Shown here: positions 1-64,000 of the stretch, piece after piece
How positions within the stretch are numbered: the stretch's first letter is position 1
Layout of the letters: the number at the start of each line of letters is the position of its first letter
From: Clostridium sp. HBUAS56010
Lineage (GTDB): Bacteria; Bacillota; Clostridia; Lachnospirales; Lachnospiraceae
Assembly (NCBI RefSeq): GCF_007115105.1
Contig: NZ_SULJ01000007.1
Location: forward strand, 131,729 to 195,728
Direction: 5' to 3'
DNA: 64,000 nt
Program-made: the position numbers and the translations under genes
The notes under the pieces: model-generated
Seen by the model: the letters and a program-made list of their open reading frames with translations, nothing else
The model's database searches: none
Told to the model about the DNA's origin: nothing

Positions 1-462
1 GGGGTCTGCACCTCCGGTGCGCAGGCTGTCAACAGTGCGGATGAGCTGGGCAGCGGAGTTGTGGTATGCGGATGCAGATTTGCTGACATGGTATATCAGG
101 AGATCTATGAGTGTCTTCCAAAAGGGATGCAGATGCTTCTAGTGGCCTCTCCCAGCCAGTGGTCTGGTTCAGCCCCAGAGGATGTGGTATGCCTGGGACT
201 TCCTTTAAAAGTGCAGGATCTTGTAAGTACTCTGGGAATGATGCTGGAAACCATGGCGAGAAGAAGGAAGAAATTAAAAAGCCAGCCAAAGGAACGAAGC
301 AAAGAAGAACTGGATATGATTAAGCAGGCAAAAGAACTCCTGATGGAGAGGAATCATATGACAGAGTCCGATGCACACCGCTATATTCAGAAGTGCAGCA
401 TGGACAGCGGTAATAATATGGTTGAAACTGCCCAGATGATCATGAGTTTGATTAATCAATAA
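1..462 (+). CDS. ANTAR-domain response regulator, 3' part (5' end outside window)
   Basis: The reading frame is open from base 1 to the stop at 462, so the gene begins before the window. The C-terminal 55 or so residues match an ANTAR RNA-binding domain: a basic linker (ARRRKKLKS), then a helix with EELDMIKQAKELLMERN, and a second helix pair ending in ETAQMIMSLINQ. The preceding part (GVVVCGCRFADM, MLLVASPSQW) resembles a degenerate receiver-like domain. ANTAR proteins act as transcription antiterminators by binding paired hairpins in leader RNAs, often of nitrogen or amine-use genes. The gene ends 16 bases before dapF, so the two may be co-transcribed. The RNA target cannot be told from here. 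An internal GTG at 61 is not needed as a start. Confidence 0.75.
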   Translation, partial: GVCTSGAQAVNSADELGSGVVVCGCRFADMVYQEIYECLPKGMQMLLVASPSQWSGSAPEDVVCLGLPLKVQDLVSTLGMMLETMARRRKKLKSQPKERSKEELDMIKQAKELLMERNHMTESDAHRYIQKCSMDSGNNMVETAQMIMSLINQ

Positions 463-478
463 AAGCAGAGGTATTAAA

Positions 479-1288
479 ATGAAATTTACAAAGATGCAGG
501 GAATTGGTAATGACTATGTTTATATTAATTGTTTTGAAGAAAAGGTAGAGAATCCGGCAGAGCTTTCAAAGAAAGTCAGTGACCGGCACTTTGGAATCGG
601 TTCTGACGGACTGATTCTGATCTGTCCTTCCGAGAAAGCAGACTGCCGGATGCGTATGTTCAATGCAGATGGGTCGGAGAGCTCCATGTGCGGCAATGGA
701 ATCCGCTGTGTGGGAAAATATGTTTACGATCATCATCTTGTGGAGAAGACAGAATTTGATGTGGAGACAGAAGCGGGAATCAAGCATTTGAAGGTAATTG
801 CAAAAGAGGGGAAAGCGGTGAAGATTACGGTGGATATGGGAATCCCGGAACTGACCAGCCAATTGCCTGAATCTATTTGCATTGACGGTAAAGACTATGA
901 GTTCATTGGCATTTCCGTGGGCAATCCTCATGCTGTTTATTATATGGATGGAATTGATTCGCTGGATCTGGAAGCCATTGGTCCAGGCTTTGAAACTCAT
1001 GAGCGGTTTCCGGAGAGAACCAATTCTGAATTCATTGAAGTAATAAGTCCGGACTACATCCGTATGAGGGTGTGGGAGAGAGGCAGCGGGGAGACCTGGG
1101 CATGTGGAACAGGAGCAACTGCCAGTGCGGTGGCTTCTGCAATGAGCGGAAGAACTTCAGATACCGTTGAAGTGGAATTAAAGGGTGGAAATTTGACCAT
1201 ACACTGGGACAGGAATACAGGTCATGTATTCATGACAGGACCGGCAGTCGAAGTGTTTCAGGGAGAATTTGACATAAAGAATCTATAG
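479..1288 (+). CDS. dapF: Diaminopimelate epimerase
   Basis: DapF converts LL- to meso-diaminopimelate, the precursor of lysine and of peptidoglycan cross-links. The protein has 269 residues, normal for the family, and begins with the typical MKFTKMQGIGNDYVYI. Both catalytic cysteines are present: Cys71 in the MCGNGIRC motif and Cys209 in ACGTGA. GNPHAV and ERTNSEF, which line the substrate pocket, are also visible. The ATG at 479 follows a weak GCAGAGG site. The gene lies 18 bases before dapL, which makes the LL-isomer it uses, so the pair supplies two successive steps of one pathway. Confidence 0.97.
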   Translation: MKFTKMQGIGNDYVYINCFEEKVENPAELSKKVSDRHFGIGSDGLILICPSEKADCRMRMFNADGSESSMCGNGIRCVGKYVYDHHLVEKTEFDVETEAGIKHLKVIAKEGKAVKITVDMGIPELTSQLPESICIDGKDYEFIGISVGNPHAVYYMDGIDSLDLEAIGPGFETHERFPERTNSEFIEVISPDYIRMRVWERGSGETWACGTGATASAVASAMSGRTSDTVEVELKGGNLTIHWDRNTGHVFMTGPAVEVFQGEFDIKNL

Positions 1289-1306
1289 ATAAAACAGGAG
1301 GAACCC

Positions 1307-2542
1307 ATGTTAAAAGTAAATGATAATTATTTAAAACTTCCGGGAAGCTATTTGTTTTCCACAATCGCAAAAAAAGTAAATGCTTACATAGAGGCAAATC
1401 CAGATAAAAAGGTGATAAGACTTGGTATTGGCGATGTGACACAGCCTTTGGCACCTGCCATTATTAAAGCACTTCATGATGCGGTGGAGGAGATGGGGAA
1501 CAGTGAGACTTTTCATGGCTATGCACCGGATCTTGGCTACAGCTTTTTAAGAGAGACGATTGCAAGAGAAGATTATTTAAGCAGGGGCTGCCAGATTGAA
1601 GCGGATGAAATCTTTGTTTCTGACGGAGCAAAAAGTGACTGCGGAAATATTCAGGAGATCTTTGATGAAGACTGCAAGATCGCAGTCTGTGATCCTGTAT
1701 ATCCTGTCTATGTGGATTCCAATGTAATGGCAGGAAGAACGGGAGAGTACGACCAGGTCACAGGCAAATGGAGCAATGTGATCTATATGCCCTGTACTGC
1801 AGAGAATCATTTTGTGCCGGAACTTCCAACGGAGACTCCGGATCTGATCTATCTTTGTGTGCCCAATAATCCGACAGGAACCACGCTTACAAAAGATCAG
1901 TTAAAGGTATGGGTGGACTATGCCAATAAAAATGGTGCGGTCATTCTTTACGATGCGGCTTATGAGGCTTATATCGCTGAGGAGGACGTTCCTCATTCCA
2001 TCTATGAGATTGAAGGAGCAAGGACCTGTGCCATTGAATTCCGCTCTTTTTCTAAAAATGCAGGGTTTACCGGTGTGCGCCTTGGATTTACTGTGATCCC
2101 CAAAGAATTATTAAGAGACGGAGTGTCTCTGCATGGTTTATGGGCAAGACGTCACGGGACAAAGTTTAACGGTGCTCCTTATATCATCCAGAAGGCGGGT
2201 ATGGCAGTTTATTCCGAAGAAGGCAAAGCCCAGCTAAAAGACCAGGTCGCTTACTACATGAGAAATGCAGAGGTGATCTATGAAGGATTAAAAGAAGCAG
2301 GCTGTCAGGTGTATGGCGGTGTGAATGCACCTTATATCTGGTTAAAGGTGCCGGAAGGAATGACCTCCTGGGAGTTTTTTGACCTTTTGCTGGAAGAGGC
2401 AAGTGTGGTGGGAACTCCTGGAAGCGGATTTGGCCCAAGCGGAGAAGGATACTTCCGTCTTACTGCATTTGGAACCTACGAGAACACAGTAGAAGCCATG
2501 GAACGACTTAAAAAAATGCCTTCCTTAAGAAAAAAAGGTTGA
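1307..2542 (+). CDS. dapL: LL-diaminopimelate aminotransferase
   Basis: DapL is a PLP enzyme that turns tetrahydrodipicolinate plus glutamate directly into LL-diaminopimelate, bypassing the succinyl or acetyl branches of lysine synthesis. The 411-residue length fits. The PLP lysine is Lys250 in [14 protein letters not shown]; other fold-type I aminotransferase marks are VPNNPTGT (about 185-192) and YDAAYE (about 215-220). The ATG follows a strong AGGAGG. Placement right behind dapF suggests one transcript, closed by the hairpin at 2614. The variant family (DapL rather than DapC/PatA) is common in Lachnospiraceae. Confidence 0.96.
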
Positions 2543-2613
2543 CAAGTATTTGAGAATTAGATATTATTAAAGACAAGTAAGATTTATAAGATTGCAGTTT
2601 TATTTGTTAGAAC

Positions 2614-2653
2614 AAAAGCGTTCAGCACCTTAGCGGTGTTGGCGCTTTTTTAT
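2614..2653 (+). terminator. Rho-independent terminator after dapL
   Basis: AAAAGCG at 2614 pairs with CGCTTTT at 2643, with an inner CAGCACC/GGTGTTG stem and a T run. It ends only about 17 bases before the Lrp start codon, so it could also attenuate the downstream gene. Confidence 0.8.
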
Positions 2654-2669
2654 ATTTAAGGAGGAAGAT

Positions 2670-3125
2670 ATGGACAATATCGACAAGAAAATAGTGCAGA
2701 CCCTGCAGCAGAATGCCCGGGCGTCCTTAAAGAACATAGCAGAAAATACGTTTTTGTCCTCGCCTGCAGTTTCCTCCAGAATTGAGAAGCTGGAACGGGA
2801 GAAGATTATTACCGGATACCATGCTGCCGTTGATCCGATGAAACTTGGTTATCACATTACTGCGTTTGTGAATCTTGATGTATCTCCCGTGGATAAAATT
2901 CAGTTTTATTCTTATATGGAGTCCATTCCCAATGTGCTGGAGTGTAATTGTGTAACAGGAGATTATTCCATGTTGATTAAGGTCGCATTTGAAAGTACCA
3001 TGGAACTGGATGTTTTTATCGGACAGCTTCAAAAATACGGAAAAACCAGTACTCAGATCGTATTTTCCACTCCCGTAGGACCAAGAGGGGTAGATGTTAT
3101 GGCGGAATTAGGAGAAAAAGAATAA
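2670..3125 (+). CDS. Lrp/AsnC family transcriptional regulator
   Basis: A 151-residue regulator with the usual two parts: an N-terminal winged helix (residues about 1-50, with IVQTLQQNARASLKNIAE and SSPAVSSRIEKLE) and a C-terminal RAM ligand-binding domain (VNLDVSPVD, NCVTGDYSMLIKV). These proteins sense amino acids as octamers and control amino acid metabolism genes. The start ATG follows GGAGGAAG closely. Neighbours dapF/dapL upstream make lysine or diaminopimelate control a possible role, but the ligand is not readable from sequence. A terminator lies just before it. Confidence 0.9.
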   Translation: MDNIDKKIVQTLQQNARASLKNIAENTFLSSPAVSSRIEKLEREKIITGYHAAVDPMKLGYHITAFVNLDVSPVDKIQFYSYMESIPNVLECNCVTGDYSMLIKVAFESTMELDVFIGQLQKYGKTSTQIVFSTPVGPRGVDVMAELGEKE

Positions 3126-3153
3126 AATTTATAAAAAAGCGGTACAGAAGAGA

Positions 3154-3195
3154 CTTTTTTCACATACGTTATAGAATAGATGTATGTGAAAGGAG
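3154..3195 (+). promoter_or_regulatory. Hairpin that buries the ribosome site of the amidase gene
   Basis: Bases 3154-3167 (CTTTTTTCACATAC) pair without interruption with 3182-3195 (GTATGTGAAAGGAG): 14 pairs, two of them G-U, with a 14-base loop. The right arm contains the AAAGGAG ribosome site for the TTG start at 3204. The left arm also contains CATACGTT (3163-3170), which resembles a sporulation sigma E/G minus-10 element; that reading is tentative. Confidence 0.6.
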
Positions 3196-3203
3196 TTTTT
3201 CTT

Positions 3204-3986
3204 TTGGCTGAGAGACAGATCGTAGTAATAGATGCCGGCCACGGTGGTTCAGATCCGGGCGCAGTCTATAACGGGCGGCAGGAAAAGGATGATAATTTAA
3301 AGCTTGCACTTGCGGTGGGGAAGGTTCTTGCAGATGACGGAGTTGATGTCAGATATACAAGAATTGACGACACCTATCATACACCTCTTGAAAAAGCCAT
3401 GATGGGGAATGATGCAGAAGCAGACTTTTTCGTTTCCATACACCGTAATGCAATGCCCGTTCCTGGTTCTGGTTCCGGAGCCGAAGTTCTTGTGTTTGAA
3501 GACACGGGAATGCAGGCGGTGCTGGCAAAGAATATCCTGGAAGCATTAAGCAAGACCGGATTTCCCAATTTAGGAATCATAGAACGTCCGGGGTTAATCG
3601 TTCTTAGAAGAACAAAGATTCCTTCGGCTCTGGTAGAAGCTGGATTTATAGATAGCGAGGCAGATAATTACTTATTTGACCAGAATTTTGATGCCATTGC
3701 ACGTGCCATAGCAGATGGTATTAAAAATTCATTTTATGAGCAGGAGGATTCCCAAACAGAGTATTATCAGGTTCAGACTGGAGCTTACCGGGTCCGTTCT
3801 CTGGCAGAAGCCCAGATGGAAGAATTAAAAGGTCAGGGATTTCCTGCTTTTGTGGTTCTTGAAGAGGGACTTTATAAGGTTCGCGTAGGCGCTTTTCAGG
3901 ACATTGATCATGCGGTACAGATGGAACAGGCGCTTAAACGGTATGGATATCATACTTTTATGGTTAAAAGACCGGCTGTGTATTGA
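3204..3986 (+). CDS. N-acetylmuramoyl-L-alanine amidase (CwlD-like) with C-terminal SPOR domain
   Basis: A zinc amidase that cleaves the muramoyl-alanine bond of peptidoglycan. The Amidase_3 domain fills the first 175 or so residues: DAGHGGSDPGA holds the first zinc histidine, SIHRNA the second, and LVEAGFID the catalytic glutamate. After a short linker the last 70 residues (YYQVQTGAY to TFMVKR) form a SPOR domain, which binds denuded glycan strands. I prefer the TTG at 3204 (8 bases after AGGAG) to the ATG at 3180, which lies before the ribosome site. No signal peptide is seen, which is unusual for CwlD; it may act in the forespore or mother cell by another route. CwlD makes muramic lactam in spore cortex. 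The hairpin over its ribosome site suggests translational control. Confidence 0.85.
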   Translation: MAERQIVVIDAGHGGSDPGAVYNGRQEKDDNLKLALAVGKVLADDGVDVRYTRIDDTYHTPLEKAMMGNDAEADFFVSIHRNAMPVPGSGSGAEVLVFEDTGMQAVLAKNILEALSKTGFPNLGIIERPGLIVLRRTKIPSALVEAGFIDSEADNYLFDQNFDAIARAIADGIKNSFYEQEDSQTEYYQVQTGAYRVRSLAEAQMEELKGQGFPAFVVLEEGLYKVRVGAFQDIDHAVQMEQALKRYGYHTFMVKRPAVY

Positions 3987-3998
3987 AAGGAAAGGGTC

Positions 3999-4045
3999 GC
4001 CGGGACGCAGGCTTTGTAAGGAGCCCCGCCCCTGCGGCTTTTTTG
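3999..4045 (+). terminator. Terminator after the amidase gene
   Basis: CGCAGG (about 4006) pairs with CCTGCG (about 4031) around an inner GGCT/AGCC stem, followed by GGCTTTTTT. Confidence 0.7.
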
Positions 4046-4132
4046 TGTCTGATGTGCCCAGGGAAAAGGTGTATTAGGAGAGGGAAAAAGAGCATAGGAT
4101 AAAGATATACCATTGAATGCAGGAGGAATTGG

Positions 4133-5035
4133 TTGAAGTATATCAGTGAGCTTTTAAAAGGCGTCATTATTGGAGTTGCCAATATACTTCCAGGTATCAG
4201 CGGCGGAATGCTTGCAATAACCATGGGAGTATATGACAAAATCATTCATGCAGTAAATCGTATCTTTAAAGAACCTGTGAAAAGCATTCGTATTTTATTT
4301 CCTTATGGAGTAGGAGCGGTGGCAGGAATCGTGTTTTTGTCCCTGGTTTTTGAATATCTGTTTCATACATATCCGGTTCAGACAAAACTATCATTTCTTG
4401 GTCTGATCGGGGGAGGACTTCCCACCTTGTTTCGAAAGTCATTTACCAGAGAACATTTGGATAAAATGCGGGGGATTTTTACTGCAGCTCTTACCTGTGG
4501 TGTGGTCATTCTTATTACGTTTGTAGCGGAAACCATCATTGCATCGGGGAAAAGTGGGGGAGAGGTTAATATGGCAACAGGAGCCTATTATCTTTCTTCC
4601 GGGAGGTTTTGGATTCTGGTATTATTTCTTATTGGTATTGTAGCAGCCGCAACCATGGTGGTGCCTGGAGTCAGCGGTTCCATGATCATGATGATGCTGG
4701 GATTTTACGAACCGATTTTACAGGCGAATAATGCCTGTATCCGAGCCATTGGTTCTATGGATTTTGAGAGCCTTTTTTTTAATGTTATGGTACTTGCTCC
4801 TTACTTTACAGGTATGGTGGTGGGCGTGTTTTTATTTGCAAAAGGGGTGGAGAAGCTTTTAAACACCCATGAATGTCTGATGTACCGGATTGTAATTGGT
4901 CTGGTTTTTTCTTCTCCTTTTGTGATATTCTGGGGATTTTCATGGGATACGGTAAAGCTTTATGAACTGATGGGAGGCATATCCCTGGCTTTACTGGGGT
5001 ATGTGATTGCAGATTTACTTGGAGGAGAAGGATAA
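4133..5035 (+). CDS. DUF368 polyprenyl-phosphate transporter-like membrane protein
   Basis: A 300-residue polytopic membrane protein with roughly eight hydrophobic segments. The N-terminal GVANILPGISGGMLA and the mid-protein MVVPGVSGSMIMMMLG are the two inverted, glycine-proline-serine motifs typical of DUF368 proteins, members of which (PopT) have been shown to flip undecaprenyl phosphate back across the membrane. The TTG at 4133 follows AGGAGGAATTGG and is the best start. It stands alone between two terminators. Family assignment is firm; the substrate is inferred from characterised relatives. Confidence 0.85.
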   Translation: MKYISELLKGVIIGVANILPGISGGMLAITMGVYDKIIHAVNRIFKEPVKSIRILFPYGVGAVAGIVFLSLVFEYLFHTYPVQTKLSFLGLIGGGLPTLFRKSFTREHLDKMRGIFTAALTCGVVILITFVAETIIASGKSGGEVNMATGAYYLSSGRFWILVLFLIGIVAAATMVVPGVSGSMIMMMLGFYEPILQANNACIRAIGSMDFESLFFNVMVLAPYFTGMVVGVFLFAKGVEKLLNTHECLMYRIVIGLVFSSPFVIFWGFSWDTVKLYELMGGISLALLGYVIADLLGGEG

Positions 5036-5040
5036 TCATA

Positions 5041-5091
5041 AAAAAAGTTCCTCAATGGCAGCGTAGAAGCTTCATTGGGGAACCTTTTTTA
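5041..5091. terminator. Bidirectional terminator between convergent genes
   Basis: GTTCCTCAATG (5047) pairs with CATTGGGGAAC (5073), flanked by AAAAAAA on the left and TTTTTT on the right, so it can serve both the DUF368 gene and the sleC-like gene. Confidence 0.85.
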
Positions 5092-5103
5092 ATAATCCAT
5101 CTG

Positions 5104-6372
5104 TCAGGAGTATTCTGCAATTCGTGTAATGCCTACATAGATGTGAGAAATCCGGTACCAGGTTGCAAAGTCAATCACTCCTGTTACTGGAAGGTTGAAA
5201 ATGGTCTGGAACTGGCGGACTGCTTCTGCCGTTTCCTGACCGTAGATTCCGTCAGCGGTAATTCTTGGAATGGCGGTGTAGACGCCTGCAATGGTGTCAA
5301 GCTGCTCCTGGACCTGCTGTACCTTATCACCGCTTGCCCCGATGGTCAGATCGTAACCTGGGAAAGAAGAAGGGATTCCTGCCACCTGCTCTGCCGTATT
5401 GATGTACATATCACTTCCGTAAAAACTGCGGAGAATCTGAATGGCAGTGTAACCCTGTTCTCCAAGGTCACAGCTTCCCCACTGGGACATCCAGTTTGGA
5501 CAGCGGACTCTTTGCCCATCACAGTATTGGGTAAGAATCGGTTGTCTGATTCCTGGACGGGATAAGTAACTGTTAAAGATTTCGTCTACAACCTGGGAAA
5601 TACTTTCGTAGATATTGCGGCCATAAATCCATTTATGGTCAAAGGCAGTGGAGGAGGTAATGGTAAAATCATATCCCTGGTTGCGGTACCATTCGGTATA
5701 AACACGGTTTAGAGTGAAACTCATAATGGCAAGAACGTTGGCAATAATGGTTTCTCTTGGCCAGGTGGCATAGATTTCACTGGAGGCAACATTTTTTATG
5801 TAGTCTCCGTAAGGAACGTAGTAATTAGGTGCAGTAGGATCGGTAGGAACTCCGTCGTGTACCACAATGGTTTGGGGAACCACAACCTGGCTTAAAACGA
5901 TTTCTCCTGTTTCTGCGACAGTTTTTACTTCTGCTTCTGCGATTTTAGGAGGATAATCTCCGTACAGGGTATGATCCGGGATAACAATAGGCACATCCGG
6001 AGATACTGCATCTACGATGGGAGTCATGCGGACCGGCTGCAGGGCAATGGTATCAGGGAGTATCTCTGTTCCGGAGATGGCAACTGGTTCAAAGCCCTGG
6101 GCACTGACCATCAGTGTGTATTCTGAATACGGCTGTACAAGACCTGGTGTTAAACTTAAATCCAGGGGAGGTGCAGCAAGATTTACATCCTGGGTCTGCC
6201 CGGAGGAGTCTGTGACAAGCTCTTCCAATGTAGCGCTTTCTGGATCTCCTTTATAGGAGATGGAAATTTCCGCATTTTCTATTGGAAAGTTATTTTCTGC
6301 AGAAACAACATTAACCTGGAGAGTGCCGGTATAAGTGGTCTGCTGCGCTCTGGCTGTCATGTATGGATTCAT
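5104..6372 (-). CDS. sleC: SleC-like spore cortex-lytic enzyme
   Basis: A 422-residue protein matching the SleC layout: an N-terminal pro-region with a carboxypeptidase-regulatory-like beta sandwich (GTLQVNVVSAENNFPIENAE, APPLDLSLTPG, QPYSEYTL), a middle SpoIID/LytB-like catalytic region (NVLAIMSFTLNRVYTEWYR, CDGQRVRCPNWMSQWGS), and a C-terminal peptidoglycan-binding repeat (IGASGDKVQQVQEQL to YGQETAEAVRQFQ). SleC is a lytic transglycosylase activated by Csp proteases that degrades the cortex at germination. ATG at 6372 follows AAGGGG on the minus strand. No Csp protease gene is in the window. The small gene at 6480-6677 lies upstream with a terminator in between. Confidence 0.82.
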   Translation of the reverse strand: MNPYMTARAQQTTYTGTLQVNVVSAENNFPIENAEISISYKGDPESATLEELVTDSSGQTQDVNLAAPPLDLSLTPGLVQPYSEYTLMVSAQGFEPVAISGTEILPDTIALQPVRMTPIVDAVSPDVPIVIPDHTLYGDYPPKIAEAEVKTVAETGEIVLSQVVVPQTIVVHDGVPTDPTAPNYYVPYGDYIKNVASSEIYATWPRETIIANVLAIMSFTLNRVYTEWYRNQGYDFTITSSTAFDHKWIYGRNIYESISQVVDEIFNSYLSRPGIRQPILTQYCDGQRVRCPNWMSQWGSCDLGEQGYTAIQILRSFYGSDMYINTAEQVAGIPSSFPGYDLTIGASGDKVQQVQEQLDTIAGVYTAIPRITADGIYGQETAEAVRQFQTIFNLPVTGVIDFATWYRISHIYVGITRIAEYS

Positions 6373-6435
6373 AAAATGCCCCTTAATGGAATGGTTATTA
6401 CCAATATATTACACCCTGGGGCAGATGATTACAAA

Positions 6436-6480
6436 AGACCCCGCAGATTTAGAAAAATATGGATTCTGCGGGGAATTTTT
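6436..6480 (-). terminator. Hairpin terminator after the 65-residue gene
   Basis: CCCCGCAGA (6439) pairs with TCTGCGGGG (6465). T runs lie on both sides when read on each strand; the only gene ending here is the minus-strand gene at 6480. Confidence 0.7.
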
Positions 6481-6677
6481 TAGAAAAAGGATGATTTGGA
6501 TTCCTGAAACATGGATTGAACATAATTTCTCATTTCCTGACGGCTTTCAATTGTTCTTGCTCCCTCGATGATGGAGTTTCTCTGAGCATCAGAAAGGTTG
6601 GAGAATCGGTTGAGAATGTTGGAGTGCTGGGCTAATTCCATGGTAAATCCGATTGGAAGTTCATTGTTGTCTATCAT
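6480..6677 (-). CDS. Small conserved hypothetical protein
   Basis: A 65-residue, probably all-helical soluble protein (MIDNNELPIGFTMELAQHSN... SRQEMRNYVQSMFQ). I place the start at the ATG at 6677, eight bases after GAGG on the minus strand; a GTG three codons earlier overlaps the ribosome site and is less likely. Similar short proteins with a DNNxLPxGF start are frequent in Lachnospiraceae genomes, but I know of no function. It precedes the SleC-like gene on the same strand and is separated from it by a terminator. Confidence 0.65.
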   Translation of the reverse strand: MIDNNELPIGFTMELAQHSNILNRFSNLSDAQRNSIIEGARTIESRQEMRNYVQSMFQESKSSFF

Positions 6678-6839
6678 ATTTATCACCTCGCAGCTATTTT
6701 CCCCGAATGAAAGGGAAAGTATACTTTTGAATATTCTTCCAGAATCATGATTGTATAATTATACATTATTAATGGGGAAAGATTTGAAATATTCAAATAA
6801 TATGTATAAAAATTAAAAAAAGAAATACAGAAAAAATAG

Positions 6840-6868
6840 TTGAAAAATGTCACAGGATAATGTATAAT
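6840..6868 (+). promoter_or_regulatory. Sigma A promoter of carAB
   Basis: TTGAAA (6840-6845), 17-base spacer, TATAAT (6863-6868). The leader of about 55 bases contains an inverted repeat, GGCTGA/TCAGCC, near 6881-6898, which could be an operator or a small RNA hairpin. Confidence 0.8.
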
Positions 6869-6930
6869 CTATTCAATTTGGGCTGATATCAGTCAGCCTG
6901 ATAACATAGCATTCAGAAAGGATTGGGACT

Positions 6931-8007
6931 TTGCGTATGAAAGCTTTTTTAATACTGGAAGACGGAACTGTGTTTACAGGAACAAGCATTGGTTCAACAC
7001 GGGAAGTAATAAGCGAGATTGTATTCAATACCTCCATGACAGGATATTTAGAAGTTCTTACCGACCCGTCCTATGCGGGACAGGCCGTTGTGATGACTTA
7101 TCCGTTAATTGGTAATTACGGTATTTGTCGGGAAGATATGGAATCATTAAAACCGTGGCCGGCTGGCTACATTGTCAGAGAATTATCTAGAATCCCCAGC
7201 AACTTTAGAAGCGAGGATACCATTCAGCATTTCTTAAAAGAAAACGACATTCCAGGTATCAGTGGTATTGATACGAGAGCCCTTACAAAAATATTAAGAG
7301 AAAAAGGTACAATGAACGGCATGATTACAACCAATAAGGGTTTTAATCTTGACGAAGTCATTTTGCGTATGAAAAGATATTCGGTTACTGGTGTTGTAAA
7401 GGCGACCACCTGCAGGGAAACGTATGTTTTAAAAGGAAGCGGTAAAAAAGTTGCCCTTCTGGATCTGGGGGCGAAGAAGAACATTGCCCGCTCTTTAAAC
7501 GAAAGAGGCTGTGAGGTAACCGTATATCCTGCAGGAACCGGTGCAGAAGAGATTCTCTCTTCCAATCCTGACGGAATCATGCTTTCCAATGGCCCTGGAG
7601 ATCCAAAGGAATGTACAGAGGTAATTGAAGAGATTAAAAAGCTGTACCAGTCCCAGGTTCCCATCTTCGCTATCTGCCTTGGGCATCAGCTCATGGCGCT
7701 TGCAACCGGTGCAGATACCCATAAGTTAAAGTATGGTCACAGAGGCGGCAATCACCCGGTGAAAGACTTAGAGACAGGCCGCGTATATATAACCTCTCAG
7801 AATCACGGATTTGTGGTTGATGAGGAAACGGTGGACCCGGCAGTTGCTGTTCCGGCTTTTGTCAATGTAAATGATGGAACCAATGAAGGATTGAAATATA
7901 CGGGTAAAAACATATTTACGGTTCAGTATCACCCGGAAGCCTGTCCGGGACCACAGGATTCCAGTTACTTATTTGACCGGTTTTTAAACATGATGGAGGG
8001 AAAATAA
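6931..8007 (+). CDS. carA: Carbamoyl-phosphate synthase small (glutaminase) subunit
   Basis: CarA releases ammonia from glutamine for the large subunit, supplying carbamoyl phosphate to pyrimidine and arginine synthesis. The protein has 358 residues. The N-terminal CPSase domain starts KAFLILEDGTVFTG; the C-terminal class I amidotransferase holds Cys249 in AICLGHQ and the His334/Glu336 pair in HPEA. The TTG at 6931 lies seven bases after AAAGGA; an in-frame ATG at 6937 is a possible alternative. The stop overlaps the carB start by one base (TAATG), so translation is probably coupled. No pyr or arg genes adjoin it. Confidence 0.96.
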   Translation: MRMKAFLILEDGTVFTGTSIGSTREVISEIVFNTSMTGYLEVLTDPSYAGQAVVMTYPLIGNYGICREDMESLKPWPAGYIVRELSRIPSNFRSEDTIQHFLKENDIPGISGIDTRALTKILREKGTMNGMITTNKGFNLDEVILRMKRYSVTGVVKATTCRETYVLKGSGKKVALLDLGAKKNIARSLNERGCEVTVYPAGTGAEEILSSNPDGIMLSNGPGDPKECTEVIEEIKKLYQSQVPIFAICLGHQLMALATGADTHKLKYGHRGGNHPVKDLETGRVYITSQNHGFVVDEETVDPAVAVPAFVNVNDGTNEGLKYTGKNIFTVQYHPEACPGPQDSSYLFDRFLNMMEGK

Positions 8008-11000
8008 TGCCAAAGAATCAGGATATTAAAAAGGTACTCGTTCTTGGCTCAGGTCCGATCATTATCGGCCAGGCAGCAGAATTTGATTATGCCGGAACCC
8101 AGGCGTGCCGCTCCTTGAGAGAGGAAGGTGTGGAGGTTGTTCTTTTAAACTCCAATCCGGCAACCATCATGACAGATAAAGATATTGCGGATAAAGTGTA
8201 CATTGAACCGCTGACTGTTGAAGTGGTAGAACAGCTTATTTTAAAAGAAAAACCAGATAGTGTGCTTCCGACCCTCGGCGGTCAGGCAGGTCTTAATCTT
8301 GCCATGGAGCTGGAAGACAGCGGATTCTTAGAGAAACATCATGTGCGTCTGATCGGAACCACTGCCCTTACGATTAAAAAGGCAGAAGACCGTGAGATGT
8401 TTAAGGAAACCATGGAGAAGATCGGCGAACCGGTTGCTCCTTCTGATATTGTTGAGAATGTAGAAGATGGTCTTAAGATTGCACAGGAGATCGGATATCC
8501 AATCGTGCTTCGTCCTGCTTATACACTTGGTGGTTCCGGCGGCGGAATTGCAGAGAATCCTGCCCAGTGCCGTGAGATTTTAGAGAATGGACTCCGCCTG
8601 TCCCGTGTAGGACAGGTTCTGGTGGAACGCTGCATTGCAGGCTGGAAGGAAATCGAATATGAAGTAATGCGTGACGGAGCAGGGAATGTGATTACCGTAT
8701 GTAATATGGAAAACATTGATCCGGTAGGCGTTCATACCGGAGACAGTATTGTAGTTGCTCCTTCCCAGACTCTTGGAGACAAGGAATACCAGATGCTGCG
8801 TACCTCTGCCTTAAGGATTATCAGCGAACTGGGAATTACCGGAGGCTGTAATGTTCAGTATGCCCTTCACCCGGAGAGTTTTGAATACTGTGTCATTGAA
8901 GTAAATCCTCGTGTAAGCCGTTCTTCTGCACTGGCATCAAAAGCAACCGGATATCCCATTGCAAAAGTTGCTGCTAAGATTGCCCTTGGCTATACTCTTG
9001 ATGAGATTAAGAATGCGGTAACAAAGAAGACTTATGCCAGCTTTGAACCGATGCTTGATTACTGTGTAGTCAAGATGCCCCGCCTTCCATTTGATAAATT
9101 CTTAAGTGCCAAGAGAACGCTTGGAACCCAGATGAAGGCAACTGGAGAAGTTATGAGTATCTGTACCAGTTTTGAAGGCGGACTGATGAAAGCGATCCGG
9201 TCCCTGGAACAGCATGTGGACAGTCTGCTGTCTTATGACTTTACTGGTCTGACAGAGGAAGAACTGACAGAAACCCTTCATCTTGTTGATGACAGAAGAA
9301 TCTGGGTGATTGCAGAAGCACTCCGCAGAGGATTCACTTATGAAACCATTCATGAGATTACAAAGGTTGATGTGTGGTTTATTGATAAACTTGCCATTCT
9401 TGTAGAGATGGAAGATGCTTTGAAAAAAGGACCTCTGACCATTGATCTTTTAAAAGAAGCAAAGCGTCTGGAATTCCCGGATACGGTAATCTCAAAACTG
9501 ACCGGAGTTTCTCAGGAAGAGATTCGTCAGATGAGAAAAGACAATCAGATTGTAGCTGCCTTTAAGATGGTAGATACCTGTGCGGCTGAGTTTGAGGCAG
9601 AGACACCATATTACTATTCCTGCTTTGGAAGTGAGAATGAGGCGGTTCAGACTTCCGGAAGAAAAAAAGTTCTGGTTCTTGGTTCCGGTCCGATCCGAAT
9701 CGGGCAGGGAATTGAATTCGACTTCTGTTCCGTTCACAGCACCTGGAGTTTCAGCAAAGAAGGATATGAGACAATTATTGTCAACAACAATCCCGAGACA
9801 GTAAGTACGGATTTTGATATTGCAGATAAGCTTTATTTTGAGCCTTTGACTCCGGAAGATGTGGAGAGCATTGTTGATATTGAAAAACCAGACGGAGCAG
9901 TGGTGCAGTTTGGCGGACAGACAGCAATTAAGCTGACAGAAGCACTGATGAAGATGGGCGTGCCCATTCTTGGTACGGCAGCAGAAGATGTGGACGCAGC
10001 AGAGGACCGGGAATTATTTGATAAAATTCTGGAAGAATGCCAGATTCCAAGACCGGCAGGTCAGACTGTATTTACAGCAGAAGAGGCGAAGAAAGTTGCC
10101 AATGAGCTGGGATACCCTGTACTGGTAAGACCTTCCTATGTACTGGGCGGACAGGGAATGCAGATTGCCATCTCCGATGAAGATGTGGAAGAATTTATCG
10201 GAATCATCAATCAGATTGCTCAGGAACACCCGATTCTGGTTGATAAATACATTATGGGAAAAGAGATTGAAGTAGATGCGGTCTGTGACGGGGAAGATAT
10301 ATTAATTCCTGGTATCATGGAACACATTGAACGTGCAGGTGTCCATTCAGGGGACAGTATATCAGTGTACCCGGCTCAAAGCATTGATGAGGAAATTAAA
10401 GAAAAGCTGGTTGAGTATACCAGAAGACTTGCAAGAGCCCTTCACGTAAAAGGAATGATTAACATTCAGTTCATCGTAAGCGGAAGTGATGTTTATGTCA
10501 TCGAAGTGAATCCACGTTCTTCCCGTACGGTTCCTTATATCAGCAAAGTGACCGGAATTCCAATCGTTCCGTTGGCAACAAGAGTGATCTGCGGACATAC
10601 GATCAGGGAACTTGGTTATGAGCCTGGGCTTCAGCCGGAAGCAGATTATATTGCTGTGAAGATGCCGGTATTCTCCTTTGAAAAGATTCGTGGTGCTGAT
10701 GTAAATTTGGGACCAGAGATGAAATCCACAGGAGAGTGTCTTGGAATTGCAAAGACATTTAATGAAGCACTGTACAAGGCATTTGCCGGCGCAGGAATTA
10801 AGATGCCAAAGCATAAAAACATGATTATTACGGTGAAGGAATCTGACAAAGAAGAGATCATTGACATTGCAAGAAGATTTCAGGCACAGGGATACAAGAT
10901 TTTCTCCACCTCAGGTACTGCCAAAGTCCTGAATCAGAATGGAGTGAAAGCTCTTATGGTTAGAAAGCTGGAGCAGGAATCACCCAATCTTTTAGATCTG

Positions 11001-11210
11001 ATTCTGGGTCATGAGATTGATCTGGTCATTGATACACCACCTCAGGGTGCGGACCGGAGCAGAGATGGATTTGTTATCAGAAGGAATGCGATTGAAACAG
11101 GTGTAACGGTTCTGACTTCTTTGGACACAGCAGCAGCGTTAGTGACCAGTATGGAAAACAGGGCAAAAGAACTGACTCTCATTGACATTGCACAGGTAAA
11201 GAATATATAA
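8007..11210 (+). CDS. carB: Carbamoyl-phosphate synthase large subunit
   Basis: A 1067-residue full-length CarB. It shows the two homologous halves: the first begins KVLVLGSGPIIIGQAAEFDY and the second KVLVLGSGPIRIGQGIEFDF near residue 555. Each half carries an ATP-grasp domain (RPAYTLGGSGGG and RPSYVLGGQGMQ), one for carboxyphosphate and one for carbamate phosphorylation. The C-terminal MGS-like domain (FSTSGTAKVL, VIDTPPQG) is the usual site of allosteric control by UMP and ornithine. It is translationally coupled to carA and followed by a small unknown gene 13 bases on. Confidence 0.97.
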   Translation: MPKNQDIKKVLVLGSGPIIIGQAAEFDYAGTQACRSLREEGVEVVLLNSNPATIMTDKDIADKVYIEPLTVEVVEQLILKEKPDSVLPTLGGQAGLNLAMELEDSGFLEKHHVRLIGTTALTIKKAEDREMFKETMEKIGEPVAPSDIVENVEDGLKIAQEIGYPIVLRPAYTLGGSGGGIAENPAQCREILENGLRLSRVGQVLVERCIAGWKEIEYEVMRDGAGNVITVCNMENIDPVGVHTGDSIVVAPSQTLGDKEYQMLRTSALRIISELGITGGCNVQYALHPESFEYCVIEVNPRVSRSSALASKATGYPIAKVAAKIALGYTLDEIKNAVTKKTYASFEPMLDYCVVKMPRLPFDKFLSAKRTLGTQMKATGEVMSICTSFEGGLMKAIRSLEQHVDSLLSYDFTGLTEEELTETLHLVDDRRIWVIAEALRRGFTYETIHEITKVDVWFIDKLAILVEMEDALKKGPLTIDLLKEAKRLEFPDTVISKLTGVSQEEIRQMRKDNQIVAAFKMVDTCAAEFEAETPYYYSCFGSENEAVQTSGRKKVLVLGSGPIRIGQGIEFDFCSVHSTWSFSKEGYETIIVNNNPETVSTDFDIADKLYFEPLTPEDVESIVDIEKPDGAVVQFGGQTAIKLTEALMKMGVPILGTAAEDVDAAEDRELFDKILEECQIPRPAGQTVFTAEEAKKVANELGYPVLVRPSYVLGGQGMQIAISDEDVEEFIGIINQIAQEHPILVDKYIMGKEIEVDAVCDGEDILIPGIMEHIERAGVHSGDSISVYPAQSIDEEIKEKLVEYTRRLARALHVKGMINIQFIVSGSDVYVIEVNPRSSRTVPYISKVTGIPIVPLATRVICGHTIRELGYEPGLQPEADYIAVKMPVFSFEKIRGADVNLGPEMKSTGECLGIAKTFNEALYKAFAGAGIKMPKHKNMIITVKESDKEEIIDIARRFQAQGYKIFSTSGTAKVLNQNGVKALMVRKLEQESPNLLDLILGHEIDLVIDTPPQGADRSRDGFVIRRNAIETGVTVLTSLDTAAALVTSMENRAKELTLIDIAQVKNI

Positions 11211-11223
11211 GGATTGTGATATT

Positions 11224-11535
11224 ATGATATTTTCCATCAACAAACAGGCGGTAGAGATAAAAACCAGATTTGAGAAAGCACCTCTGACTTCTCCTAATGA
11301 AGCATGTGCAGCTATGGGAATGCTCTATAAGATATATGGTCTTTCTGTTCCTCAAAAAAGGGATACAGTAAGCCAGATGAAAGAGGATTTCCATGCAGCG
11401 GTAAAAGATCTTCCCGTACCCTCGGAGTTTGCTGCAAAGATCATAACACTTCTTGATGACTATTATAAGGAAGATGTCGTTACCGATGAGATTTATGAAC
11501 TGTTAAAATACAGTTATGACGAGCAGAAATCCTAA
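11224..11535 (+). CDS. Hypothetical protein downstream of carB
   Basis: A 103-residue soluble protein I do not recognise. It is mixed alpha/beta by eye, with a start MIFSINKQAVEIKTRFEKAP and a helix-rich C-terminal half (FAAKIITLLDDYYKEDVVTDEIYELLKYS). It lies 13 bases after carB, with ATATT before the ATG and GGATTGTGAT as a weak ribosome site, and is closed by the terminator at 11548, so it belongs to the car operon. No metal-binding cysteines, signal peptide or membrane segment is visible. Confidence 0.7.
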   Translation: MIFSINKQAVEIKTRFEKAPLTSPNEACAAMGMLYKIYGLSVPQKRDTVSQMKEDFHAAVKDLPVPSEFAAKIITLLDDYYKEDVVTDEIYELLKYSYDEQKS

Positions 11536-11547
11536 ATGTAAAACAAG

Positions 11548-11590
11548 AAAAAGGCCGGAGCAGGAGCGTATCCTGGTTCCGGTCTTTTTC
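11548..11590. terminator. Bidirectional terminator between car operon and cotJC
   Basis: GGCCGGA (11553) pairs with TCCGGTC (11577), with an inner CAGGA/TCCTG stem, A-rich on the left and TTTTT on the right. Confidence 0.85.
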
Positions 11591-11594
11591 CTTG

Positions 11595-12215
11595 TTATTG
11601 CCCCTGTTTTTTCACAAACTGTTTATCAAATTCCGGGTTAAAATAATAAAAGTTTTTGGAATCCAGATCGGATTTGATCTTTTCCAGCGCCTCTCCGAAT
11701 CGCTGGAAATGCACCACTTCTCTTGCACGAAGAAATTTAAGCGGCTCTCTTATTTCTGGATTAGGAATAATACGGATCAGATTGTCGTAAGTGGTTCTGG
11801 CTTTCTGTTCTGCGGCAAGATCTTCAGTTAAATCGGCAATGGCACAGCCTTTTGACTGAAACTCACAGGCATTAAATGGAACACCTGCTGCGGCAGTAGG
11901 CCAGATTCCTGTGGTATGGTCTACATAGTAAGCATCAAAGCCCGCAGTTTTTGCCTGCTCTGCTGTGAGGTTTTTTGTAAGCTGGTAGACAATGGAACAG
12001 ATTATTTCAAGATGTCCCAATTCCTCTGTCCCAATGTCTGTTAAAAGTCCGCCGACTTCTTTGCATGGCATGGTGTATCTTTGGGAAAGATATCGCATAG
12101 ATGCAGCTAATTCTCCGTCAGGGCCGCCAAACTGTGTGATGATAAGAGAAGCTGTCTTGGGACAGGTTTCTGTGATATTTACTGGAAATTGAAGTCTTTT
12201 TTCATAATTCCACAT
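11595..12215 (-). CDS. cotJC: Spore coat protein CotJC, manganese catalase family
   Basis: A 206-residue protein of the CotJC/manganese catalase family. The ferritin-like fold shows its metal-ligand motifs in GTEELGHLEII, DLAAEQKARTTYDNL and LRAREVVHFQRF, giving the paired Glu/His sites expected for a di-manganese centre. In spore formers these proteins are part of the inner coat and may remove peroxide. It is the last gene of cotJABC on the minus strand; its ATG overlaps the cotJB stop. Catalase activity is inferred from relatives such as clostridial CotCB/CotD. Confidence 0.93.
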   Translation of the reverse strand: MWNYEKRLQFPVNITETCPKTASLIITQFGGPDGELAASMRYLSQRYTMPCKEVGGLLTDIGTEELGHLEIICSIVYQLTKNLTAEQAKTAGFDAYYVDHTTGIWPTAAAGVPFNACEFQSKGCAIADLTEDLAAEQKARTTYDNLIRIIPNPEIREPLKFLRAREVVHFQRFGEALEKIKSDLDSKNFYYFNPEFDKQFVKKQGQ

Positions 12216-12511
12216 TATAAGGTACCTCCTTCCCAGGGCAGAGGACCATCGGTCCAGGTAAAATGCTTCTGCCCGGCATATTTTGTATTGGTCTGGCTTT
12301 TGTTATTGGTATCCGGGCATACACAATCTACGGTGAGAGGTTCAAAATTCTCTGCAAAAGTTTGTAAAAGCTGTTTTTTCTGTTCTTTTGCCTGAGAGAA
12401 TGCTGTCAATGCCTGCTCATCAAGAGGGTGAGTATCCAGATATAACGTTAAGTCGCTTACGGTAAAGCTGATTTCTGTTAATTGCTTTAAAAGACTGTTT
12501 CGATCTGTCAT
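12215..12511 (-). CDS. cotJB: Spore coat protein CotJB
   Basis: A 98-residue protein with the CotJB pattern: an N-terminal helix (LLKQLTEISFTVSDLTLYLDTHP), DEQALTAF, and a C-terminal WTDGPLPWEGG. The final WPWEGG-like tail is typical for the family. CotJB is a small coat component whose stability depends on CotJC and CotJA. The ATG at 12511 overlaps the end of cotJA and the TAA end overlaps cotJC, so the three are tightly coupled. Confidence 0.92.
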   Translation of the reverse strand: MTDRNSLLKQLTEISFTVSDLTLYLDTHPLDEQALTAFSQAKEQKKQLLQTFAENFEPLTVDCVCPDTNNKSQTNTKYAGQKHFTWTDGPLPWEGGTL

Positions 12512-12708
12512 TATTTGTCACCTCCTGTTGCGTAAAAAGGGAGATTAAGACTTGGGAAGATCGTCCCGTTTTTTAATGCTGTTACAGGATCATATGGCTG
12601 TTCCCAAGGCTGCATGGGTATGGTTGCAATCGCCAGTTGTACGGACGCACTTGGAGTTGCAGGAATTCCTTTTGAAGAGTCACAACCGCATGATGGGCAT
12701 GAATTCAT
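12511..12708 (-). CDS. cotJA: Spore coat associated protein CotJA
   Basis: A 65-residue CotJA with the family core PLFVP-like segment replaced by LAIATIPMQPWEQPYDPVTALKNGTIFPSLNLPFY, the proline-rich stretch that marks this family. The N-terminus carries two CxxC-like cysteines (CPSCGCDSSKG), a common addition in clostridia. It is the first gene of cotJABC. ATG at 12708 follows AAAGGAG on the minus strand. Expression is expected in the mother cell under sigma E; I could not identify a convincing sigma E promoter in the 200 bases upstream. Confidence 0.88.
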   Translation of the reverse strand: MNSCPSCGCDSSKGIPATPSASVQLAIATIPMQPWEQPYDPVTALKNGTIFPSLNLPFYATGGDK

Positions 12709-12909
12709 AATAACACTCCTTTCAGTTCAATCATTTATGATAAATGCTTCCTTTTTAGTATTAACGGTCAAATGAAAAATACCTTACAAAAATTCTCCCA
12801 TTTAAACCACCTTCATGTTATTGTAATAAATGGAAAAATGAAATATAATAAAGTAGAGTGTTCGGATAAGGAAGAATAGGAAAAGAAAAAAAGACGGGAG
12901 AGCAGAAGT

Positions 12910-13830
12910 TTGAGTGACAAAAAGTTTGCAGTATTGATTGATTCTGATAACATTTCAGCAAAGTATATTACATGTATTCTGGATGAGATGACAAAATATG
13001 GTGTCATTACTTACAAAAGGATTTATGGGGATTGGACAAGCAGCCAGATGGGCAAGTGGAAGCTGGAACTCTTGGAGAATTCTATTATACCCATTCAGCA
13101 GTTTTCCAATACGGTTGGAAAGAATGCTACAGATTCTGCATTGATTATTGATGCAATGGATCTTCTTTATACCGATCATGTGGATGGTTTTTGCATCGTA
13201 TCCAGTGATAGTGATTTTACCCGACTGGCAAGCAGACTTCGGGAATCCGGTAAGGAAGTGATTGGTATGGGAGAAGAAAAGACACCCAAGTCGTTCCGTG
13301 CGGCTTGTACCGTGTTTACCAATCTGGAAGTTCTTCTTGATCAGGATGAAGAAGGCACAGGCGGTGGTGCCATCGGCAAAGAAGTCATTGAACAGGATAT
13401 TGCTTCTATAATATTGGAAAACGACGACAGGAATAAAGCAACCGGGCTGGGAGAGATCGGCAACCGCCTGGTGAAAAAATACTCTGATTTTGATGTGCGG
13501 AATTACGGTTACAGCTCTTTGTCCAAATTTTTAGAGGAGATGGATAGTTTTGAACTGAGGAGATCCAACAATGTGGTAACCGTCCGTATGAAAGATAATC
13601 GTACAAAGCGTCAGGAGCTTGATGATTATGCTATTAAATTAGTAAAAGGCAATGGGAAAAACGGCATGGAATTAGCCGCTCTTGGCAATGGGATGCACCG
13701 TAAGTTCACGGATTTTAAAGTGAAAGATTATGGATATTCCACTTTTTCCAAATTTGTACACAGTATTGTACAACTGGAAGTTCGGGAAACCAGGAATAAC
13801 AGCAAAGCAGTATTTTTGAAAAGTAATTAA
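12910..13830 (+). CDS. NYN-domain ribonuclease-like protein with two OST-HTH/LOTUS domains
   Basis: The N-terminal 150 residues form a NYN (LabA/DUF88, PIN-like) domain: LIDSDNIS gives the first acidic residues, NATDSALIIDAMDLL the middle ones, and SSDSDFTRLASRLRESG the last acidic cluster. Two LOTUS domains follow, at about 160-225 and 237-300, each with the ...FxVxxYGYSSLSKFLEE pattern (DVRNYGYSSLSKF, KVKDYGYSTFSKF). LOTUS modules bind RNA, including G-rich and G-quadruplex RNA. The protein is thus likely an RNA-directed nuclease or RNA-binding regulator. TTG at 12910 lies nine bases after GGGAG. It stands alone, divergent from cotJA. Confidence 0.85.
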   Translation: MSDKKFAVLIDSDNISAKYITCILDEMTKYGVITYKRIYGDWTSSQMGKWKLELLENSIIPIQQFSNTVGKNATDSALIIDAMDLLYTDHVDGFCIVSSDSDFTRLASRLRESGKEVIGMGEEKTPKSFRAACTVFTNLEVLLDQDEEGTGGGAIGKEVIEQDIASIILENDDRNKATGLGEIGNRLVKKYSDFDVRNYGYSSLSKFLEEMDSFELRRSNNVVTVRMKDNRTKRQELDDYAIKLVKGNGKNGMELAALGNGMHRKFTDFKVKDYGYSTFSKFVHSIVQLEVRETRNNSKAVFLKSN

Positions 13831-13831
13831 T

Positions 13832-13868
13832 CTTTTACCGCCTGGAAGCGGTATTTCCAGGCGGTAAA
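13832..13868 (+). terminator. Strong hairpin after the NYN gene
   Basis: TTTACCGCCTGGAA pairs with TTCCAGGCGGTAAA around a short GCGGTA loop. There is no U run after it, so it may be a stability element rather than a classic terminator. Confidence 0.5.
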
Positions 13869-13954
13869 TATAAGCGTTAAATGAGGGGAAACCCTTATAG
13901 AATCAAGGCTTTTCCAGGAAGGGAGAAAAAAGGAAAAAAATTGACAAAAAAGTG

Positions 13955-13983
13955 TTGACAATTAATACAATTCATATTATACT
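13955..13983 (+). promoter_or_regulatory. Strong sigma A promoter of the tRNA pair
   Basis: TTGACA (13955-13960), 17-base spacer, TATACT (13978-13983), 46 bases before tRNA-Val. Confidence 0.85.
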
Positions 13984-14028
13984 AATGAAGCAGTCGGGAA
14001 CGGAGCAATAATAACCCTGACAAGCACT

Positions 14029-14101
14029 GGGATCTTAGCTCAGCTGGGAGAGCATCTGCCTTACAAGCAGAGGGTCACAGGTTCGAGCCCTGTAGGTCCC
14101 A
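14029..14101 (+). tRNA. tRNA-Val (TAC)
   Basis: A full cloverleaf can be drawn: acceptor GGGATCT/AGGTCCC, D stem GCTC/AGC, anticodon stem TCTGC/GCAGA with loop CTTACAA (anticodon TAC), T stem ACAGG/CCTGT with loop TTCGAGC. The CCA end is not encoded. It forms one transcript with the tRNA-Met that follows. Confidence 0.95.
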
Positions 14102-14133
14102 TTAGCAGAAACTTATCTGCTTCAATTAAATAT

Positions 14134-14207
14134 GGCGGAATAGCTCAGTTGGCTAGAGCACACGGTTCATACCCGTGGTGTCGAGAGTTCAAATCTCCCT
14201 TCCGCTA
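14134..14207 (+). tRNA. tRNA-Met (CAT), elongator type
   Basis: Acceptor GGCGGAA/TTCCGCT, anticodon stem CACGG/CCGTG with loop TTCATAC (anticodon CAT), T loop TTCAAAT. The anticodon stem lacks the three G-C pairs of initiators, and base pair 1-72 is G-U, so it is an elongator; an isoleucine tRNA modified by TilS is possible but less likely. CCA is not encoded. Confidence 0.92.
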
Positions 14208-14212
14208 TTAAA

Positions 14213-14248
14213 AACTCTGTAATCTTTGATTACAGGGTATTTTTTTTG
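14213..14248 (+). terminator. Terminator of the tRNA transcript
   Basis: CTCTGTAATC pairs with GATTACAGGG, followed by TATTTTTTTT. Confidence 0.85.
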
Positions 14249-14343
14249 CTTTAACAGGAACAGACGTGCTTTTTCCATTTTTTTTATATTCATTTCTGCC
14301 TTTTTATGATATACTAACAGATAGCAAAAAGTGGAGGGATTCC

Positions 14344-15270
14344 ATGTATAATTTTATTGTAAACCCCAACTCACGCTGCGGTCATGGACTCAGAATCTGG
14401 AGAAAGCTTGAGACCATATTAAGGACCTCAGGCGTGGAATACCAGGCTTTTTTAACGGAGAAGCCGGGTGATGCAAGAACCTTTGCAGCACAGTTGACAA
14501 AAGGCTGTAAAGAATCCAGCATTATCATAGCAGTAGGCGGAGATGGGACGGTAAACGAAATCTTAGATGGGCTTTCCTTCTGTGGTTCTATTACACTAGG
14601 GTATATTCCTGCCGGATCAGGCAATGATCTGGCAAGAAGCTTAAAGTTGCCTAAAAATCCGGTGAAGTGTCTGAAAAAGATATTAAAACCGAAGTATTTT
14701 AAACTGATGGATTACGGAGTTCTCTCTTATGGAGATGGAGAGGTCTCTCACAGACGGTTTATTGTAAGTGCCGGAATTGGTATGGATGCGGCTGTCTGCC
14801 ATAACCTGTTATTTTCAAAATCCAAAGGCTGGTTTCATAAGCTTCATATAGGACGTCTGGCTTATCTTCTTATTGGGATAAAACAACTGTCTCTGGCAAA
14901 ACCGGCAAAAGGATATATTCTTCTTGACGGTGTTCAGAAGGTGGAATTTAACCATGTGTATTTTATATCTGCACATATCCATCCATATGAAGGCGGAGGA
15001 TTTAAGTTCGCTCCCGATGCGAATTTTGAGGATGGGAAACTGACTGTCTGCATGATGAATAACAGAAAGAAACGAAAGCTGATCCCAGTTTTAGTCTGCT
15101 CCCTTTTAGGGAGAAAATCGTCGAATGCAGGGATCCGTTTTTATACCTGCGGGGAAATTGCTGTTTACATGGAACATCCGATGGCAGTTCATGTCGACGG
15201 AGAAAGCTGCTTTTGCCAGAACAATATAGAGATTCAATGTATCAGTAAAAAATTGCGTGTGATTGTCTAG
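14344..15270 (+). CDS. Diacylglycerol kinase family lipid kinase
   Basis: A 308-residue lipid kinase of the DagK/YegS/BmrU group, which phosphorylates diacylglycerol or a related lipid for phospholipid recycling. Visible marks: NPNSRCGHG at the start, the GGDGTVNEI nucleotide loop, PAGSGNDLARSL, and the C-terminal beta sandwich with HVDGE. ATG at 14344 follows GGAGGG; the longer frame from 14266 would lie upstream of that site and inside the promoter area. The exact lipid is not readable. It is followed 33 bases later by ispF and may share its transcript. Confidence 0.88.
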   Translation: MYNFIVNPNSRCGHGLRIWRKLETILRTSGVEYQAFLTEKPGDARTFAAQLTKGCKESSIIIAVGGDGTVNEILDGLSFCGSITLGYIPAGSGNDLARSLKLPKNPVKCLKKILKPKYFKLMDYGVLSYGDGEVSHRRFIVSAGIGMDAAVCHNLLFSKSKGWFHKLHIGRLAYLLIGIKQLSLAKPAKGYILLDGVQKVEFNHVYFISAHIHPYEGGGFKFAPDANFEDGKLTVCMMNNRKKRKLIPVLVCSLLGRKSSNAGIRFYTCGEIAVYMEHPMAVHVDGESCFCQNNIEIQCISKKLRVIV

Positions 15271-15303
15271 CAATGTTTGTATATATATAAGAAAGGAATA
15301 ATT

Positions 15304-15846
15304 ATGAGAATTGGACAGGGATATGATGTTCATAAATTAGTAGAAGGAAGAGATCTGATTATCGGCGGAGTGAATATTCCCTATGAAAAAGGGCTTTTAG
15401 GTCATTCAGATGCCGATGTGCTGATTCATGCGGTTATAGATGCGTTATTTGGTGCTGCAGGCTTAGGAGATATTGGTGAGCATTTCCCGGATGGGGATTC
15501 CAGGTATAAAGATGTATCCAGTATGGAACTTTTAAAGCAGACAGCAGGAATTTTAGAAGAACAGGGCTATATTATTGAGAATATTGATTCCACTGTGATT
15601 GCACAGAAGCCTAAGTTGTTAACTTACCGTCCCCAGATGGCAGAGAATATTGCGGATGCGCTGAATCTGCCGGTAAAAAAGGTGAATGTAAAGGCAACTA
15701 CAGAAGAAGGACTTGGATTTACCGGAAGCGGAGAAGGGATTGCCGCCCAGGCTGTCACTCTTCTTACATCAGTGGAAGATTACTGCTATGATGAGCAGAT
15801 CATGAAACCAGATTGCGGCAGTTGCGGAGGCTGCTGTCACAGATAG
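15304..15846 (+). CDS. ispF: 2-C-methyl-D-erythritol 2,4-cyclodiphosphate synthase with Cys-rich tail
   Basis: IspF makes the cyclic diphosphate of the MEP isoprenoid pathway. The family core is complete: [11 protein letters not shown] supplies the zinc Asp and His, [11 protein letters not shown] the third ligand and neighbour, and [11 protein letters not shown] the CDP pocket. At 180 residues it exceeds the usual 155-160 because of a C-terminal tail after the normal end, [19 protein letters not shown], with four cysteines in a C-x2-C-x2-CC arrangement. ATG at 15304 follows AAAGGA. It begins the ispF-cysS-mrnC-rlmB run, an order also seen in other Firmicutes. Confidence 0.95.
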
Positions 15847-15873
15847 GAACGAAGTCAGATGGAAGGAGATATT

Positions 15874-17277
15874 ATGAAAGTTTTTAATACATTAACCAGA
15901 CAGAAGGAGGAGTTTGTACCGTTAGAGCCGATGAAAGTCAAGATGTACGTCTGCGGTCCTACGGTATATAATTATATACACATTGGCAACGCCAGACCAA
16001 TGATCGTGTTTGACACCGTTCGAAGGTATTTTGAATATAAAGGTTATGAGGTGAACTTTGTCTCAAACTTTACCGATGTGGATGATAAGATTATAAAAAA
16101 GGCGATTGAAGAAGGGGTAGATGCTGATGTGATATCCAAGCGCTATATTGAAGAGTGCAAAAAGGATATGGCATCCCTGAATATAAAACCGGCAACCAGA
16201 AACCCTCTGGCAACAGAAGAGATTCATGGGATGCTTGATATGATAAAGGAACTGATTCATTCCGGTCACGCTTATGAGGCAAAAGACGGTACTGTTTATT
16301 TCCGTACCAAAGCATTTGAAGATTATGGCAAGCTGTCTCATAAGAATCTGGAAGATCTGCAGTCTGGTTTCAGGGAGATAAAAGTGACGGGAGAAGATGG
16401 AAAGGAAGATCCGTCTGATTTTGTTCTTTGGAAGCCGAAAAAAGAAGGGGAGCCTTATTGGGAGTCTCCCTGGTGTGAAGGCAGACCTGGCTGGCACATA
16501 GAATGTTCCGTTATGTCTAAAAAGTATCTGGGGGATCAGATTGATATTCATGCAGGCGGAGAGGATTTGATTTTCCCTCACCACGAGAATGAGATTGCCC
16601 AGAGCGAAGCTGCCAATGGCAAGGAATTTGCAAAGTACTGGATGCATAACGCATTTTTAAATATTGATAACCGGAAGATGTCGAAGTCTCTGGGAAATTT
16701 CTTTACGGTCCGTGAAATCAGTGAAAAATACGATTTACAGATTTTACGCTTTTTCATGCTCAGCGCCCACTACAGAAGTCCGCTTAATTTCAGCGCAGAC
16801 TTAATGGAATCATCAAAGAACGGTCTGGAGAGGATTTTGACTGCAGTTGATAAGTTAAAAGATCTTGAGAGCAGAGCAAAAGAAGAAGTTCTCCGTGACA
16901 GCGAAGACTGTAAGGCAGTGGATGAACTGGTTGGGAAATATGAGACTGCCATGGATGATGATTTTAATACAGCAGATGGCATATCTGCCATCTTTGAACT
17001 GGTAAAGTTAAGCAATTCAACCACGGGTGAAGACAGTTCCAGAGAATATGTAACGTATCTTAAAGAGACGATAGAGAGACTTTGTGGTGTCCTTGGTATT
17101 ATTACAGAAAAAGAAGAAGAGATTCTTGAAGAAGAGATTGAGACCATGATTCAGGCAAGACAGCAGGCAAGAAAAGACAAAGATTTTGGTCTGGCAGATA
17201 AAATCCGGGGAGATTTACTGGAAAAGGGAATTGTTCTGGAGGACACCAGGGAAGGTGTAAAATGGAAGAGAGTATAA
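15874..17277 (+). CDS. cysS: Cysteinyl-tRNA synthetase
   Basis: A 467-residue class I synthetase that charges tRNA-Cys. The zinc cysteine and HIGH motif are in CGPTVYNYIHIGNARP near the start, the second zinc region is in WHIECSVMS and HHENEIAQSEA, and the KMSKS loop is present unchanged as KMSKSLGN. ATG at 15874 is chosen because AAGGAG lies inside the slightly longer frame. Its 3' end overlaps mrnC by 16 bases, so the two are coupled. Confidence 0.97.
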   Translation: MKVFNTLTRQKEEFVPLEPMKVKMYVCGPTVYNYIHIGNARPMIVFDTVRRYFEYKGYEVNFVSNFTDVDDKIIKKAIEEGVDADVISKRYIEECKKDMASLNIKPATRNPLATEEIHGMLDMIKELIHSGHAYEAKDGTVYFRTKAFEDYGKLSHKNLEDLQSGFREIKVTGEDGKEDPSDFVLWKPKKEGEPYWESPWCEGRPGWHIECSVMSKKYLGDQIDIHAGGEDLIFPHHENEIAQSEAANGKEFAKYWMHNAFLNIDNRKMSKSLGNFFTVREISEKYDLQILRFFMLSAHYRSPLNFSADLMESSKNGLERILTAVDKLKDLESRAKEEVLRDSEDCKAVDELVGKYETAMDDDFNTADGISAIFELVKLSNSTTGEDSSREYVTYLKETIERLCGVLGIITEKEEEILEEEIETMIQARQQARKDKDFGLADKIRGDLLEKGIVLEDTREGVKWKRV

Positions 17278-17711
17278 AAGCCTTATCTGAATTTTGTAAA
17301 GAAACTCTCCATCTGAAAGATGTGGATATAAGAAGTTATTCCCCTCTGGCTCTGGCTTATATCGGAGATGGGGTATATGAACTGATTATCCGTACCAAGG
17401 TAATGAATCACGGCAGTACCCAGGTCAACAATATGCACAAAAAGAGTGCAAAACTGGTGAATGCAGGAACCCAGGCGGAGATCATCCGCAGGCTAATGGA
17501 AGAAAATGATCTGACAGAAGAAGAAATCACTGTCTATAAGCGGGGACGCAATGCCAAATCCGTCACAACGGCTAAACATGCCACAATGGCGGATTACCGC
17601 ACTGCCACCGGTTTTGAAGCTCTTTGCGGATATCTGTATTTAAAAGGAGATATAAATCGGCTGATTACCATGGTGGGCAAAGGACTTGAGAGAATAGGAG
17701 AACTGGAATGA
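17262..17711 (+). CDS. mrnC: Mini-ribonuclease III
   Basis: MrnC is a dimeric RNase III catalytic domain without the double-stranded RNA-binding domain; it matures 23S rRNA ends. The 149-residue length fits. The RNase III signature is LALAYIGDGVYELIIRT, and a second acidic patch lies in GFEALCGYLYLKGD. The start lies within cysS and the end overlaps rlmB by four bases, giving a tightly packed rRNA/tRNA-related cluster. Confidence 0.93.
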   Translation: MEESIKALSEFCKETLHLKDVDIRSYSPLALAYIGDGVYELIIRTKVMNHGSTQVNNMHKKSAKLVNAGTQAEIIRRLMEENDLTEEEITVYKRGRNAKSVTTAKHATMADYRTATGFEALCGYLYLKGDINRLITMVGKGLERIGELE

Positions 17712-18445
17712 TAGAAGAATTTACCATTGAGGGAAGGAATGCTGTACTGGAAGCATTTCGCTCCGGAAAGACCATTGATAAGCTGTATGTACAAAAAGGT
17801 GTTCAGGATGGTCCGATCCAGTCTATTGTACGGGAAGCAAAAAAGGTTGATACCATCATTAATTTTGTGGAGAGAGAGCGTTTGGATCAGATGTCCGAAG
17901 AAGGACACCATCAGGGTGTCATTGCCCATGCCGCTGCATATGAATATGCAGAAGTGGAGGACATGTTAAAAGCCGCCGAAGAAAAGGGAGAACCGCCTTT
18001 TTTGTTTCTTCTCGATGGAATTGAAGATCCCCACAATCTGGGAGCCATTATCCGTACCGCCAATCTGGCAGGTGCTCATGGAGTCATTATTCCAAAACGC
18101 AGAGCGGTGGGACTTACGGCTACGGTTGCCAAGACATCTGCCGGGGCACTGAACTATACGCCGGTTGCAAAAGTTACGAACCTGACTGCAACCATGGAAG
18201 AACTGAAAGAAAAAGGGCTGTGGTTCGTCTGTGCCGATATGGAAGGCGAGACAATGTACCGCTTGAATTTAAAAGGACCTATTGGTCTTGTGATTGGAAG
18301 TGAAGGAAGCGGAGTGGGAAGACTTATAAAAGAAAGCTGTGATATGGTGGCTTCTATTCCCATGAAAGGAGACATTGATTCGTTAAATGCTTCTGTTGCG
18401 GCAGGAGTACTTGCTTATGAAATCGTGAGGCAGCGTTTAGGTTAA
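17708..18445 (+). CDS. rlmB: 23S rRNA (guanosine-2'-O-)-methyltransferase RlmB
   Basis: A 245-residue SPOUT methyltransferase of the TrmH family. The N-terminal substrate-binding domain (residues 1-75; FTIEGRNAVLEAFRSG, QGVIAHA) is followed by the knotted catalytic domain with LDGIEDPHNLGAIIRTA, GSEGSGVGRL and SLNASVAAGVLAYEI. It most likely methylates G2251 of 23S rRNA, but close relatives methylate other sites. It overlaps mrnC by four bases; both act on 23S rRNA. Confidence 0.93.
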   Translation: MIEEFTIEGRNAVLEAFRSGKTIDKLYVQKGVQDGPIQSIVREAKKVDTIINFVERERLDQMSEEGHHQGVIAHAAAYEYAEVEDMLKAAEEKGEPPFLFLLDGIEDPHNLGAIIRTANLAGAHGVIIPKRRAVGLTATVAKTSAGALNYTPVAKVTNLTATMEELKEKGLWFVCADMEGETMYRLNLKGPIGLVIGSEGSGVGRLIKESCDMVASIPMKGDIDSLNASVAAGVLAYEIVRQRLG

Positions 18446-18465
18446 GCCATAAGGAGATGATGGGA

Positions 18466-19443
18466 ATGAAACGAATTGGTGCAGCTTTTGCAATGGCTTT
18501 TGCAGCCGCTATATTTGCTTCGCAAAGCAGCAGTGGAAGTATTGCAGGAATTGGAAACAGCGAAGTCTGGGCAAAGCAGGACACAATTGTGAATATCAAA
18601 GAGGAACAGATCCCTCTTGGTTCAAAACCAGGTGCAGCAAATGTAAAGAAGCCGCAGGCTCCGGGAACAGTCACGTTTAGCAGTAATTCTGCAATGATAG
18701 ATGCCTCGAATGTAAGTCATGGATATGTGATGATTCAGTATACAGGCAAAGCTTCAAAAATAAAAGTTCAGATAATGAAAAACGGGGGAGAGACGTATAC
18801 CTATGACTTAAATGCCAGATCCGCTTATGAGGTATTTCCTCTTACGGAAGGAAATGGAACTTATACCGTTCGTGTATTGGAACAGGTTCAAGGCAATCAG
18901 TATGCGGTGAAATCCAACAACCAGCTTTCAGTGAATTTAAAGAGTGAGTTTGAGCCGTTTTTATATCCCAATCAGTATGTGAACTTTTCCTCTGGGAGTG
19001 CAGTGGCAGCGAAGAGTGAAGAACTTGCTGTATCAGCCTCTGATTCCCTGGGAGTGATAACCAATGTGTATAATTATGTGGTGAATAATTTTACTTACGA
19101 TACAGCCCTTGCCAATACCGTTGAGTCAGGGTATCTGCCTAATGTTGATCAGGTTCTGGCGAAGAAAAAAGGAATCTGTTTCGATTATGCGGCGGTAATG
19201 ACCGCCATGTTAAGATCCCAGAATATTCCTACCAAGCTTGTGGTAGGGTATACGGGGAATGTCTACCATGCCTGGGTGAATGTATATATTGAAGGTCAGG
19301 GCTGGGTGGATAACATTATTTATTTTGACGGATATAACTGGAAGCTTATGGATCCTACTTTTGCTTCATCAGGAGGAAACAGTCCGACGATTAAAGAATA
19401 TATTACCAACAGCTCTAATTATAAAGCAAAATACACTTACTAA
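18466..19443 (+). CDS. Secreted transglutaminase-like protein
   Basis: A 325-residue exported protein. It starts with a signal peptide (KRIGAAFAMAFAAAIFAS) and ends with a transglutaminase-like core whose triad is visible: Cys in KKGICFDYAAV, His in YHAWVNVYI and Asp in KLMDPTFAS. Such proteins act as proteases or cross-linkers at the cell surface. The middle region is beta-rich. Of three closely spaced ATGs, 18466 is nine bases from AAGGAG and fits best. It sits 20 bases after rlmB and 29 bases before the pilus-like genes, so a role near that machine is possible. Confidence 0.85.
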   Translation: MKRIGAAFAMAFAAAIFASQSSSGSIAGIGNSEVWAKQDTIVNIKEEQIPLGSKPGAANVKKPQAPGTVTFSSNSAMIDASNVSHGYVMIQYTGKASKIKVQIMKNGGETYTYDLNARSAYEVFPLTEGNGTYTVRVLEQVQGNQYAVKSNNQLSVNLKSEFEPFLYPNQYVNFSSGSAVAAKSEELAVSASDSLGVITNVYNYVVNNFTYDTALANTVESGYLPNVDQVLAKKKGICFDYAAVMTAMLRSQNIPTKLVVGYTGNVYHAWVNVYIEGQGWVDNIIYFDGYNWKLMDPTFASSGGNSPTIKEYITNSSNYKAKYTY

Positions 19444-19472
19444 AGAAAACAGAGGAAAAGGGAGGATGGCGT

Positions 19473-20525
19473 ATGGCGAAGAATGCAAAGAGGCTATATT
19501 CAGCCAGGGAAATTTCTGCCTTCTGCCTCCAGATATCCCTTCTGCTTCATGCGGCAATCCCTCTGGAAGAGGGATTGTCTGCTATGGCGGAAGATGCAGG
19601 CTGGGAAGAGGAGAAAAAGATTCTGACAGGTATGGTGGAGCAGATCGAGCTTGGGAATCCATTTTCCAGTGTTTTAGAGAATGCAGGGGCCTATCCCTCT
19701 TATGTGGTTCGCATGGCAAGACTGGGAGAAGAAACAGGCAATCTGGATCAGATTATGGAGTCTCTGGCTTCCTATTATGAGAAAGAACATCTTCTTATTC
19801 GCAACATTAAAAATGCAGTGACCTATCCGGCGATCATGATTTCTATGCTGTTGGTGGTGCTGCTTGTTTTGTTTACAAAGGTTATGCCGGTATTTGAACG
19901 TGTTTATCAGCAACTGGGGGCAGAGATGTCGCCGGTTTCTCTTGTTGCAACGAAACTGGGAGGAGTGTTCAGTGCTGTGGCACTTTTATTGGAAGCGCTC
20001 CTTTTTATCGTTGTTTTTTCTGTCTGGATCTCTCGAAAAAAAGGTAAAAAAATACCTCCTGTGGAAGTTTTTTTTCAACGGATCAAGAAAAAGAATAAGA
20101 TTGCACTTGCCGTAGCCGGCAGAAGGTTTACTGCGGTTCTTGCCCTTACACTAAAAAGCGGACTGGATCTGGAAAAGGGATTGGAGATTGCTGGAGAACT
20201 GGTGGAAAACAAGGCGGTGAAAGAAAAGATTAACCGTTGTTCCGAAGAACTTGCCGCCGGAACCGATTATTATAATGCCCTTAAGAATACCGGGATGTTC
20301 AAGGGGTTCTATGTGCAGATGATCAAGGTTGGCACAAAAAGCGGAAGTCTGGATTGTGTTTTAGGGGAGATTTCAAAAAATTATGAAGAAGAAGCAGACC
20401 TTGCCCTGGAGCACATGATCAGCAGGTTTGAACCGGGAATGGTAGCTGTTCTTGCTGTTGCCGTAGGAATGATTCTTTTATCTGTCATGCTTCCTCTTGT
20501 TGGGATTCTGTCTGCCATTGGTTAG
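19473..20525 (+). CDS. Type IV pilus/type II secretion inner-membrane protein (PilC/GspF family)
   Basis: A 350-residue PilC/GspF platform protein with the two repeated T2SSF domains: about 15-135 (EISAFCLQISLLLHAAIPLEEG, LGEETGNLDQIM) and about 210-335 (RRFTAVLALTLKSGLDLEKG, KVGTKSGSLDCVL). Three transmembrane segments are visible near 112-135, 160-180 and 325-348. The platform couples an ATPase to growing or retracting pilin fibres. ATG at 19473 follows GGAGGATG. It is the first of six genes ending with the PilT-like ATPase. Confidence 0.9.
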   Translation: MAKNAKRLYSAREISAFCLQISLLLHAAIPLEEGLSAMAEDAGWEEEKKILTGMVEQIELGNPFSSVLENAGAYPSYVVRMARLGEETGNLDQIMESLASYYEKEHLLIRNIKNAVTYPAIMISMLLVVLLVLFTKVMPVFERVYQQLGAEMSPVSLVATKLGGVFSAVALLLEALLFIVVFSVWISRKKGKKIPPVEVFFQRIKKKNKIALAVAGRRFTAVLALTLKSGLDLEKGLEIAGELVENKAVKEKINRCSEELAAGTDYYNALKNTGMFKGFYVQMIKVGTKSGSLDCVLGEISKNYEEEADLALEHMISRFEPGMVAVLAVAVGMILLSVMLPLVGILSAIG

Positions 20526-20537
20526 GAAGGGGTTTTT

Positions 20538-20858
20538 ATGAAGCTTGGAAGTTATGGGAAAAGGTTTGCGGAATCTGTAGCTATGCCTGTGTTGTTTTGT
20601 GCAATGATTGGTTTGTTTCTCTGGGCAACCCTCCTTCTTTCGAATAATGCAGATAAAAAAGGGGCGGACACTCTTAGGGATGCCATCCGCAGAGCATCGG
20701 TTCAGTGTTATGCCATTGAAGGGAGATATCCGCCAGACGTAGAATATCTGGAGAAAAATTACGGAATACAGATTGACCGAAAACGGTATGATGTTTTTTT
20801 TGATGGGTTTGCATCAAATTTTATGCCAGACATTACCGTTAATTTCCGGGAACCATAA
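20538..20858 (+). CDS. Small pilin-like membrane protein
   Basis: A 106-residue protein with one N-terminal hydrophobic helix (VAMPVLFCAMIGLFLWATLLL) followed by a soluble part. Ahead of the helix, YG/KRFAES keeps the glycine and the glutamate at position +5 of a class III prepilin signal, although the residue after the cut is Lys rather than Phe or Met. The later part contains GRYPPDVEYLEKNYG, a motif typical of GspG/GspH-like pseudopilin headpieces. It follows the PilC gene by 12 bases. Confidence 0.65.
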   Translation: MKLGSYGKRFAESVAMPVLFCAMIGLFLWATLLLSNNADKKGADTLRDAIRRASVQCYAIEGRYPPDVEYLEKNYGIQIDRKRYDVFFDGFASNFMPDITVNFREP

Positions 20859-20872
20859 TCAGGAGGTAAAAG

Positions 20873-21364
20873 ATGAAGGGGAATCAAGTTCAAAGAGGCT
20901 GGCTTACCGGAACTCTTTTTACCTTTTTACTATTTCTGGTGTTTCTACTCAGTGCCCTTTTTCTGGTTTTAATTGGCGCAAAGGTTTATGAGAACATTCA
21001 GATGAGAGGGGAAAGTACTTATCAGGAAGATGTGGTTCTGAGTTATATTGCCAACAAAGTACGGCAGGGTGACCGGGCAGGAGCTGTCTCCTTAAAAGAA
21101 GAGTCGGGCATATGGGTTCTGGAATTAAAGCAGACCATTAACGAAACGGTCTATGTAACCGATATTTATTACAAAGACGGGGCGCTGTGGGAGCTGTTTA
21201 CCGATGAAGAAAGCGGGCTTGGAGTAGGAGATGGAAATGAGATTCTCTCCTGCAGTCCTGTTTATGTGGAGCAAAAGGGAGACCTTCTCTACATAAAGAG
21301 CCAGGGAATTACGGGCGGTTCCCTGTGGATTTCTTTAAGAAGCGGAGGAGTTGCAGATGAATAG
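20873..21364 (+). CDS. DUF4860 domain protein
   Basis: A 163-residue single-pass membrane protein: an N-terminal helix (TLFTFLLFLVFLLSALFLVL) then an extracytoplasmic beta-rich domain. The pattern SYIANKVRQGD, followed by VTDIYYKDGALWELF and a C-terminal GGSLWISLRSGG, is that of DUF4860 proteins found in pilus-like loci of Lachnospiraceae. No glutamate at +5 of a prepilin signal is visible. AGGAGG lies six bases before the ATG. Its stop overlaps the next gene. Confidence 0.75.
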   Translation: MKGNQVQRGWLTGTLFTFLLFLVFLLSALFLVLIGAKVYENIQMRGESTYQEDVVLSYIANKVRQGDRAGAVSLKEESGIWVLELKQTINETVYVTDIYYKDGALWELFTDEESGLGVGDGNEILSCSPVYVEQKGDLLYIKSQGITGGSLWISLRSGGVADE

Positions 21365-21773
21365 AAAAAGTAATTCCAAAGTCTTCTTAATGGAAATGAT
21401 CGGGGTTTCTTTTTTTCTCATACTCTGTGCAGGAATCTGTGTTCAGACATTTGCAAAAGCAAACTCTTACAGTCTTCATGCGTGGAATTTAAACCGGGCA
21501 GTTTTTATTGCCCAGAGTACGGCAGAAGTCTTTAAAATAGAAGGAAAACAGGGCCTTAAAGAGAGATTCACTGTGGAGGAGGAAACTGAAGCAGGAAACT
21601 TCACCCTTTTTTTTGATAAGAGCGGGAATCCATGTGGCAGAAAGCAGGCTGATTTTTATGTGGAAACAGACTTTTTAGAAAATAAAGAGATGGCTGTGGT
21701 GGTGAATAGAAGCGGAAAGCAGTTGTATACTCTTTCCGTAAAACGCCATGAAGAATCCATTCAGGGGAGGTAG
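21357..21773 (+). CDS. Pilin-like membrane protein in the pilus-like operon
   Basis: A 138-residue protein with one N-terminal transmembrane helix (MIGVSFFLILCAGICVQTF) preceded by NSKVFLME, a weak likeness to a prepilin leader with Glu near the helix start. The soluble part is beta-rich (FTVEEETEAGNFTLFFDK). ATG at 21357 is favoured because GGAGGAG ends eight bases upstream. It overlaps the DUF4860 gene by eight bases and precedes another single-pass gene by four. Confidence 0.65.
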   Translation: MNRKSNSKVFLMEMIGVSFFLILCAGICVQTFAKANSYSLHAWNLNRAVFIAQSTAEVFKIEGKQGLKERFTVEEETEAGNFTLFFDKSGNPCGRKQADFYVETDFLENKEMAVVVNRSGKQLYTLSVKRHEESIQGR

Positions 21774-21777
21774 GAGC

Positions 21778-22269
21778 ATGGCGAAACAGGAAGTGAAGTA
21801 CAGAGCCAGCATCGGTGGTCCCTCTCTGATTTTAATTTTTATTGTGATGTGTCTGGTGACCTTTGGGATGTTGTCTTTAAGCGGAGCAAAGAATGAATAT
21901 AATCTGGCGGAGCGTAATGGGGCGGCTGTCAGAGAGTATTACAGGGCGGACAAAAAGGGAGAGGATTTTTATGAAAGCGTTTATGCGGCAGTACGGCAGG
22001 CACAAAAAACAGGCAGTAAAAGTGAGTATGACAAGTTACTGACTGCCAGGCTGGGAGATTCCTATCATCCAGATGATGGAACCATAAACACCCTGATTCC
22101 CATGGAACGGGGGCAGGCACTTTCCATTGAATTGCTTCCTGAATTAAAAAAAGATGGAATCATAGGAATTAAATCGTGGAATGTAATTCTTATTGAAGAT
22201 TATGAGATTGACCGCTCCATGCCGGTCTGGAATGGCATGGAAGGGAATGAGCAGGAGATTGGAAGATGA
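21778..22269 (+). CDS. Membrane protein in the pilus-like operon
   Basis: A 163-residue protein with one hydrophobic helix near residues 15-37 (LILIFIVMCLVTFGMLSLSG), then a charged, mixed soluble domain ending in EDYEIDRSMPVW. ATG at 21778 follows GGGAGGTAGGAG, so the longer frame from 21748 is rejected. I do not recognise the family; the single helix plus outer domain matches its neighbours, and it overlaps the PilT-like gene by four bases. Confidence 0.65.
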   Translation: MAKQEVKYRASIGGPSLILIFIVMCLVTFGMLSLSGAKNEYNLAERNGAAVREYYRADKKGEDFYESVYAAVRQAQKTGSKSEYDKLLTARLGDSYHPDDGTINTLIPMERGQALSIELLPELKKDGIIGIKSWNVILIEDYEIDRSMPVWNGMEGNEQEIGR

Positions 22270-23333
22270 ATGTAGTAGATTTGTTAAGCGCTGCTGTGGC
22301 TCAGAAAGCGTCGGACATTTTTCTGGTGCCGGGTATGCCTTTTTCCTATAAAATCGGAAGCAGAATTGTATATCAAAATGAAGAAAAGCTTTCTTCAGAC
22401 CAAATGGAATCATTAATGAAGGAACTATATGAACTGGCTGGAAACCGCAGTATGAATATAGTAAAAGAACATGGTGACGATGATTTTTCTTTTGCACTTC
22501 CGGGTATTTCCAGATTCCGTTCCAGCGTTTTCCGGCAGAGAGGTTCTCTGGCAGCCGTAATCAGGGTTGTTACTTTTGATCTGCCCGATTACAAAGAACT
22601 CCATATTCCGGAGCCGGTTATGGGAGTTGCCAGGATGACAAAAGGTTTTGTGCTGGTGACTGGGCCGGCAGGAAGCGGAAAGACCACAACTCTTGCCTGT
22701 ATCATTGATAAGATCAATAACACCAGAAATGCTCATGTCATTACCCTGGAAGACCCTTTGGAATTTCTTCACCGTCATAAGAAGAGTGTGGTAACCCAAA
22801 GAGAGATTGTTACAGACACGGACAGTTATGTAACCGGATTAAGGGCAGCTTTAAGACAGGCACCGGATGTGATTTTAGTGGGAGAGATGAGGGATTATGA
22901 GACGATCCGAATTGCCATGACTGCGGCAGAGACGGGGCATCTGGTTATATCCACTCTTCATACCGTTGGTGCTGCCAATACCATTGACCGTATTATCGAC
23001 AGTTTTCCGCCTAATCAACAGCATCAGATCCGGATGCAGCTTTCCATGGTGGTTCAGGCAGTGATATCCCAGCAGTTGATTCCTGCAGTAGATGGAAGTG
23101 TTGCTCCTGCGTTTGAAATGATGTTTTTTAATAATGCTATCCGGAATATGATCCGTGAATCAAAGACCCATCAGATTGATTCCGTTATAGCAACCGGGCA
23201 GGCAGAAAATATGATATCTATGGATTCCAGTCTGTTAAATCTATATAAAGAAGGAAGAATAACCGGAGAAAATGCAGTAGTATACAGCAGTAACAGTGAG
23301 CTGATGGCAAAAAAGATTGATCGTATGAAGTAG
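22266..23333 (+). CDS. pilT: PilT-type twitching/secretion ATPase
   Basis: A 355-residue hexameric ATPase of the PilT group. Motifs: Walker A GPAGSGKTTT at 133-142, Asp-box TLEDPLEF, Walker B QAPDVILVGEMRD and the His-box TGHLVISTLHT. Length and N-terminus (VVDLLSAAVAQKASDIFLVPG) are PilT-like, and the Cys4 zinc motif of PilB/GspE is absent. PilT normally powers fibre retraction, yet no PilB or GspE is present in this operon, so this may be the only motor. It is the last gene of the operon. Confidence 0.9.
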   Translation: MNVVDLLSAAVAQKASDIFLVPGMPFSYKIGSRIVYQNEEKLSSDQMESLMKELYELAGNRSMNIVKEHGDDDFSFALPGISRFRSSVFRQRGSLAAVIRVVTFDLPDYKELHIPEPVMGVARMTKGFVLVTGPAGSGKTTTLACIIDKINNTRNAHVITLEDPLEFLHRHKKSVVTQREIVTDTDSYVTGLRAALRQAPDVILVGEMRDYETIRIAMTAAETGHLVISTLHTVGAANTIDRIIDSFPPNQQHQIRMQLSMVVQAVISQQLIPAVDGSVAPAFEMMFFNNAIRNMIRESKTHQIDSVIATGQAENMISMDSSLLNLYKEGRITGENAVVYSSNSELMAKKIDRMK

Positions 23334-23396
23334 AAAGGAATAGTTTCCTGATTAGCAGTTACAATAACGATATCAAGAACAGGAGCGTGTTTGATT

Positions 23397-24350
23397 ATGA
23401 AAACAGATAAGAGAAAAGTAGCACTGGTGGGCACTGGAATGGTGGGAATGAGCTATGCCTATTCCATGCTGAATCAGGGAGCGTGCGATGAACTGGTATT
23501 AATTGATATTAACCGGAAACGGGCAGAAGGCGAAGCCATGGACTTAAACCATGGACTTGCTTTTTCCGGAGCGCATATGAAGATTTATGCAGGTGATTAC
23601 AAAGACTGCCATGATGCAGATATTGTAGTGATCTGTGCAGGTGTGGCACAAAAGCAGGGAGAGACAAGACTAGACCTTTTAAAACGAAATGCAGCCGTGT
23701 TCCGTTCGATTATACAACCGGTGACAGAATCAGGATTTAACGGAATTTTTCTGGTAGCAACCAATCCCGTGGATATTATGACAAGAATTACTTATGCCAT
23801 ATCCGGCTTTAATCCGAAAAGGGTCATTGGAAGCGGAACCACTCTTGATACCGCAAGACTCCGTTATCTCCTTGGGGAAACTCTCCGGGTGGATCCCCGC
23901 AATGTCCATGCTTATGTTATTGGTGAACATGGAGACAGTGAATTTGTACCATGGAGCCAGGCAATGATCGCCACCAAACCGATTCTTTCTCTCTGCGGGT
24001 CCGGCGGAGAAGAGGATATGGTATGCCGGGAGGAATTAAAACAGATTGAAGAAGACGTGCGAGGCGCAGCTTATAAGATCATTGAAGCCAAGCAGGCGAC
24101 TTATTATGGAATAGGAATGTCTCTGACCAGAATTACCAGGGCTATTTTAGGCGATGAAAACAGTGTATTTACCGTTTCTGCCATGTTAAAGGGAGAGTAT
24201 GGACAGTCAGAGGTTTATGCCGGTGTTCCCTGTATTATCAACCAGAATGGAATCCAGAGAGTGCTTCAGCTTTCGCTGACGGAAGATGAACTGGAGCGTT
24301 TTTCAGTTTCCTGCAAGACTTTGAAAGAAAGCTTTGAGGGGATTTTGTAA
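23397..24350 (+). CDS. ldh: L-lactate dehydrogenase
   Basis: A 317-residue NAD-dependent L-LDH, which reduces pyruvate to lactate and regenerates NAD during fermentation. It shows the Rossmann start VALVGTGMVGMSYAYS, the substrate loop QKQGETRLDLL with its Arg, and the catalytic His in IGEHGDSEFV. Malate dehydrogenase is less likely because the loop has Gln (KQGE). I give the ATG at 23397; an in-frame TTG at 23391 lies five bases after AGGAG and may be the true start. It stands alone. Confidence 0.93.
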   Translation: MKTDKRKVALVGTGMVGMSYAYSMLNQGACDELVLIDINRKRAEGEAMDLNHGLAFSGAHMKIYAGDYKDCHDADIVVICAGVAQKQGETRLDLLKRNAAVFRSIIQPVTESGFNGIFLVATNPVDIMTRITYAISGFNPKRVIGSGTTLDTARLRYLLGETLRVDPRNVHAYVIGEHGDSEFVPWSQAMIATKPILSLCGSGGEEDMVCREELKQIEEDVRGAAYKIIEAKQATYYGIGMSLTRITRAILGDENSVFTVSAMLKGEYGQSEVYAGVPCIINQNGIQRVLQLSLTEDELERFSVSCKTLKESFEGIL

Positions 24351-24363
24351 AAGCAGAAGATTG

Positions 24364-24412
24364 ATGGCGGAAGAGAAGGAATAGTTGCGGGACATTTTTT
24401 CTTTTCCGCCAT
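24364..24412 (+). terminator. Long hairpin after ldh
   Basis: ATGGCGGAAGAGAA pairs with TTCTTTTCCGCCAT (one G-U), loop of about 21 bases. A U run is inside the loop side rather than after the stem, so its terminator activity is uncertain. Confidence 0.45.
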
Positions 24413-24498
24413 AAAAGGAAAACAAAACGGGGTTTTAAGTACTAAATAACTTAAATTTTTGCTATTGTATGTATGAAACAAAAAACAAAAAAATAATG

Positions 24499-24527
24499 TT
24501 GACAAACAGATTTTCCCATGCTATGAT
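24499..24527 (+). promoter_or_regulatory. Sigma A promoter of tRNA-Thr
   Basis: TTGACA (24499-24504), 17-base spacer, TATGAT (24522-24527), 31 bases before the tRNA. Confidence 0.85.
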
Positions 24528-24558
24528 ATACGAGGTTCGAGCGAAGAACCATTAATAA

Positions 24559-24631
24559 GCTGATGTGGCACAGATGGTAGCGCACCTCATTGGTAGTGAG
24601 GAGGTCACGGGTCCGATTCCCGTCATCAGCT
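24559..24631 (+). tRNA. tRNA-Thr (GGT) with unusual T loop
   Basis: Acceptor GCTGATG/CATCAGC, anticodon stem CCTCA/TGAGG with loop TTGGTAG (anticodon GGT), T stem ACGGG/CCCGT. The T loop reads TCCGATT, so position 55 is C where nearly all tRNAs have the uridine that becomes pseudouridine; the D stem GCAC/GCGC has an A-C mismatch. It has its own promoter and terminator, so it is probably expressed. Confidence 0.88.
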
Positions 24632-24640
24632 TTGAAAACA

Positions 24641-24675
24641 AACGGGAAGTCTTAATTTATAGACTTCCCGTTTTT
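24641..24675 (+). terminator. Terminator of tRNA-Thr
   Basis: AACGGGAAGTCT pairs with AGACTTCCCGTT, followed by TTT. Confidence 0.88.
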
Positions 24676-24710
24676 GTCATATGCAAAAAGGAAGAAGGAG
24701 GCACATCGAA

Positions 24711-27263
24711 ATGGAGAAACGAAAAAGGAAAAAGAAAAAGAGCAAATGGTCTGTTTTTTTTAAGCCTGTAAAAGTCATTCTTTTCCTGTTTCTGGCGGTT
24801 ATGGTTCTGGGCTGTCTTGCCGGAGGTGCCGTATTTTTAAAATATCAGGATGAGATTTTAGCCTGCAAAGAAAAGGCTGATTTAATCATGAGTAAGACAA
24901 GCAAGACTGATTTTTCCCAGCCGACAGATACAAGGATCTTTGATGCTTCCGGTAACCTGATCGGAACCATTAATTCTGGTCATTATGAGTATGTTCCAAT
25001 TACAGAGATCAGCGAGAATCTTCAAAAAGCTTATGTAGCCCAGGAGGACAGACGCTTTTACAAGCACAAGGGAATTGATTATCTGGGACTTCTCCGTGCA
25101 GGTATGGTATTTGTAAAGAACCGGGGAACCATTACCCAGGGGGGAAGTACCATTACCCAGCAGGTAATTAAGAATACCTATCTGACCCAGGAACGGACAT
25201 TTCAGAGAAAGCTGACTGAATTTTTTGCAGCTCCGCAGATGGAACAGAGATATTCAAAAGCTGAGATTTTAGAGTTTTACTGCAATACTAATTTTTACGC
25301 AAACCGCTGTTATGGAGTATCGGAAGCCAGCCGTTATTATTTTGATAAAGAAGCAAAAGACTTAACGGTTTGGGAGGCAGCGACTCTGGCAGGAATCAGC
25401 AACAATCCCTCCAGATATGATCCGGTTGCTCATCCGGAGACTTCTCAAAAGAAAAGGGATCAGGTCATCAACAATATGGCTGTTAATAAATTAATTACCG
25501 AAGAAGAGCGGGATTATGCAAAGGCTCAGCCGCTGACTGTGGCAAAGGTCTATGAGCCTGGGACAAAAGAGAATTATCAGACAAGTTATGCCATTCATGC
25601 GGCAACTCTTGAGCTGATGAAGAACGACGGATTTGTGTTTAAATATGTTTTTGATAATAAGTCTTCCTATGATGCGTATAAAGAACAGTATCAGGAAGTT
25701 TACCAGTCCAAAAGCGATATGATCAGAAATGGCGGGTTTGAGATACATACCAGTCTGGATACCAACATCCAGAATCTGTTGCAGAGTAATATTGATGAGC
25801 GGCTGAAAGGCTTTAAAGAGCTTCAGAAGAATGGAAAGTTTGCCCTGCAGGGAGCAGCAGTCTGCATTGACAACCGGACAGGATATGTGGTTGCAATTGT
25901 GGGAGGAAGGGGAACTGACGATGAATATAACCGTGGCTTTCTAAGCAAACGGCAGCCAGGTTCCACCATTAAACCGCTGATTGATTATGCTCCGGCATTT
26001 GAAACCGGATTTTATTATCCATCCAGACTTGTCAATGACCATTTGTTTGAAAAAGGACCGAAGAACAGCGGCGGCAAATATTTTGGCAATGTTTCTGTAA
26101 GGGAAGCCTTAAACCGCAGTTTAAATACAGTGGCGTGGCAGGTGTTGGCAGATATTGGAGTCGACAAGGGAATCGGATATCTGGGTAAGATGCACTTTAC
26201 CGGTTTAAGCTATATGGATAACGGGAATACCAGTATGAGTATCGGCGGCTTTACCGAAGGGGCAAGAATCATTGATATGGCAAAGGGTTACTCGGTACTG
26301 GCCAATAAGGGAATGTACAGCAGCAGGTCTTGTATTACCAGCATGATCAGCCAGTATGATGGAGAAGTATTTAATGGAAATCAGGCAGACGAGCGGGTGT
26401 TTACAGAAGACACTGCCTACATGATTACGGATATATTAAAGGGAACTCTCGATAAACCTTATGGAACCGGGAGTGGTCTGGGACTTAATGTTCCGGCGGC
26501 AGGAAAGACCGGTACCACAAACAGCAATAAAGATACCTGGTTCTGCGGATATACCAAACATTATACCACCTCTGTATGGGTAGGATATGATACGCCAAAG
26601 GCAATGCCTGGTGTCTATGGAAAGACATATTCTGGCAGAATTTGGAGAGATTTTATGACTCAAATTAACAAAGAGCTGCCGGCAGAGGATTGGGATATGC
26701 CGTCTACGGTTTCTCTTTATAATGTTGATTCCATGGGAGAGAAGACATCGAATGAGACAGGAAGAAAAGACCTGTTTTCCTCAATTGCTGAGGCAGCAGC
26801 CAAAGCAGATGCAAGGAAATGGCAGGAAGAGGAGGAACGCAAGAAGCAGGAAGCATTGGTAAGAAAAGGCCAGGAGGATTCTCTTGCTTCCCAACAGGCA
26901 ATTGAAGAAGCAGCAGCTTCTTTACAGACATTGATTGAAGAACTGAATAGTCTGCAGTACAGAGACAGTTCTTCCGAGGAAAAGGTCAGCACTGCCCAGT
27001 CTCTGTTAAATCAGCTTGCTGATACGCCGTATTACGATAGTTTAGGACCTTCGCTGGAAGAAGCTCTTAACCACGTATCTGGTCTTCCAAGGAAGGAAGA
27101 TTCCAGCCAGAAACCCCAGGAGATCGGTCCGGGAGTCACAAGACCTTCTGAAACAACTACACCTGTATTTCCGGGAGATATGGAACCTGGATATGGAGAT
27201 GAGCCAGGGGCAGGTCCGGAGGATTACGATTATGGTCCCCAGTCTGTAGGACCTGGAATGTAA
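24711..27263 (+). CDS. Class A penicillin-binding protein (PBP1A type)
   Basis: An 850-residue bifunctional peptidoglycan synthase. A lysine-rich cytoplasmic head is followed by one membrane helix (ILFLFLAVMVLGCLAGGAVFL). The GT51 transglycosylase has the catalytic Glu in VAQEDRRFYKHKGID and QGGSTITQQ. The transpeptidase shows SxxK as QPGSTIKP, SxN as SLNT and KTG as AGKTGTTNS. The last 170 residues are a coiled, Lys/Glu/Gln-rich then Pro/Gly-rich tail. ATG at 24711 follows GAAGGAGGC; the longer frame is rejected. It is the only gene between the tRNA and gltX. Confidence 0.93.
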   Translation: MEKRKRKKKKSKWSVFFKPVKVILFLFLAVMVLGCLAGGAVFLKYQDEILACKEKADLIMSKTSKTDFSQPTDTRIFDASGNLIGTINSGHYEYVPITEISENLQKAYVAQEDRRFYKHKGIDYLGLLRAGMVFVKNRGTITQGGSTITQQVIKNTYLTQERTFQRKLTEFFAAPQMEQRYSKAEILEFYCNTNFYANRCYGVSEASRYYFDKEAKDLTVWEAATLAGISNNPSRYDPVAHPETSQKKRDQVINNMAVNKLITEEERDYAKAQPLTVAKVYEPGTKENYQTSYAIHAATLELMKNDGFVFKYVFDNKSSYDAYKEQYQEVYQSKSDMIRNGGFEIHTSLDTNIQNLLQSNIDERLKGFKELQKNGKFALQGAAVCIDNRTGYVVAIVGGRGTDDEYNRGFLSKRQPGSTIKPLIDYAPAFETGFYYPSRLVNDHLFEKGPKNSGGKYFGNVSVREALNRSLNTVAWQVLADIGVDKGIGYLGKMHFTGLSYMDNGNTSMSIGGFTEGARIIDMAKGYSVLANKGMYSSRSCITSMISQYDGEVFNGNQADERVFTEDTAYMITDILKGTLDKPYGTGSGLGLNVPAAGKTGTTNSNKDTWFCGYTKHYTTSVWVGYDTPKAMPGVYGKTYSGRIWRDFMTQINKELPAEDWDMPSTVSLYNVDSMGEKTSNETGRKDLFSSIAEAAAKADARKWQEEEERKKQEALVRKGQEDSLASQQAIEEAAASLQTLIEELNSLQYRDSSSEEKVSTAQSLLNQLADTPYYDSLGPSLEEALNHVSGLPRKEDSSQKPQEIGPGVTRPSETTTPVFPGDMEPGYGDEPGAGPEDYDYGPQSVGPGM

Positions 27264-27411
27264 TGGAAAAGTAAAAAGATAATTTTGCCAAAACATTGTT
27301 TTTTCCGGTTATAGGGTATATAATGGGCTATGCGGTCTCTTTATTTAACCGCATGGCTTGTTAAATGACACTTGCCAACCATAAGAAAGAAGATATAGGA
27401 GTGTGTTCACA

Positions 27412-28872
27412 ATGACAAAAATAAGAACAAGATACGCACCGAGTCCTACTGGCCGTATGCACGTAGGGAATTTAAGAACCGCAATGTATGCGTACCTGAT
27501 TGCAAAACATGAAGGCGGTGATTTCCTTCTCCGCATTGAAGATACGGATCAGGAACGTTTCGTGGAAGGCGCTGTCGAGATTATTTACAGAACCCTGGAA
27601 GAAACAGGTCTGGTTCATGACGAAGGTCCTGACAAGGATGGCGGTGTGGGTCCTTATGTCCAGAGTGAGCGTCAGGCCTCCGGTATCTATTTAGAATATG
27701 CAAAGAAGCTGATCGAAAAAGGGGAAGCCTACTACTGCTTTTGCGGTCAGGACAGGCTGGATACTTTAAAGAGAACAGTAGACGGACAGGAAATCATGAC
27801 TTATGATAAGCATTGTCTTCATCTGTCGAAAGAAGAGGTTATAGAAAAGCTTGCTTCCGGAATTCCCTATGTCATCCGCCAGAACAATCCAACAGAAGGG
27901 AAAACCACATTTCATGATGAGATATATGGCGATATTTCTGTAGATAATTCAGAGCTTGATGATATGGTATTAATGAAATCCGATGGATATCCAACCTATA
28001 ATTTTGCGAACGTTGTAGATGATCATTTGATGGGAATTACCCATGTGGTAAGAGGAAATGAATATCTGTCCTCATCCCCTAAATATAACCGGCTTTATGA
28101 CGCATTTGGCTGGGAGGTTCCGGTATACGTTCATTGTCCATTGATTACCAATGAGGAACATAAAAAGTTAAGTAAGAGAAGCGGACATGCTTCCTATGAA
28201 GATTTGATTGAGCAGGGGTTCATTTCAGAAGCGGTGGTCAATTATGTGGCACTTCTTGGCTGGTCTCCGGAGGGCAATCAGGAGATATTCTCCTTAGAAG
28301 AACTGGTAAAAGAATTTGACTATCATAACTTAAGTAAATCTCCGGCTGTATTTGATATGGCAAAGCTGAAATGGATGAACAGTGAATATATGAAGTCCAT
28401 GGATTTTGACGGATTTTTCAAGCTTGCAGAGCCGTATATAAAAAAGGTGATTAAAAAAGATCTGGATTTGAAGAAGATTGCAGCCATGGTTAAGACGAGA
28501 ATCGAGATATTCCCGGACATTGCAGAGCATATTGATTTCTTCGAGGCTCTTCCATCCTACGACCTTTCCATGTACACCAATAAGAAGATGAAGACAAACA
28601 GCGAAACTTCTCTTTCTTTATTACAGGAAGTGCTTCCGATTCTGGAATCCCAGGAAGATTACAGCAATGACGCTCTGTATGAGGCTTTATCGAAGTATGT
28701 GGCAGAAAAAGGCTGCAAGACAGGCTTTGTTATGTGGCCGATCCGTACAGCCGTTTCCGGCAAGCAGATGACACCTGCCGGCGCTACTGAGATTATGGAA
28801 GTTCTTGGAAAAGAAGAATCCTTAAATCGAATCAAAGAAGGAATCAGACTTTTAAGCAACGGGACTTTATAA
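27412..28872 (+). CDS. gltX: Glutamyl-tRNA synthetase
   Basis: A 486-residue class Ib synthetase. The HIGH motif is in [16 protein letters not shown] and the KMSKS loop is KLSKRSGH. The length and the C-terminal helical anticodon domain fit a bacterial GluRS. Whether it is discriminating or also charges tRNA-Gln for the amidotransferase route is not readable here. ATG at 27412 is ten bases after AGGAG; the GTG nine bases earlier is too close to it. A weak promoter may lie near 27320 (TATAAT), and a strong terminator follows. Confidence 0.94.
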
Positions 28873-28881
28873 AAGAAATTG

Positions 28882-28929
28882 AAAGAAAAGCAGAGGAACC
28901 GGCTGAGACCGGTCCCCTGCTTTTCTTTC
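28882..28929 (+). terminator. Terminator between gltX and the UvrD gene
   Basis: AGAAAAGCAG (28884) pairs with CTGCTTTTCT (28917), with an inner ACCGG/CCGGT stem, followed by TTCT. Confidence 0.8.
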
Positions 28930-28947
28930 TGTACAAAGGAGGAATTG

Positions 28948-30792
28948 ATGAAGGAACCAATTATATATGAGGGTGCCCAGAAAGAAGCAGTTTTTCATGA
29001 CAAAGGCCCTATGCTGGTTTTGGCTGGTCCGGGATCAGGAAAAACATTTACGATCACTCACCGGATCCATCATCTGATTCATGATCTGGGAGTAAATCCT
29101 TCCAATATTCTGGTTATTACATTTACCAAATCCGCAGCAGGAGAGATGAAAGAGCGGTTTGAAGAACTCATGGAGGGAAAGACAGCTCCCGTAAGCTTTG
29201 GAACCTTTCATGCTATATTTTTTCGAATTTTAAAGTTTGCATACCGCTATGATGCCAGAAGCATTGTAAGGGATGAGCAGAGAATCCAGTACATAAAAGA
29301 AGAGATGGATCAATGCCGTATGGAGGTGGAAGATGAGGCGGATTTTGTATCTTCCGTTTTATCAGAGATCAGTTCGGTTAAAGGAGAAATGATTGATCTG
29401 GATCATTACTATTCTAAAAACTGCTCTGAGGAGATTTTTAAACAGCTTTATATGGGATATGAGGGACGGCTGCGCAGGGCAGGTCTGATTGATTTTGATG
29501 ATATGCTTGTGATGTGTTACGAATTGTTTACACAGAGAAAGGATATTTTAGAGGCATGGCAGAAAAAATATCAGTATATTTTAATTGATGAATTTCAGGA
29601 CATTAATCTGGTACAGTATGAAGTTATCCGAATGCTGGCTGCACCGGAGAATAATCTGTTTATTGTGGGAGATGATGATCAGTCGATCTATCGGTTTCGG
29701 GGTGCAAAGCCTGAGATCATGCTTGGATTTGAAAAGGATTACAGGGATGCAAAAAAAGTAGTGCTTAATGTGAATTTCAGAAGTACCAAAGAGATCGTTC
29801 AGACCGCAGGATTGTTAATTGCCCACAATCAGGTCCGTTTTCCTAAGAAGATCATACCGAAAAAAGGAAATGGAAAACCGGTAATCACCAGGATGTGGCA
29901 GGACCCCCAGGAGGAAAATCAGGAGATCGTCAAGGAGATCATGGACTATCGGAAGGCTGGATTTGCCTGGCAGGAAATGGCTGTTTTATATCGGACCAAC
30001 CTCGGTCCCAGAATGCTGATTGAAAAGCTGATGGAATATAATATTCCATTTTCAATGAAAGACTCGGTTCCTAATTTGTTTGATCACTGGATTTGTAAAA
30101 ACATCATTGCTTATATCAAAGGGGCCTGCGGAGATTTATCCAGAGGAAATGTATTTCAGTTTTTAAACCGCCCAAACCGTTATATCAGCCGGGATGCTCT
30201 GGACGGCAATGTGGTAAACTGGGAATCGGTAAAATCTTTCTATCAGGATAAAGGGTTTATGATTGAACGAGTGGAACAACTGGAATATGATCTCCGGATG
30301 ATTCGAAATATGGCACCAGTTGCAGCCCTTAATTACATTAGAAAAGCGGTGGGGTATGACGACTATATCAGAGAGTATGCCCAGTACCGGAGAGTGAAAC
30401 CGGAGGAGCTTTTTGAGATTCTGGATCAGATAAAAGAGAGTGCAGTAAATTATCCTACTTTTGACCAGTGGTTTGATCACATGAAAGAATATGGGGAAGA
30501 GTTAAAGGCCCAGGTACAGGCAAAAGAAAAAGAGGTGGATGGGGTAGCACTTATGACCATGCACAGTTCAAAAGGGCTGGAATACCCGATTGTGTATATT
30601 TTGGATGCCAACGAAGGAGTAACCCCTCATCACAAGGCGGTTCTGCCTGCGGATCTGGAGGAAGAACGGCGGATGTTTTATGTTGCCATGACAAGAGCAA
30701 AGGAACGTCTTCATATCAATTATGTACGGGAACGATACAGCAAAAAGCAGGAAATCTCCCGATTCGTAAAAGAATATTTAAATCGGGGATAG
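28948..30792 (+). CDS. UvrD/PcrA-type superfamily 1 DNA helicase
   Basis: A 614-residue SF1A helicase. Motif I is AGPGSGKTFTI (near residue 25), motif Ia VITFTKSAAGEMKERF, motif II LIDEFQDINLVQ, motif III GDDDQSIYRFRGA, motif V MHSSKGLEYPIVYI and motif VI FYVAMTRAKERLHI. It is shorter than typical PcrA (about 720), and I see no C-terminal Tudor-like extension, so it may be a Rep/UvrD-like helper rather than the main PcrA. ATG at 28948 follows AAAGGAGG; the longer frame lies in the terminator. cobO follows 17 bases later. Confidence 0.9.
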   Translation: MKEPIIYEGAQKEAVFHDKGPMLVLAGPGSGKTFTITHRIHHLIHDLGVNPSNILVITFTKSAAGEMKERFEELMEGKTAPVSFGTFHAIFFRILKFAYRYDARSIVRDEQRIQYIKEEMDQCRMEVEDEADFVSSVLSEISSVKGEMIDLDHYYSKNCSEEIFKQLYMGYEGRLRRAGLIDFDDMLVMCYELFTQRKDILEAWQKKYQYILIDEFQDINLVQYEVIRMLAAPENNLFIVGDDDQSIYRFRGAKPEIMLGFEKDYRDAKKVVLNVNFRSTKEIVQTAGLLIAHNQVRFPKKIIPKKGNGKPVITRMWQDPQEENQEIVKEIMDYRKAGFAWQEMAVLYRTNLGPRMLIEKLMEYNIPFSMKDSVPNLFDHWICKNIIAYIKGACGDLSRGNVFQFLNRPNRYISRDALDGNVVNWESVKSFYQDKGFMIERVEQLEYDLRMIRNMAPVAALNYIRKAVGYDDYIREYAQYRRVKPEELFEILDQIKESAVNYPTFDQWFDHMKEYGEELKAQVQAKEKEVDGVALMTMHSSKGLEYPIVYILDANEGVTPHHKAVLPADLEEERRMFYVAMTRAKERLHINYVRERYSKKQEISRFVKEYLNRG

Positions 30793-30809
30793 GAAAGGAG
30801 AATGTATAT

Positions 30810-31334
30810 ATGGAGTCTTGTATCCATATCTATTGTGGGGATGGAAAAGGAAAGACAACGGCTGCTGCAGGTCTGGCAGTGCGTGCATCAGGAAGCGGAA
30901 AAAAGGTTCTGATTACCCGTTTTTTAAAGACGGATTACTCCGGAGAGGTGAAGTCTCTAAACCAATTGCCTGGAATAACGGTAACACCCTGTGAGCAGAG
31001 TTTTGGCTTTTTTTCAAAAATGTCCGAAGAACAGAAGCTGGAAGCAAAACGTTATTATTCTTTCTTGCTTCAACAGACTCTCCAACAGGCAAAGGAGCAG
31101 AACTATGATCTTCTAGTACTGGATGAGATCATGGCAGTATCCAATTATAAGCTTGTGGATGAGGCTGTTTTGCTGGAGTTTTTAGAACATCGTCCAAAGG
31201 ATCTTGAAGTGGTGCTCACAGGAAGAGAACCATCTGAGAAACTGTTGGAACTGGCTGATTATGTATCGGAAATAAAGAAGATCAAGCATCCCTATGACAG
31301 AGGAATAAAGGCAAGGAAGGGAATCGAATATTGA
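30810..31334 (+). CDS. cobO: Cob(I)yrinic acid a,c-diamide adenosyltransferase
   Basis: A 174-residue CobA/CobO/BtuR enzyme that adds the adenosyl group to reduced corrinoids. The P-loop is GDGKGKTTAAAG near the N-terminus, followed by VLITRFLKTD, the Walker B-like DLLVLDEIMA and VLTGREPSEKL. It follows the helicase gene closely; no other cobalamin genes are in the window, so it may salvage imported corrinoids. ATG at 30810 follows AAAGGAG. Confidence 0.93.
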   Translation: MESCIHIYCGDGKGKTTAAAGLAVRASGSGKKVLITRFLKTDYSGEVKSLNQLPGITVTPCEQSFGFFSKMSEEQKLEAKRYYSFLLQQTLQQAKEQNYDLLVLDEIMAVSNYKLVDEAVLLEFLEHRPKDLEVVLTGREPSEKLLELADYVSEIKKIKHPYDRGIKARKGIEY

Positions 31335-31436
31335 GAGAGAAATCCCTTGATTTTTGTCGGATTGTCTGGTAGAGTGAAAGCAGGCGTTTCTGAACGTCTT
31401 AGTAAGCAGATTAATTTAAAAAAGTGAGGTATCAGG

Positions 31437-31769
31437 ATGGCACAGGATCCTAATTTAGAGCACGATGGAATGGAACCCCAGGAGGAGATGACCGTAACTC
31501 TGACCCTGGATGATGGAAAAGATCTGGAGTGCGTAGTACTTACCATCTTTACAGCAGGTGAAAGAGATTATATTGCCCTGCTTCCCATGGATGGTCCGGA
31601 GGCAGAAGAAGGAGAAGTTTATTTATACCGTTATTCTGAGAAAGAGGACGGACAGCCGGATCTTGCGAATATTGAAGATGATGATGAATATGAGATCGTT
31701 GCAGAGGCTTTTGATCAGTTACTCGATGAAGCAGAGTATGATGAGCTGGTAGGCGAAGACGAAGAATAA
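31437..31769 (+). CDS. DUF1292 family protein
   Basis: A 110-residue, very acidic protein (many Glu and Asp). The core TVTLTLDDGKDLECVVLTIFTAGERDYIALLP followed by EVYLYRY and DDDEYEIVAEAFDQLL is the DUF1292 (YrzB-like) pattern of Firmicutes. Its function is unknown; in relatives it often sits near the ruvX/alaS/mltG area. Here it stands alone, with its own terminator. The ATG at 31437 has AGTGAGG eight bases before it. Confidence 0.85.
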   Translation: MAQDPNLEHDGMEPQEEMTVTLTLDDGKDLECVVLTIFTAGERDYIALLPMDGPEAEEGEVYLYRYSEKEDGQPDLANIEDDDEYEIVAEAFDQLLDEAEYDELVGEDEE

Positions 31770-31776
31770 ACAGATG

Positions 31777-31824
31777 AGAACCGGGACAGGCGCTATTTAT
31801 GGCAGGTCCCGGTTTTGATTTTGC
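31777..31824 (+). terminator. Terminator after the DUF1292 gene
   Basis: GAACCGGGAC (31778) pairs with GTCCCGGTTT (31806), followed by GATTTT. Confidence 0.8.
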
Positions 31825-31847
31825 CGGTATGGCAGGGCGTGTCTGTA

Positions 31848-32408
31848 TCAATAAATCAGCTTTGGAGAATACAATTTATTGTAAAGTTTATGGAGAAGCA
31901 TGTTACAGGATAAGACAAAGAAGATCTCCAGTGCCGTGCTTACGATTCCTGAAAGAATTAAGAGGAATGCGGATAACACAGTAATTCCTGACAGACAGAT
32001 AAGGTAAGAGCGGTAAGCCGTTTTATTCATACAGTATAATTTCCACATAATCATGTAAAGGCAGATCAGCAGCGAGATGGATGCCATAAAAGAAAGCATA
32101 ACATGAAGGACGGAAGAAAATGGCTGGGAATCAGGCAGGTAAGGGGTTAAGACACCAAATGCCAGAAAGAAGATGGAAAGAAGGCTTAAGGCTTTCTCTT
32201 TCTTATTCCTTGGCAAGATGAATATAATCTGTTTTAAAATATAATAAAAATAGGCGCCTACAATAATTCCCCACAGCAGGAAGAAATTCTTACGGCTGGG
32301 TAAATTGCCGAGAACGGAAAAATTCATGGTAAACCAGTTTGTTCCCCATGCAAATAATATGGTATACACTGGAATGATGAAATAAGCAGTAATGGTTGAT
32401 AAGAACAT
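31848..32408 (-). CDS. Integral membrane hypothetical protein
   Basis: A 186-residue protein with about five or six hydrophobic helices (for example FFLLWGIIVGAYFYYIL, LLSIFFLAFGVLTPYL, ILICLYMIM-like and ILSGIVSTALEIFFVLSC). The spread of helices and the IPVYTILFAWGTNW opening are reminiscent of DUF998-type proteins, but I cannot assign a family with confidence. ATG at 32408 follows CTGGAGG on the minus strand. It lies downstream of the pseudouridine synthase on the same strand with a 75-base gap. Confidence 0.7.
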   Translation of the reverse strand: MFLSTITAYFIIPVYTILFAWGTNWFTMNFSVLGNLPSRKNFFLLWGIIVGAYFYYILKQIIFILPRNKKEKALSLLSIFFLAFGVLTPYLPDSQPFSSVLHVMLSFMASISLLICLYMIMWKLYCMNKTAYRSYLICLSGITVLSAFLLILSGIVSTALEIFFVLSCNMLLHKLYNKLYSPKLIY

Positions 32409-32483
32409 AAAAGACCTCCAGGAGTTTATCTCTTACTATTCTGTCAATTCCAGCACAAAATTACACTTAAAATCTTCATTTCC

Positions 32484-33404
32484 CTAAAAATTTAACGGAA
32501 ATGATAAGTGATCAGACCCGATTTTAAGAAACTGCATATCTTTTGGAAGAGGAGCCTCAAAGAAAAGCGGAATTTGTTCAATGGGGTGAATGAAATTCAG
32601 GCGAAAAGAATGGAGCGCCTGTCTTTTTATATAGCGGTAATCCGGATGATAGAGGAAATCTCCTGGAAGAGGGTGACCGATGGAGTTTAAATGCACTCTG
32701 ATCTGATGGGTTCTTCCGGTTTCCAGTTCCAGACCTGCCAGGGAGTGATCGGTTACAGGGTCATAGAACAACTTTTTATAATGCGTAACTGCCCGCTCTC
32801 CAGACGGTGATACGCATCGTTCAATGGTGGAATCATCCACTCGTTTGATAGGATTATCAATGATTCCGCTCTCAGGCAGATTTCCGCAGACGATGGCGAG
32901 ATATCTTCTCTGGATTTGCCTGTGTTTAACCATATTGGATAAAATACAGGCACTCAGCGGATTTTTCGCCAGGATCAAAAGCCCTGTAGTATCCCGGTCC
33001 AGCCTGTTGATGGCACGGTAAACAAACGAGTCTCCTTTTTCCTTAAAATAGTGGGCAATTCCGTTGGCAAGTGTGTGGGAATGGTTTCCCTGAGATGGAT
33101 GAATCGGAACATCAGCTTCTTTATTCACCACCATGAGATGCTGATCCTCGTATACAATATCCAAAGCCATGGGCGTTGGTGTAATGTGTCTGGAGGATTC
33201 TTCATCAACCAGAAGAACTGTGAGAGTTTCTTCCGGAATCAGTTTATGAGTGGTATATACCAGTTTTTGATCTATGGTTATTCCATTTTCTGTATTTCTT
33301 AAATGCCTGATCAGACTTTGGGAATATCCTTTTGACAACAGGTATTGTTCCACCGTTATATTTTGCTGTTCTTCCGTTATGCGGTATGTCATTGTTGTTT
33401 TCAT
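32484..33404 (-). CDS. RluD/RluA-family pseudouridine synthase
   Basis: A 306-residue enzyme that converts uridine to pseudouridine in rRNA or tRNA. An N-terminal S4-like RNA-binding part (VEQYLLSKGYSQSLIRHLR) is followed by the catalytic domain with the invariant Asp in INRLDRDTTGLLILAKN and the GRTHQIRVHL motif. The substrate position (RluA, RluC or RluD type) cannot be told from this. ATG at 33404 lies on the minus strand. The intervening gap toward 33491 holds the divergent promoter of the next gene. Confidence 0.9.
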   Translation of the reverse strand: MKTTMTYRITEEQQNITVEQYLLSKGYSQSLIRHLRNTENGITIDQKLVYTTHKLIPEETLTVLLVDEESSRHITPTPMALDIVYEDQHLMVVNKEADVPIHPSQGNHSHTLANGIAHYFKEKGDSFVYRAINRLDRDTTGLLILAKNPLSACILSNMVKHRQIQRRYLAIVCGNLPESGIIDNPIKRVDDSTIERCVSPSGERAVTHYKKLFYDPVTDHSLAGLELETGRTHQIRVHLNSIGHPLPGDFLYHPDYRYIKRQALHSFRLNFIHPIEQIPLFFEAPLPKDMQFLKIGSDHLSFPLNF

Positions 33405-33432
33405 AAAGGGATTCTATCACGATGCCACAGGA

Positions 33433-33460
33433 TTGACAAGATGGAACCATAGGTTATAAT
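33433..33460 (+). promoter_or_regulatory. Sigma A promoter of the 89-residue gene
   Basis: TTGACA (33433-33438), 16-base spacer, TATAAT (33455-33460), 31 bases before the ATG at 33491, which is preceded by AAAGGAGGAC. Confidence 0.8.
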
Positions 33461-33490
33461 TAGTAAATAGAAAAAAGGAGGACATGCAGG

Positions 33491-33760
33491 ATGTTCAATC
33501 AAGATATGTATGAGGCGTTAGAAAAAGAATTTGAAAAGAACCGGATCGAAGAAGATGTGGAAGAAGTTCTGCTTGATTTGGCAGAAGCGCTGGCAGATAA
33601 GAATATTATGGATAAAGAAATCAGTTTAAAGGAATCCTATGGAAAGACAGCAGTTGAGGTAACTGGGATCTGTTCCGAAGAAGAGGAAGAAGTAACGGTA
33701 TTCATCAAACGGGTAAAGGTTGCGAAAAAAGAATTTGAGATCAATGATTATCTTCTATAA
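33491..33760 (+). CDS. Small hypothetical protein
   Basis: An 89-residue acidic soluble protein that I do not recognise. An N-terminal helix rich in Glu (MYEALEKEFEKNRIEEDVEE) is followed by a short beta region (TAVEVTGICSEEEEEVTVFI). It has a good promoter and a strong ribosome site and so is surely expressed. It lies 54 bases before yitT. Confidence 0.7.
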   Translation: MFNQDMYEALEKEFEKNRIEEDVEEVLLDLAEALADKNIMDKEISLKESYGKTAVEVTGICSEEEEEVTVFIKRVKVAKKEFEINDYLL

Positions 33761-33814
33761 ATAATCCATTGAGAAACAATTTATTCAGACAGCAGAAACG
33801 GGGGCGCACACTTT

Positions 33815-34690
33815 ATGGGATCAATAAAGAAGGAGCGCCTGCCAAAAGAAATCTTCATGGATATTCTCTGTGATCTGGCAGGTGCATTATTATTTAATAT
33901 AGGAATCTATAACTTTGCGGTAAATGCAGAATTTGCTCCGGTGGGAATATCGGGAATTGCCTTGATTTTGAGGTATCTCTTTGGCTTGCCCATGGGAATT
34001 ACCAGCATTGTCTTAAATATTCCAGTAATTTTAGTCAGCTATAAAGTCCTTGGCAGAAGTTTTCTGCTCCGTTCCATGAAAAGCATGTTGATTTTTGCAC
34101 TGGTGCTGGATTATGTTGTTCCGTATTTTCCTGTCTACCATGGGAATCCGTTGTATGCGTCAGCCTGTACCGGAATACTCTCTGGGCTGGGACTGACCCT
34201 TGTCTATCTGAGGAATTGTTCCACCGGGGGAACTGATTTCCTTGTTATGGCAATCCGCAAACAGGTTCCCCACTATACCATCGGTCAGATCTCGCTGGTC
34301 ATTGATGCAATTGTCATCTTAGCCGGTGGTCTGGTATTTCGTAACATTGATGCAGTTATTTTAGGTCTGTTATCCACCATAGTGACCACCATGGTTATTG
34401 ATAAGATCATGTACGGTCTTGGTTCTGGAAAACTTGTTTTTGTAGTAACAGATCATGAGCGGGAAGTGGCACTGAGAATTGAAAGAACCACAAAAAGAGG
34501 CTGTACCTTTTTAAAAGGAGAAGGTTCCTATTCTCTGAATGAGAAAAGAATTGTCATGTGCGCATGCAATAACAGCCAGGTGGTTCCCATTAAGCGGGCA
34601 ATTCATGAAGTGGATAAGCAGGCATTCCTGATTATTACAGATTCCAATGAAGTGTACGGGGAAGGGTTCAAAGGATTAGGAGAACAGTAA
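33815..34690 (+). CDS. yitT: YitT family membrane protein
   Basis: A 291-residue protein with the YitT_membrane (DUF161) domain of about five or six helices (LAGALLFNIGIYNFAVNAEFAPVG, LRNCSTGGTDFLVMA) and a C-terminal DUF2179 cytoplasmic domain (TTKRGCTFLKGEGSY, NSQVVPIKRAIHEVD). Members are common in Firmicutes; the transported or sensed molecule is not known. ATG at 33815 has GGGGGCGC before it, a weak site. It converges with dinB, with 16 bases between the stop codons. Confidence 0.9.
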   Translation: MGSIKKERLPKEIFMDILCDLAGALLFNIGIYNFAVNAEFAPVGISGIALILRYLFGLPMGITSIVLNIPVILVSYKVLGRSFLLRSMKSMLIFALVLDYVVPYFPVYHGNPLYASACTGILSGLGLTLVYLRNCSTGGTDFLVMAIRKQVPHYTIGQISLVIDAIVILAGGLVFRNIDAVILGLLSTIVTTMVIDKIMYGLGSGKLVFVVTDHEREVALRIERTTKRGCTFLKGEGSYSLNEKRIVMCACNNSQVVPIKRAIHEVDKQAFLIITDSNEVYGEGFKGLGEQ

Positions 34691-34706
34691 GATAAGGCTC
34701 AATCAT

Positions 34707-35945
34707 TCACAGATGTTTTTCTTTTCCGCTTACATGATCGACAATCGTATCCCTCTTTAAAAAGCTGGCTCTCATTACACTGTCCGTTCCGAATTTGTTC
34801 CGGATATGATCGACTGCTTTTTCCATCTCTTTCATTTTTTTGGATTGTTCTGATTCAAAAAGGTTTAACTGGCTATACCCATCTTCTGTAATCTTTGTAG
34901 TTCTGACTCCTATGAGACGTAAAGGAGTCTTATCCCAGAATTCTTTTAATAAGGAGCAGGCATTGTCGTAAAGAACTGTGGTGGAATCCGTAGGACTGTT
35001 CAGGGTCATCTGATGGGACTGAGTGTGAAAATCCCAGTCCTTGATCTCCACAGACACACAGTCACACTGAACCTTGTCGTGGCGTAGTCTTGCTCCTACA
35101 GTTTCACATAGGGAAAGGAGAACCTGACAGGCGACATCGTAGTCATCCACATCTCTGGATAAGGTGGTGCTGTTGCCATAACCTTTATTCACTGGTTCCC
35201 GTTCTTCCACTGGAGAATGATCAATGCCACAGGCATAATCATGTATCAGCAACGCATATTTTTCCCCTAACAGATGCTTTAAATGATTGGCGTTGCAGGC
35301 AGCCAGTTCACCAATTGTGTGGATTCCAATGCTCTGCAGCTTTTTTTCGGCAGAATGACCTACAAAAAATAATTCCCTTATGGGAAGGGGCCACATCTTT
35401 TGCGGAACTTCATGGGAAAATAGTGTGTGACAGAGATTGGGCTTTTTAAAGTCAGATGCCATCTTTGCCAGCAGTTTATTAGGCGCAATTCCGATATTGA
35501 CTGTAAAACCAAGCTGGTTTAAGACTTCTTCTCTGATCTGGTTGGCAACCGTGAGGGGAGTGCCAAAAAGATGAATGGTAGAGGTCATATCCAGAAAAGC
35601 TTCATCAATACTGAATTTTTCAATATCAGGGGTGTATTTGGATAACAGGTTCATAAGCTGCCTGGATTTCTCCAGATATATCTGGAAATGGGCAGGCACA
35701 ACAGTGAGGTTGGGACATTTCTTTAAGGCATGGGCAATGGGTTCTCCAGTGGAAATTCCGTATTTTTTTGCCGGCGTTGACTTGGCAAGGACAATTCCGT
35801 GTCTGGAGGAAGCATCGCCGCCTACTGCAGAAGGAATGGTGCGCAGATCCAGAGCGTCAGGGTCCTGCTCCAGCCGGGCTACGGATTCCCAGCTTAAAAA
35901 TGCAGAATTTACATCAATATGAAAAATCAGTCGTTGAGATTCCAT
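34707..35945 (-). CDS. dinB: DNA polymerase IV (Y family), chromosomal copy
   Basis: A 412-residue translesion polymerase. Catalytic acids are Asp11 (FHIDVNSAF), and Asp114/Glu115 (FSIDEAFLDM); the palm also shows PSAVGGDASSRHGIVLAKS. Helix-hairpin-helix and little-finger domains follow. QLNLFESE near the C-terminus is a beta-clamp binding motif. The promoter is controlled by a LexA box placed between -35 and -10. A second, island-borne paralogue lies at 60439 and shares the same layout. This copy has the base composition of its neighbours and looks native. Confidence 0.95.
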   Translation of the reverse strand: MESQRLIFHIDVNSAFLSWESVARLEQDPDALDLRTIPSAVGGDASSRHGIVLAKSTPAKKYGISTGEPIAHALKKCPNLTVVPAHFQIYLEKSRQLMNLLSKYTPDIEKFSIDEAFLDMTSTIHLFGTPLTVANQIREEVLNQLGFTVNIGIAPNKLLAKMASDFKKPNLCHTLFSHEVPQKMWPLPIRELFFVGHSAEKKLQSIGIHTIGELAACNANHLKHLLGEKYALLIHDYACGIDHSPVEEREPVNKGYGNSTTLSRDVDDYDVACQVLLSLCETVGARLRHDKVQCDCVSVEIKDWDFHTQSHQMTLNSPTDSTTVLYDNACSLLKEFWDKTPLRLIGVRTTKITEDGYSQLNLFESEQSKKMKEMEKAVDHIRNKFGTDSVMRASFLKRDTIVDHVSGKEKHL

Positions 35946-35965
35946 GATATTCTCCTTTCTCTTTT

Positions 35966-35995
35966 ATTATACCGAAAATATGTTCGGAAAGTAAA
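35966..35995 (-). promoter_or_regulatory. dinB promoter with LexA box in the spacer
   Basis: On the minus strand: -35 TTTACT (35995-35990), spacer of 18, -10 TATAAT (35971-35966). The spacer holds CCGAACATATTTTCGG (35972-35987), a near-perfect palindrome close to the Gram-positive LexA site CGAACATATGTTCG. Confidence 0.82.
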
Positions 35996-36003
35996 GGGAA
36001 TAA

Positions 36004-36031
36004 TTGAAAAAACAATGGAATAGGATAAAAT
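36004..36031 (+). promoter_or_regulatory. Probable sigma A promoter of dacA
   Basis: TTGAAA (36004-36009), 16-base spacer, TAAAAT (36026-36031), 23 bases before the ATG; GGGAGG precedes the start. Confidence 0.6.
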
Positions 36032-36054
36032 AAAGTCAAGCGGGAGGCTCTTTC

Positions 36055-37371
36055 ATGAGGCACGTCACAAAAAGATTTCTGTTAGCTGCTGTATTCGTCC
36101 TGTTTTTTGTGGCAGGAATAGGGGTATACAGGCTGTCAGAGCGAGAGACTGTCAATGGGAAAGTAACTGTAGAAGAGAAAAAGAAAGAAAAACCGGTCCA
36201 GACAAAGGATGAATTAAATCTTTATGCTCAGTCAGCGGTCCTAATGGATGCCTCGACCGGCCGCATCTTATATGGAAAGAATGAAGATCTGGTCCGGCCA
36301 ATGGCCAGTACCACAAAGATTATGACCTGCATCGTAGCTCTGGAATATGGAAATCTTTCTGATACGGTAACAGCCAGTCAAAAGGCGGCATCGCAGCCAA
36401 AAGTTCATCTTGGTGTTTATAAAGGAGAGACATTTACACTGAAAGATCTGCTTTACAGCCTGATGCTGGAATCCCATAATGATGCGGCAATGATGATTGC
36501 GGAACATGTTGGAGGGAGCATGGAGGAATTTGCGGAGCTTATGAATCAGAAAGCCAAAGATTTAGGCTGCAATAACACCTATTTTATTACTCCCAACGGG
36601 TTAGATGCCAAGGAAGAAAAAGATGGACAGGTGAAAGAACATTCCACCACAGCAGCAGATCTTGCCAAAATTATGAATTACTGTATTGGGCAGTCCCCAA
36701 AGAAAGAGGAATTTTTAGAGATAACCGGGACACAAAGTTATTATTTTCAGGATCTGGAAAGGAAAAGGTCCTTTAGCTGCAACAATCATAATGCGTTGCT
36801 GCATTCCATGAATGGGGCATTTTCCGGTAAAACCGGATTTACCGGAGGGGCAGGGTATTCTTATGTAGGCGCATTAAAAGATGAGGGAAGAGTTTATACC
36901 ATTGCTTTACTGGGGTGCGGCTGGCCTCCCCACAAGACTTATAAATGGTCTGATGCAAGAAAACTGTTTCAATACGGGCTGGATCGCTTCCATTATAAAG
37001 ATGTGTTTCAGGAAACCAATTTTCAGGATATTTTAATTAAGAATGGGGTTCCGCCTTCTGGCAGGCTGGAAGATCCGGTGTTTGTTTCCTGTGGGATTCT
37101 GGATTCTGAGGATAAGAACTTAAAAATTCTTCTGGCAGAGGATGAGAAAGTAACGGTAGAGGTGGAACTTCCCAAAGAGTTAAAGGCACCCGTATCAAAG
37201 GGGCAGACAATCGGCTCTGTTGTATACCGTCTCAATGGAGACGTGTTAAAGGCATATCCGGTCCATTTGATGGAAGGTGTGGACCGTCTGACTGCTTCCT
37301 GGTATGTGAAGAATATTCTAGATCAGTATCTGACCCTTCCAGGGCTTAATTCTGTTATTCCTTTCTTATAG
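36055..37371 (+). CDS. D-alanyl-D-alanine carboxypeptidase (PBP5/DacF family)
   Basis: A 438-residue low-molecular-weight penicillin-binding protein that trims the terminal D-Ala of stem peptides. An N-terminal signal anchor (LLAAVFVLFFVAGIGVY) precedes the peptidase S11 domain with Ser85/Lys88 (ASTTK), Ser140/Asn142 (SHN) and Lys259-Thr-Gly (KTG). The C-terminal beta domain (from about 310) is present, with a final hydrophobic stretch. Which clostridial type it is (DacA, DacB or DacF) is not decided. It begins a run with the phosphatase gene. Confidence 0.9.
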   Translation: MRHVTKRFLLAAVFVLFFVAGIGVYRLSERETVNGKVTVEEKKKEKPVQTKDELNLYAQSAVLMDASTGRILYGKNEDLVRPMASTTKIMTCIVALEYGNLSDTVTASQKAASQPKVHLGVYKGETFTLKDLLYSLMLESHNDAAMMIAEHVGGSMEEFAELMNQKAKDLGCNNTYFITPNGLDAKEEKDGQVKEHSTTAADLAKIMNYCIGQSPKKEEFLEITGTQSYYFQDLERKRSFSCNNHNALLHSMNGAFSGKTGFTGGAGYSYVGALKDEGRVYTIALLGCGWPPHKTYKWSDARKLFQYGLDRFHYKDVFQETNFQDILIKNGVPPSGRLEDPVFVSCGILDSEDKNLKILLAEDEKVTVEVELPKELKAPVSKGQTIGSVVYRLNGDVLKAYPVHLMEGVDRLTASWYVKNILDQYLTLPGLNSVIPFL

Positions 37372-37430
37372 AGAGACTGTATGATATAATGAAGCAGACA
37401 GAATTTGTGCAGATTGAACAGGAGGAATAC

Positions 37431-38270
37431 ATGAAGATGAGAGAACAGTTGAATTGCAGCATGGGGCGAATCTTTTTAGAAAAACTTCCCAATACACGGG
37501 ATCTGGGTGGAATCAGAACCACAGAAGGAAAAATGATTCTTCCTAAAAAGCTGATCAGGAGCGGAACCCTGTATGAAGCAACGAAACGGGATATAGAGAT
37601 CCTGGCTGATGGCTTTGGGCTTGGGACTGTCATTGATTTTAGAACAGAGGCAGAACGGAAACAGAAACCGGACCCTGTAATTCCAGGCGTTGTCAATATA
37701 TTTAATCCCATTCTTGATGAAGAAACTGTTGGAATCACCTTTGAAGAGGGGGAAGGAAGACATGAGTTTCAGGGAATTATCAATCATGCTGCGTCTCTGT
37801 CAGGAAAGCCTCACCAATACATAAACAAACTATATGAAAACCTTGTGTTAAGCCAGTATGCAGCCAGTCAGTATGGACGTTTTTTCGACCATCTGCTGGA
37901 AGCAGATGAGCGGGCAGTGCTTTGGCATTGCAGTGCGGGAAAGGACCGGGTCGGGATTGGAACAGCCTTGCTCTTATCCGCTTTATCTGTAGAGCGTAGA
38001 ATCGTTGTGGATAATTTTACAGAAACCAATACTTATGTGATGGAGGGAGCGCAGAAAATCGCTTCCTATGCCGAACAGGAGACAAAAGACCAGGAACTGG
38101 CTCATTGTGTCCGTGTTCTGCTGACCGTATCAGAGGACTATATTCTCCATGCTTTTTCCGCAATAGAAAAGACATTTGGAACAGTAGAGGAGTATCTGGA
38201 AAAGCGGATTGGTCTTACCCATGAGAAACGGGAAAAATTAAAGCAGAAGTACTTAACTGCTCAGATCTGA
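37431..38270 (+). CDS. Tyrosine-protein phosphatase (Y_phosphatase3 family)
   Basis: A 279-residue phosphatase. The family opening NTRDLGGIRTTEG is followed by TVIDFRTEAER, and the active-site loop is HCSAGKDRVGIGTA, giving the CX5R motif with Cys and Arg. Such enzymes act on phosphotyrosine or phosphoinositide-like substrates. I start it at the ATG at 37431, seven bases after GGAGG; an upstream in-frame ATG at 37389 lacks a ribosome site. It converges with the antiporter gene. Confidence 0.88.
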   Translation: MKMREQLNCSMGRIFLEKLPNTRDLGGIRTTEGKMILPKKLIRSGTLYEATKRDIEILADGFGLGTVIDFRTEAERKQKPDPVIPGVVNIFNPILDEETVGITFEEGEGRHEFQGIINHAASLSGKPHQYINKLYENLVLSQYAASQYGRFFDHLLEADERAVLWHCSAGKDRVGIGTALLLSALSVERRIVVDNFTETNTYVMEGAQKIASYAEQETKDQELAHCVRVLLTVSEDYILHAFSAIEKTFGTVEEYLEKRIGLTHEKREKLKQKYLTAQI

Positions 38271-38281
38271 AACAATATTAA

Positions 38282-38321
38282 AAATCCCTGAACTGTGAAA
38301 TGACGGTTCAGGGATTTTTTT
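38282..38321. terminator. Bidirectional terminator between phosphatase and antiporter
   Basis: AAATCCCTGAAC (38282) pairs with GTTCAGGGATTT (38306), with A-rich sequence before and T-rich after. Confidence 0.9.
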
Positions 38322-39909
38322 AAGCGTTTAAAATGAGACAATCCCCATCTTTTAGACAGGTCTGACCGTCTGGGATCAGGGAACTTCCGGCACGCTGAAC
38401 CAGAAAGATTAAAGTATCTTCTGGCAGAGTCAGATCGCTGATTTTGTGATTGATCCAGGGGTGGTACGGTCCGATCTGTACTTCCCGAAGCTTCATCTTA
38501 TTGTCTGTGTATTCCGGACTGTTTAAGATGACAGAATCTTCCGCCAGAATCATAGTATCTCCTCTGGGAATGAGGGTCTTTCCATCCCGTAAAATCATGA
38601 CCGCCATCATTCCATTTGGAAATACAATATCTTTTAAGGTATGGTTAATCCAGGGATGATCCTGGGGCAGCCGGATCTCTGTTAAATGGATAGACGGATC
38701 TTCGCTGTAATCGTTAAAGGTTTTAAAGATGTTATCCGTTGCTCCAATGACGTTTAACTTTTTTGCCATCCAGGGGAGCAGAGATCCTTGAATGGATACG
38801 GAGAGGAGGCAGACACAGAAAACAATATGGAATATATCCAGTTCCAGGACTGTGGGGTTTAATACGGCAAGTATGGCAAAGACGATAGAAACAGCCCCTC
38901 TAAGACCTGCCCAGGAGATTAAAAGCTGCTGTCGGAAAGGAACCTTAAATGGAGTGAGGATAATACCTACCACAATGGGTCTTGCGATGAACAGCATAAA
39001 TGCCCAGATGCCGATGGAGGGTAAAATGACAGGAACAATTCTGGAAGGGAAACATAAGAGTCCGAGAAGGAAGAACAGTACGATCTGCATCATACCCGTT
39101 ATTCCGTCAAAAAAGTGAACCATTTCTGCTTTATAATGGATTTTACTGTTTCCAATTATAATTCCTGCTATGTATACGCTTAAAAAACCATTTCCTCCTA
39201 CGGAATTGGAAAGACCAAAGGTCAAAAGGGCGATGGACATGCCCAGAATCGGAAGCATTTCTCTGGAACGAAACTGTTTGATCCGGAAAATAAAGTAGCC
39301 TGCAGCACCAGCCAGTGCACCAAAAATCAGTCCGAATAAAACTTCTTCGCCAAAAATGATTCCAATAGAAGCGGCAGAAGTTTTTCCGTTCATGATACCG
39401 AGAACAATGATGGTCAGCATATAGGAAACCGGATCGTTGCTTCCGCTTTCCACCTCAAGAACAGAAGCCATACCATTGACCAGATTCAGTTTTTTAACCC
39501 TTAATATGGAAAAGACGCTTGCTGCATCGGTAGAACTTAAAATAGAACCGATGAGAAGTCCCTCGAGCAGAGAAGTCTTCAATACGAAATAACAGAAAAG
39601 ACCGGTAATAACTGCGGTGAGAATTACACCTGCACTGGATAAAATGATAGATTTGACTGCCACTGGTTTCGCTTCATGCCAGTTGGTACCAAATCCCCCA
39701 TAGAACATGATGAAAATGAGAGCAACGGAGCAGATGGTTTCGGAAAGGGCATAGTCAGAAAAGTTGATTCGAAAGATTCCGTCTGTTCCAAACATCATGC
39801 CAAGTAAGATAAAGAGCAGCAATGACGGAACGCCGATCCGGTAAGATAAGTTGCTGGCAAGAATGCAGAGAATACAGATGACAGCCGCTACGATTAGATA
39901 GATTTCCAT
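38320..39909 (-). CDS. CPA1-type potassium/proton antiporter with TrkA-C domains
   Basis: A 529-residue transporter. The first 385 or so residues form the twelve or thirteen helix exchanger (SSTDAASVFSILRV and VESGSNDPVSYML are CPA family helices), and the C-terminal part holds two TrkA-C-like modules (RLPQDHPWINHTLKD, IGPYHPWINHKISD) that usually bind nucleotides or sense ions. This layout matches NhaP2/CvrA-like K+/H+ antiporters. ATG at 39909 follows AAGGAGG on the minus strand; the longer frame is rejected. Divergent from the lipoprotein gene. Confidence 0.9.
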   Translation of the reverse strand: MEIYLIVAAVICILCILASNLSYRIGVPSLLLFILLGMMFGTDGIFRINFSDYALSETICSVALIFIMFYGGFGTNWHEAKPVAVKSIILSSAGVILTAVITGLFCYFVLKTSLLEGLLIGSILSSTDAASVFSILRVKKLNLVNGMASVLEVESGSNDPVSYMLTIIVLGIMNGKTSAASIGIIFGEEVLFGLIFGALAGAAGYFIFRIKQFRSREMLPILGMSIALLTFGLSNSVGGNGFLSVYIAGIIIGNSKIHYKAEMVHFFDGITGMMQIVLFFLLGLLCFPSRIVPVILPSIGIWAFMLFIARPIVVGIILTPFKVPFRQQLLISWAGLRGAVSIVFAILAVLNPTVLELDIFHIVFCVCLLSVSIQGSLLPWMAKKLNVIGATDNIFKTFNDYSEDPSIHLTEIRLPQDHPWINHTLKDIVFPNGMMAVMILRDGKTLIPRGDTMILAEDSVILNSPEYTDNKMKLREVQIGPYHPWINHKISDLTLPEDTLIFLVQRAGSSLIPDGQTCLKDGDCLILNA

Positions 39910-40057
39910 GAATTTCCTCCTTGATATCAATATCAGAAATAAGTATATCACATAATTCCACAAGAATAAAAGTAGAAATTAAAAGGAATAGGCAGAACGA
40001 AAGAATTTACAGAATCTTACAGATTGCAGTCTAAGGTTTACGGTTTTAGAAACTCTA

Positions 40058-40087
40058 TTGACTTGTCGTCTTTTTAAGTGCTATACT
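40058..40087 (+). promoter_or_regulatory. Sigma A promoter of the lipoprotein gene
   Basis: TTGACT (40058-40063), 18-base spacer, TATACT (40082-40087), about 40 bases before the ATG at 40127. Confidence 0.75.
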
Positions 40088-40126
40088 GTGCCCGAAGCAA
40101 TGAATGGACGCAGGGAGGAACCAGGA

Positions 40127-40684
40127 ATGAACAGAAAAAGAATCAGTTGCATTTGTCTAGCCGCGCTGGTTGTCATGGTTTTCTTGGTCGGCTGCAGTGG
40201 AAAAGGAGCAGCAGATTCCGAGAGTACTCCAACAGAAACAATCACGGAGGAGACAACACAAAGAGAAACTGTAGCCGTCCAGACAGAAGAAGAGACCTTA
40301 CAGGTAATGGTGGGTGAGGAAGGACCGGGCGCAATGGAGAGCAGTGAAAGTCAGGAACCGGATAAAAAAGCAGAGGCATTTGCAGAGAAAATCCAGGAGG
40401 CAGTTTCTGACCGGAATCTGGATACATTAGCAGACTTACTGTTTTACCCATGTGTATTTATAACCGGAGATCAGGAAAAGATTATTCTTGAAAAAAGAGA
40501 TGATTTAACAAAGCAGAACCCGGATATGGTTTTTGGAGATGACCTGATGGTTGCAGTCGCCAATGTAGACACTGGGATGTTAGAGATCTCTCCCGCAGGA
40601 ATTGTCCTGGGAGAAGGAGAATCAAGAATTATCTACCAGGTTAAGACCGATGGAACCATGGGAATAACAGAAATTAAAGAATAG
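40127..40684 (+). CDS. Lipoprotein of unknown function
   Basis: A 185-residue lipoprotein: signal peptide ICLAALVVMVFLVGC with the lipobox LVGC near residue 23, then a low-complexity Thr/Glu-rich linker (SESTPTETITEETTQRET), then a soluble domain of about 110 residues with AEKIQEAVSDRNLDTLADLLFYP, a pattern like small DUF-type domains that follow lipid anchors. I do not know the ligand. ATG at 40127 follows GGGAGG; the promoter overlaps the longer frame. Isolated gene with terminator at 40774. Confidence 0.8.
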   Translation: MNRKRISCICLAALVVMVFLVGCSGKGAADSESTPTETITEETTQRETVAVQTEEETLQVMVGEEGPGAMESSESQEPDKKAEAFAEKIQEAVSDRNLDTLADLLFYPCVFITGDQEKIILEKRDDLTKQNPDMVFGDDLMVAVANVDTGMLEISPAGIVLGEGESRIIYQVKTDGTMGITEIKE

Positions 40685-40773
40685 CTATGTGAATTATTTA
40701 TAAAAATAATACAAAAAACTATACAAATCGACGTATATATCCAAGAGTTACATCAAAATGCTTATTTATGGAA

Positions 40774-40824
40774 AGAATAGGAGTCTATCATTGTGAAAAA
40801 CAAATAGATTCCTGTTCTTTTTTT
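40774..40824 (+). terminator. Terminator after the lipoprotein gene
   Basis: AGAATAGGAGTCTAT pairs with ATAGATTCCTGTTCT (with G-U pairs), followed by TTTTTTTT. The 90 bases between stop codon and stem show nothing else I can name. Confidence 0.8.
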
Positions 40825-40835
40825 GCTAAAAACAG

Positions 40836-40871
40836 CTTGTAATTCGTCATATTTAATTATACAATTACAAG
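40836..40871 (+). promoter_or_regulatory. Inverted repeat upstream of the carboxyltransferase operon
   Basis: CTTGTAATT (40836-40844) and AATTACAAG (40863-40871) form a perfect 9-base inverted repeat with 18 bases between. A weak TTGTAA/TACAAT promoter with 17-base spacing overlaps both arms. It could be a repressor site. Confidence 0.4.
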
Positions 40872-40952
40872 GAAGAATCTGAGTGTTTTCTATAATTTTC
40901 CTGATAGATGCAGGTGAAATTATATATTTATTACAAAATGGAGGATTGCAAA

Positions 40953-42407
40953 ATGAGTAATTCAACACAAACATCAGCAAGCAATCGGATACATGCTTTG
41001 CTTGATGAGAACAGTTTTGTTGAAGTTGGCGCCTGTGTAACAGCAAGAAGCACAGATTTTAATATGCCATCAAAGGAGACTCCGGCTGACGGTGTTGTTA
41101 CTGGCTATGGTACAATTGAGGGCTGTCTTGTTTATGTATACAGCCAGGATGCGTCAGTTCTTGGCGGTTCTGTAGGAGAGATGCACGCAAAAAAGATCAC
41201 AAAACTTTACAATATGGCGATGAAAACAGGTGCACCTGTAATCGGCCTGGTTGATTGTGCAGGATTAAGGCTCCAGGAGGCAACCGATGCTTTGAATGGT
41301 TTTGGCGAGATTTATATGAGTCAGACTCTGGCTTCCGGTGTGATTCCGCAGATTACCGCAGTATTTGGAGCCTGCGGCGGCGGAATGGCGGTTTCAGCAG
41401 CAATGGCAGATTTCACTTTAATGGAAAGCAGGAGCGGAAAACTGTTTGTTAATTCTCCGAATGCAATCCATGAAAATTATACGGAAAAGTGCAATACTGC
41501 TTCCGCTGAATTCCAGAGCAAAGAAGCAGGTATGGTGGACTTTACCGGAGAGGGAGAAGAACTTTTATCTAAGATCAGAACTCTTATTTCCATTCTTCCC
41601 TCTAACAATCAGGATGATCTTTCTTATACGGAGTGTAAAGATGATTTAAACAGAATCTGTTCTGATTTGTCCAATTATGTGGGAGATACGGCAATCGCTC
41701 TTACCATGATTTCCGATGACCAGTTTTTTCTGGAGACAAAGAAAGATTATGCACCTTCCATGGTTACTGGATTTATCCGTTTAAACGGAGCGACCATAGG
41801 CTGTGTTGCCAACAGAACAGAAGCTTATAATGAGAGTGGGATTAAAACAGCTTCATACGAGCCTCTTTTAACAGCACGAGGCTGTGAGAAGGCGGCAGAA
41901 TTTGTGAATTTCTGCAATGCTTTTGACATTCCGGTTCTCACCCTTGTTCATACGAAGGGATATGAGACAACCATGTGTTCTGAAAAGCGGATTGGAAAAG
42001 CGGCAGCAAAACTGACCTATGCCTTTGCCAATGCAACCGTTCCAAAGGTTACAGTCGTAATTGGTGAAGCTTTTGGAACCGCATATTTAACCATGAACAG
42101 TAAATCCATTGGTTCTGATATGGTATATGCCTGGCAGAATGCCTCTATCGGCATGATGGATGCAGAGGAAGCTTCAAAGATTATATATGCCGATGAGATT
42201 GCAAAATCGGAAGATGGAAAGGCTCTCATCAGTGAGAAGGCAGAGAGCTATAAAAAGCTCCAGTCCAGTGCAGTTTCAGCAGCAAAGAGAGGGTATGTCG
42301 ATGATATCATTGATGCCAGCGAGACAAGAGCCAGAGTGATCGCTGCATTTGAGATGTTATTTACGAAAAATGAGGATCGTCCCGCAAAGAAACATGGCAC
42401 GATTTAG
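40953..42407 (+). CDS. Acyl-CoA carboxyltransferase subunit (MmdA/12S type)
   Basis: A 484-residue carboxyltransferase with the two crotonase-fold halves of the MmdA/PccB/12S family: the N-terminal half shows GVVTGYGTIEG, VIGLVDCAGLRLQEA and GACGGGMAVSAAM, and the C-terminal half AEFVNFCNAFDIPVLTLVHT and GEAFGTAYLTMNS. These enzymes move CO2 between biotin and an acyl-CoA, usually methylmalonyl-CoA or malonyl-CoA. The relatively short protein is typical for Lachnospiraceae. ATG at 40953 follows GGAGG. It opens a four-gene operon with oadG, a biotin carrier and oadA, all tightly spaced. Confidence 0.85.
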   Translation: MSNSTQTSASNRIHALLDENSFVEVGACVTARSTDFNMPSKETPADGVVTGYGTIEGCLVYVYSQDASVLGGSVGEMHAKKITKLYNMAMKTGAPVIGLVDCAGLRLQEATDALNGFGEIYMSQTLASGVIPQITAVFGACGGGMAVSAAMADFTLMESRSGKLFVNSPNAIHENYTEKCNTASAEFQSKEAGMVDFTGEGEELLSKIRTLISILPSNNQDDLSYTECKDDLNRICSDLSNYVGDTAIALTMISDDQFFLETKKDYAPSMVTGFIRLNGATIGCVANRTEAYNESGIKTASYEPLLTARGCEKAAEFVNFCNAFDIPVLTLVHTKGYETTMCSEKRIGKAAAKLTYAFANATVPKVTVVIGEAFGTAYLTMNSKSIGSDMVYAWQNASIGMMDAEEASKIIYADEIAKSEDGKALISEKAESYKKLQSSAVSAAKRGYVDDIIDASETRARVIAAFEMLFTKNEDRPAKKHGTI

Positions 42408-42424
42408 AATGAGGTGACGGAAAT

Positions 42425-43180
42425 ATGAAACTGAATTTAAAACGAGTAGTGTTGGGACTTGCCATGGCAGTCTGTCTCTTTTCCTTTCCCATAAACAGTA
42501 AAGCTGACACCGTTCCTACAGAAATTGATGACAGTGTAAAGGTGAGGCTTGAGCAGCTTCCTCAGCCTTTTTTACAGGCGTTTGTGGATTTAAAGGACAG
42601 TGAAGCAGAACAGTTTAAGGCACAGTTGGAAAACATTGAAAGTTATGCCCCTCTTATCCCGGCAACCGATACCTGGCAGAGCATAAGACAGGAACTGGGA
42701 GAACTGGTTTCCATAGAAGAAAGGGCAGAAGTAAAAGCAGTGCCGGAAGGGTACAGTGCAACATTAGAGGCTGTATTTGAAAATAAAAATTTGAATTTCA
42801 CCATCACAACGGATCCTGGAATTACAAAGTTATTGAGTGTAACCTTTGAACCGGAAAGAGCGGGAAACAGTCAGGAAGATTTATATGGCTGGCTGGCAGT
42901 GGGTGCCATCGTTCTCGTGATTGTGATTGTTGGATTCCGTAAATATAACAGCAGACCAGAGACTGGTTCCGGCAAAGAAAATGATGAAACTGCTGGTGCA
43001 GCGCCATTAATGGAATCAGGTGTGGAAACGGTTGGTGAGACGGCTGAGCTTGTTGATGATCTGGAGCTGGTTGCAGTTATTACAGCAGCGATTGCGGCAA
43101 GTACAGGAAGTTCACCAGGCAGTCTTGTAGTTCGTTCAATCAGACGTGCGCCGGCAGGCAGATGGAAAAATGCTAAATAA
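42425..43180 (+). CDS. OadG-like sodium pump decarboxylase gamma subunit
   Basis: A 251-residue protein with a signal peptide (VVLGLAMAVCLFSFPIN), an outer domain of about 110 residues resembling DUF3887 (FLQAFVDLKDSEAEQFKAQL), one membrane helix near 157-173 (LAVGAIVLVIVIVGF), and a cytoplasmic tail whose ending DDLELVAVITAAIAAS and final RRAPAGRWKN match OadG. Gamma subunits hold the alpha and beta subunits together. No beta subunit gene (eight to ten helices) is in the operon, so either it is elsewhere or this gamma subunit tethers a different complex. Confidence 0.75.
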   Translation: MKLNLKRVVLGLAMAVCLFSFPINSKADTVPTEIDDSVKVRLEQLPQPFLQAFVDLKDSEAEQFKAQLENIESYAPLIPATDTWQSIRQELGELVSIEERAEVKAVPEGYSATLEAVFENKNLNFTITTDPGITKLLSVTFEPERAGNSQEDLYGWLAVGAIVLVIVIVGFRKYNSRPETGSGKENDETAGAAPLMESGVETVGETAELVDDLELVAVITAAIAASTGSSPGSLVVRSIRRAPAGRWKNAK

Positions 43181-43197
43181 TCAGGAGGATTTTCATT

Positions 43198-43602
43198 ATG
43201 AAGAATTATACAATTACAGTGAATGGCAATGTTTATGACGTAACCGTAGAGGAAGGAACTTCCCAGGCATCAGCACCAAGAGCCGCAGCGGCACCAAGGG
43301 CAGCAGCACCGGTACCTGCAGCAGCACCTGCACCTGTTCCGGCAGCACCGGTTCAAAAGGCAGCAGCACCTTCTGGCACACAAGGTTCCGTAACTGTGGC
43401 AGCTCCCATGCCAGGAAAGATTTTAAGCGTTAAGGTAAGTGCAGGACAGTCTGTGAAAAAGGGAGATGTACTGGTTGTTCTTGAAGCTATGAAGATGGAG
43501 AATGAGATTGTAGCACCTTCTGATGGAACCGTAGCAAGCATTCATGTATCATCGGGTGAGTCTGTAGATTCAGGTGCTACATTAGCCACATTGAATGAAT
43601 AA
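43198..43602 (+). CDS. Biotin carboxyl carrier protein
   Basis: A 134-residue carrier. After a short N-terminal segment (residues 1-22) comes an Ala/Pro-rich flexible linker (about 25-55), then a biotinyl domain from about 62 with the lysine in EAMKMENE (Lys99). This matches the 1.3S subunit of transcarboxylase and the OAD carrier. It lies between the gamma subunit and oadA, with an AGGAGG before each start. Confidence 0.92.
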   Translation: MKNYTITVNGNVYDVTVEEGTSQASAPRAAAAPRAAAPVPAAAPAPVPAAPVQKAAAPSGTQGSVTVAAPMPGKILSVKVSAGQSVKKGDVLVVLEAMKMENEIVAPSDGTVASIHVSSGESVDSGATLATLNE

Positions 43603-43623
43603 CAATGATCAGGAGGTAAGACA

Positions 43624-45036
43624 ATGGCAGTAATAGAGAAAAAGCCGGTCAGGATTGTTGAGACAGCTCTTCGTGATGCTCATCAGTCTCTGATTGCTAC
43701 AAGAATGACAACTGAACAGATGCTTCCGATTGTGGAAAAGATGGATCAGGTTGGTTATCATGCAGTGGAATGCTGGGGCGGAGCAACGTTTGACGCATGT
43801 CTCCGTTTTTTAAAAGAAGATCCCTGGATGAGACTTCGGAAATTAAAAGATGGATTTAAGAATACGAAGCTGCAGATGCTTTTCCGTGGACAGAATATCT
43901 TAGGTTATAATCATTATGCCGATGACGTGGTTGAATATTTTGTCCAGAAGTCCCTTGCCAATGGAATTGATATCATCCGGATTTTTGACTGTTTGAATGA
44001 TATCCGCAATCTGGAGACGGCTGTAAGTGCATGCAACAAGGAAAAGGGTCATGCACAGGTTGCATTAAGTTATACTCTTGGTGACGCATATACCCTTGAT
44101 TACTGGAAGGATATTGCAAAGAGAATCGAAGGTATGGGAGCTTCCTCCATTTGCGTAAAGGATATGGCAGGACTTTTAACACCTTATAAAGCGGAAGAAC
44201 TCATAAGCGCTTTAAAGGAATCCACAAAGCTTCCTATTGATGTTCATACCCATTATACGTCTGGTGTTGCTTCCATGACTTATTTAAAGGCGGTAGAAGC
44301 AGGCTGTGATATCATTGATACGGCGATGTCTCCTCTGGCACTGGGTACCAGTCAGCCGGCTACCGAGGTGATGGTTGAAACATTCAGGGGAACTCCATAT
44401 GACACAGGATTTGATCAGCACCTTCTGGCTGAGATCTGTTCTTACTTACAGCCAATCCGTGAGGAAGCATTAAAGAGCGGTCTTTTAAATCCCAAAGTAC
44501 TTGGTGTTGATATTAAAACACTTCAGTATCAGGTACCTGGAGGAATGCTTTCCAATCTGGTGAATCAGTTAAAAGAAGCAGGTCAGGAAGACAAATACAT
44601 GGAAGTTCTTCAGGAGATTCCAAGAGTCAGAAAAGATCTTGGAGAAGCACCTCTTGTTACACCATCTTCCCAGATTGTTGGAACCCAGGCGGTTCTTAAT
44701 GTAATCAGCGGTGAACGGTATAAGATGGTGACCAAGGAAACCAAGAAGATGTTCTTAGGAGAATTTGGGCAGACAGTAAAACCCTTTAACGCAGAAATTC
44801 AGAAAAAAATCATCGGTGATGAAGTTCCCATTACCTGCCGTCCAGCAGATAATATTGCTCCTCAGCTTCCAGGATTTGAAAAAGAATGTGCACAGTGGAA
44901 ACAACAGGATGAAGATGTATTGTCTTATGCACTGTTTCCTGCTGTTGCAAAAGAATTTTTTGAATACAGGGCAGCGCAGCAGACAGGTGTGGATTCAAAT
45001 ATTGCAGATAAAGATAATAAAGTATACCCGGTATAA
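43624..45036 (+). CDS. oadA: Oxaloacetate decarboxylase alpha subunit (carboxyltransferase part) / 5S type
   Basis: A 470-residue TIM-barrel carboxyltransferase of the pyruvate carboxylase/OadA/5S family. It begins VRIVETALRDAHQSLIATRM, with ECWGGATFDACLRFL, the catalytic Lys region SSICVKDMAGLLTP and the metal-binding HTHYTSG. It stops after the PYC_OADA domain, so the biotin domain is not fused but is supplied by the separate carrier gene before it. It catalyses CO2 transfer between biotin and pyruvate/oxaloacetate. The operon ends with the terminator at 45047. Confidence 0.92.
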   Translation: MAVIEKKPVRIVETALRDAHQSLIATRMTTEQMLPIVEKMDQVGYHAVECWGGATFDACLRFLKEDPWMRLRKLKDGFKNTKLQMLFRGQNILGYNHYADDVVEYFVQKSLANGIDIIRIFDCLNDIRNLETAVSACNKEKGHAQVALSYTLGDAYTLDYWKDIAKRIEGMGASSICVKDMAGLLTPYKAEELISALKESTKLPIDVHTHYTSGVASMTYLKAVEAGCDIIDTAMSPLALGTSQPATEVMVETFRGTPYDTGFDQHLLAEICSYLQPIREEALKSGLLNPKVLGVDIKTLQYQVPGGMLSNLVNQLKEAGQEDKYMEVLQEIPRVRKDLGEAPLVTPSSQIVGTQAVLNVISGERYKMVTKETKKMFLGEFGQTVKPFNAEIQKKIIGDEVPITCRPADNIAPQLPGFEKECAQWKQQDEDVLSYALFPAVAKEFFEYRAAQQTGVDSNIADKDNKVYPV

Positions 45037-45046
45037 CCGGACTTTT

Positions 45047-45071
45047 GCCTCCCGATATTGGGAGGCTTTTT
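45047..45071 (+). terminator. Terminator of the carboxyltransferase operon
   Basis: GCCTCCC pairs with GGGAGGC around GATATT, followed by TTTTT. Confidence 0.9.
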
Positions 45072-45128
45072 AAATGCGAAAGATTTTCTTACAAATAATT
45101 CCAATTGCCTGAAGATTTACTGATTCAG

Positions 45129-45158
45129 TTGACACATGGTATCATTTGTCATTATAAT
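45129..45158 (+). promoter_or_regulatory. Sigma A promoter of the glucosaminidase gene
   Basis: TTGACA (45129-45134), 18-base spacer, TATAAT (45153-45158), 68 bases before the ATG. Confidence 0.8.
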
Positions 45159-45225
45159 AAGAAAATGGGTAATCTACATATAATTGTAAAATTTAAAATA
45201 CATAAGGGCATTTTGGGAGAGACAG

Positions 45226-47553
45226 ATGAAAAAGTATAAAAAAGCTCGTATAATGGCCGCAGTTCTGGCCAGTGTCCTGGTGTTGGATTCCGGTCTGGGA
45301 GTCGTTTCACCACACATTAGTGCATATGCTTACACGGAGAGACCGGCTACGGTGAACGCCACCTCTTTAAATGTGAGGAGCGGACCGGGAACCACCTATT
45401 CTGTTGTTACGAAATTAACAAATGGTGCTGCTGTGACAGTGATTGATGAAAAGAATGCGTCCGATGGAGCGTTGTGGTATCATATCCGTTTTTCTAATTC
45501 CAACGGGAGTGCTGTGTCCGGCTATGTTTCTAAAAGTTATATCCGGTTTCCGGCTTCTTACACTCAGGATGGGAATTTTGAAGCCAGCCTTAGTGCAGAA
45601 GGATTTCCTGAAAGTTATAAAGCACGTCTGAGGGAACTTCATGCTCAGTATCCTCAGTGGATATTTCGTGCACAAAAGACCAATCTGGACTGGAATACAG
45701 CAGTAAAAGAAGAGAGTCAGGTAGGAAAGACTCTTGTACATACAAACAGCATGTCTTCCTGGAAGTCCATGCTTCCTGGAGCTTATAACTGGGATAACAG
45801 TACATGGGTTGGATTTGACGGAAGCAGCTGGGTAACAGCTTCGGAAGAGATTGTAAGATATTATATGGATCCGAGAAACTTCTTAGATGAGTCAAATGTT
45901 TTTCAGTTTTTAAGCCATTCTTATGACAGTAACAGACAGACGATGGATGGGCTTCATACATTAATAAAAGGAACATTCTTATCTGGTGAGGCGGCAGGCG
46001 GAGGAAATGGCGGCAGTTTGCCTGATAATTCTGGTTCTCCGGTTTCTCCTGGGAATTCTTCCGGTGGCCCCGGAGCTTCTTCCGGCACAGATAATAGTCC
46101 GGAATCAGGTTCTGGGAATGTAAGTCTGGAAGCACCCCGTGCCTCTATTACACCAAAGAATCCCTGGGTGCTCATGGAATATGGTCCAGGAGCTAATCTG
46201 ACGGGACCGTCATCTGACAGCAATAACACCGGTTCTGTATCCGGAAGTAATGCCTATGCTAATATGATTATGAATGCGGCAACCCAGTCGGGAGTGAATC
46301 CTTACGTTCTTGCGGCAATGATTATTCAGGAGCAGGGTTCTGCAGGCAATGGTAAAAGCGTTTCCGGAAAAGAATCCGGATATGAAGGATATTACAACTT
46401 TTTTAATATAGAAGCGTATCAGTCAGGAAGTATGTCAGCGGTTCAGAGAGGACTGTGGTGGGCTTCTCAAAGCGGCAATTATGGAAGACCGTGGAATTCT
46501 CCTGAGAAGTCAATTTTAGGAGGCGCTCTATATTATGGTAATAACTATGTGAAAGTTGGGCAGGATACATTTTATCTGAAGAAATTCAATGTACAGGGAT
46601 CAAACCTTTATAAGCACCAGTATATGACCAATGTGCAGGGAGCCGCATCAGAGGGAGCTGTTTTTTCAAAGGCATATAACAGTGAGATGAAGAAGAACGC
46701 ACTGGAATTTAAGATACCTGTTTATAATAATATGCCGGAATCTCCAGCCAGTCAGCCTACTGGCAATGGTAATCCGAATAATATGCTGGCTAATTTAAGC
46801 GTGGAAGGCTTTGTTATGACCCCGACGTTTAACCGGGATACCAGGGAGTATAATTTAATCGTCGATCCTTCTGTTTCGAATATTAAGGTAAATGCATCCG
46901 CATTAAATTCGTCTTCCTCCATTCAGGGAACAGGTACAATCGCTCTTTCGAACGGCAATAATGATATTAAGGTATCAGTGACAGCTCAGAATGGCAATGT
47001 CAGGGAGTATATTCTTCATGTGGTGCGTCAGAGCAATGGCCCTACTTATTCTTCCGGGGCTGGGGCAGGAACAGGAAACAGTCAGAATAATCAGAACAAT
47101 CACGGCAGCCAGGGCAGCGGCACTTCATCTGGTCCCGGAAGCAGTTACGGTCCTGGAGTCAGCCGGCCAAAAGAGGAAGAGAACAGAGGAACACCGGGAG
47201 GAAGCAATGTAACCATTGCCCCGGTTGGTAAGGTTGAAGTTTCGGTGCAGACTTCTTCCGGAGTGATTTTGCAGGGACCGGGAACCCAGATACAGGCAAC
47301 CGAAGCTATCCCGGAGACACAAAAGCAGACGGCCGCCCCTGAGAGTGCAGCCAGCCCCAAGTCAACCCTGCTTATAGGTGACCTTGATAACGATGGAAAA
47401 GTCAGCAGCAAGGATGTTTTAAAACTGCAGCGTCATCTGCTTGGACTGGAAAAACTGTCTGAGAAAGAGAAAAAAGCGGCTGATTTAAATGGAGATGGAA
47501 AAGTAGATTCCAGAGATCTTCTGCTTTTGAAAAAGAAAGTTTTGGGACTTTAA
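45226..47553 (+). CDS. Secreted SH3/glucosaminidase peptidoglycan hydrolase with C-terminal dockerin
   Basis: A 775-residue secreted wall hydrolase. In order: signal peptide (MAAVLASVLVLDSGLGVV), a bacterial SH3 domain at about 40-105 (TSLNVRSGPGTTYSVV, GYVSKSYIRF), a linker domain (PQWIFRAQKTNLDWNTA), a Gly/Ser-rich linker, a glucosaminidase domain at about 345-500 with Glu in AMIIQEQGSAG, a cadherin-like beta sandwich at about 520-600, a second low-complexity linker, and a type I dockerin at 715-775 with two calcium loops (GDLDNDGKVSSKD, ADLNGDGKVDSRD). The neighbour to the right encodes a cohesin, so the two proteins probably bind. It cleaves glycan strands and presumably acts in growth or separation. 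Confidence 0.9.
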   Translation: MKKYKKARIMAAVLASVLVLDSGLGVVSPHISAYAYTERPATVNATSLNVRSGPGTTYSVVTKLTNGAAVTVIDEKNASDGALWYHIRFSNSNGSAVSGYVSKSYIRFPASYTQDGNFEASLSAEGFPESYKARLRELHAQYPQWIFRAQKTNLDWNTAVKEESQVGKTLVHTNSMSSWKSMLPGAYNWDNSTWVGFDGSSWVTASEEIVRYYMDPRNFLDESNVFQFLSHSYDSNRQTMDGLHTLIKGTFLSGEAAGGGNGGSLPDNSGSPVSPGNSSGGPGASSGTDNSPESGSGNVSLEAPRASITPKNPWVLMEYGPGANLTGPSSDSNNTGSVSGSNAYANMIMNAATQSGVNPYVLAAMIIQEQGSAGNGKSVSGKESGYEGYYNFFNIEAYQSGSMSAVQRGLWWASQSGNYGRPWNSPEKSILGGALYYGNNYVKVGQDTFYLKKFNVQGSNLYKHQYMTNVQGAASEGAVFSKAYNSEMKKNALEFKIPVYNNMPESPASQPTGNGNPNNMLANLSVEGFVMTPTFNRDTREYNLIVDPSVSNIKVNASALNSSSSIQGTGTIALSNGNNDIKVSVTAQNGNVREYILHVVRQSNGPTYSSGAGAGTGNSQNNQNNHGSQGSGTSSGPGSSYGPGVSRPKEEENRGTPGGSNVTIAPVGKVEVSVQTSSGVILQGPGTQIQATEAIPETQKQTAAPESAASPKSTLLIGDLDNDGKVSSKDVLKLQRHLLGLEKLSEKEKKAADLNGDGKVDSRDLLLLKKKVLGL

Positions 47554-47577
47554 GGCTTTGCAGAAATAGGAGACAAT

Positions 47578-49356
47578 ATGAATAGGAAACTAAAAAGACT
47601 GATAGTCAGTGTGCTGGCTGTCTGCATCATCACGATTGGAAGTCCTGCGGGTCAGATGATATCCTGGGCTTCCAACACAAAGATTGCATTTTCCGACCCG
47701 TCTGTTATGGTAGGAAACGAAGTAACAGTGAGTATGAAAGTGACCAGTGACACTGCCCTTGGAACAGCGGAAGTGATGCTGTCCTACGATCCGGGTATTT
47801 TGGAATTTACAGGCGGCACCAATGCCAATGGTGGTGCAGGTGCCATTAAGGTTCTTGGAAGCATGGAATCAGCAGATCAGAAATCATTTAATTTTACATT
47901 GAAGTTTAAGACTCTGCAGGCAGGGAATGCCAAGATCCAGGTTACATCCCAGGAGATCTATGATGTGAATTCCCAGGCACTGTCTGTGAGCAAACAGGGA
48001 AGTGCTACGGTAAAGGTGACTTCACCAGCCAATTATTCCAAGGATGCCACCTTGAAATCTTTAAAGATTTCTCCTGGAAACCTAACCCCTGCTTTTTCTC
48101 CCTCTGTTGATCAGTACACAGCAGAAGTAGATGCAAATACGGCTGATCTGGTGGTGAATGCTGTGGCAGCCAATGCTGGTGCCCGTGTTGCGCTACAGGG
48201 AGATAAAGGACTGAAAGCGGGAGAGAACCCGGTTGTTGTCAAAGTTACTGCAGAAGACGGGCAGACAGTGAAAAATTACACCATTCATGTTACAAAACCT
48301 GAGGGCGGAGATGCAGTTCCCCCGGCAGATGGGGATGGAGAGACAAAAGAACCAGAGTTCGGATCAACAAAGGTTATGGTTAATGGAACGGAGTATAACG
48401 TTGCAACTTCCTTTGACGAATCAGCTCTTCCAGAAGGATTTGAGGCTGGAACCTATTCTTATAAAGGAACTGAGGTTATGTCAGGAAAGGGATTGGAGAA
48501 AGACCTTTTACTGTTGTATTTAAAGGATGCAGGAGGAAACGGAGGATTCTTTATTTACAATGAAGGTTCCGATTCCTGGTCCCAGTTTGTACAGGTAGAG
48601 ACCAGTTCCAAAGCAATCGTCATCATTCCTCTGGATTCTGATACCAAAATACCGGAAGGCTTTACTGAGCGCCAGGTGGATATTGATGGGGTACGAGTAA
48701 CCGGTTGGGTTGCCAAAACAGAGGCGGAGCCGGAATACTGCATCTTTTATGCCATGAACTGGAATGGAGAAAAGTTTTTCTATCGTTATGATCTGAAAGA
48801 AAAAACCGTTCAGAGATACTTTGCTTCCGGAGTATCCAATGAAGAGTATGTGAATCTGGCAAAAACTTATGAAGCCCTTAGAAAAGATTACCATATTCAG
48901 TTCTATGTTTTGATTGCAGTGAGTGTGGCTGGGCTGGGTCTTCTCGTAGCTTTGATTCTCCTGTTGCGAAAAGGTAAGGGTTCTGGTAAGGATACCCCTC
49001 AGAGAGAAGAGTTTGGAAGCAGCAGAAAGCAAAAGACAGAAGAACCAAGGTTCTATCATGAGCCGGAAGAAGAAGTTCCCTCAAGCAGAATCAAACGTTA
49101 CAGCAGAGAAGAATTTGATGCTGTTACGGACAAGCCTGATTTCTTACAGAAAGAAGAGCCGGATGAAGAGGATGATTTTATTACAGAGTCCACTCTTGAA
49201 GAAGTCGAGCAGGAACTGTCGTTTGGAGGACCAACAAAAAGGCAGCCTGATGCTGTCAGCCAGGAAAAGGATCAGACACCGGCTATGCCAGATCAGACAG
49301 ATTCTTCTGATGAAGAAGATGATTTCGAGTTCCTGGATCTGGATGATGAATCTTAA
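47578..49356 (+). CDS. Membrane-anchored cohesin-domain protein
   Basis: A 592-residue surface protein. After the signal peptide (LIVSVLAVCIITIGSPAG) comes a cohesin domain at about 33-140 (SDPSVMVGNEVTVSMKV, MLSYDPGILEFTGG), then a cadherin-like beta sandwich at about 152-240 (KDATLKSLKISPGNLTPAFS, VKNYTIHVTKP), a globular part to about 435, one membrane helix at about 443-463 (VLIAVSVAGLGLLVALILLL), and a long acidic, Glu/Asp-rich cytoplasmic tail. Cohesins bind dockerins; the only dockerin in view is in the preceding gene, 24 bases upstream. The tail is unlike scaffoldin anchors. Confidence 0.85.
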   Translation: MNRKLKRLIVSVLAVCIITIGSPAGQMISWASNTKIAFSDPSVMVGNEVTVSMKVTSDTALGTAEVMLSYDPGILEFTGGTNANGGAGAIKVLGSMESADQKSFNFTLKFKTLQAGNAKIQVTSQEIYDVNSQALSVSKQGSATVKVTSPANYSKDATLKSLKISPGNLTPAFSPSVDQYTAEVDANTADLVVNAVAANAGARVALQGDKGLKAGENPVVVKVTAEDGQTVKNYTIHVTKPEGGDAVPPADGDGETKEPEFGSTKVMVNGTEYNVATSFDESALPEGFEAGTYSYKGTEVMSGKGLEKDLLLLYLKDAGGNGGFFIYNEGSDSWSQFVQVETSSKAIVIIPLDSDTKIPEGFTERQVDIDGVRVTGWVAKTEAEPEYCIFYAMNWNGEKFFYRYDLKEKTVQRYFASGVSNEEYVNLAKTYEALRKDYHIQFYVLIAVSVAGLGLLVALILLLRKGKGSGKDTPQREEFGSSRKQKTEEPRFYHEPEEEVPSSRIKRYSREEFDAVTDKPDFLQKEEPDEEDDFITESTLEEVEQELSFGGPTKRQPDAVSQEKDQTPAMPDQTDSSDEEDDFEFLDLDDES

Positions 49357-49387
49357 CGTGTGGTAAAACAAGGTTTTTAACAAAAGA

Positions 49388-49437
49388 AAAACTGTTGTGC
49401 AGTGACTGGAAACCAGTTATCGCACAGCAGTTTTTTC
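49388..49437 (+). terminator. Terminator after the cohesin gene
   Basis: AAAACTGTTGTGC pairs with GCACAGCAGTTTT, with an inner ACTGG/CCAGT stem and a TTTTTT run. Confidence 0.88.
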
Positions 49438-49595
49438 TATCCTGGAAAAATTCCACAAACTCCTCCATAATAAAAGACACATCAGACTATTTGAAATAGC
49501 AGGAAATTAAAAGGCTGGGAGAGAATAAACTATAAAAAAGAAAAAGGATAAATTTTTAAATGAGAAAAGTTTAAAACCTGGAGAGCATAAGAGTA

Positions 49596-49624
49596 TTGAA
49601 AAAAAAAGTGATGTGTGCTAATAT
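49596..49624 (+). promoter_or_regulatory. Sigma A promoter of gntR-mcsA-mcsB-clpC
   Basis: TTGAAA (49596-49601), 17-base spacer, TAATAT (49619-49624), 35 bases before the GntR ATG. No CtsR heptad repeats (GGTCAAA) were found nearby. The stretch 49438-49595 shows no gene. Confidence 0.7.
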
Positions 49625-49658
49625 TCATATAACAGATATAACGAAAGATGGTGAAAAA

Positions 49659-50045
49659 ATGTTTTTGCAAATTGATTTTAACAGTGATGAAGCTATCTAC
49701 ATCCAGCTTCGGAACCAGATAATCATAGGAATCGCCACAGAAAGTATCCGAGAAGGAGATCCCCTGCCTTCCGTACGCCAGATGGCCGATAACATAGGGA
49801 TAAATATGCACACGGTGAATAAGGCGTACACTGTATTAAAACAGGAAGGCTTTGTAAAGCTTGACCGCCGCAAAGGAGCCGTTGTATCTCTGGATGTGGA
49901 TAAAATCCAGGTTCTTGACGAGATGCGTAGAGACCTGAGTGTTGTATTGGCCAGAGGTATCTGTAAAAATGTAACATGTGAAGAAGCACACCAACTGGTA
50001 GATGAGATATTTCAATCATTTATGAGAAACCAGAGGGGAGAATGA
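49659..50045 (+). CDS. GntR family regulator, YtrA type
   Basis: A 128-residue regulator with a winged helix at about 10-75 (YIQLRNQIIIGIATESIREG, PLPSVRQMADNIGINMHTVNKAY) and a short helical C-terminus, as in the YtrA subfamily, whose small effector region often regulates ABC transporters. ATG at 49659 is favoured because the upstream frame overlaps the promoter. The gene lies directly before mcsA, the place ctsR holds in most Firmicutes, so it may control the mcs-clp genes. A direct link is inferred from order only. Confidence 0.85.
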   Translation: MFLQIDFNSDEAIYIQLRNQIIIGIATESIREGDPLPSVRQMADNIGINMHTVNKAYTVLKQEGFVKLDRRKGAVVSLDVDKIQVLDEMRRDLSVVLARGICKNVTCEEAHQLVDEIFQSFMRNQRGE

Positions 50046-50067
50046 TTCACTGGATTGGAGGTTCATT

Positions 50068-50640
50068 ATGTTATGCGAGAGATGTAAGATTCGCGAAGCA
50101 AATATTCAATATACGGAAGTGGTTAATGGAGTGAAGAAGGAACACCATTTTTGTGCACAGTGTGCGAAAGAGATGGATTTTGGTGTCTATGCAGCTATTT
50201 TTGACGGCGATTTTCCTTTGGGAAAGCTGCTTTCCGGACTTCTGGGAATTGAAGAAACAGACGAAGGACCAGATAAGCTTCATCAGATTGCGTGTCCCAC
50301 CTGTGGTGCCAGCTACGATGATTTCGTGCGGGACAGCCGGTTTGGGTGTGCAGATTGTTACAGCGTGTTTGGTCCATTAATGGAAGATAGTTTAAAGCAG
50401 CTTCAAGGAAATTTAGTTCATACAGGTAAGGTACCTGTCTATCAAAATACAGAAGCATCTTCTACCGCAGTCGACGGAAATCGTAAGACAGTGACAGAAG
50501 ATGCTTCCGCAGAGGAAAAAGAGTTATATGAACTGGATTCCAGACTGAAAGAAGCGCTTCGTTTTGAGGATTATGAGACGGCTGCCGTATGCCGGGATAA
50601 AATCAGAGAACTCAGGAAAGGAAATGAGACCAATGAGTAG
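50068..50640 (+). CDS. mcsA: McsA, activator of protein arginine kinase
   Basis: A 190-residue zinc protein. Two CxxC pairs are visible at each end of the N-terminal half (CERCKIREA, CAQCAKE; CPTCGASYDDF, CADCYSVF), followed by a UVR motif at about 150-185 (LDSRLKEALRFEDYETAAVCRDKIREL). McsA activates McsB, which marks damaged proteins with phosphoarginine for ClpCP. It overlaps mcsB by eight bases (ATGAGTAG), showing tight coupling. Confidence 0.93.
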   Translation: MLCERCKIREANIQYTEVVNGVKKEHHFCAQCAKEMDFGVYAAIFDGDFPLGKLLSGLLGIEETDEGPDKLHQIACPTCGASYDDFVRDSRFGCADCYSVFGPLMEDSLKQLQGNLVHTGKVPVYQNTEASSTAVDGNRKTVTEDASAEEKELYELDSRLKEALRFEDYETAAVCRDKIRELRKGNETNE

Positions 50641-51667
50641 GTGGTTTGAGCGTGCAGATACGAATAGACCAGGGATAATCAGCAGCAGAGTCCGTCTGGT
50701 AAGGAATCTGCAGGAATATCGTTTTCCGGCAAAACTTGATGAAAAGGAAAGTGCAGAAGTGGTTCACCGCCTGGAATTTGGATTAAAGGATCTGGGAAAT
50801 GAAGAAGGAAAAGCGTTTGTATTCTCTCTGTTAGGCGATCTGGAAGAACTGGACAGGGTAGCGTTAAAGGAGAGAAGGGTACTTAATCTGGCAGCAGTTA
50901 AGAAGAAAAAACCGGCTGCTATTCTTCTTTCGGAAGAAGAAGATACAGGAATCGTTTTAAACAGCGATGACCACATAAGAATCCAGTTATTAAAAACCGG
51001 ATTGGATCTGGAAGAGCTGTGGGAAAAGGCGGACAGAATTGATAACTATATCAATGAGCGTTTCCCTTATGCCTTTCATGACCGCTATGGCTATCTCACT
51101 ACATTTCCCACCAATGTTGGAACAGGGTTAAGGGCCTCGGTCGTGGTTCATCTGCCTATGCTGTCTCTTGGCAGAAAGTTCTCCAGTCTGATTGGTGATA
51201 TGAGCCGTTTTGGGGCGACGATCCGGGGAGTATGCGGGGAAGGCGAAGAAAATTTTGGTTCTCTTTTTGAAATCTCCAATCAAAAGACTCTTGGGCAGAC
51301 GGAGAGAGAGATTATAGATACAGTGACAAAGGCAGCGATTCAGCTTACTAACCAGGAGATGCAGGTAAGAAAGCTCTCGATTCAAAGAAGGAAACTGGAG
51401 CGGGAGGATGAAGTTTATAAGTCTTATGGTGTTTTAAAATATGCCAGAAGGCTGACGTTTCGGGATGCCATGATTTTTTTGTCTCAGTTAATGGCAGCCA
51501 AAACAGATGAGTTGATTCAGACCAGAGAGGAAGTATCCATCTATCGTCTGATGCTTGGAATACAGCCGGCAAATTTACAGAAGATTTCAGATCGTCCTCT
51601 TAATAAGGAAGAACTGGATTCAGCCAGAGCGGATTTTATTCGCAGTGAGCTGCCGGAATTAATATAA
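50633..51667 (+). CDS. mcsB: Protein arginine kinase McsB
   Basis: A 344-residue guanido-type kinase that phosphorylates arginines on damaged proteins. The start ATG at 50633 is preceded by AAAGGAAATGAG; the longer frame from 50564 runs through mcsA. Marks: SSRVRLVRNLQEYRFP at the start (ATP-binding loop), DDHIRIQLL, TFPTNVGTGLRASVVVHLP, and RKLSIQRRKLEREDEVY in the C-terminal part. The order mcsA-mcsB-clpC matches other Firmicutes. Confidence 0.94.
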   Translation: MSRWFERADTNRPGIISSRVRLVRNLQEYRFPAKLDEKESAEVVHRLEFGLKDLGNEEGKAFVFSLLGDLEELDRVALKERRVLNLAAVKKKKPAAILLSEEEDTGIVLNSDDHIRIQLLKTGLDLEELWEKADRIDNYINERFPYAFHDRYGYLTTFPTNVGTGLRASVVVHLPMLSLGRKFSSLIGDMSRFGATIRGVCGEGEENFGSLFEISNQKTLGQTEREIIDTVTKAAIQLTNQEMQVRKLSIQRRKLEREDEVYKSYGVLKYARRLTFRDAMIFLSQLMAAKTDELIQTREEVSIYRLMLGIQPANLQKISDRPLNKEELDSARADFIRSELPELI

Positions 51668-51683
51668 CAGGAGGATTGCATTC

Positions 51684-54134
51684 ATGATAGACAGATTTAC
51701 GACAAAGGCCAGAACAGCGATTAATCTGGCTGTACAGGCTGCTGAACGGCTGGGGCATGGTTATGTGGGCACAGAACATCTGCTGATCGGGCTTCTGGAA
51801 GAAGGTACCGGGGTTGCAGCCAGAGTGTTAGAGGAAAATGGAGTAAAGGAAGAAAAAGTATTAAATTTAATCAGTCAGTTGATCTCTCCGGATCAGCCGG
51901 TTCGTCTTCAGGAAGACGGTGGTTATACTCCTGGTGCCAGAAGAGTTCTGGAGAACAGTTACCGGGAAGCAGTCCGGTTTAAGGCGAATTTAATCGGTAC
52001 AGAACATCTGTTGATTTCTGTGATCAGAGACAATGACTGTGTGGCTTCCAGACTATTAAACACCATTGGCGTCAGTATTCAGAAGTTATATATTGACGTG
52101 CTGGCTGCCATGGGAGAAGATGCACCTGCCAATAAAGAGGATTTGATTAAAGGTCATAAGGCAAAAGGCAATACACCTACTCTGGACAGCTACAGCAGAG
52201 ATCTGACTGATTTTGCCCAGAAGGGAAAACTGGATCCGGTGATTGGAAGAGAATCAGAGATCAAGCGGCTTATCCAGATCTTAAGCCGGAGAACCAAGAA
52301 CAATCCATGTCTGATCGGAGAACCAGGAGTGGGTAAGACGGCTGTGGTGGAAGGTCTTGCCCAGATGATTATAAATGGAGATGTACCGGAGACAATTGCC
52401 GGAAAACGTCTTTTAACCCTGGATTTATCCGGAATGGTAGCTGGTTCCAAATACCGGGGAGAGTTTGAAGAAAGAATTAAAAAGGTAATTGCTGAAGTCA
52501 TTGAAGATGGGGAAGTTCTTTTATTCATTGATGAGATTCATACCATCATTGGTGCTGGCGGAGCGGAAGGTGCCATTGATGCTTCGAACATCTTGAAACC
52601 TTCTCTTGCAAGGGGAGAGCTTCAGCTGATTGGAGCAACAACCATAGAAGAATACCGAAAATATATTGAAAAGGATTCTGCTCTTGAGAGACGTTTTCAG
52701 CCGGTAACCGTAGAGGAACCATCAGAAGAAGCAGCGGTTGGAATCTTAAGAGGATTAAAAGGACGCTATGAAGATCACCATAAAGTGACCATTACAGAAG
52801 ATGCCCTGGAGGCAGCAGTGAAATTGTCTTCCCGATATATCAATGACCGTTTTCTTCCGGATAAAGCCATTGATGTGATTGATGAAGCGTCTTCGAAAGT
52901 CCGTCTGACTACCTATGTGGAACCGGCAGAGATTAAAGTGCTGGAAGCAGAGATTGAGCAGATGGAAGACCAGAAAGAAGAAGCAATCAAAGCAGAGGCA
53001 TATGAAAAAGCAGGAGTTATTAAGAAAAGACAGGAAAAGAAGCGGGAAAAGATAGAAAAGATCCGTGAGAAATGGCAGAAAGAAAAGACAAGCAAGAGTT
53101 TGATTGTTGACGAGGGAGAGATTGCAGATGTAATCTCAAGCTGGACGAAGATTCCGGTTAGAAAACTGGAAGAAGAGGAGAGCGAGCGTCTGCGGAATTT
53201 AGAGAATATTCTTCATGAACGGGTAATCGGTCAGGAAGAAGCGGTTACAGCAGTTGCAAAAGCCATAAGACGAGGCAGAGTGGGATTAAAAGATCCAAAA
53301 CGCCCCATTGGCTCCTTCTTATTCTTAGGACCTACGGGAGTGGGAAAGACAGAATTATCAAAGGCTCTTTCTGAAGCTATGTTTGGAACAGAGAATGCGC
53401 TGATCCGGGTTGATATGTCAGAATACATGGAAAAGCACAGTGTGTCAAAGATGATTGGTTCTCCGCCAGGATACGTTGGATATGACGAAGGTGGACAGTT
53501 AAGTGAAAAAGTGAGGAGAAATCCATACTCGGTCATATTGTTTGATGAGATTGAGAAAGCCCATCCGGATGTTTTTAATATTCTTCTTCAGGTCCTGGAT
53601 GACGGACATATTACAGATGCCCAGGGGCGGAAGATTGATTTTAAGAATACCATTATTATTATGACTTCCAATGCAGGTGCAGAGAATATTGTCTCTCCCA
53701 AGCGGCTGGGATTTGGTGCGGCTGCCGATGAAAAAGCGGATTACAAGCTGATGAAGGACCGGGTTATGGAGGAAGTGAAGAAGTTATTTAAACCGGAATT
53801 TATTAACCGTATTGACGAGATCATCGTGTTCCATCCGTTAAATAAACTTCACATGAAGGATATCGTTACAATTATGATGAAAGATATTATGAAACGCACT
53901 TCTGAGCAGATGAATATTATACTGCAGGTGGAGGAAGAAGCAAAGGATTATCTGATTCAGAAAGGCTACGATGAGAAATATGGAGCAAGACCATTAAGAA
54001 GAACCATTCAGAACTGCCTGGAGGATAAGCTTGCAGAAGAAATCTTAAGCGGAGCAGTAAAAAATGGAGATGAAGTGCTTGTAACATCTGATGCCGATGG
54101 TTTAAAGTTTTCTGTGAAAGAGCTGGTAAAATAG
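51684..54134 (+). CDS. clpC: ClpC ATPase
   Basis: An 816-residue Hsp100 unfoldase for the ClpP protease. Two N-terminal Clp-N repeats (FTTKARTAINLAVQAAERLG, GTEHLLIGLLEEG) are followed by the first AAA+ domain with Walker A GEPGVGKTA, a middle helical M domain containing a UVR motif (about 420-460), and the second AAA+ domain with GPTGVGKTE, and a C-terminal D2-small domain. Adapter McsB and other proteins bind the N and M domains. Gap of 100 bases to the next gene holds TATAAT near 54159, a possible promoter. Confidence 0.95.
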   Translation: MIDRFTTKARTAINLAVQAAERLGHGYVGTEHLLIGLLEEGTGVAARVLEENGVKEEKVLNLISQLISPDQPVRLQEDGGYTPGARRVLENSYREAVRFKANLIGTEHLLISVIRDNDCVASRLLNTIGVSIQKLYIDVLAAMGEDAPANKEDLIKGHKAKGNTPTLDSYSRDLTDFAQKGKLDPVIGRESEIKRLIQILSRRTKNNPCLIGEPGVGKTAVVEGLAQMIINGDVPETIAGKRLLTLDLSGMVAGSKYRGEFEERIKKVIAEVIEDGEVLLFIDEIHTIIGAGGAEGAIDASNILKPSLARGELQLIGATTIEEYRKYIEKDSALERRFQPVTVEEPSEEAAVGILRGLKGRYEDHHKVTITEDALEAAVKLSSRYINDRFLPDKAIDVIDEASSKVRLTTYVEPAEIKVLEAEIEQMEDQKEEAIKAEAYEKAGVIKKRQEKKREKIEKIREKWQKEKTSKSLIVDEGEIADVISSWTKIPVRKLEEEESERLRNLENILHERVIGQEEAVTAVAKAIRRGRVGLKDPKRPIGSFLFLGPTGVGKTELSKALSEAMFGTENALIRVDMSEYMEKHSVSKMIGSPPGYVGYDEGGQLSEKVRRNPYSVILFDEIEKAHPDVFNILLQVLDDGHITDAQGRKIDFKNTIIIMTSNAGAENIVSPKRLGFGAAADEKADYKLMKDRVMEEVKKLFKPEFINRIDEIIVFHPLNKLHMKDIVTIMMKDIMKRTSEQMNIILQVEEEAKDYLIQKGYDEKYGARPLRRTIQNCLEDKLAEEILSGAVKNGDEVLVTSDADGLKFSVKELVK

Positions 54135-54234
54135 CTAGCCATTTCTTATTGGTTCGTGTATAATAATTACAAGCGAAAAGATTTGTTCTTCGCAAAAAAG
54201 GGATAAGTAAAGAAAATACTAGGAGGGCAAGCCG

Positions 54235-54648
54235 ATGCCGGTAATTGAAGAGTTAATCCGCACAGAAGAAGACGGAACAATCAGTTTTGGTAATTACGAA
54301 TTAGGAGCAAAGTCAAAATTACAGGATTTTGAACACCATGGCGATTTATATAAAGTAAAGACATTTTATGAGATAACCAAGCTGGAACGCAACGGCATGT
54401 TTGTATACGAATCTGTACCGGGTACAGCCGTGGAACATTTTATGGTTTCCGATGATGGAGTAGAGTTTTTGGTGGAAGGCAATAAAGATGCCCAGCTTAC
54501 GGTTCAGTTGGCAGAGGATACCGAATATGAAGTATTTGTAGAAGGAGAAGCTGCCGGAAGTGTGAGAACTAATATGAGCGGAAAGCTTTCTGCAAGCGTA
54601 GAGCTGAATGAAGGAACACCGGTATCTGTGAAGATCAATCGTAAGTAA
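54235..54648 (+). CDS. Conserved hypothetical protein between clpC and radA
   Basis: A 137-residue acidic, beta-rich protein (FVYESVPGTAVEHFMVSDDG, VQLAEDTEYEVFVEGEA). I do not recognise a catalytic site. Similar proteins in Lachnospiraceae are sometimes labelled endosialidase, which the sequence does not support. The single-domain beta fold and the position between two proteostasis/repair genes invite study. ATG at 54235 follows AGGAGGGCA. Confidence 0.7.
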   Translation: MPVIEELIRTEEDGTISFGNYELGAKSKLQDFEHHGDLYKVKTFYEITKLERNGMFVYESVPGTAVEHFMVSDDGVEFLVEGNKDAQLTVQLAEDTEYEVFVEGEAAGSVRTNMSGKLSASVELNEGTPVSVKINRK

Positions 54649-54662
54649 TAACAATAAAAGTC

Positions 54663-54702
54663 AGGTTCGGCTCTTTGATCAGGAGCCGGACCTTCTTTTT
54701 TA
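54663..54702 (+). terminator. Terminator after the hypothetical gene
   Basis: GGTTCGGCTC pairs with GAGCCGGACC, followed by TTCTTTTTT; it lies directly before the radA ribosome site. Confidence 0.8.
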
Positions 54703-54715
54703 AGGAGGAAACCAG

Positions 54716-56107
54716 ATGGCAAAGGCGAAAGCGACTGCATTTTTTTGTAAGGAATGTGGATATGAATCACCAAAATGGCTGGGTCAGTGTCCAGGATGCA
54801 GAGAGTGGAATACATTTGTGGAAGAACCTGTGGGTAAAAAGGAGTCTGTTCAGAAGCGGGGAATCGGAACTGGCTCAGGAAGCGGTATCTCTTCTTTAAA
54901 GGCGAAGCCGGCAAGACTTTCAGAGATTCATTTGGATGAACAGGACCGAATGAAGACTGGTTATGAAGAACTTGACCGTGTGCTTGGAGGCGGTGTGGTA
55001 AAAGGTTCACTGGTATTAGTAGGCGGGGATCCAGGTATCGGCAAGTCTACCCTGTTGTTACAGGTGTGCCGCAATCTTGCTTCATCAGGACAAAAGGTGC
55101 TTTACATATCAGGAGAAGAGTCTTTAAAACAGATTAAACTCCGTGCGAACCGGATTGGAGAAGTGACCGGGGATCTGTTATTTCTTTGTGAAACAAGTCT
55201 GGATATTATTGAAGGCGTTATTAAAGAGGAGAAACCAGATGTGGTTATTATTGACTCTATTCAGACCATGTTCCGGGAAGAAGTTACTTCTACGCCCGGC
55301 AGTGTAAGCCAGGTAAGGGAATCTACCAATATTCTGCTGCAGATTGCAAAAGGATCTGGAATTGCAGTGTTTATCGTAGGTCATGTTACAAAGGAAGGTG
55401 TAGTAGCGGGACCAAGAGTGTTGGAGCACATGGTTGATACGGTTCTTTACTTTGAGGGAGAAAGAAGTGCTTCTTACCGGATTATCCGGGGCGTAAAGAA
55501 CCGGTTTGGGTCCACCAATGAGATCGGTGTATTTGAAATGGTGGAAAGCGGTCTGGCAGAGGTGTTGAACCCATCGGAATATATGTTAAGCGGAAGACCG
55601 GAGGAAGCTTCGGGAGCAGTGGTTGCCTGCTCCATGGAGGGAACCAGACCCATGCTTTTGGAGGTACAGGCTTTGATCACTCCTACCGCTTTTGGTATGC
55701 CAAGGCGTACTGCAGCGGGAACTGATTATAACCGTGTGAATCTGCTGATGGCGGTTCTGGAAAAGAGATGTCATTACGATCTGTCTCATTTTGATGCTTA
55801 TGTGAATATTACAGGTGGATTGCGGATGAATGAGCCAGCTCTTGATCTGGCGATTTTAATGGCGATTGTATCCAGCATGAAAGACCGGGCTGTAGATTCC
55901 AAAACCATTATCTTTGGAGAAGTGGGACTGTCTGGCGAGGTCCGTGCCGTTTCCATGGCGCAGCAGAGAGTCAATGAAGCAAAAAAACTGGGATTTAAGA
56001 CCTGTATTCTGCCAAAGATCAGCATGGAGAAGATGGGTCATGTAGATGGAATACGGCTGATGGGGGTTGGAAATGTAAGAGAGGCAATTATAGGGCTGGC
56101 AGATTAG
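54716..56107 (+). CDS. radA: DNA repair protein RadA
   Basis: A 463-residue RadA/Sms. The N-terminal zinc finger is FFCKECGYESPKWLGQCPGC-like (four Cys in 10-30), the ATPase core has Walker A GGDPGIGKSTLLL, the RadA-specific KNRFGSTNEIG motif, and the C-terminal Lon-like domain (GGLRMNEPALDLAI, GEVGLSGEVRAV). RadA promotes branch migration in recombination. It ends the clpC cluster; a short gap separates it from the pectinesterase. Confidence 0.95.
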   Translation: MAKAKATAFFCKECGYESPKWLGQCPGCREWNTFVEEPVGKKESVQKRGIGTGSGSGISSLKAKPARLSEIHLDEQDRMKTGYEELDRVLGGGVVKGSLVLVGGDPGIGKSTLLLQVCRNLASSGQKVLYISGEESLKQIKLRANRIGEVTGDLLFLCETSLDIIEGVIKEEKPDVVIIDSIQTMFREEVTSTPGSVSQVRESTNILLQIAKGSGIAVFIVGHVTKEGVVAGPRVLEHMVDTVLYFEGERSASYRIIRGVKNRFGSTNEIGVFEMVESGLAEVLNPSEYMLSGRPEEASGAVVACSMEGTRPMLLEVQALITPTAFGMPRRTAAGTDYNRVNLLMAVLEKRCHYDLSHFDAYVNITGGLRMNEPALDLAILMAIVSSMKDRAVDSKTIIFGEVGLSGEVRAVSMAQQRVNEAKKLGFKTCILPKISMEKMGHVDGIRLMGVGNVREAIIGLAD

Positions 56108-56241
56108 GGTGTGTCTAAAACTCATTGGTCCAATACTTGTACTAAATATTTCTCCTTGGCGATATATTATTCATATAGGGGCTTATTATAAGTTTCAGCC
56201 ATAATACGCAGAACTTTATGTGAGAAGGAGAGGGGATTGAA

Positions 56242-58803
56242 ATGAGGGAGAGAAGGGGCAGAAAAAAGCAATGGAAAAAAGGAATCTCTTTACTGATGAC
56301 AGTTATGATGGCAGTATTGCTGGCAGCCGTTCCAACAACGATAAGAGCTGAACCAACAGACCAGGTAAGTTTACAGATCACAGATCCCAGTGGTTTATTA
56401 AAAACATCATCCTATGGCTCGGTCATGACGCTGACCCAGTCAGCAGTAGATGGTTCCATGCCTCAAAATGCCAGTGACCCAGGGATAAATGTGAGTTATG
56501 TGGGTTTTCCCTACACCAGACAGGCTCATGTCATGAGTCTTGATTTAAAGATCAAAGATTATTCAATTACAGGAACCGAAGCAGCAAAGACAGGACTTTT
56601 TGTAGGTGTGTTCCAGAATCCTGAAAAAGGAGGACTGTTTGCAAGTCTTGGTTTTCGGGGATACAATGGGGATATTGGGTCCGATTCTTTATCCGGATAC
56701 TGGATTAAGGGAACTGGAAATGCAGGAAATGGAAGTCCCAAATATACCGTAAGCCAGGGAACCAGATACCATGTTGTATTTGAAAAGAATGATGCCGGAT
56801 ATCTGGCTGTTTTCACCAATATGAATAATAAGGTAACCGATAAAAAGCAGTTTAAATCATCGGAAATGCTTTTAACTCCTGATGAAGAAGTATCTTATGG
56901 ACTTGCACTGATTGGAGTATCTGCTGAAATGAAAAATCTGATGCTGAAAGATGAGAATGGGGCTGTGCTTTATGACCAGAATCGCACATTTAAAGAGGAA
57001 GGAATTCCTCCTGTTGTAAGCCGTATCACAAGAACGGCTGTTACCCAGGACCGCAGCAGCATTCAGTTATCATGGAAGGGAAAAGGAGCGGTGGGAGATG
57101 GCAGATACGGAATAGAGCTATCAAAAGATGGAGGAAAGACATATAAGTTGCTGGAGGAAACAGAGAAAAGATCCTATATTTATCCAGTAACAGAAAATGG
57201 AAGATATTTGTTTAAAGTCTATGGCCTATGCAAAGGAGAAAAGACGACACCTGTTTTTTCCAGAATGATTGAGTATGTTTTGCCTCTTCCTGCACCGGTG
57301 GTTCATGCAGAAAGTATGGATGGCGCAATAAAACTGGACTGGGATGCGATTCCAGAGGCCTCCTCATATGAGATATACCGGTCAAAGGCAAAATCAGGAA
57401 CTTATGATTTTATTGCCTCTGTTACCGGAGATAGTTATATGGATACGGCAGAGAATGAGCAGCCCTATTATTATCGGGTGATAGCCAAAGATCTTACCAA
57501 TTCAAGCAATCCCTCAACCGAAGTTTTTAGTATGGCAACTGCCGGGCATGTGGGAACGTATGCGTATGGAACGGAAGCAGCAGTTTTCACCATCAGTAAA
57601 GAGTCAAATGACACAATTCTGTCTGAGAAACGTGTGAGTCTGAAAGGAAGTGTGGACCGCACAGGCGAAGTTTGGCTGACTGTCAATGGAAATACGGTAA
57701 AAAGCGATGAGATAAAGGCTGGTAAAAAGTTTAATTTCCGTTTTTCCATCCAGAATGGACCCAATGATGTGGTATTGTACCATCAGTCAGAAGATGGGCG
57801 TATTTCCCGTAAACCATTTCATTTTGTTGGGCTGGAACGGTATGATATGATGGTGGATTCGTCTTATGATGGGCCTGACGGACAGACAAAGAGCGGAATC
57901 CCCACTTATCATACAGTACAGGCAGCGGTATCAGCAGTGCCGGCAGACAATCAGAAACAGGTAGTTATCTTGATCCGTAATGGAAATTATTATGAAAAGG
58001 TAGATGTTACATCACCCTATATCAGTCTGATTGGAGAAGACAGTAAAAAAACCATATTGTATTTTGATAAGGCGAGTGGGAGCAAACAGCCGGACGGGAA
58101 GGAATATGGAACGGGAGGAAGTTCCAGTGTTACGGTTTCTTCATCGGCTTTAGGATTTACTGCGGAAAATATGACCATCGCAAATACCTTTGATTATGTA
58201 AATTCTCCAGTAAAGGGAAAGCAGGCGGTCGCCTTTTATAATAAGGCAGATCAGAGCGTCCTTACCAATGTGAGATTTTTGGGATATCAGGATACGCTTT
58301 ATGTGGATGGAGGTGGTAAGTCCGGTGCCAGACAATATTACCGTCAATGTTATGTGGAGGGCAATGTAGACTTTATTTTCGGTAAGGCACAGGCGGTATT
58401 GGAAGACTGTGATATCGTATCCCTGCTTCCAGGTTATATTACAGCACCAAGTACAGAGCCAACGGGTGAGATTGGTTTTGTATTTCTGGATTGCAGATTA
58501 TATGCGGCAGAAGGAGTTGGGGATCAGACGGTATATCTTGGGCGGCCATGGGGGGCGGCGGCTTCATCTGTTTATATTAACTGCTATATGGGAGCGCAGA
58601 TTTCTGATAAAGGGTATACGGATATGGGAAGCAACCCGTATCAGAATGCCCGTTTTGCAGAGTACGGTTCTTATGGGCCTGGATTTCATGTGACAGACAG
58701 CCGGATTCAGTTGTCCAAAGAGGAAGCAGGTACTTATACCTTAGAAAGAATTCTGGGGACAGAAATGTGGGGATTTTTGTCGCAGGGCAGAGAAAGTCGG
58801 TAA
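56242..58803 (+). CDS. Secreted pectinesterase with accessory beta domains
   Basis: An 853-residue exported enzyme. A signal peptide (ISLLMTVMMAVLLAAVPTT) is followed by an N-terminal beta-sandwich region to about 250, fibronectin III-like domains at about 255-435 (SRITRTAVTQDRSSIQLSW, KLDWDAIPEASSYEIYRS), a further beta domain, and the pectinesterase beta-helix from about 550 to 830. Catalytic marks are GYQDTLYVDG and GNVDFIFGKAQ with the two Asp residues, and GRPWGAAASSVYINCY. It removes methyl esters from pectin. No wall anchor is visible. ATG at 56242 lies after AGGAGAGGGG. Terminator at 58816. Confidence 0.9.
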   Translation: MRERRGRKKQWKKGISLLMTVMMAVLLAAVPTTIRAEPTDQVSLQITDPSGLLKTSSYGSVMTLTQSAVDGSMPQNASDPGINVSYVGFPYTRQAHVMSLDLKIKDYSITGTEAAKTGLFVGVFQNPEKGGLFASLGFRGYNGDIGSDSLSGYWIKGTGNAGNGSPKYTVSQGTRYHVVFEKNDAGYLAVFTNMNNKVTDKKQFKSSEMLLTPDEEVSYGLALIGVSAEMKNLMLKDENGAVLYDQNRTFKEEGIPPVVSRITRTAVTQDRSSIQLSWKGKGAVGDGRYGIELSKDGGKTYKLLEETEKRSYIYPVTENGRYLFKVYGLCKGEKTTPVFSRMIEYVLPLPAPVVHAESMDGAIKLDWDAIPEASSYEIYRSKAKSGTYDFIASVTGDSYMDTAENEQPYYYRVIAKDLTNSSNPSTEVFSMATAGHVGTYAYGTEAAVFTISKESNDTILSEKRVSLKGSVDRTGEVWLTVNGNTVKSDEIKAGKKFNFRFSIQNGPNDVVLYHQSEDGRISRKPFHFVGLERYDMMVDSSYDGPDGQTKSGIPTYHTVQAAVSAVPADNQKQVVILIRNGNYYEKVDVTSPYISLIGEDSKKTILYFDKASGSKQPDGKEYGTGGSSSVTVSSSALGFTAENMTIANTFDYVNSPVKGKQAVAFYNKADQSVLTNVRFLGYQDTLYVDGGGKSGARQYYRQCYVEGNVDFIFGKAQAVLEDCDIVSLLPGYITAPSTEPTGEIGFVFLDCRLYAAEGVGDQTVYLGRPWGAAASSVYINCYMGAQISDKGYTDMGSNPYQNARFAEYGSYGPGFHVTDSRIQLSKEEAGTYTLERILGTEMWGFLSQGRESR

Positions 58804-58815
58804 TATTTGAAAAAT

Positions 58816-58855
58816 AAAAAGCCACAAAGTTTTTTCGACTTTGTGGCTTAATTTA
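58816..58855 (+). terminator. Terminator after the pectinesterase gene
   Basis: AAGCCACAAAG (58819) pairs with CTTTGTGGCTT (58839) around TTTTTTCGA. It is the last feature with host composition. Confidence 0.85.
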
Positions 58856-58881
58856 GCAGGGGAAGAGGGGCTCGAACCCAC
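58854..58881 (-). repeat. tRNA 3'-end-like sequence, candidate attachment site
   Basis: Read on the minus strand this holds GGGTTCGAGCCCC, the T-arm signature, then TCTTCCCCTGCTA as an acceptor-like end. No matching 5' half is present nearby, so it is not a whole tRNA. Integrases of islands commonly recombine at tRNA 3' ends and leave such a copy. Confidence 0.5.
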
Positions 58882-58883
58882 TG

Positions 58884-58956
58884 TTGGGCACAAAAACGTG
58901 ATAGAATAAGGAGGTTGTGACACTTCATCCATTATTGGGCACAATCTTGGGCACAA
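58884..58956. repeat. Three direct copies of TTGGGCACAA
   Basis: Copies at 58884-58893, 58935-58944 and 58947-58956. The last two overlap the fossil integrase end. They resemble the arm-type repeats that tyrosine integrases bind near attachment sites. Confidence 0.5.
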
Positions 58957-58990
58957 AACCAATGGCAACATTAATCCGGATAAAACAAAT
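58925..58990 (-). pseudogene. Possible fossil of an integrase C-terminus
   Basis: On the minus strand, a 21-codon stretch ends at TGA (58925-58927) and reads ...RINVAIGFVPKIVPNNG. The FVPxxVPN-type ending is typical of tyrosine recombinases that reach to their attachment site. An in-frame stop (58991-58993) ends the frame upstream, and nothing recognisable precedes it, so only the tail remains. Confidence 0.4.
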
Positions 58991-59048
58991 TTATATATAA
59001 ATACATTTATTATATTATCATTATTAAGTGTACTTATATATAAATTTG
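58986..59048. repeat. 15-base inverted repeat, A+T-rich
   Basis: CAAATTTATATATAA (58986-59000) and TTATATATAAATTTG (59034-59048) are perfect inverted copies with 33 bases between. Each arm contains a palindrome. It may be a binding site or a hairpin before the first island gene. Confidence 0.45.
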
Positions 59049-59125
59049 TATTTTCTGGTATACAATCACTCGATTTATGATATAATCTATACGTTGAATA
59101 ATATCATATAAGGAGGCAATATATC

Positions 59126-59359
59126 ATGGCAAGAGGAGTTCGTAAGACACCAATAGAAAAACTCAATGAGGAACTCATTAAAACAAAAGATGAAATAGTA
59201 AGCCATAAGGATGCCATTAAATCGCTTGAAGAAAAATGTAAACAATTAGAGAAAGAATTGAAATTAGAAGAATTAAAAGAGTTGTCCAATGTGCTAGAGG
59301 ATAACAATATTTCAATTACTGAATTAAAAGACTTGATTGCAAATAAAGATAAAAACTGA
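59126..59359 (+). CDS. Small coiled-coil protein
   Basis: A 77-residue charged protein with a basic start (ARGVRKTPIEKLNEELIK) and a heptad pattern through ALKSLEEKCKQLEKELKLEELK-like residues 25-50, predicting a coiled coil. It has a strong AGGAGG and a TATAAT at 59081. Similar short Lys/Glu-rich proteins are found in mobile elements, but no function is known to me. It is the first gene of the island and is closed by the hairpin at 59374, then 240 bases without a gene precede the lexA box. Confidence 0.7.
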   Translation: MARGVRKTPIEKLNEELIKTKDEIVSHKDAIKSLEEKCKQLEKELKLEELKELSNVLEDNNISITELKDLIANKDKN

Positions 59360-59373
59360 ATCTTAATATAAAT

Positions 59374-59400
59374 TAGGCTAGTCTCATGACTGGCTTATTT
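59374..59400 (+). terminator. Terminator after the coiled-coil gene
   Basis: GGCTAGTC pairs with GACTGGCT (one G-U) around TCAT, followed by TATTTTATTT. The stretch 59401-59640 shows a CCCTGT/ACAGGG hairpin near 59533-59548 but no supported gene. Confidence 0.7.
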
Positions 59401-59642
59401 TATTTAGTATCACATAAGAAAAACAGCCCCTTGTACTTTGACCGGTACGGGATATGCTAGCAGACGGAATATTTATGCTAAAACATATCCTGGTATTGCT
59501 GACTTATATGGATAAGTTAAAAAAATAGCACGACCCTGTAGCAACAGGGCGTAAGATATCACCTTGTATATGTATGATCTCTTTATAATCCAATATAACA
59601 CATATTACTATGAAAATCGATAGAAAATAATATTAAAAAACA

Positions 59643-59681
59643 GAACATATGTTTGATTTTTGCTCCGAGTTATGTTATGCT
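59643..59681 (+). promoter_or_regulatory. lexA promoter with LexA box
   Basis: GAACATATGTTTG (59643-59655) matches the Gram-positive LexA site and overlaps the -35 TTGATT (59653-59658); 17 bases on lies TATGCT (59676-59681). It would give autoregulation of lexA. An ATG inside the box is therefore not a start. Confidence 0.82.
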
Positions 59682-59714
59682 AAATATGCTTCATTAAAAA
59701 TTGGAGGTGATCAC

Positions 59715-60335
59715 ATGAATACACTCACTAAAAAACAGCAATTGGTACTAGATTATATTAAGCAATCAATTTTAAAAAATGGATACCCTCCAACCGTGAG
59801 AGAAATTGCCACTGAAATTGGAGTAAAATCTGCATCGACCGTACAAAGGCATATAGAGGTATTGATAGAAAAAGAATATATGAGAAGAGATCCAACAAAG
59901 CCCAGAACCATTGAGATTATTGATGACTGCTTTAATCTTACCCGCAGAGAGGTCGTGAATGTCCCTGTATTAGGAACAGTCGCAGCCGGTCAGCCTCTTT
60001 ATGCTGAGAAAAATATAGAGAATTACTATCCGATTCCTTCTGATTTTCTTCCCAATGAAGAAACTTTTATGTTAAAGGTAATAGGCAACAGCATGGTTAA
60101 CGCAGGCATATTGGAAGGAGATCAGATTATAGTTAAGATGACATCGGAAGTAAAAAACAATGACATTGTTGTTGCTCTTATAGATGATATTGTCACGATA
60201 AAACGTTTTTTTAAAGAAGATGGACACTATAGACTTCAACCAGAAAACGATTCTATGGAACCGATTATTGTAGACCGCTTGAAGGTTTTAGGAAAAGTTA
60301 TTGGACTGTTTCGGAAAGGTATACACAATATATAA
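59715..60335 (+). CDS. lexA: LexA repressor, island copy
   Basis: A 206-residue SOS repressor. The N-terminal winged helix (residues 1-65) has PTVREIATEIGVKSASTVQRHI. Self-cleavage should occur at Ala91-Gly92 (VAAG/QP); the catalytic dyad is Ser126 (GNSMVNAG) and Lys163 (IVTIKRF). RecA-triggered cleavage would release SOS genes. ATG at 59715 follows GGAGGTGATCAC; the frame upstream enters the LexA box. It stands directly before the second dinB, and both have boxes, so it probably governs this cassette. Whether the host carries another lexA is not visible here. Confidence 0.94.
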   Translation: MNTLTKKQQLVLDYIKQSILKNGYPPTVREIATEIGVKSASTVQRHIEVLIEKEYMRRDPTKPRTIEIIDDCFNLTRREVVNVPVLGTVAAGQPLYAEKNIENYYPIPSDFLPNEETFMLKVIGNSMVNAGILEGDQIIVKMTSEVKNNDIVVALIDDIVTIKRFFKEDGHYRLQPENDSMEPIIVDRLKVLGKVIGLFRKGIHNI

Positions 60336-60389
60336 AACATAAAATTAATTAGGGAAGCAGAAATGCTTCCTATAATTTCCACTATTAAA

Positions 60390-60403
60390 CGAACATACAT
60401 TCG
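60390..60403 (+). promoter_or_regulatory. LexA box before the island dinB
   Basis: CGAACATACATTCG (60390-60403), one half-site base from a perfect palindrome. A TATAAT lies at 60406-60411, three bases on, so a bound repressor would block the promoter. Confidence 0.75.
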
Positions 60404-60438
60404 ATTATAATGTATATAATATAGTTGGAGGTGATGTT

Positions 60439-61701
60439 TTGCAAAAGGTAATTTTTCATATTGACGTAAACTCTGCATTTTTGAGTTGGGAAGCAGTATA
60501 TAGACTCTATCACTTAAGAGGAACATTAGATTTAAGAGATATTCCGTCTGCTGTAGGAGGGGATGTATCTAAGAGACATGGCATAATACTCGCTAAAAGC
60601 ATACCTGCTAAAAAATATAAAATACAAACGGGTGAGCCAGTAACGGACGCTATAAGAAAATGTCCCGATCTAGTAATAGTACCACCAAATTATAACTTGT
60701 ATCAGAAATCGTCCCAGGCGTTTGTTGACATTATAAAAGAATATAGTCCGACCGTCGAGCAATACTCTATAGACGAAGTGTTTGTAGACATGACAGAGAC
60801 AATTAATTTATTCGGTAATCCAAAAGATGTTGCGGATAATATCAGAGAAAGAGTTCGAAAAGAATTGGGTTTTACCATAAATATTGGAATATCAAGCAAT
60901 AAGGTATTAGCAAAAATGGCATCGGATTTTAAAAAGCCCAATTATACTCATACCTTGTGGCTTGATGAAATTAAGGATAAAATGTGGATATTGCCCGTAT
61001 CTGATTTGTTTTTTGTTGGTAGAGCGACTACTAATAAACTAACCAATCTTGGAATTAAAACAATTGGTGAATTAGCACAGACCGATTTAAAAACATTAAA
61101 AGCACACTTTGGTAAGCATGGTGAAGTAATATGGTCATTTGCGAACGGCATTGATTTTTCAGCGGTAGAACCAGTCCCTCCACCGAATAAGGGGTATGGT
61201 AATAGTACAACGATTTCTTTTGATGTGATAGATGCGCAAACAGCTAAACTTGTATTACTATCTCTATCAGAGACGGTATCTGCAAGACTAAGAGCAGATG
61301 ATGTAAAAATCAAAGTAGTATCAGTTGGAATCAGAGATTATAATCTTAGCTATTACAGTCATCAAAAGAAACTTGATGCGGCAACAAATATAACACGAGA
61401 GATCTATGAGTCTGCGTGTCGAGTATTTGATGAAGCATGGAACAAAATACCCATAAGGCATCTAGGAATTCACACCAGCCAAGTTGTATCCGAAGAACCC
61501 AGACAGCTATGTTTGTTTGATGAAGTAGATTACGAAAAGTTGGGGAAATTAGATAAAACAATAGATGATATTCGTAAAAGGTTTGGCGTGGATTCTATAA
61601 TAAGAGCAAGTTTCGCCGTTCCAAATAGAATAGATCATATGAGTGGCGGTATAAGCAGAGAAAAAAGAACAGTTGATTATGACAAACAAAATGTATTATA
61701 G
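60439..61701 (+). CDS. dinB: Y-family DNA polymerase (DinB/Pol IV type), island copy
   Basis: A 420-residue translesion polymerase paralogous to the chromosomal copy at 34707. Catalytic acids are Asp9 (FHIDVNSAF) and Asp112/Glu113 (YSIDEVFVDM); PSAVGGDVSKRHGIILAKS and the little finger are present, and QLCLFDEV is a beta-clamp motif. The TTG start is seven bases after GGAGGTGATG; an out-of-frame ATG nearby leads to a stop. It overlaps nothing but is followed after ten bases by the unknown 103-residue gene, then Ku and ligase, so the four form an operon under the LexA box. Confidence 0.92.
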   Translation: MQKVIFHIDVNSAFLSWEAVYRLYHLRGTLDLRDIPSAVGGDVSKRHGIILAKSIPAKKYKIQTGEPVTDAIRKCPDLVIVPPNYNLYQKSSQAFVDIIKEYSPTVEQYSIDEVFVDMTETINLFGNPKDVADNIRERVRKELGFTINIGISSNKVLAKMASDFKKPNYTHTLWLDEIKDKMWILPVSDLFFVGRATTNKLTNLGIKTIGELAQTDLKTLKAHFGKHGEVIWSFANGIDFSAVEPVPPPNKGYGNSTTISFDVIDAQTAKLVLLSLSETVSARLRADDVKIKVVSVGIRDYNLSYYSHQKKLDAATNITREIYESACRVFDEAWNKIPIRHLGIHTSQVVSEEPRQLCLFDEVDYEKLGKLDKTIDDIRKRFGVDSIIRASFAVPNRIDHMSGGISREKRTVDYDKQNVL

Positions 61702-61710
61702 GTGATAGAT

Positions 61711-62022
61711 ATGGGAATCTTTGGAATTGGAACAAATACTAATGATATAGATAGTGGAGAAATCAGAGGAAAAATGTACCACATTGCATGTAAGGTATGG
61801 TTTACTGCCACTTGCAGTCCAAGACCGCTAAGTTTTAAATTTGAAGGTGATGACGGGATAATTCAAAGTGTAACCGATATAAATATTAAAAGCAGTGAGG
61901 ATAAAAATTACTCTGGTATTACATCAAAGGAGTTCATGTGTGAAGCAATAATTGGAGGAATCATGCGGAATTTCAAATTGATATTTTTTATAGAGTCATG
62001 TAAATGGATAATGACAATATAA
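61711..62022 (+). CDS. Unrecognised protein in the dinB-ku operon
   Basis: A 103-residue protein I do not recognise. It starts MGIFGIGTNTNDID and has a central KVWFTATCSPRPLSFKFEGDDG, a likely beta-strand pattern, and ends EAIIGGIMRNFKLIFFIESC. No catalytic motif, membrane helix or signal is visible. The ATG at 61711 follows AGGTGATAGAT closely. Its place directly after the polymerase and before ku suggests a link to repair. A resemblance to small proteins found next to dinB in Actinobacteria (DUF6504) crossed my mind, but I cannot confirm it. Confidence 0.6.
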   Translation: MGIFGIGTNTNDIDSGEIRGKMYHIACKVWFTATCSPRPLSFKFEGDDGIIQSVTDINIKSSEDKNYSGITSKEFMCEAIIGGIMRNFKLIFFIESCKWIMTI

Positions 62023-62077
62023 TTGTTGCATAATTATCCCTTAATATTATCATAATAATTGTAAGTGAGGTGATAAT

Positions 62078-62854
62078 ATGGCAATTGCACATAAAAGCGC
62101 TATATCAATTAATGTTATTTATGTTCCCGTGGATTTGTATAAGACAACCAGAGATACAAGTATTTCATTTAATCAATTATGTAAGGATACGCACGAAAGA
62201 GTAAAATATAAAAAGATATGTCCTTCATGTAATAAAGAGGTTACAAGTGATGACATAATAAAAGGTTATGAGTATCAGAAGGGTAGCTATATTACCTTTA
62301 CGCCAGACGAACTGGAAAGGATTAAGTCCGAAAAGGATAAAACGCTTCATATAGAATCCTTTGCAAAAATGAGCGAAATAGATCCAATTTATTATGATCA
62401 AAATTATTATTTGATACCGGCTCCTGGAGCAGAAAAATCGTATGAACTTTTGCGTCAAGCATTATTATCACAGAAAAAGGTAGCCGTGGCAAAAACTGTC
62501 CTCACGACTAAAGAAGAATTACTCGTTCTATACCCTACGAAAGATGTTATAGTGGGTAAGATGCTATTTTATCAAGAGGAAATTCAACCAATACCTAAAA
62601 CTATTCCCAAAGTTGAATTAACTAAGCAGGAATTAGATTTGACTAAATCTTTAATAGAGGCAATGACACAAAAATTTGATATTGCGGTCTATTACGATGA
62701 ATACCAACAGAAATTACGTGCGGCAATAGCGTCCAAAATCGCAGGAAACGAGATCGTCAGCGTTCAAGAAAGTGTCCCGAATAATATTATTGATTTGGTG
62801 GAAGCGTTGCAGACTTCGTTGAATATGGCGAAAAACAAAAGCAATAAAGCATAA
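62078..62854 (+). CDS. ku: Ku DNA end-binding protein
   Basis: A 258-residue bacterial Ku. Visible family marks are ISINVIYVPVDLY at the start, HERVKYKKICPSCNKEVTSDDIIKGYEY with the Cys48/Cys51 pair, and YYDQNYYLIPAPGAEKSYELL. Bacterial Ku forms a homodimeric ring on broken ends and recruits ligase. The C-terminus ends without a long lysine-rich extension. The gene has GAGGTGATAAT before the ATG, and its stop overlaps the ligase start (TAATG). Ku is uncommon in Lachnospiraceae, which supports acquisition. Confidence 0.93.
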   Translation: MAIAHKSAISINVIYVPVDLYKTTRDTSISFNQLCKDTHERVKYKKICPSCNKEVTSDDIIKGYEYQKGSYITFTPDELERIKSEKDKTLHIESFAKMSEIDPIYYDQNYYLIPAPGAEKSYELLRQALLSQKKVAVAKTVLTTKEELLVLYPTKDVIVGKMLFYQEEIQPIPKTIPKVELTKQELDLTKSLIEAMTQKFDIAVYYDEYQQKLRAAIASKIAGNEIVSVQESVPNNIIDLVEALQTSLNMAKNKSNKA

Positions 62855-63789
62855 TGGATATATTTGAGAAAAAAGGTATTAGACCTATGCTAATATCTGA
62901 AAGAGTAGATCCGTATGATGATGAAGAATCGATCTTTGAGTTTAAGATTGATGGGAATAGATGTATAGCGTATAATGATAAATACTCTTCTGATCTGCGA
63001 AACAAGCGGGACATTAAGATATTGCCTAGATTTCCTGAGTTGGATTTCTTGTATAAGAACTGTCGTCACAAATGTATATTAGATGGAGAATTAAATGTCT
63101 TAATAAATGGTAAGCCGGATTTTTATGAGGTGCAGAAAAGGTCAACAATGACAGATCCATTTAAAATAGAGTTGTCATATAAGAGACGTCCAGCTAATTT
63201 TGTTGCTTTTGACATAATTTATTATAAAGACAAGTTGGTTACAAATCTGTCCTTAATCGAACGAAGGAAAATTTTAGAAGAGGTAGTATCTGAAAACAAT
63301 ATATTATCCAAGTCTAGATATATAGATACAAATGGAACCGCCTTGTTTAAACTAGCTGAAGAATATGGATTTGAAGGAGTTGTTGGTAAGAAAAAGGCAA
63401 GCCAATATTGGTTTGGAAAAGAAACAAAAGAATGGAGTAAAGTAAAGGTTATTAAAGACGATGATTATATCTGTATAGGCTACTTTCCGCCTAGTGAGAA
63501 TAACATGACAAGTTTAATATTGGCAAAATATAATACAGAAAATAAACTAGTCATAACCAATCGTGTCTCTTTAGGGGTTAGCGTTTCTAAACTAATACAG
63601 TATGGCGTAAAAAGATCATATTGCCCGATAGAAAATCTAAAGGGTTATGATAACGCAATCTGGATAGAGCCAATGGTATGTACGATAGAATACATGCCTT
63701 CAAATAAACATGGATTACGTCAAGCAACATTTAAGGGAATGAGAAACGATAAATTACCAGAAGAATGTAGAATAGAAAACGATTTATAA
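62854..63789 (+). CDS. ATP-dependent DNA ligase (LigD ligase-domain type)
   Basis: A 311-residue ligase with only the adenylation and OB domains of LigD. Motif I is FKIDGNR with nucleotide lysine Lys31, motif III ILDGEL (75-80), motif IIIa FDII (119-122), motif IV EGVV (174-177), motif V WSKVKV (194-199). There is no polymerase/primase domain and no phosphoesterase domain. It joins ends bound by Ku. Translation is coupled to ku by a one-base overlap. The hairpin at 63837 follows. Confidence 0.93.
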   Translation: MDIFEKKGIRPMLISERVDPYDDEESIFEFKIDGNRCIAYNDKYSSDLRNKRDIKILPRFPELDFLYKNCRHKCILDGELNVLINGKPDFYEVQKRSTMTDPFKIELSYKRRPANFVAFDIIYYKDKLVTNLSLIERRKILEEVVSENNILSKSRYIDTNGTALFKLAEEYGFEGVVGKKKASQYWFGKETKEWSKVKVIKDDDYICIGYFPPSENNMTSLILAKYNTENKLVITNRVSLGVSVSKLIQYGVKRSYCPIENLKGYDNAIWIEPMVCTIEYMPSNKHGLRQATFKGMRNDKLPEECRIENDL

Positions 63790-63836
63790 CAAATCAGTTT
63801 TGTGTTACAGAAATAAGATAAAAGCCTGTTTTAATT

Positions 63837-63889
63837 AAATAGCGAATGGGGGGGGCGGGTAGAGGATAGTCCTCTCATTCGCTATTTAT
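63837..63889 (+). terminator. G-rich hairpin at the end of the cassette
   Basis: AAATAGCGAATG (63837-63848) pairs with CATTCGCTATTT (63876-63887). Inside lie an AGAGGA/TCCTCT stem and a run of eight Gs followed by CGGG. No clear U run follows, so termination is only likely. Confidence 0.55.
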
Positions 63890-63892
63890 ATA

Positions 63893-64000
63893 TTATATAC
63901 GTTTCAACACATTATCAGCAATCCACGAATGCCCGAAATCGTTCGGGTGAATCGAATCCGCACTTACCAGGTAATTATCATCGGGATCATAGTCGGATTG
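63893..64000 (-). CDS. SGNH/GDSL-type hydrolase, C-terminal fragment (gene runs off window)
   Basis: On the minus strand a 35-residue frame runs from the edge to TAA at 63893-63895. It reads ...DNYLVSADSIHPNDFGH..., with the Asp and His of block V of SGNH hydrolases (DxxHPN). Only the end is present, so substrate and start are unknown. It faces the ligase gene, and the hairpin lies between them. Its membership of the island cannot be judged. Confidence 0.55.
   Translation of the reverse strand, partial: QSDYDPDDNYLVSADSIHPNDFGHSWIADNVLKRI

Follow-up and report, generated by a model that had tools for sequence, protein, structure and literature searches.

The locus at one end of the window (by which we mean the whole stretch of 64,000 nucleotides of Clostridium sp. 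HBUAS56010 DNA that was analysed) raises the question of whether genes for SOS regulation, lesion bypass and DNA end joining work there as one damage-inducible unit, and what kind of element carries them.

Gene order and regulatory sites of the cassette

The set of genes lying in the same direction that the sequence-only reading had described was confirmed, largely by profile matches. All on the + strand, the genes of the cassette are k77 (59126-59359), phage lexA (59715-60335, 206 aa), dinB, coding for a Y-family polymerase (60439-61701, 420 aa, TTG start), u103 (61711-62022, 103 aa), ku, coding for a bacterial Ku (62078-62854, 258 aa), and lig, coding for a LigD-type ATP-dependent ligase (62854-63789, 311 aa). 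The stop codon of ku and the start codon of lig share one base (TAATG). These coupled ends, as well as the LexA boxes that the same reading had placed before lexA and dinB, were confirmed. The box scan gave AGAACATATGTTTG in the lexA promoter (59642-59655) and CGAACATACATTCG in the dinB promoter (60390-60403), neither assigned to a strand. The first has identical letters in the related loci L020 and L037 and is one base off in L005, and the second is identical in L005, L020, L037, L019 and L156. Within the 5-kb cassette, two boxes were present at no more than one mismatch, as compared to 0.01 expected from 100 Markov shuffles, and two at no more than two mismatches, as compared to 0.51. One further box at no more than one mismatch was found in the whole window, at 35973, before the host dinB.

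The genes dinB, u103, ku and lig are closely packed. Since the terminator scan listed no + strand terminator-like site from dinB to the end of lig, and the LexA boxes of the cassette stand only before lexA and dinB, the natural reading is that ku and lig are co-induced with dinB; judging from this sequence evidence, DNA damage is the probable trigger of the cassette. A strong stem-loop (63836-63888, no strand assigned, -31.4 kcal/mol, z -5.2) separates lig from the convergent phage genes and may be the end of transcription, though it is missing from the terminator scan list. The explanation that we prefer, and that we consider fairly probable, is that of an SOS-derepressed, attL-proximal operon of a large temperate phage, which would combine lesion bypass with ligase-only end joining. 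Two points at the ku gene count against it: the box scan of the cassette gave no LexA box directly before ku, and ku could conceivably have a promoter of its own, separate from that of dinB.

The first gene of the set, k77, lies between the attachment site and lexA and was absent from the gene list of the sequence-only reading. It codes for a small charged protein of 77 aa, is followed by a terminator-like stem (59374-59397, + strand, terminator scan), and, in all eight loci where it was found, lies at that end of the cassette which faces att.

The cassette lies at one edge of a large prophage

The cassette lies inside a prophage, at one edge of a large tailed temperate phage element. The left edge of the prophage is the attL core (58855-58879, - strand), a 25-bp sequence that repeats the tRNA-Trp(cca) 3' end exactly, and the start previously given for the island, 58854, is one base off this core. 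A 24-base attL pattern has one other exact site in the genome, in an intact tRNA-Trp (G000:C7:1842-1865). The attR core (C7:1842-1866) is on another contig, beside a phage integrase of 417 aa (PF00589 95.8 bits, phrog_1). The window cuts the element, of which a further 15.8 kb, including phage tail genes, follow on its contig; this contig codes for minor tail and tape-measure proteins, and the tail genes converge on the cassette. The head genes of this prophage would lie on other contigs. The mobile element that had been proposed is therefore a prophage, with an integrase and an att site at each of its ends, and a loose genomic island or an ICE is ruled out by the att repeats, the integrase and the phage structural genes. 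We infer that the host genus of the phage is Lacrimispora (Clostridia).

The same genome contains a second such prophage (contig C6), whose cassette has in addition a SRAP gene (PF02586 134.5 bits); in the window cassette, no SRAP domain was detected. When the C6 tRNA end was used to look for the other end of the C6 prophage by exact matching, the only match was the C6 copy. A complete relative is present in Clostridium sp. 12(A) (G321), with 39-bp att repeats about 139.4 kb apart, integrase, terminase and portal. The 160-kb stretch containing this prophage has three LexA sites at no more than one mismatch. Two are the lexA and dinB boxes, and the third, a LexA-like site, precedes a sigma-factor-like gene by about 0.5 kb.

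LexA, DinB, Ku and the ligase

The LexA protein matched TIGR00498 with 226.6 bits (cut-off 111). Reading the window protein by eye, we found an Ala-Gly site, which we take to be the cleavage site, and a Ser and a Lys, which we take to be catalytic. Read in the same way, the LexA of the C6 prophage has Ala-Ser at the cleavage site, and that of the L037 phage has lost both the Ala-Gly site and the catalytic Lys. Simple SOS cleavage therefore cannot hold for every member, and judging from these residues it is doubtful for the phage LexA of L037 and C6. This divergence would suit a phage LexA acting mainly as a regulator of lysogeny and lytic growth, with dinB, u103, ku and lig as accidental neighbours brought together by mosaicism, and so would the third site of the G321 prophage and the case of phage GIL01, in which the host LexA and a phage LexA homologue make up the lytic switch (PMC6182141, in part). 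We nevertheless regard this account as very improbable, considering that conservation between prophages concerns the lexA and dinB boxes, and that all four separate prophages with Ku beside u103 share the order lexA-dinB-u103-(SRAP)-ku-lig.

The dinB product has IMS and IMS_C domains and what we take to be a SIDE motif and a QLCLF clamp-binding-like motif. Ku matched TIGR02772 (260 bits, cut-off 150), with the Ku core domain present. The ligase matched PF01068 with 88.6 bits (cut-off 26.2), TIGR02779 with an E value of 1e-48 and 166 bits, under the model cut-off of 228, and PF04679 with 22.8, under the cut-off of 27.5. It aligned end to end with the ligase domain of M. tuberculosis LigD (1vs0) and consists of the nucleotidyltransferase and OB domains only, with an intact KIDGNR motif. 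Because the polymerase and 3'-phosphoesterase domains of LigD are absent from this 311-aa protein, and ligD_pol had no match anywhere in the genome, the system is a ligase-only, non-conventional NHEJ, and its ligase is not a LigD. The genome holds only two Ku proteins and two PF01068 ligases, all inside the two prophage cassettes, and no NHEJ genes besides these ku-lig pairs were found in it.

The small protein encoded behind dinB

The u103 protein is predicted to be all-beta, and in 27 of the 30 loci fetched its gene comes after dinB. Six members gave no Pfam match at an E value of 10; a PHROG match was likewise missing, no solved structure resembled the protein below an E value of 0.4, and fold comparison gave no clear match. 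Short proteins of 81-95 aa encoded behind dinB (5 rows) joined the family with a probability of 98% and an E value of 6e-15. Scans of viral contigs with single members returned either the known loci plus two partial matches, or nothing.

A comparison was made with DUF6504, which we take to be ImuB-C. With hhalign, u103 matched it at a probability of 0.3%, below the best shuffled-column control, and the DUF6504 model gave a best E value of 0.007 against 29 u103 rows. Across 14 control genomes, DUF6504 was matched in Caulobacter vibrioides only. The genomic context of DUF6504 says little, since dinB, sought by a close DinB profile only, was found in 2 of 30 loci. The YqjH/UvrX-type polymerases with ImuB-C or YolD partners likewise pair a Y-family polymerase with a small beta protein encoded behind it, an arrangement that is mostly Gram-positive (PMC6511836, in part). 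However, YolD is a Pfam family (PF08863), whereas u103 has no Pfam match, and its profile gave no significant match to DUF6504. Judging from sequence, u103 would represent a family of DinB partners, perhaps the stand-alone ImuB-C of the literature.

Variation and origins of the ku-lig pair

The sequence-only reading had held that neighbours varying freely across genomes would speak against it. The gene content does vary between prophages, with no Ku in L020, L156, L161 and L164 and with ku and lig both missing from L154 and L019, whereas the gene order is kept as described above. This variation in content rules out a fixed, inseparable operon. Three of the prophage-type loci (L020, L156 and L164) have lig without Ku, and a Ku-dependent role leaves these unexplained.

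Between the window and the C6 prophage, dN/dS was 0.05-0.15 for k77, lexA, dinB and u103 (0.15 for k77), and saturated for ku and lig; between C6 and L037, that of Ku was 0.04. These ratios show purifying selection on lexA, dinB and u103. Contigs C64 and C6 have 87% DNA identity over 2.58 kb up to the end of u103, and then 69% in ku. The trees started from 85 Ku and 86 ligase proteins, with identical rows entered once (73 Ku rows). The Ku clade test was carried out on 40 rows, 33 distant Ku rows having been dropped, and the ligase trees on 45 and then 44 rows, after dropping identical and distant ones. The 44-row tree, from which the long row L053 was dropped and in which L156 grouped with the prophage ligases, is the one used here. 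The 73-row Ku tree and the earlier, 45-row ligase tree were already known when the clades were tested, although the groups follow gene context. A single clade was rejected both for the four cassette Kus (p-AU 1e-6) and for the seven cassette ligases (p-AU 6e-54). In the Ku tree, the Kus of L005 and L016 fall among the chromosomal minimal ku-lig genes. The two DinBs are sisters (support 100/99). Going by these trees and identities, ku and ligase genes of at least two origins stand behind the same dinB-u103, and we infer that ku-lig is an exchangeable module behind a dinB-u103 core.

The distribution of Ku among hosts bears on a second account, in which the cassette is cargo of lysogenic conversion and ku-less hosts gain from the prophage both NHEJ and a spare mutasome, raising survival and mutation. 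In HBUAS56010 and G321, Ku was found only in prophages, and the genomes G416, G405 and G399 have Ku elsewhere and a prophage copy without it (the Ku of G399 being on a contig of only 8.5 kb). Moreover, the cassette genes are at the att edge, a frequent place of cargo genes. However, this pattern rests on five genomes only, a decayed ku-bearing cassette of G402 (L031/L177) is in a ku-positive host, and the account overlaps strongly with the preferred one, differing only in who benefits. We consider it distinctly unlikely.

Occurrence elsewhere and comparison with known systems

Among 70 genome Ku loci, dinB was present in the fetched flanks of eight (one being the L037 prophage and one a remnant), SRAP was near Ku in three, and the full cassette, with u103 sought by a close profile only, occurred in one. 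That the association recurs in this way, and also in locus L232 with the order ku-ligD-SRAP-dinB-u103-like, favours the preferred explanation. The rarity of the full cassette counts against it, and so do two further observations. In L232, the LexA boxes are downstream of ku-ligD-SRAP, just before dinB; and the ku-lig pair of Lacrimispora normally stands alone, away from dinB. The chromosomal minimal pairs of Lacrimispora and other Clostridia likewise consist of ku and a gene for a short ligase, their ends coupled or close together, but they are apart from dinB-u103, and most of them had beside them no match to 58 phage reference proteins.

In IMG/VR, related ku-lig pairs were found without dinB in other phage-type contigs (L014, L015 and L017), and a tblastn search of 50,697 phage records gave Ku in 81, of which 80 were mycobacteriophages. 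Mycobacteriophages Omega and Corndog also code for a Ku, with about 30% identity to that of the window, whose proposed role is to help the phage genome recircularise; in contrast to the window cassette, the part of the source cited here mentions neither a ligase partner from the phage nor an SOS operon (PMC4351075). All this favours an end-protection function centred on the phage, with Ku and the ligase circularising the injected genome or resealing cuts made by host defence, and dinB and lexA as passengers or regulators. In the same direction, the G321 phage already encodes a NAD-dependent ligase, so that the second ligase suggests a special role. This account is nonetheless unlikely in our opinion, if less so than that of host cargo, considering that the cassette and the adjacent tail genes occupy opposite strands, the cassette being beside att and having LexA boxes, and that Ku is not kept by every prophage of the group.

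The statement that no system of this composition had been described was not right in kind. Aravind et al. (2013; PMC3765255, in part) described DinB operons with LexA, SRAP, stand-alone ImuB-C, Ku and an ATP-dependent ligase, so that a composition unknown to science is, in kind, ruled out. These operons share with the window DinB and its small beta-rich partner, LexA, an optional SRAP and an optional Ku with ATP-dependent ligase, and the same idea of SOS-linked mutagenesis and end joining was put forward for them. They are, however, bacterial, phages being named in the cited part only for SRAP, whereas the genes described here stand at the att-side end of a large prophage that has a lexA of its own; in addition, u103 has no significant match to their ImuB-C.

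The SPbeta-group phages are also large temperate phages of Bacillota, of about 130 kb, with SOS boxes before the divergent yolC and yolD (PMC8270828, in part), the yolD product being the partner of polymerase UvrX (PMC6511836, in part). In BUCT083, a member of this group, SRAP adjoins a LigD-type ligase; no dinB or ku is annotated within 3 kb on each side of it, many genes there being hypothetical. Unlike the window prophage, the group gave no Ku match at an E value of 1e-5. Among the matches listed from CC-licensed PMC full texts, none reported lexA, dinB, ku and ligase combined in one prophage. What is new here is the prophage setting beside att, the phage LexA, and ku and lig genes of at least two origins.

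Proposed mechanism and significance

According to the preferred explanation, the phage and host LexA proteins would keep the operon low in the lysogen. Upon damage, activated RecA would cleave both, and dinB-u103-ku-lig would be transcribed through. DinB and u103 would copy past lesions, Ku would bind double-strand ends and recruit the minimal ligase and, since no LigD polymerase was found, gaps would be filled by DinB or another polymerase. The host chromosome, the prophage and the DNA of the induced phage would all benefit from this repair. More tentatively, and with a rather low expectation of its being right as a whole, we suggest that this phage family may keep a slot for break and lesion tolerance beside attP, under its own LexA, in which DinB-u103 would fill gaps for a polymerase-free Ku-ligase. 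SOS-inducible, deliberately error-prone joining would then protect both prophage and host, and ku would be present mainly in prophages of hosts that have none of their own.

Among bacteria, NHEJ has a scattered distribution, and how it spreads is debated. Many gains have been inferred and NHEJ is found on plasmids, and word-usage statistics found none in horizontally acquired chromosomal regions (PMC7719229, in part). Two prophages that bring the only Ku and PF01068 ligase genes of a genome, together with relatives having ku and lig of different origin in one slot, offer a concrete carrier for the horizontal spread of NHEJ in Clostridia. SOS control over end joining, and a Y-family polymerase standing in for the missing LigD polymerase, are both testable in this system.

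Gene content and prophage setting

The cassette genes, all on the + strand between 58854 and 63889, are in order k77, lexA, dinB, u103, ku, lig. Pfam and NCBIfam identify LexA (206 aa, ATG start at 59715), a Y-family polymerase (DinB, 420 aa), Ku (258 aa) and a LigD-type ligase (lig, 311 aa), so that the codirectional set around a 103-residue gene described in the sequence-only reading is borne out, and the start/stop coupling of ku and ligase that it reported is a one-base overlap. The lig product and the M. tuberculosis LigD ligase domain (1vs0) can be aligned end to end, and lig retains the KIDGNR motif; polymerase and phosphoesterase domains are absent from it, and ligD_pol had no match anywhere in the source genome (G000). 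Family searches with k77 (77 aa) and u103 (103 aa) gave nothing at usable significance. The u103 protein is predicted to be all-beta with a C-terminal Trp, features with which stand-alone ImuB-C is described in section 7 of PMC3765255; neither profile comparison nor fold comparison proved that u103 is ImuB-C.

The cassette is the edge of a prophage. Positions 58855-58879 (25 bases) are identical to a tRNA-Trp 3' end, and a 24-base pattern from them has a single further exact occurrence in the genome: contig C7, within an intact tRNA-Trp(cca) adjoining a 417-aa phage integrase; therefore the window holds attL and C7 holds attR. The contig continues for 15.8 kb past the window end, and its genes there, which include those for minor-tail, tail-fibre-like and tape-measure proteins, are on the opposite strand. 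The mobile element proposed earlier as carrier can thus be specified as this prophage, by its att core, integrase and tail-type genes. A 26-bp stretch, 96% common to 58909-58934 and to 9270-9294 of L005 (the second cassette-bearing prophage of G000), lies just inside the left ends of both prophages, while TTGGGCAC repeats are found close to the att of the window and GGGCAC repeats close to the C7 attR; these are perhaps integrase arm sites.

A relative prophage in Clostridium sp. 12(A) (G321, locus L037) is complete on one contig, between 39-bp repeats at 292252 and 431656, of which the right one lies at the start of a phosphoribosyltransferase gene and adjoins the integrase. It encodes terminase, portal, DNA polymerase, DnaB helicase, a primase-type zinc finger, an NAD-dependent ligase and an anaerobic ribonucleotide reductase. 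In the circular phage, attP would be flanked by integrase and cassette.

LexA boxes and proposed regulation

The LexA boxes claimed ahead of lexA and dinB were found at 59642 and 60390, respectively. Within 5 kb, 2 boxes were present as compared to 0.01 expected at up to one mismatch and 0.51 at up to two (100 Markov shuffles). Boxes of the same kind also precede a host chromosomal lexA (L007) and the host dinB (34707-35945). The latter, on the - strand, has the LexA-like box CGAAAATATGTTCG upstream, at 35973; in the tree its product branches far from the DinBs of the cassettes, and it has no u103 match nearby. The terminator scan of 58800-64000 listed five terminator-like sites, none of them on the + strand from dinB to the end of lig; a strong stem 3' of lig (z -5.2), between lig and the convergent genes, is not on that list. 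Promoter-like matches were not above chance (29 vs. 24.8 ± 4.7 expected).

In the proposed mechanism, LexA would repress lexA and dinB-u103-ku-lig; upon DNA damage the window LexA would be cleaved along with host LexA, and read-through would supply translesion polymerase, Ku and ligase. In the window LexA the cleavage site is intact, as are the paired Ser and Lys. However, the LexA of the second cassette, on contig C6, has Ala-Ser at the cleavage site and that of L037 lacks both the site and the Lys, which speaks against a simple picture. So does L232 (4786-10225, genome G164), where ku, a full-length ligD (811 aa), SRAP, dinB and a u103-like gene follow one another and LexA boxes stand before dinB only, serving dinB and not the upstream ku-ligD.

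G000 has four LexA genes, two of which lie outside the cassettes, on contig C1; the second of these (L010, G000:C1:4763-5374) has no Ala-Gly cleavage site, as read by eye. The complete G321 prophage contains a third LexA-like site, CAAATATATGTTCG (G321:C2:378220, L188), about 0.5 kb upstream of a gene for a 680-aa sigma-factor-like protein, and a link to prophage induction is possible.

Related cassettes

The G000 assembly (3.95 Mb, 66 contigs, 99.85% complete) carries on C6 the set k77-lexA-dinB-u103-SRAP-ku-lig followed by tail-type genes; an own-genome search placed both Ku places and both PF01068 ligases within the two cassettes. Among IMG/VR loci, L013 (135-kb contig) has the full set, L016 (the G321 phage) u103-ku-lig, L019 dinB-u103-SRAP, L020 lexA-dinB-u103-lig without Ku, and L014, L015 and L017 ku-lig alone. 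Further prophage-type loci have lexA-u103-lig (L156), lexA-dinB-u103-SRAP with a ligase remnant (L161), u103-lig (L164), and k77, a transposase-like HTH_38 protein, dinB and u103 (L154); L157 has a lone u103 near phage-like genes and host carbamoyl-phosphate synthase genes. All were collected with u103 or Ku as bait, and for this reason their frequencies mean nothing beyond examples. Free variation of the neighbours, which would tell against the island first proposed, was found in part: content varies between prophages, but the order lexA, dinB, u103, SRAP, ku, lig is constant for whichever genes are present. Ku adjoins u103 in four separate prophages (window, C6, L013 and L037). A Ku-less LigD-type ligase stands directly behind u103 in L020 (3378-4313), L156 (11819-12751) and L164 (8071-9048), which makes these a ligase-only form.

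Exchange of the end-joining genes

The window and C6 cassettes share 87% DNA identity over 2.58 kb, up to the end of u103, beyond which identity falls to 69% for ku and, over part of lig, to 63%. In the Ku tree, the window Ku groups with the phage-type Ku L017 from Konateibacter (99/84), and those of C6, L013 and L037/L016 are placed among Lacrimispora genes; in L013 the Ku is of the Lacrimispora type but the ligase of the window type. For DinB, window and C6 form a sister pair (100/99). Of the eight prophage-type DinBs included in this tree, six (window, C6, L161, L013, L020, L154) group at 85/99, with those of L037 and L019 unplaced. Since Ku and ligase origins are split while the DinBs are sisters, end-joining genes entered, or were replaced, behind dinB-u103 at least twice.

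Single groups of the four cassette Kus (p-AU 1e-6, 40 rows) and of the seven cassette ligases (p-AU 6e-54, 44 rows) were both rejected, for groups that follow gene context and with the larger trees seen prior to the tests. The window-C6 dN/dS values (k77 0.15, lexA 0.15, dinB 0.08, u103 0.05) indicate that these four genes are kept functional.

Frequency across genomes

In a family survey of 397 genomes, u103 was found in 80 and Ku in 30 (31 places). Comparison of the place lists put Ku no more than 6 kb from a u103-type gene in four of the 31 places (the two G000 prophages, the G321 prophage and the G164 row), a count from which contig breaks could hide others. Where family loci were fetched, u103 comes after dinB in 27 of 30. 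In the genus, inferred to be Lacrimispora, 24 of 25 genomes have u103 and 16 have Ku. Leaving aside G000 and G321, 14 genomes have 14 full-length Ku places; in the 11 fetched with flanks, ku is always beside a ligase and never beside u103. One of these has a decayed lig-ku-dinB copy nearby (L177), and another a prophage u103-lig 6 kb off in the opposite direction (L156, genome G416). Over 70 genome-contig Ku loci, with fetched flanks up to 9 kb and u103 sought with a close profile only, the full cassette occurs once (L037), dinB in eight (including L037 and one remnant) and SRAP in three.

The G416 prophage cassette (L156, 3817-12751) lies about 1 kb from a tRNA-Val(gac), and a decayed cassette in a different genome (L031/L177, 1827-3854) within 5 kb of one; both have a stand-alone ku-lig pair within a few kb, an arrangement through which ku-lig could be exchanged. 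Prophage ku is present where the host has no other (G000, G321) and absent where it has another (G416, G405, G399), with a decayed counterexample in G402.

Comparison with known systems

Three papers describe ImuB-C next to YqjH polymerases, chiefly in Clostridia (PMC6511836), 11 phages with Ku (PMC8136500) and a tie between Corndog Ku and circularisation (PMC4351075). In SPbeta-group phages, SRAP adjoins a LigD-like ligase. In the public phage set, Ku occurs in 81 records, including 80 from mycobacteriophages, and u103 had no match at E 1e-3; among the matches listed from CC-licensed PMC full text, no phage combining lexA, dinB, ku and ligase was found. Systems of the same kind are already known; what this case adds is a prophage as carrier and end-joining genes recruited more than once.
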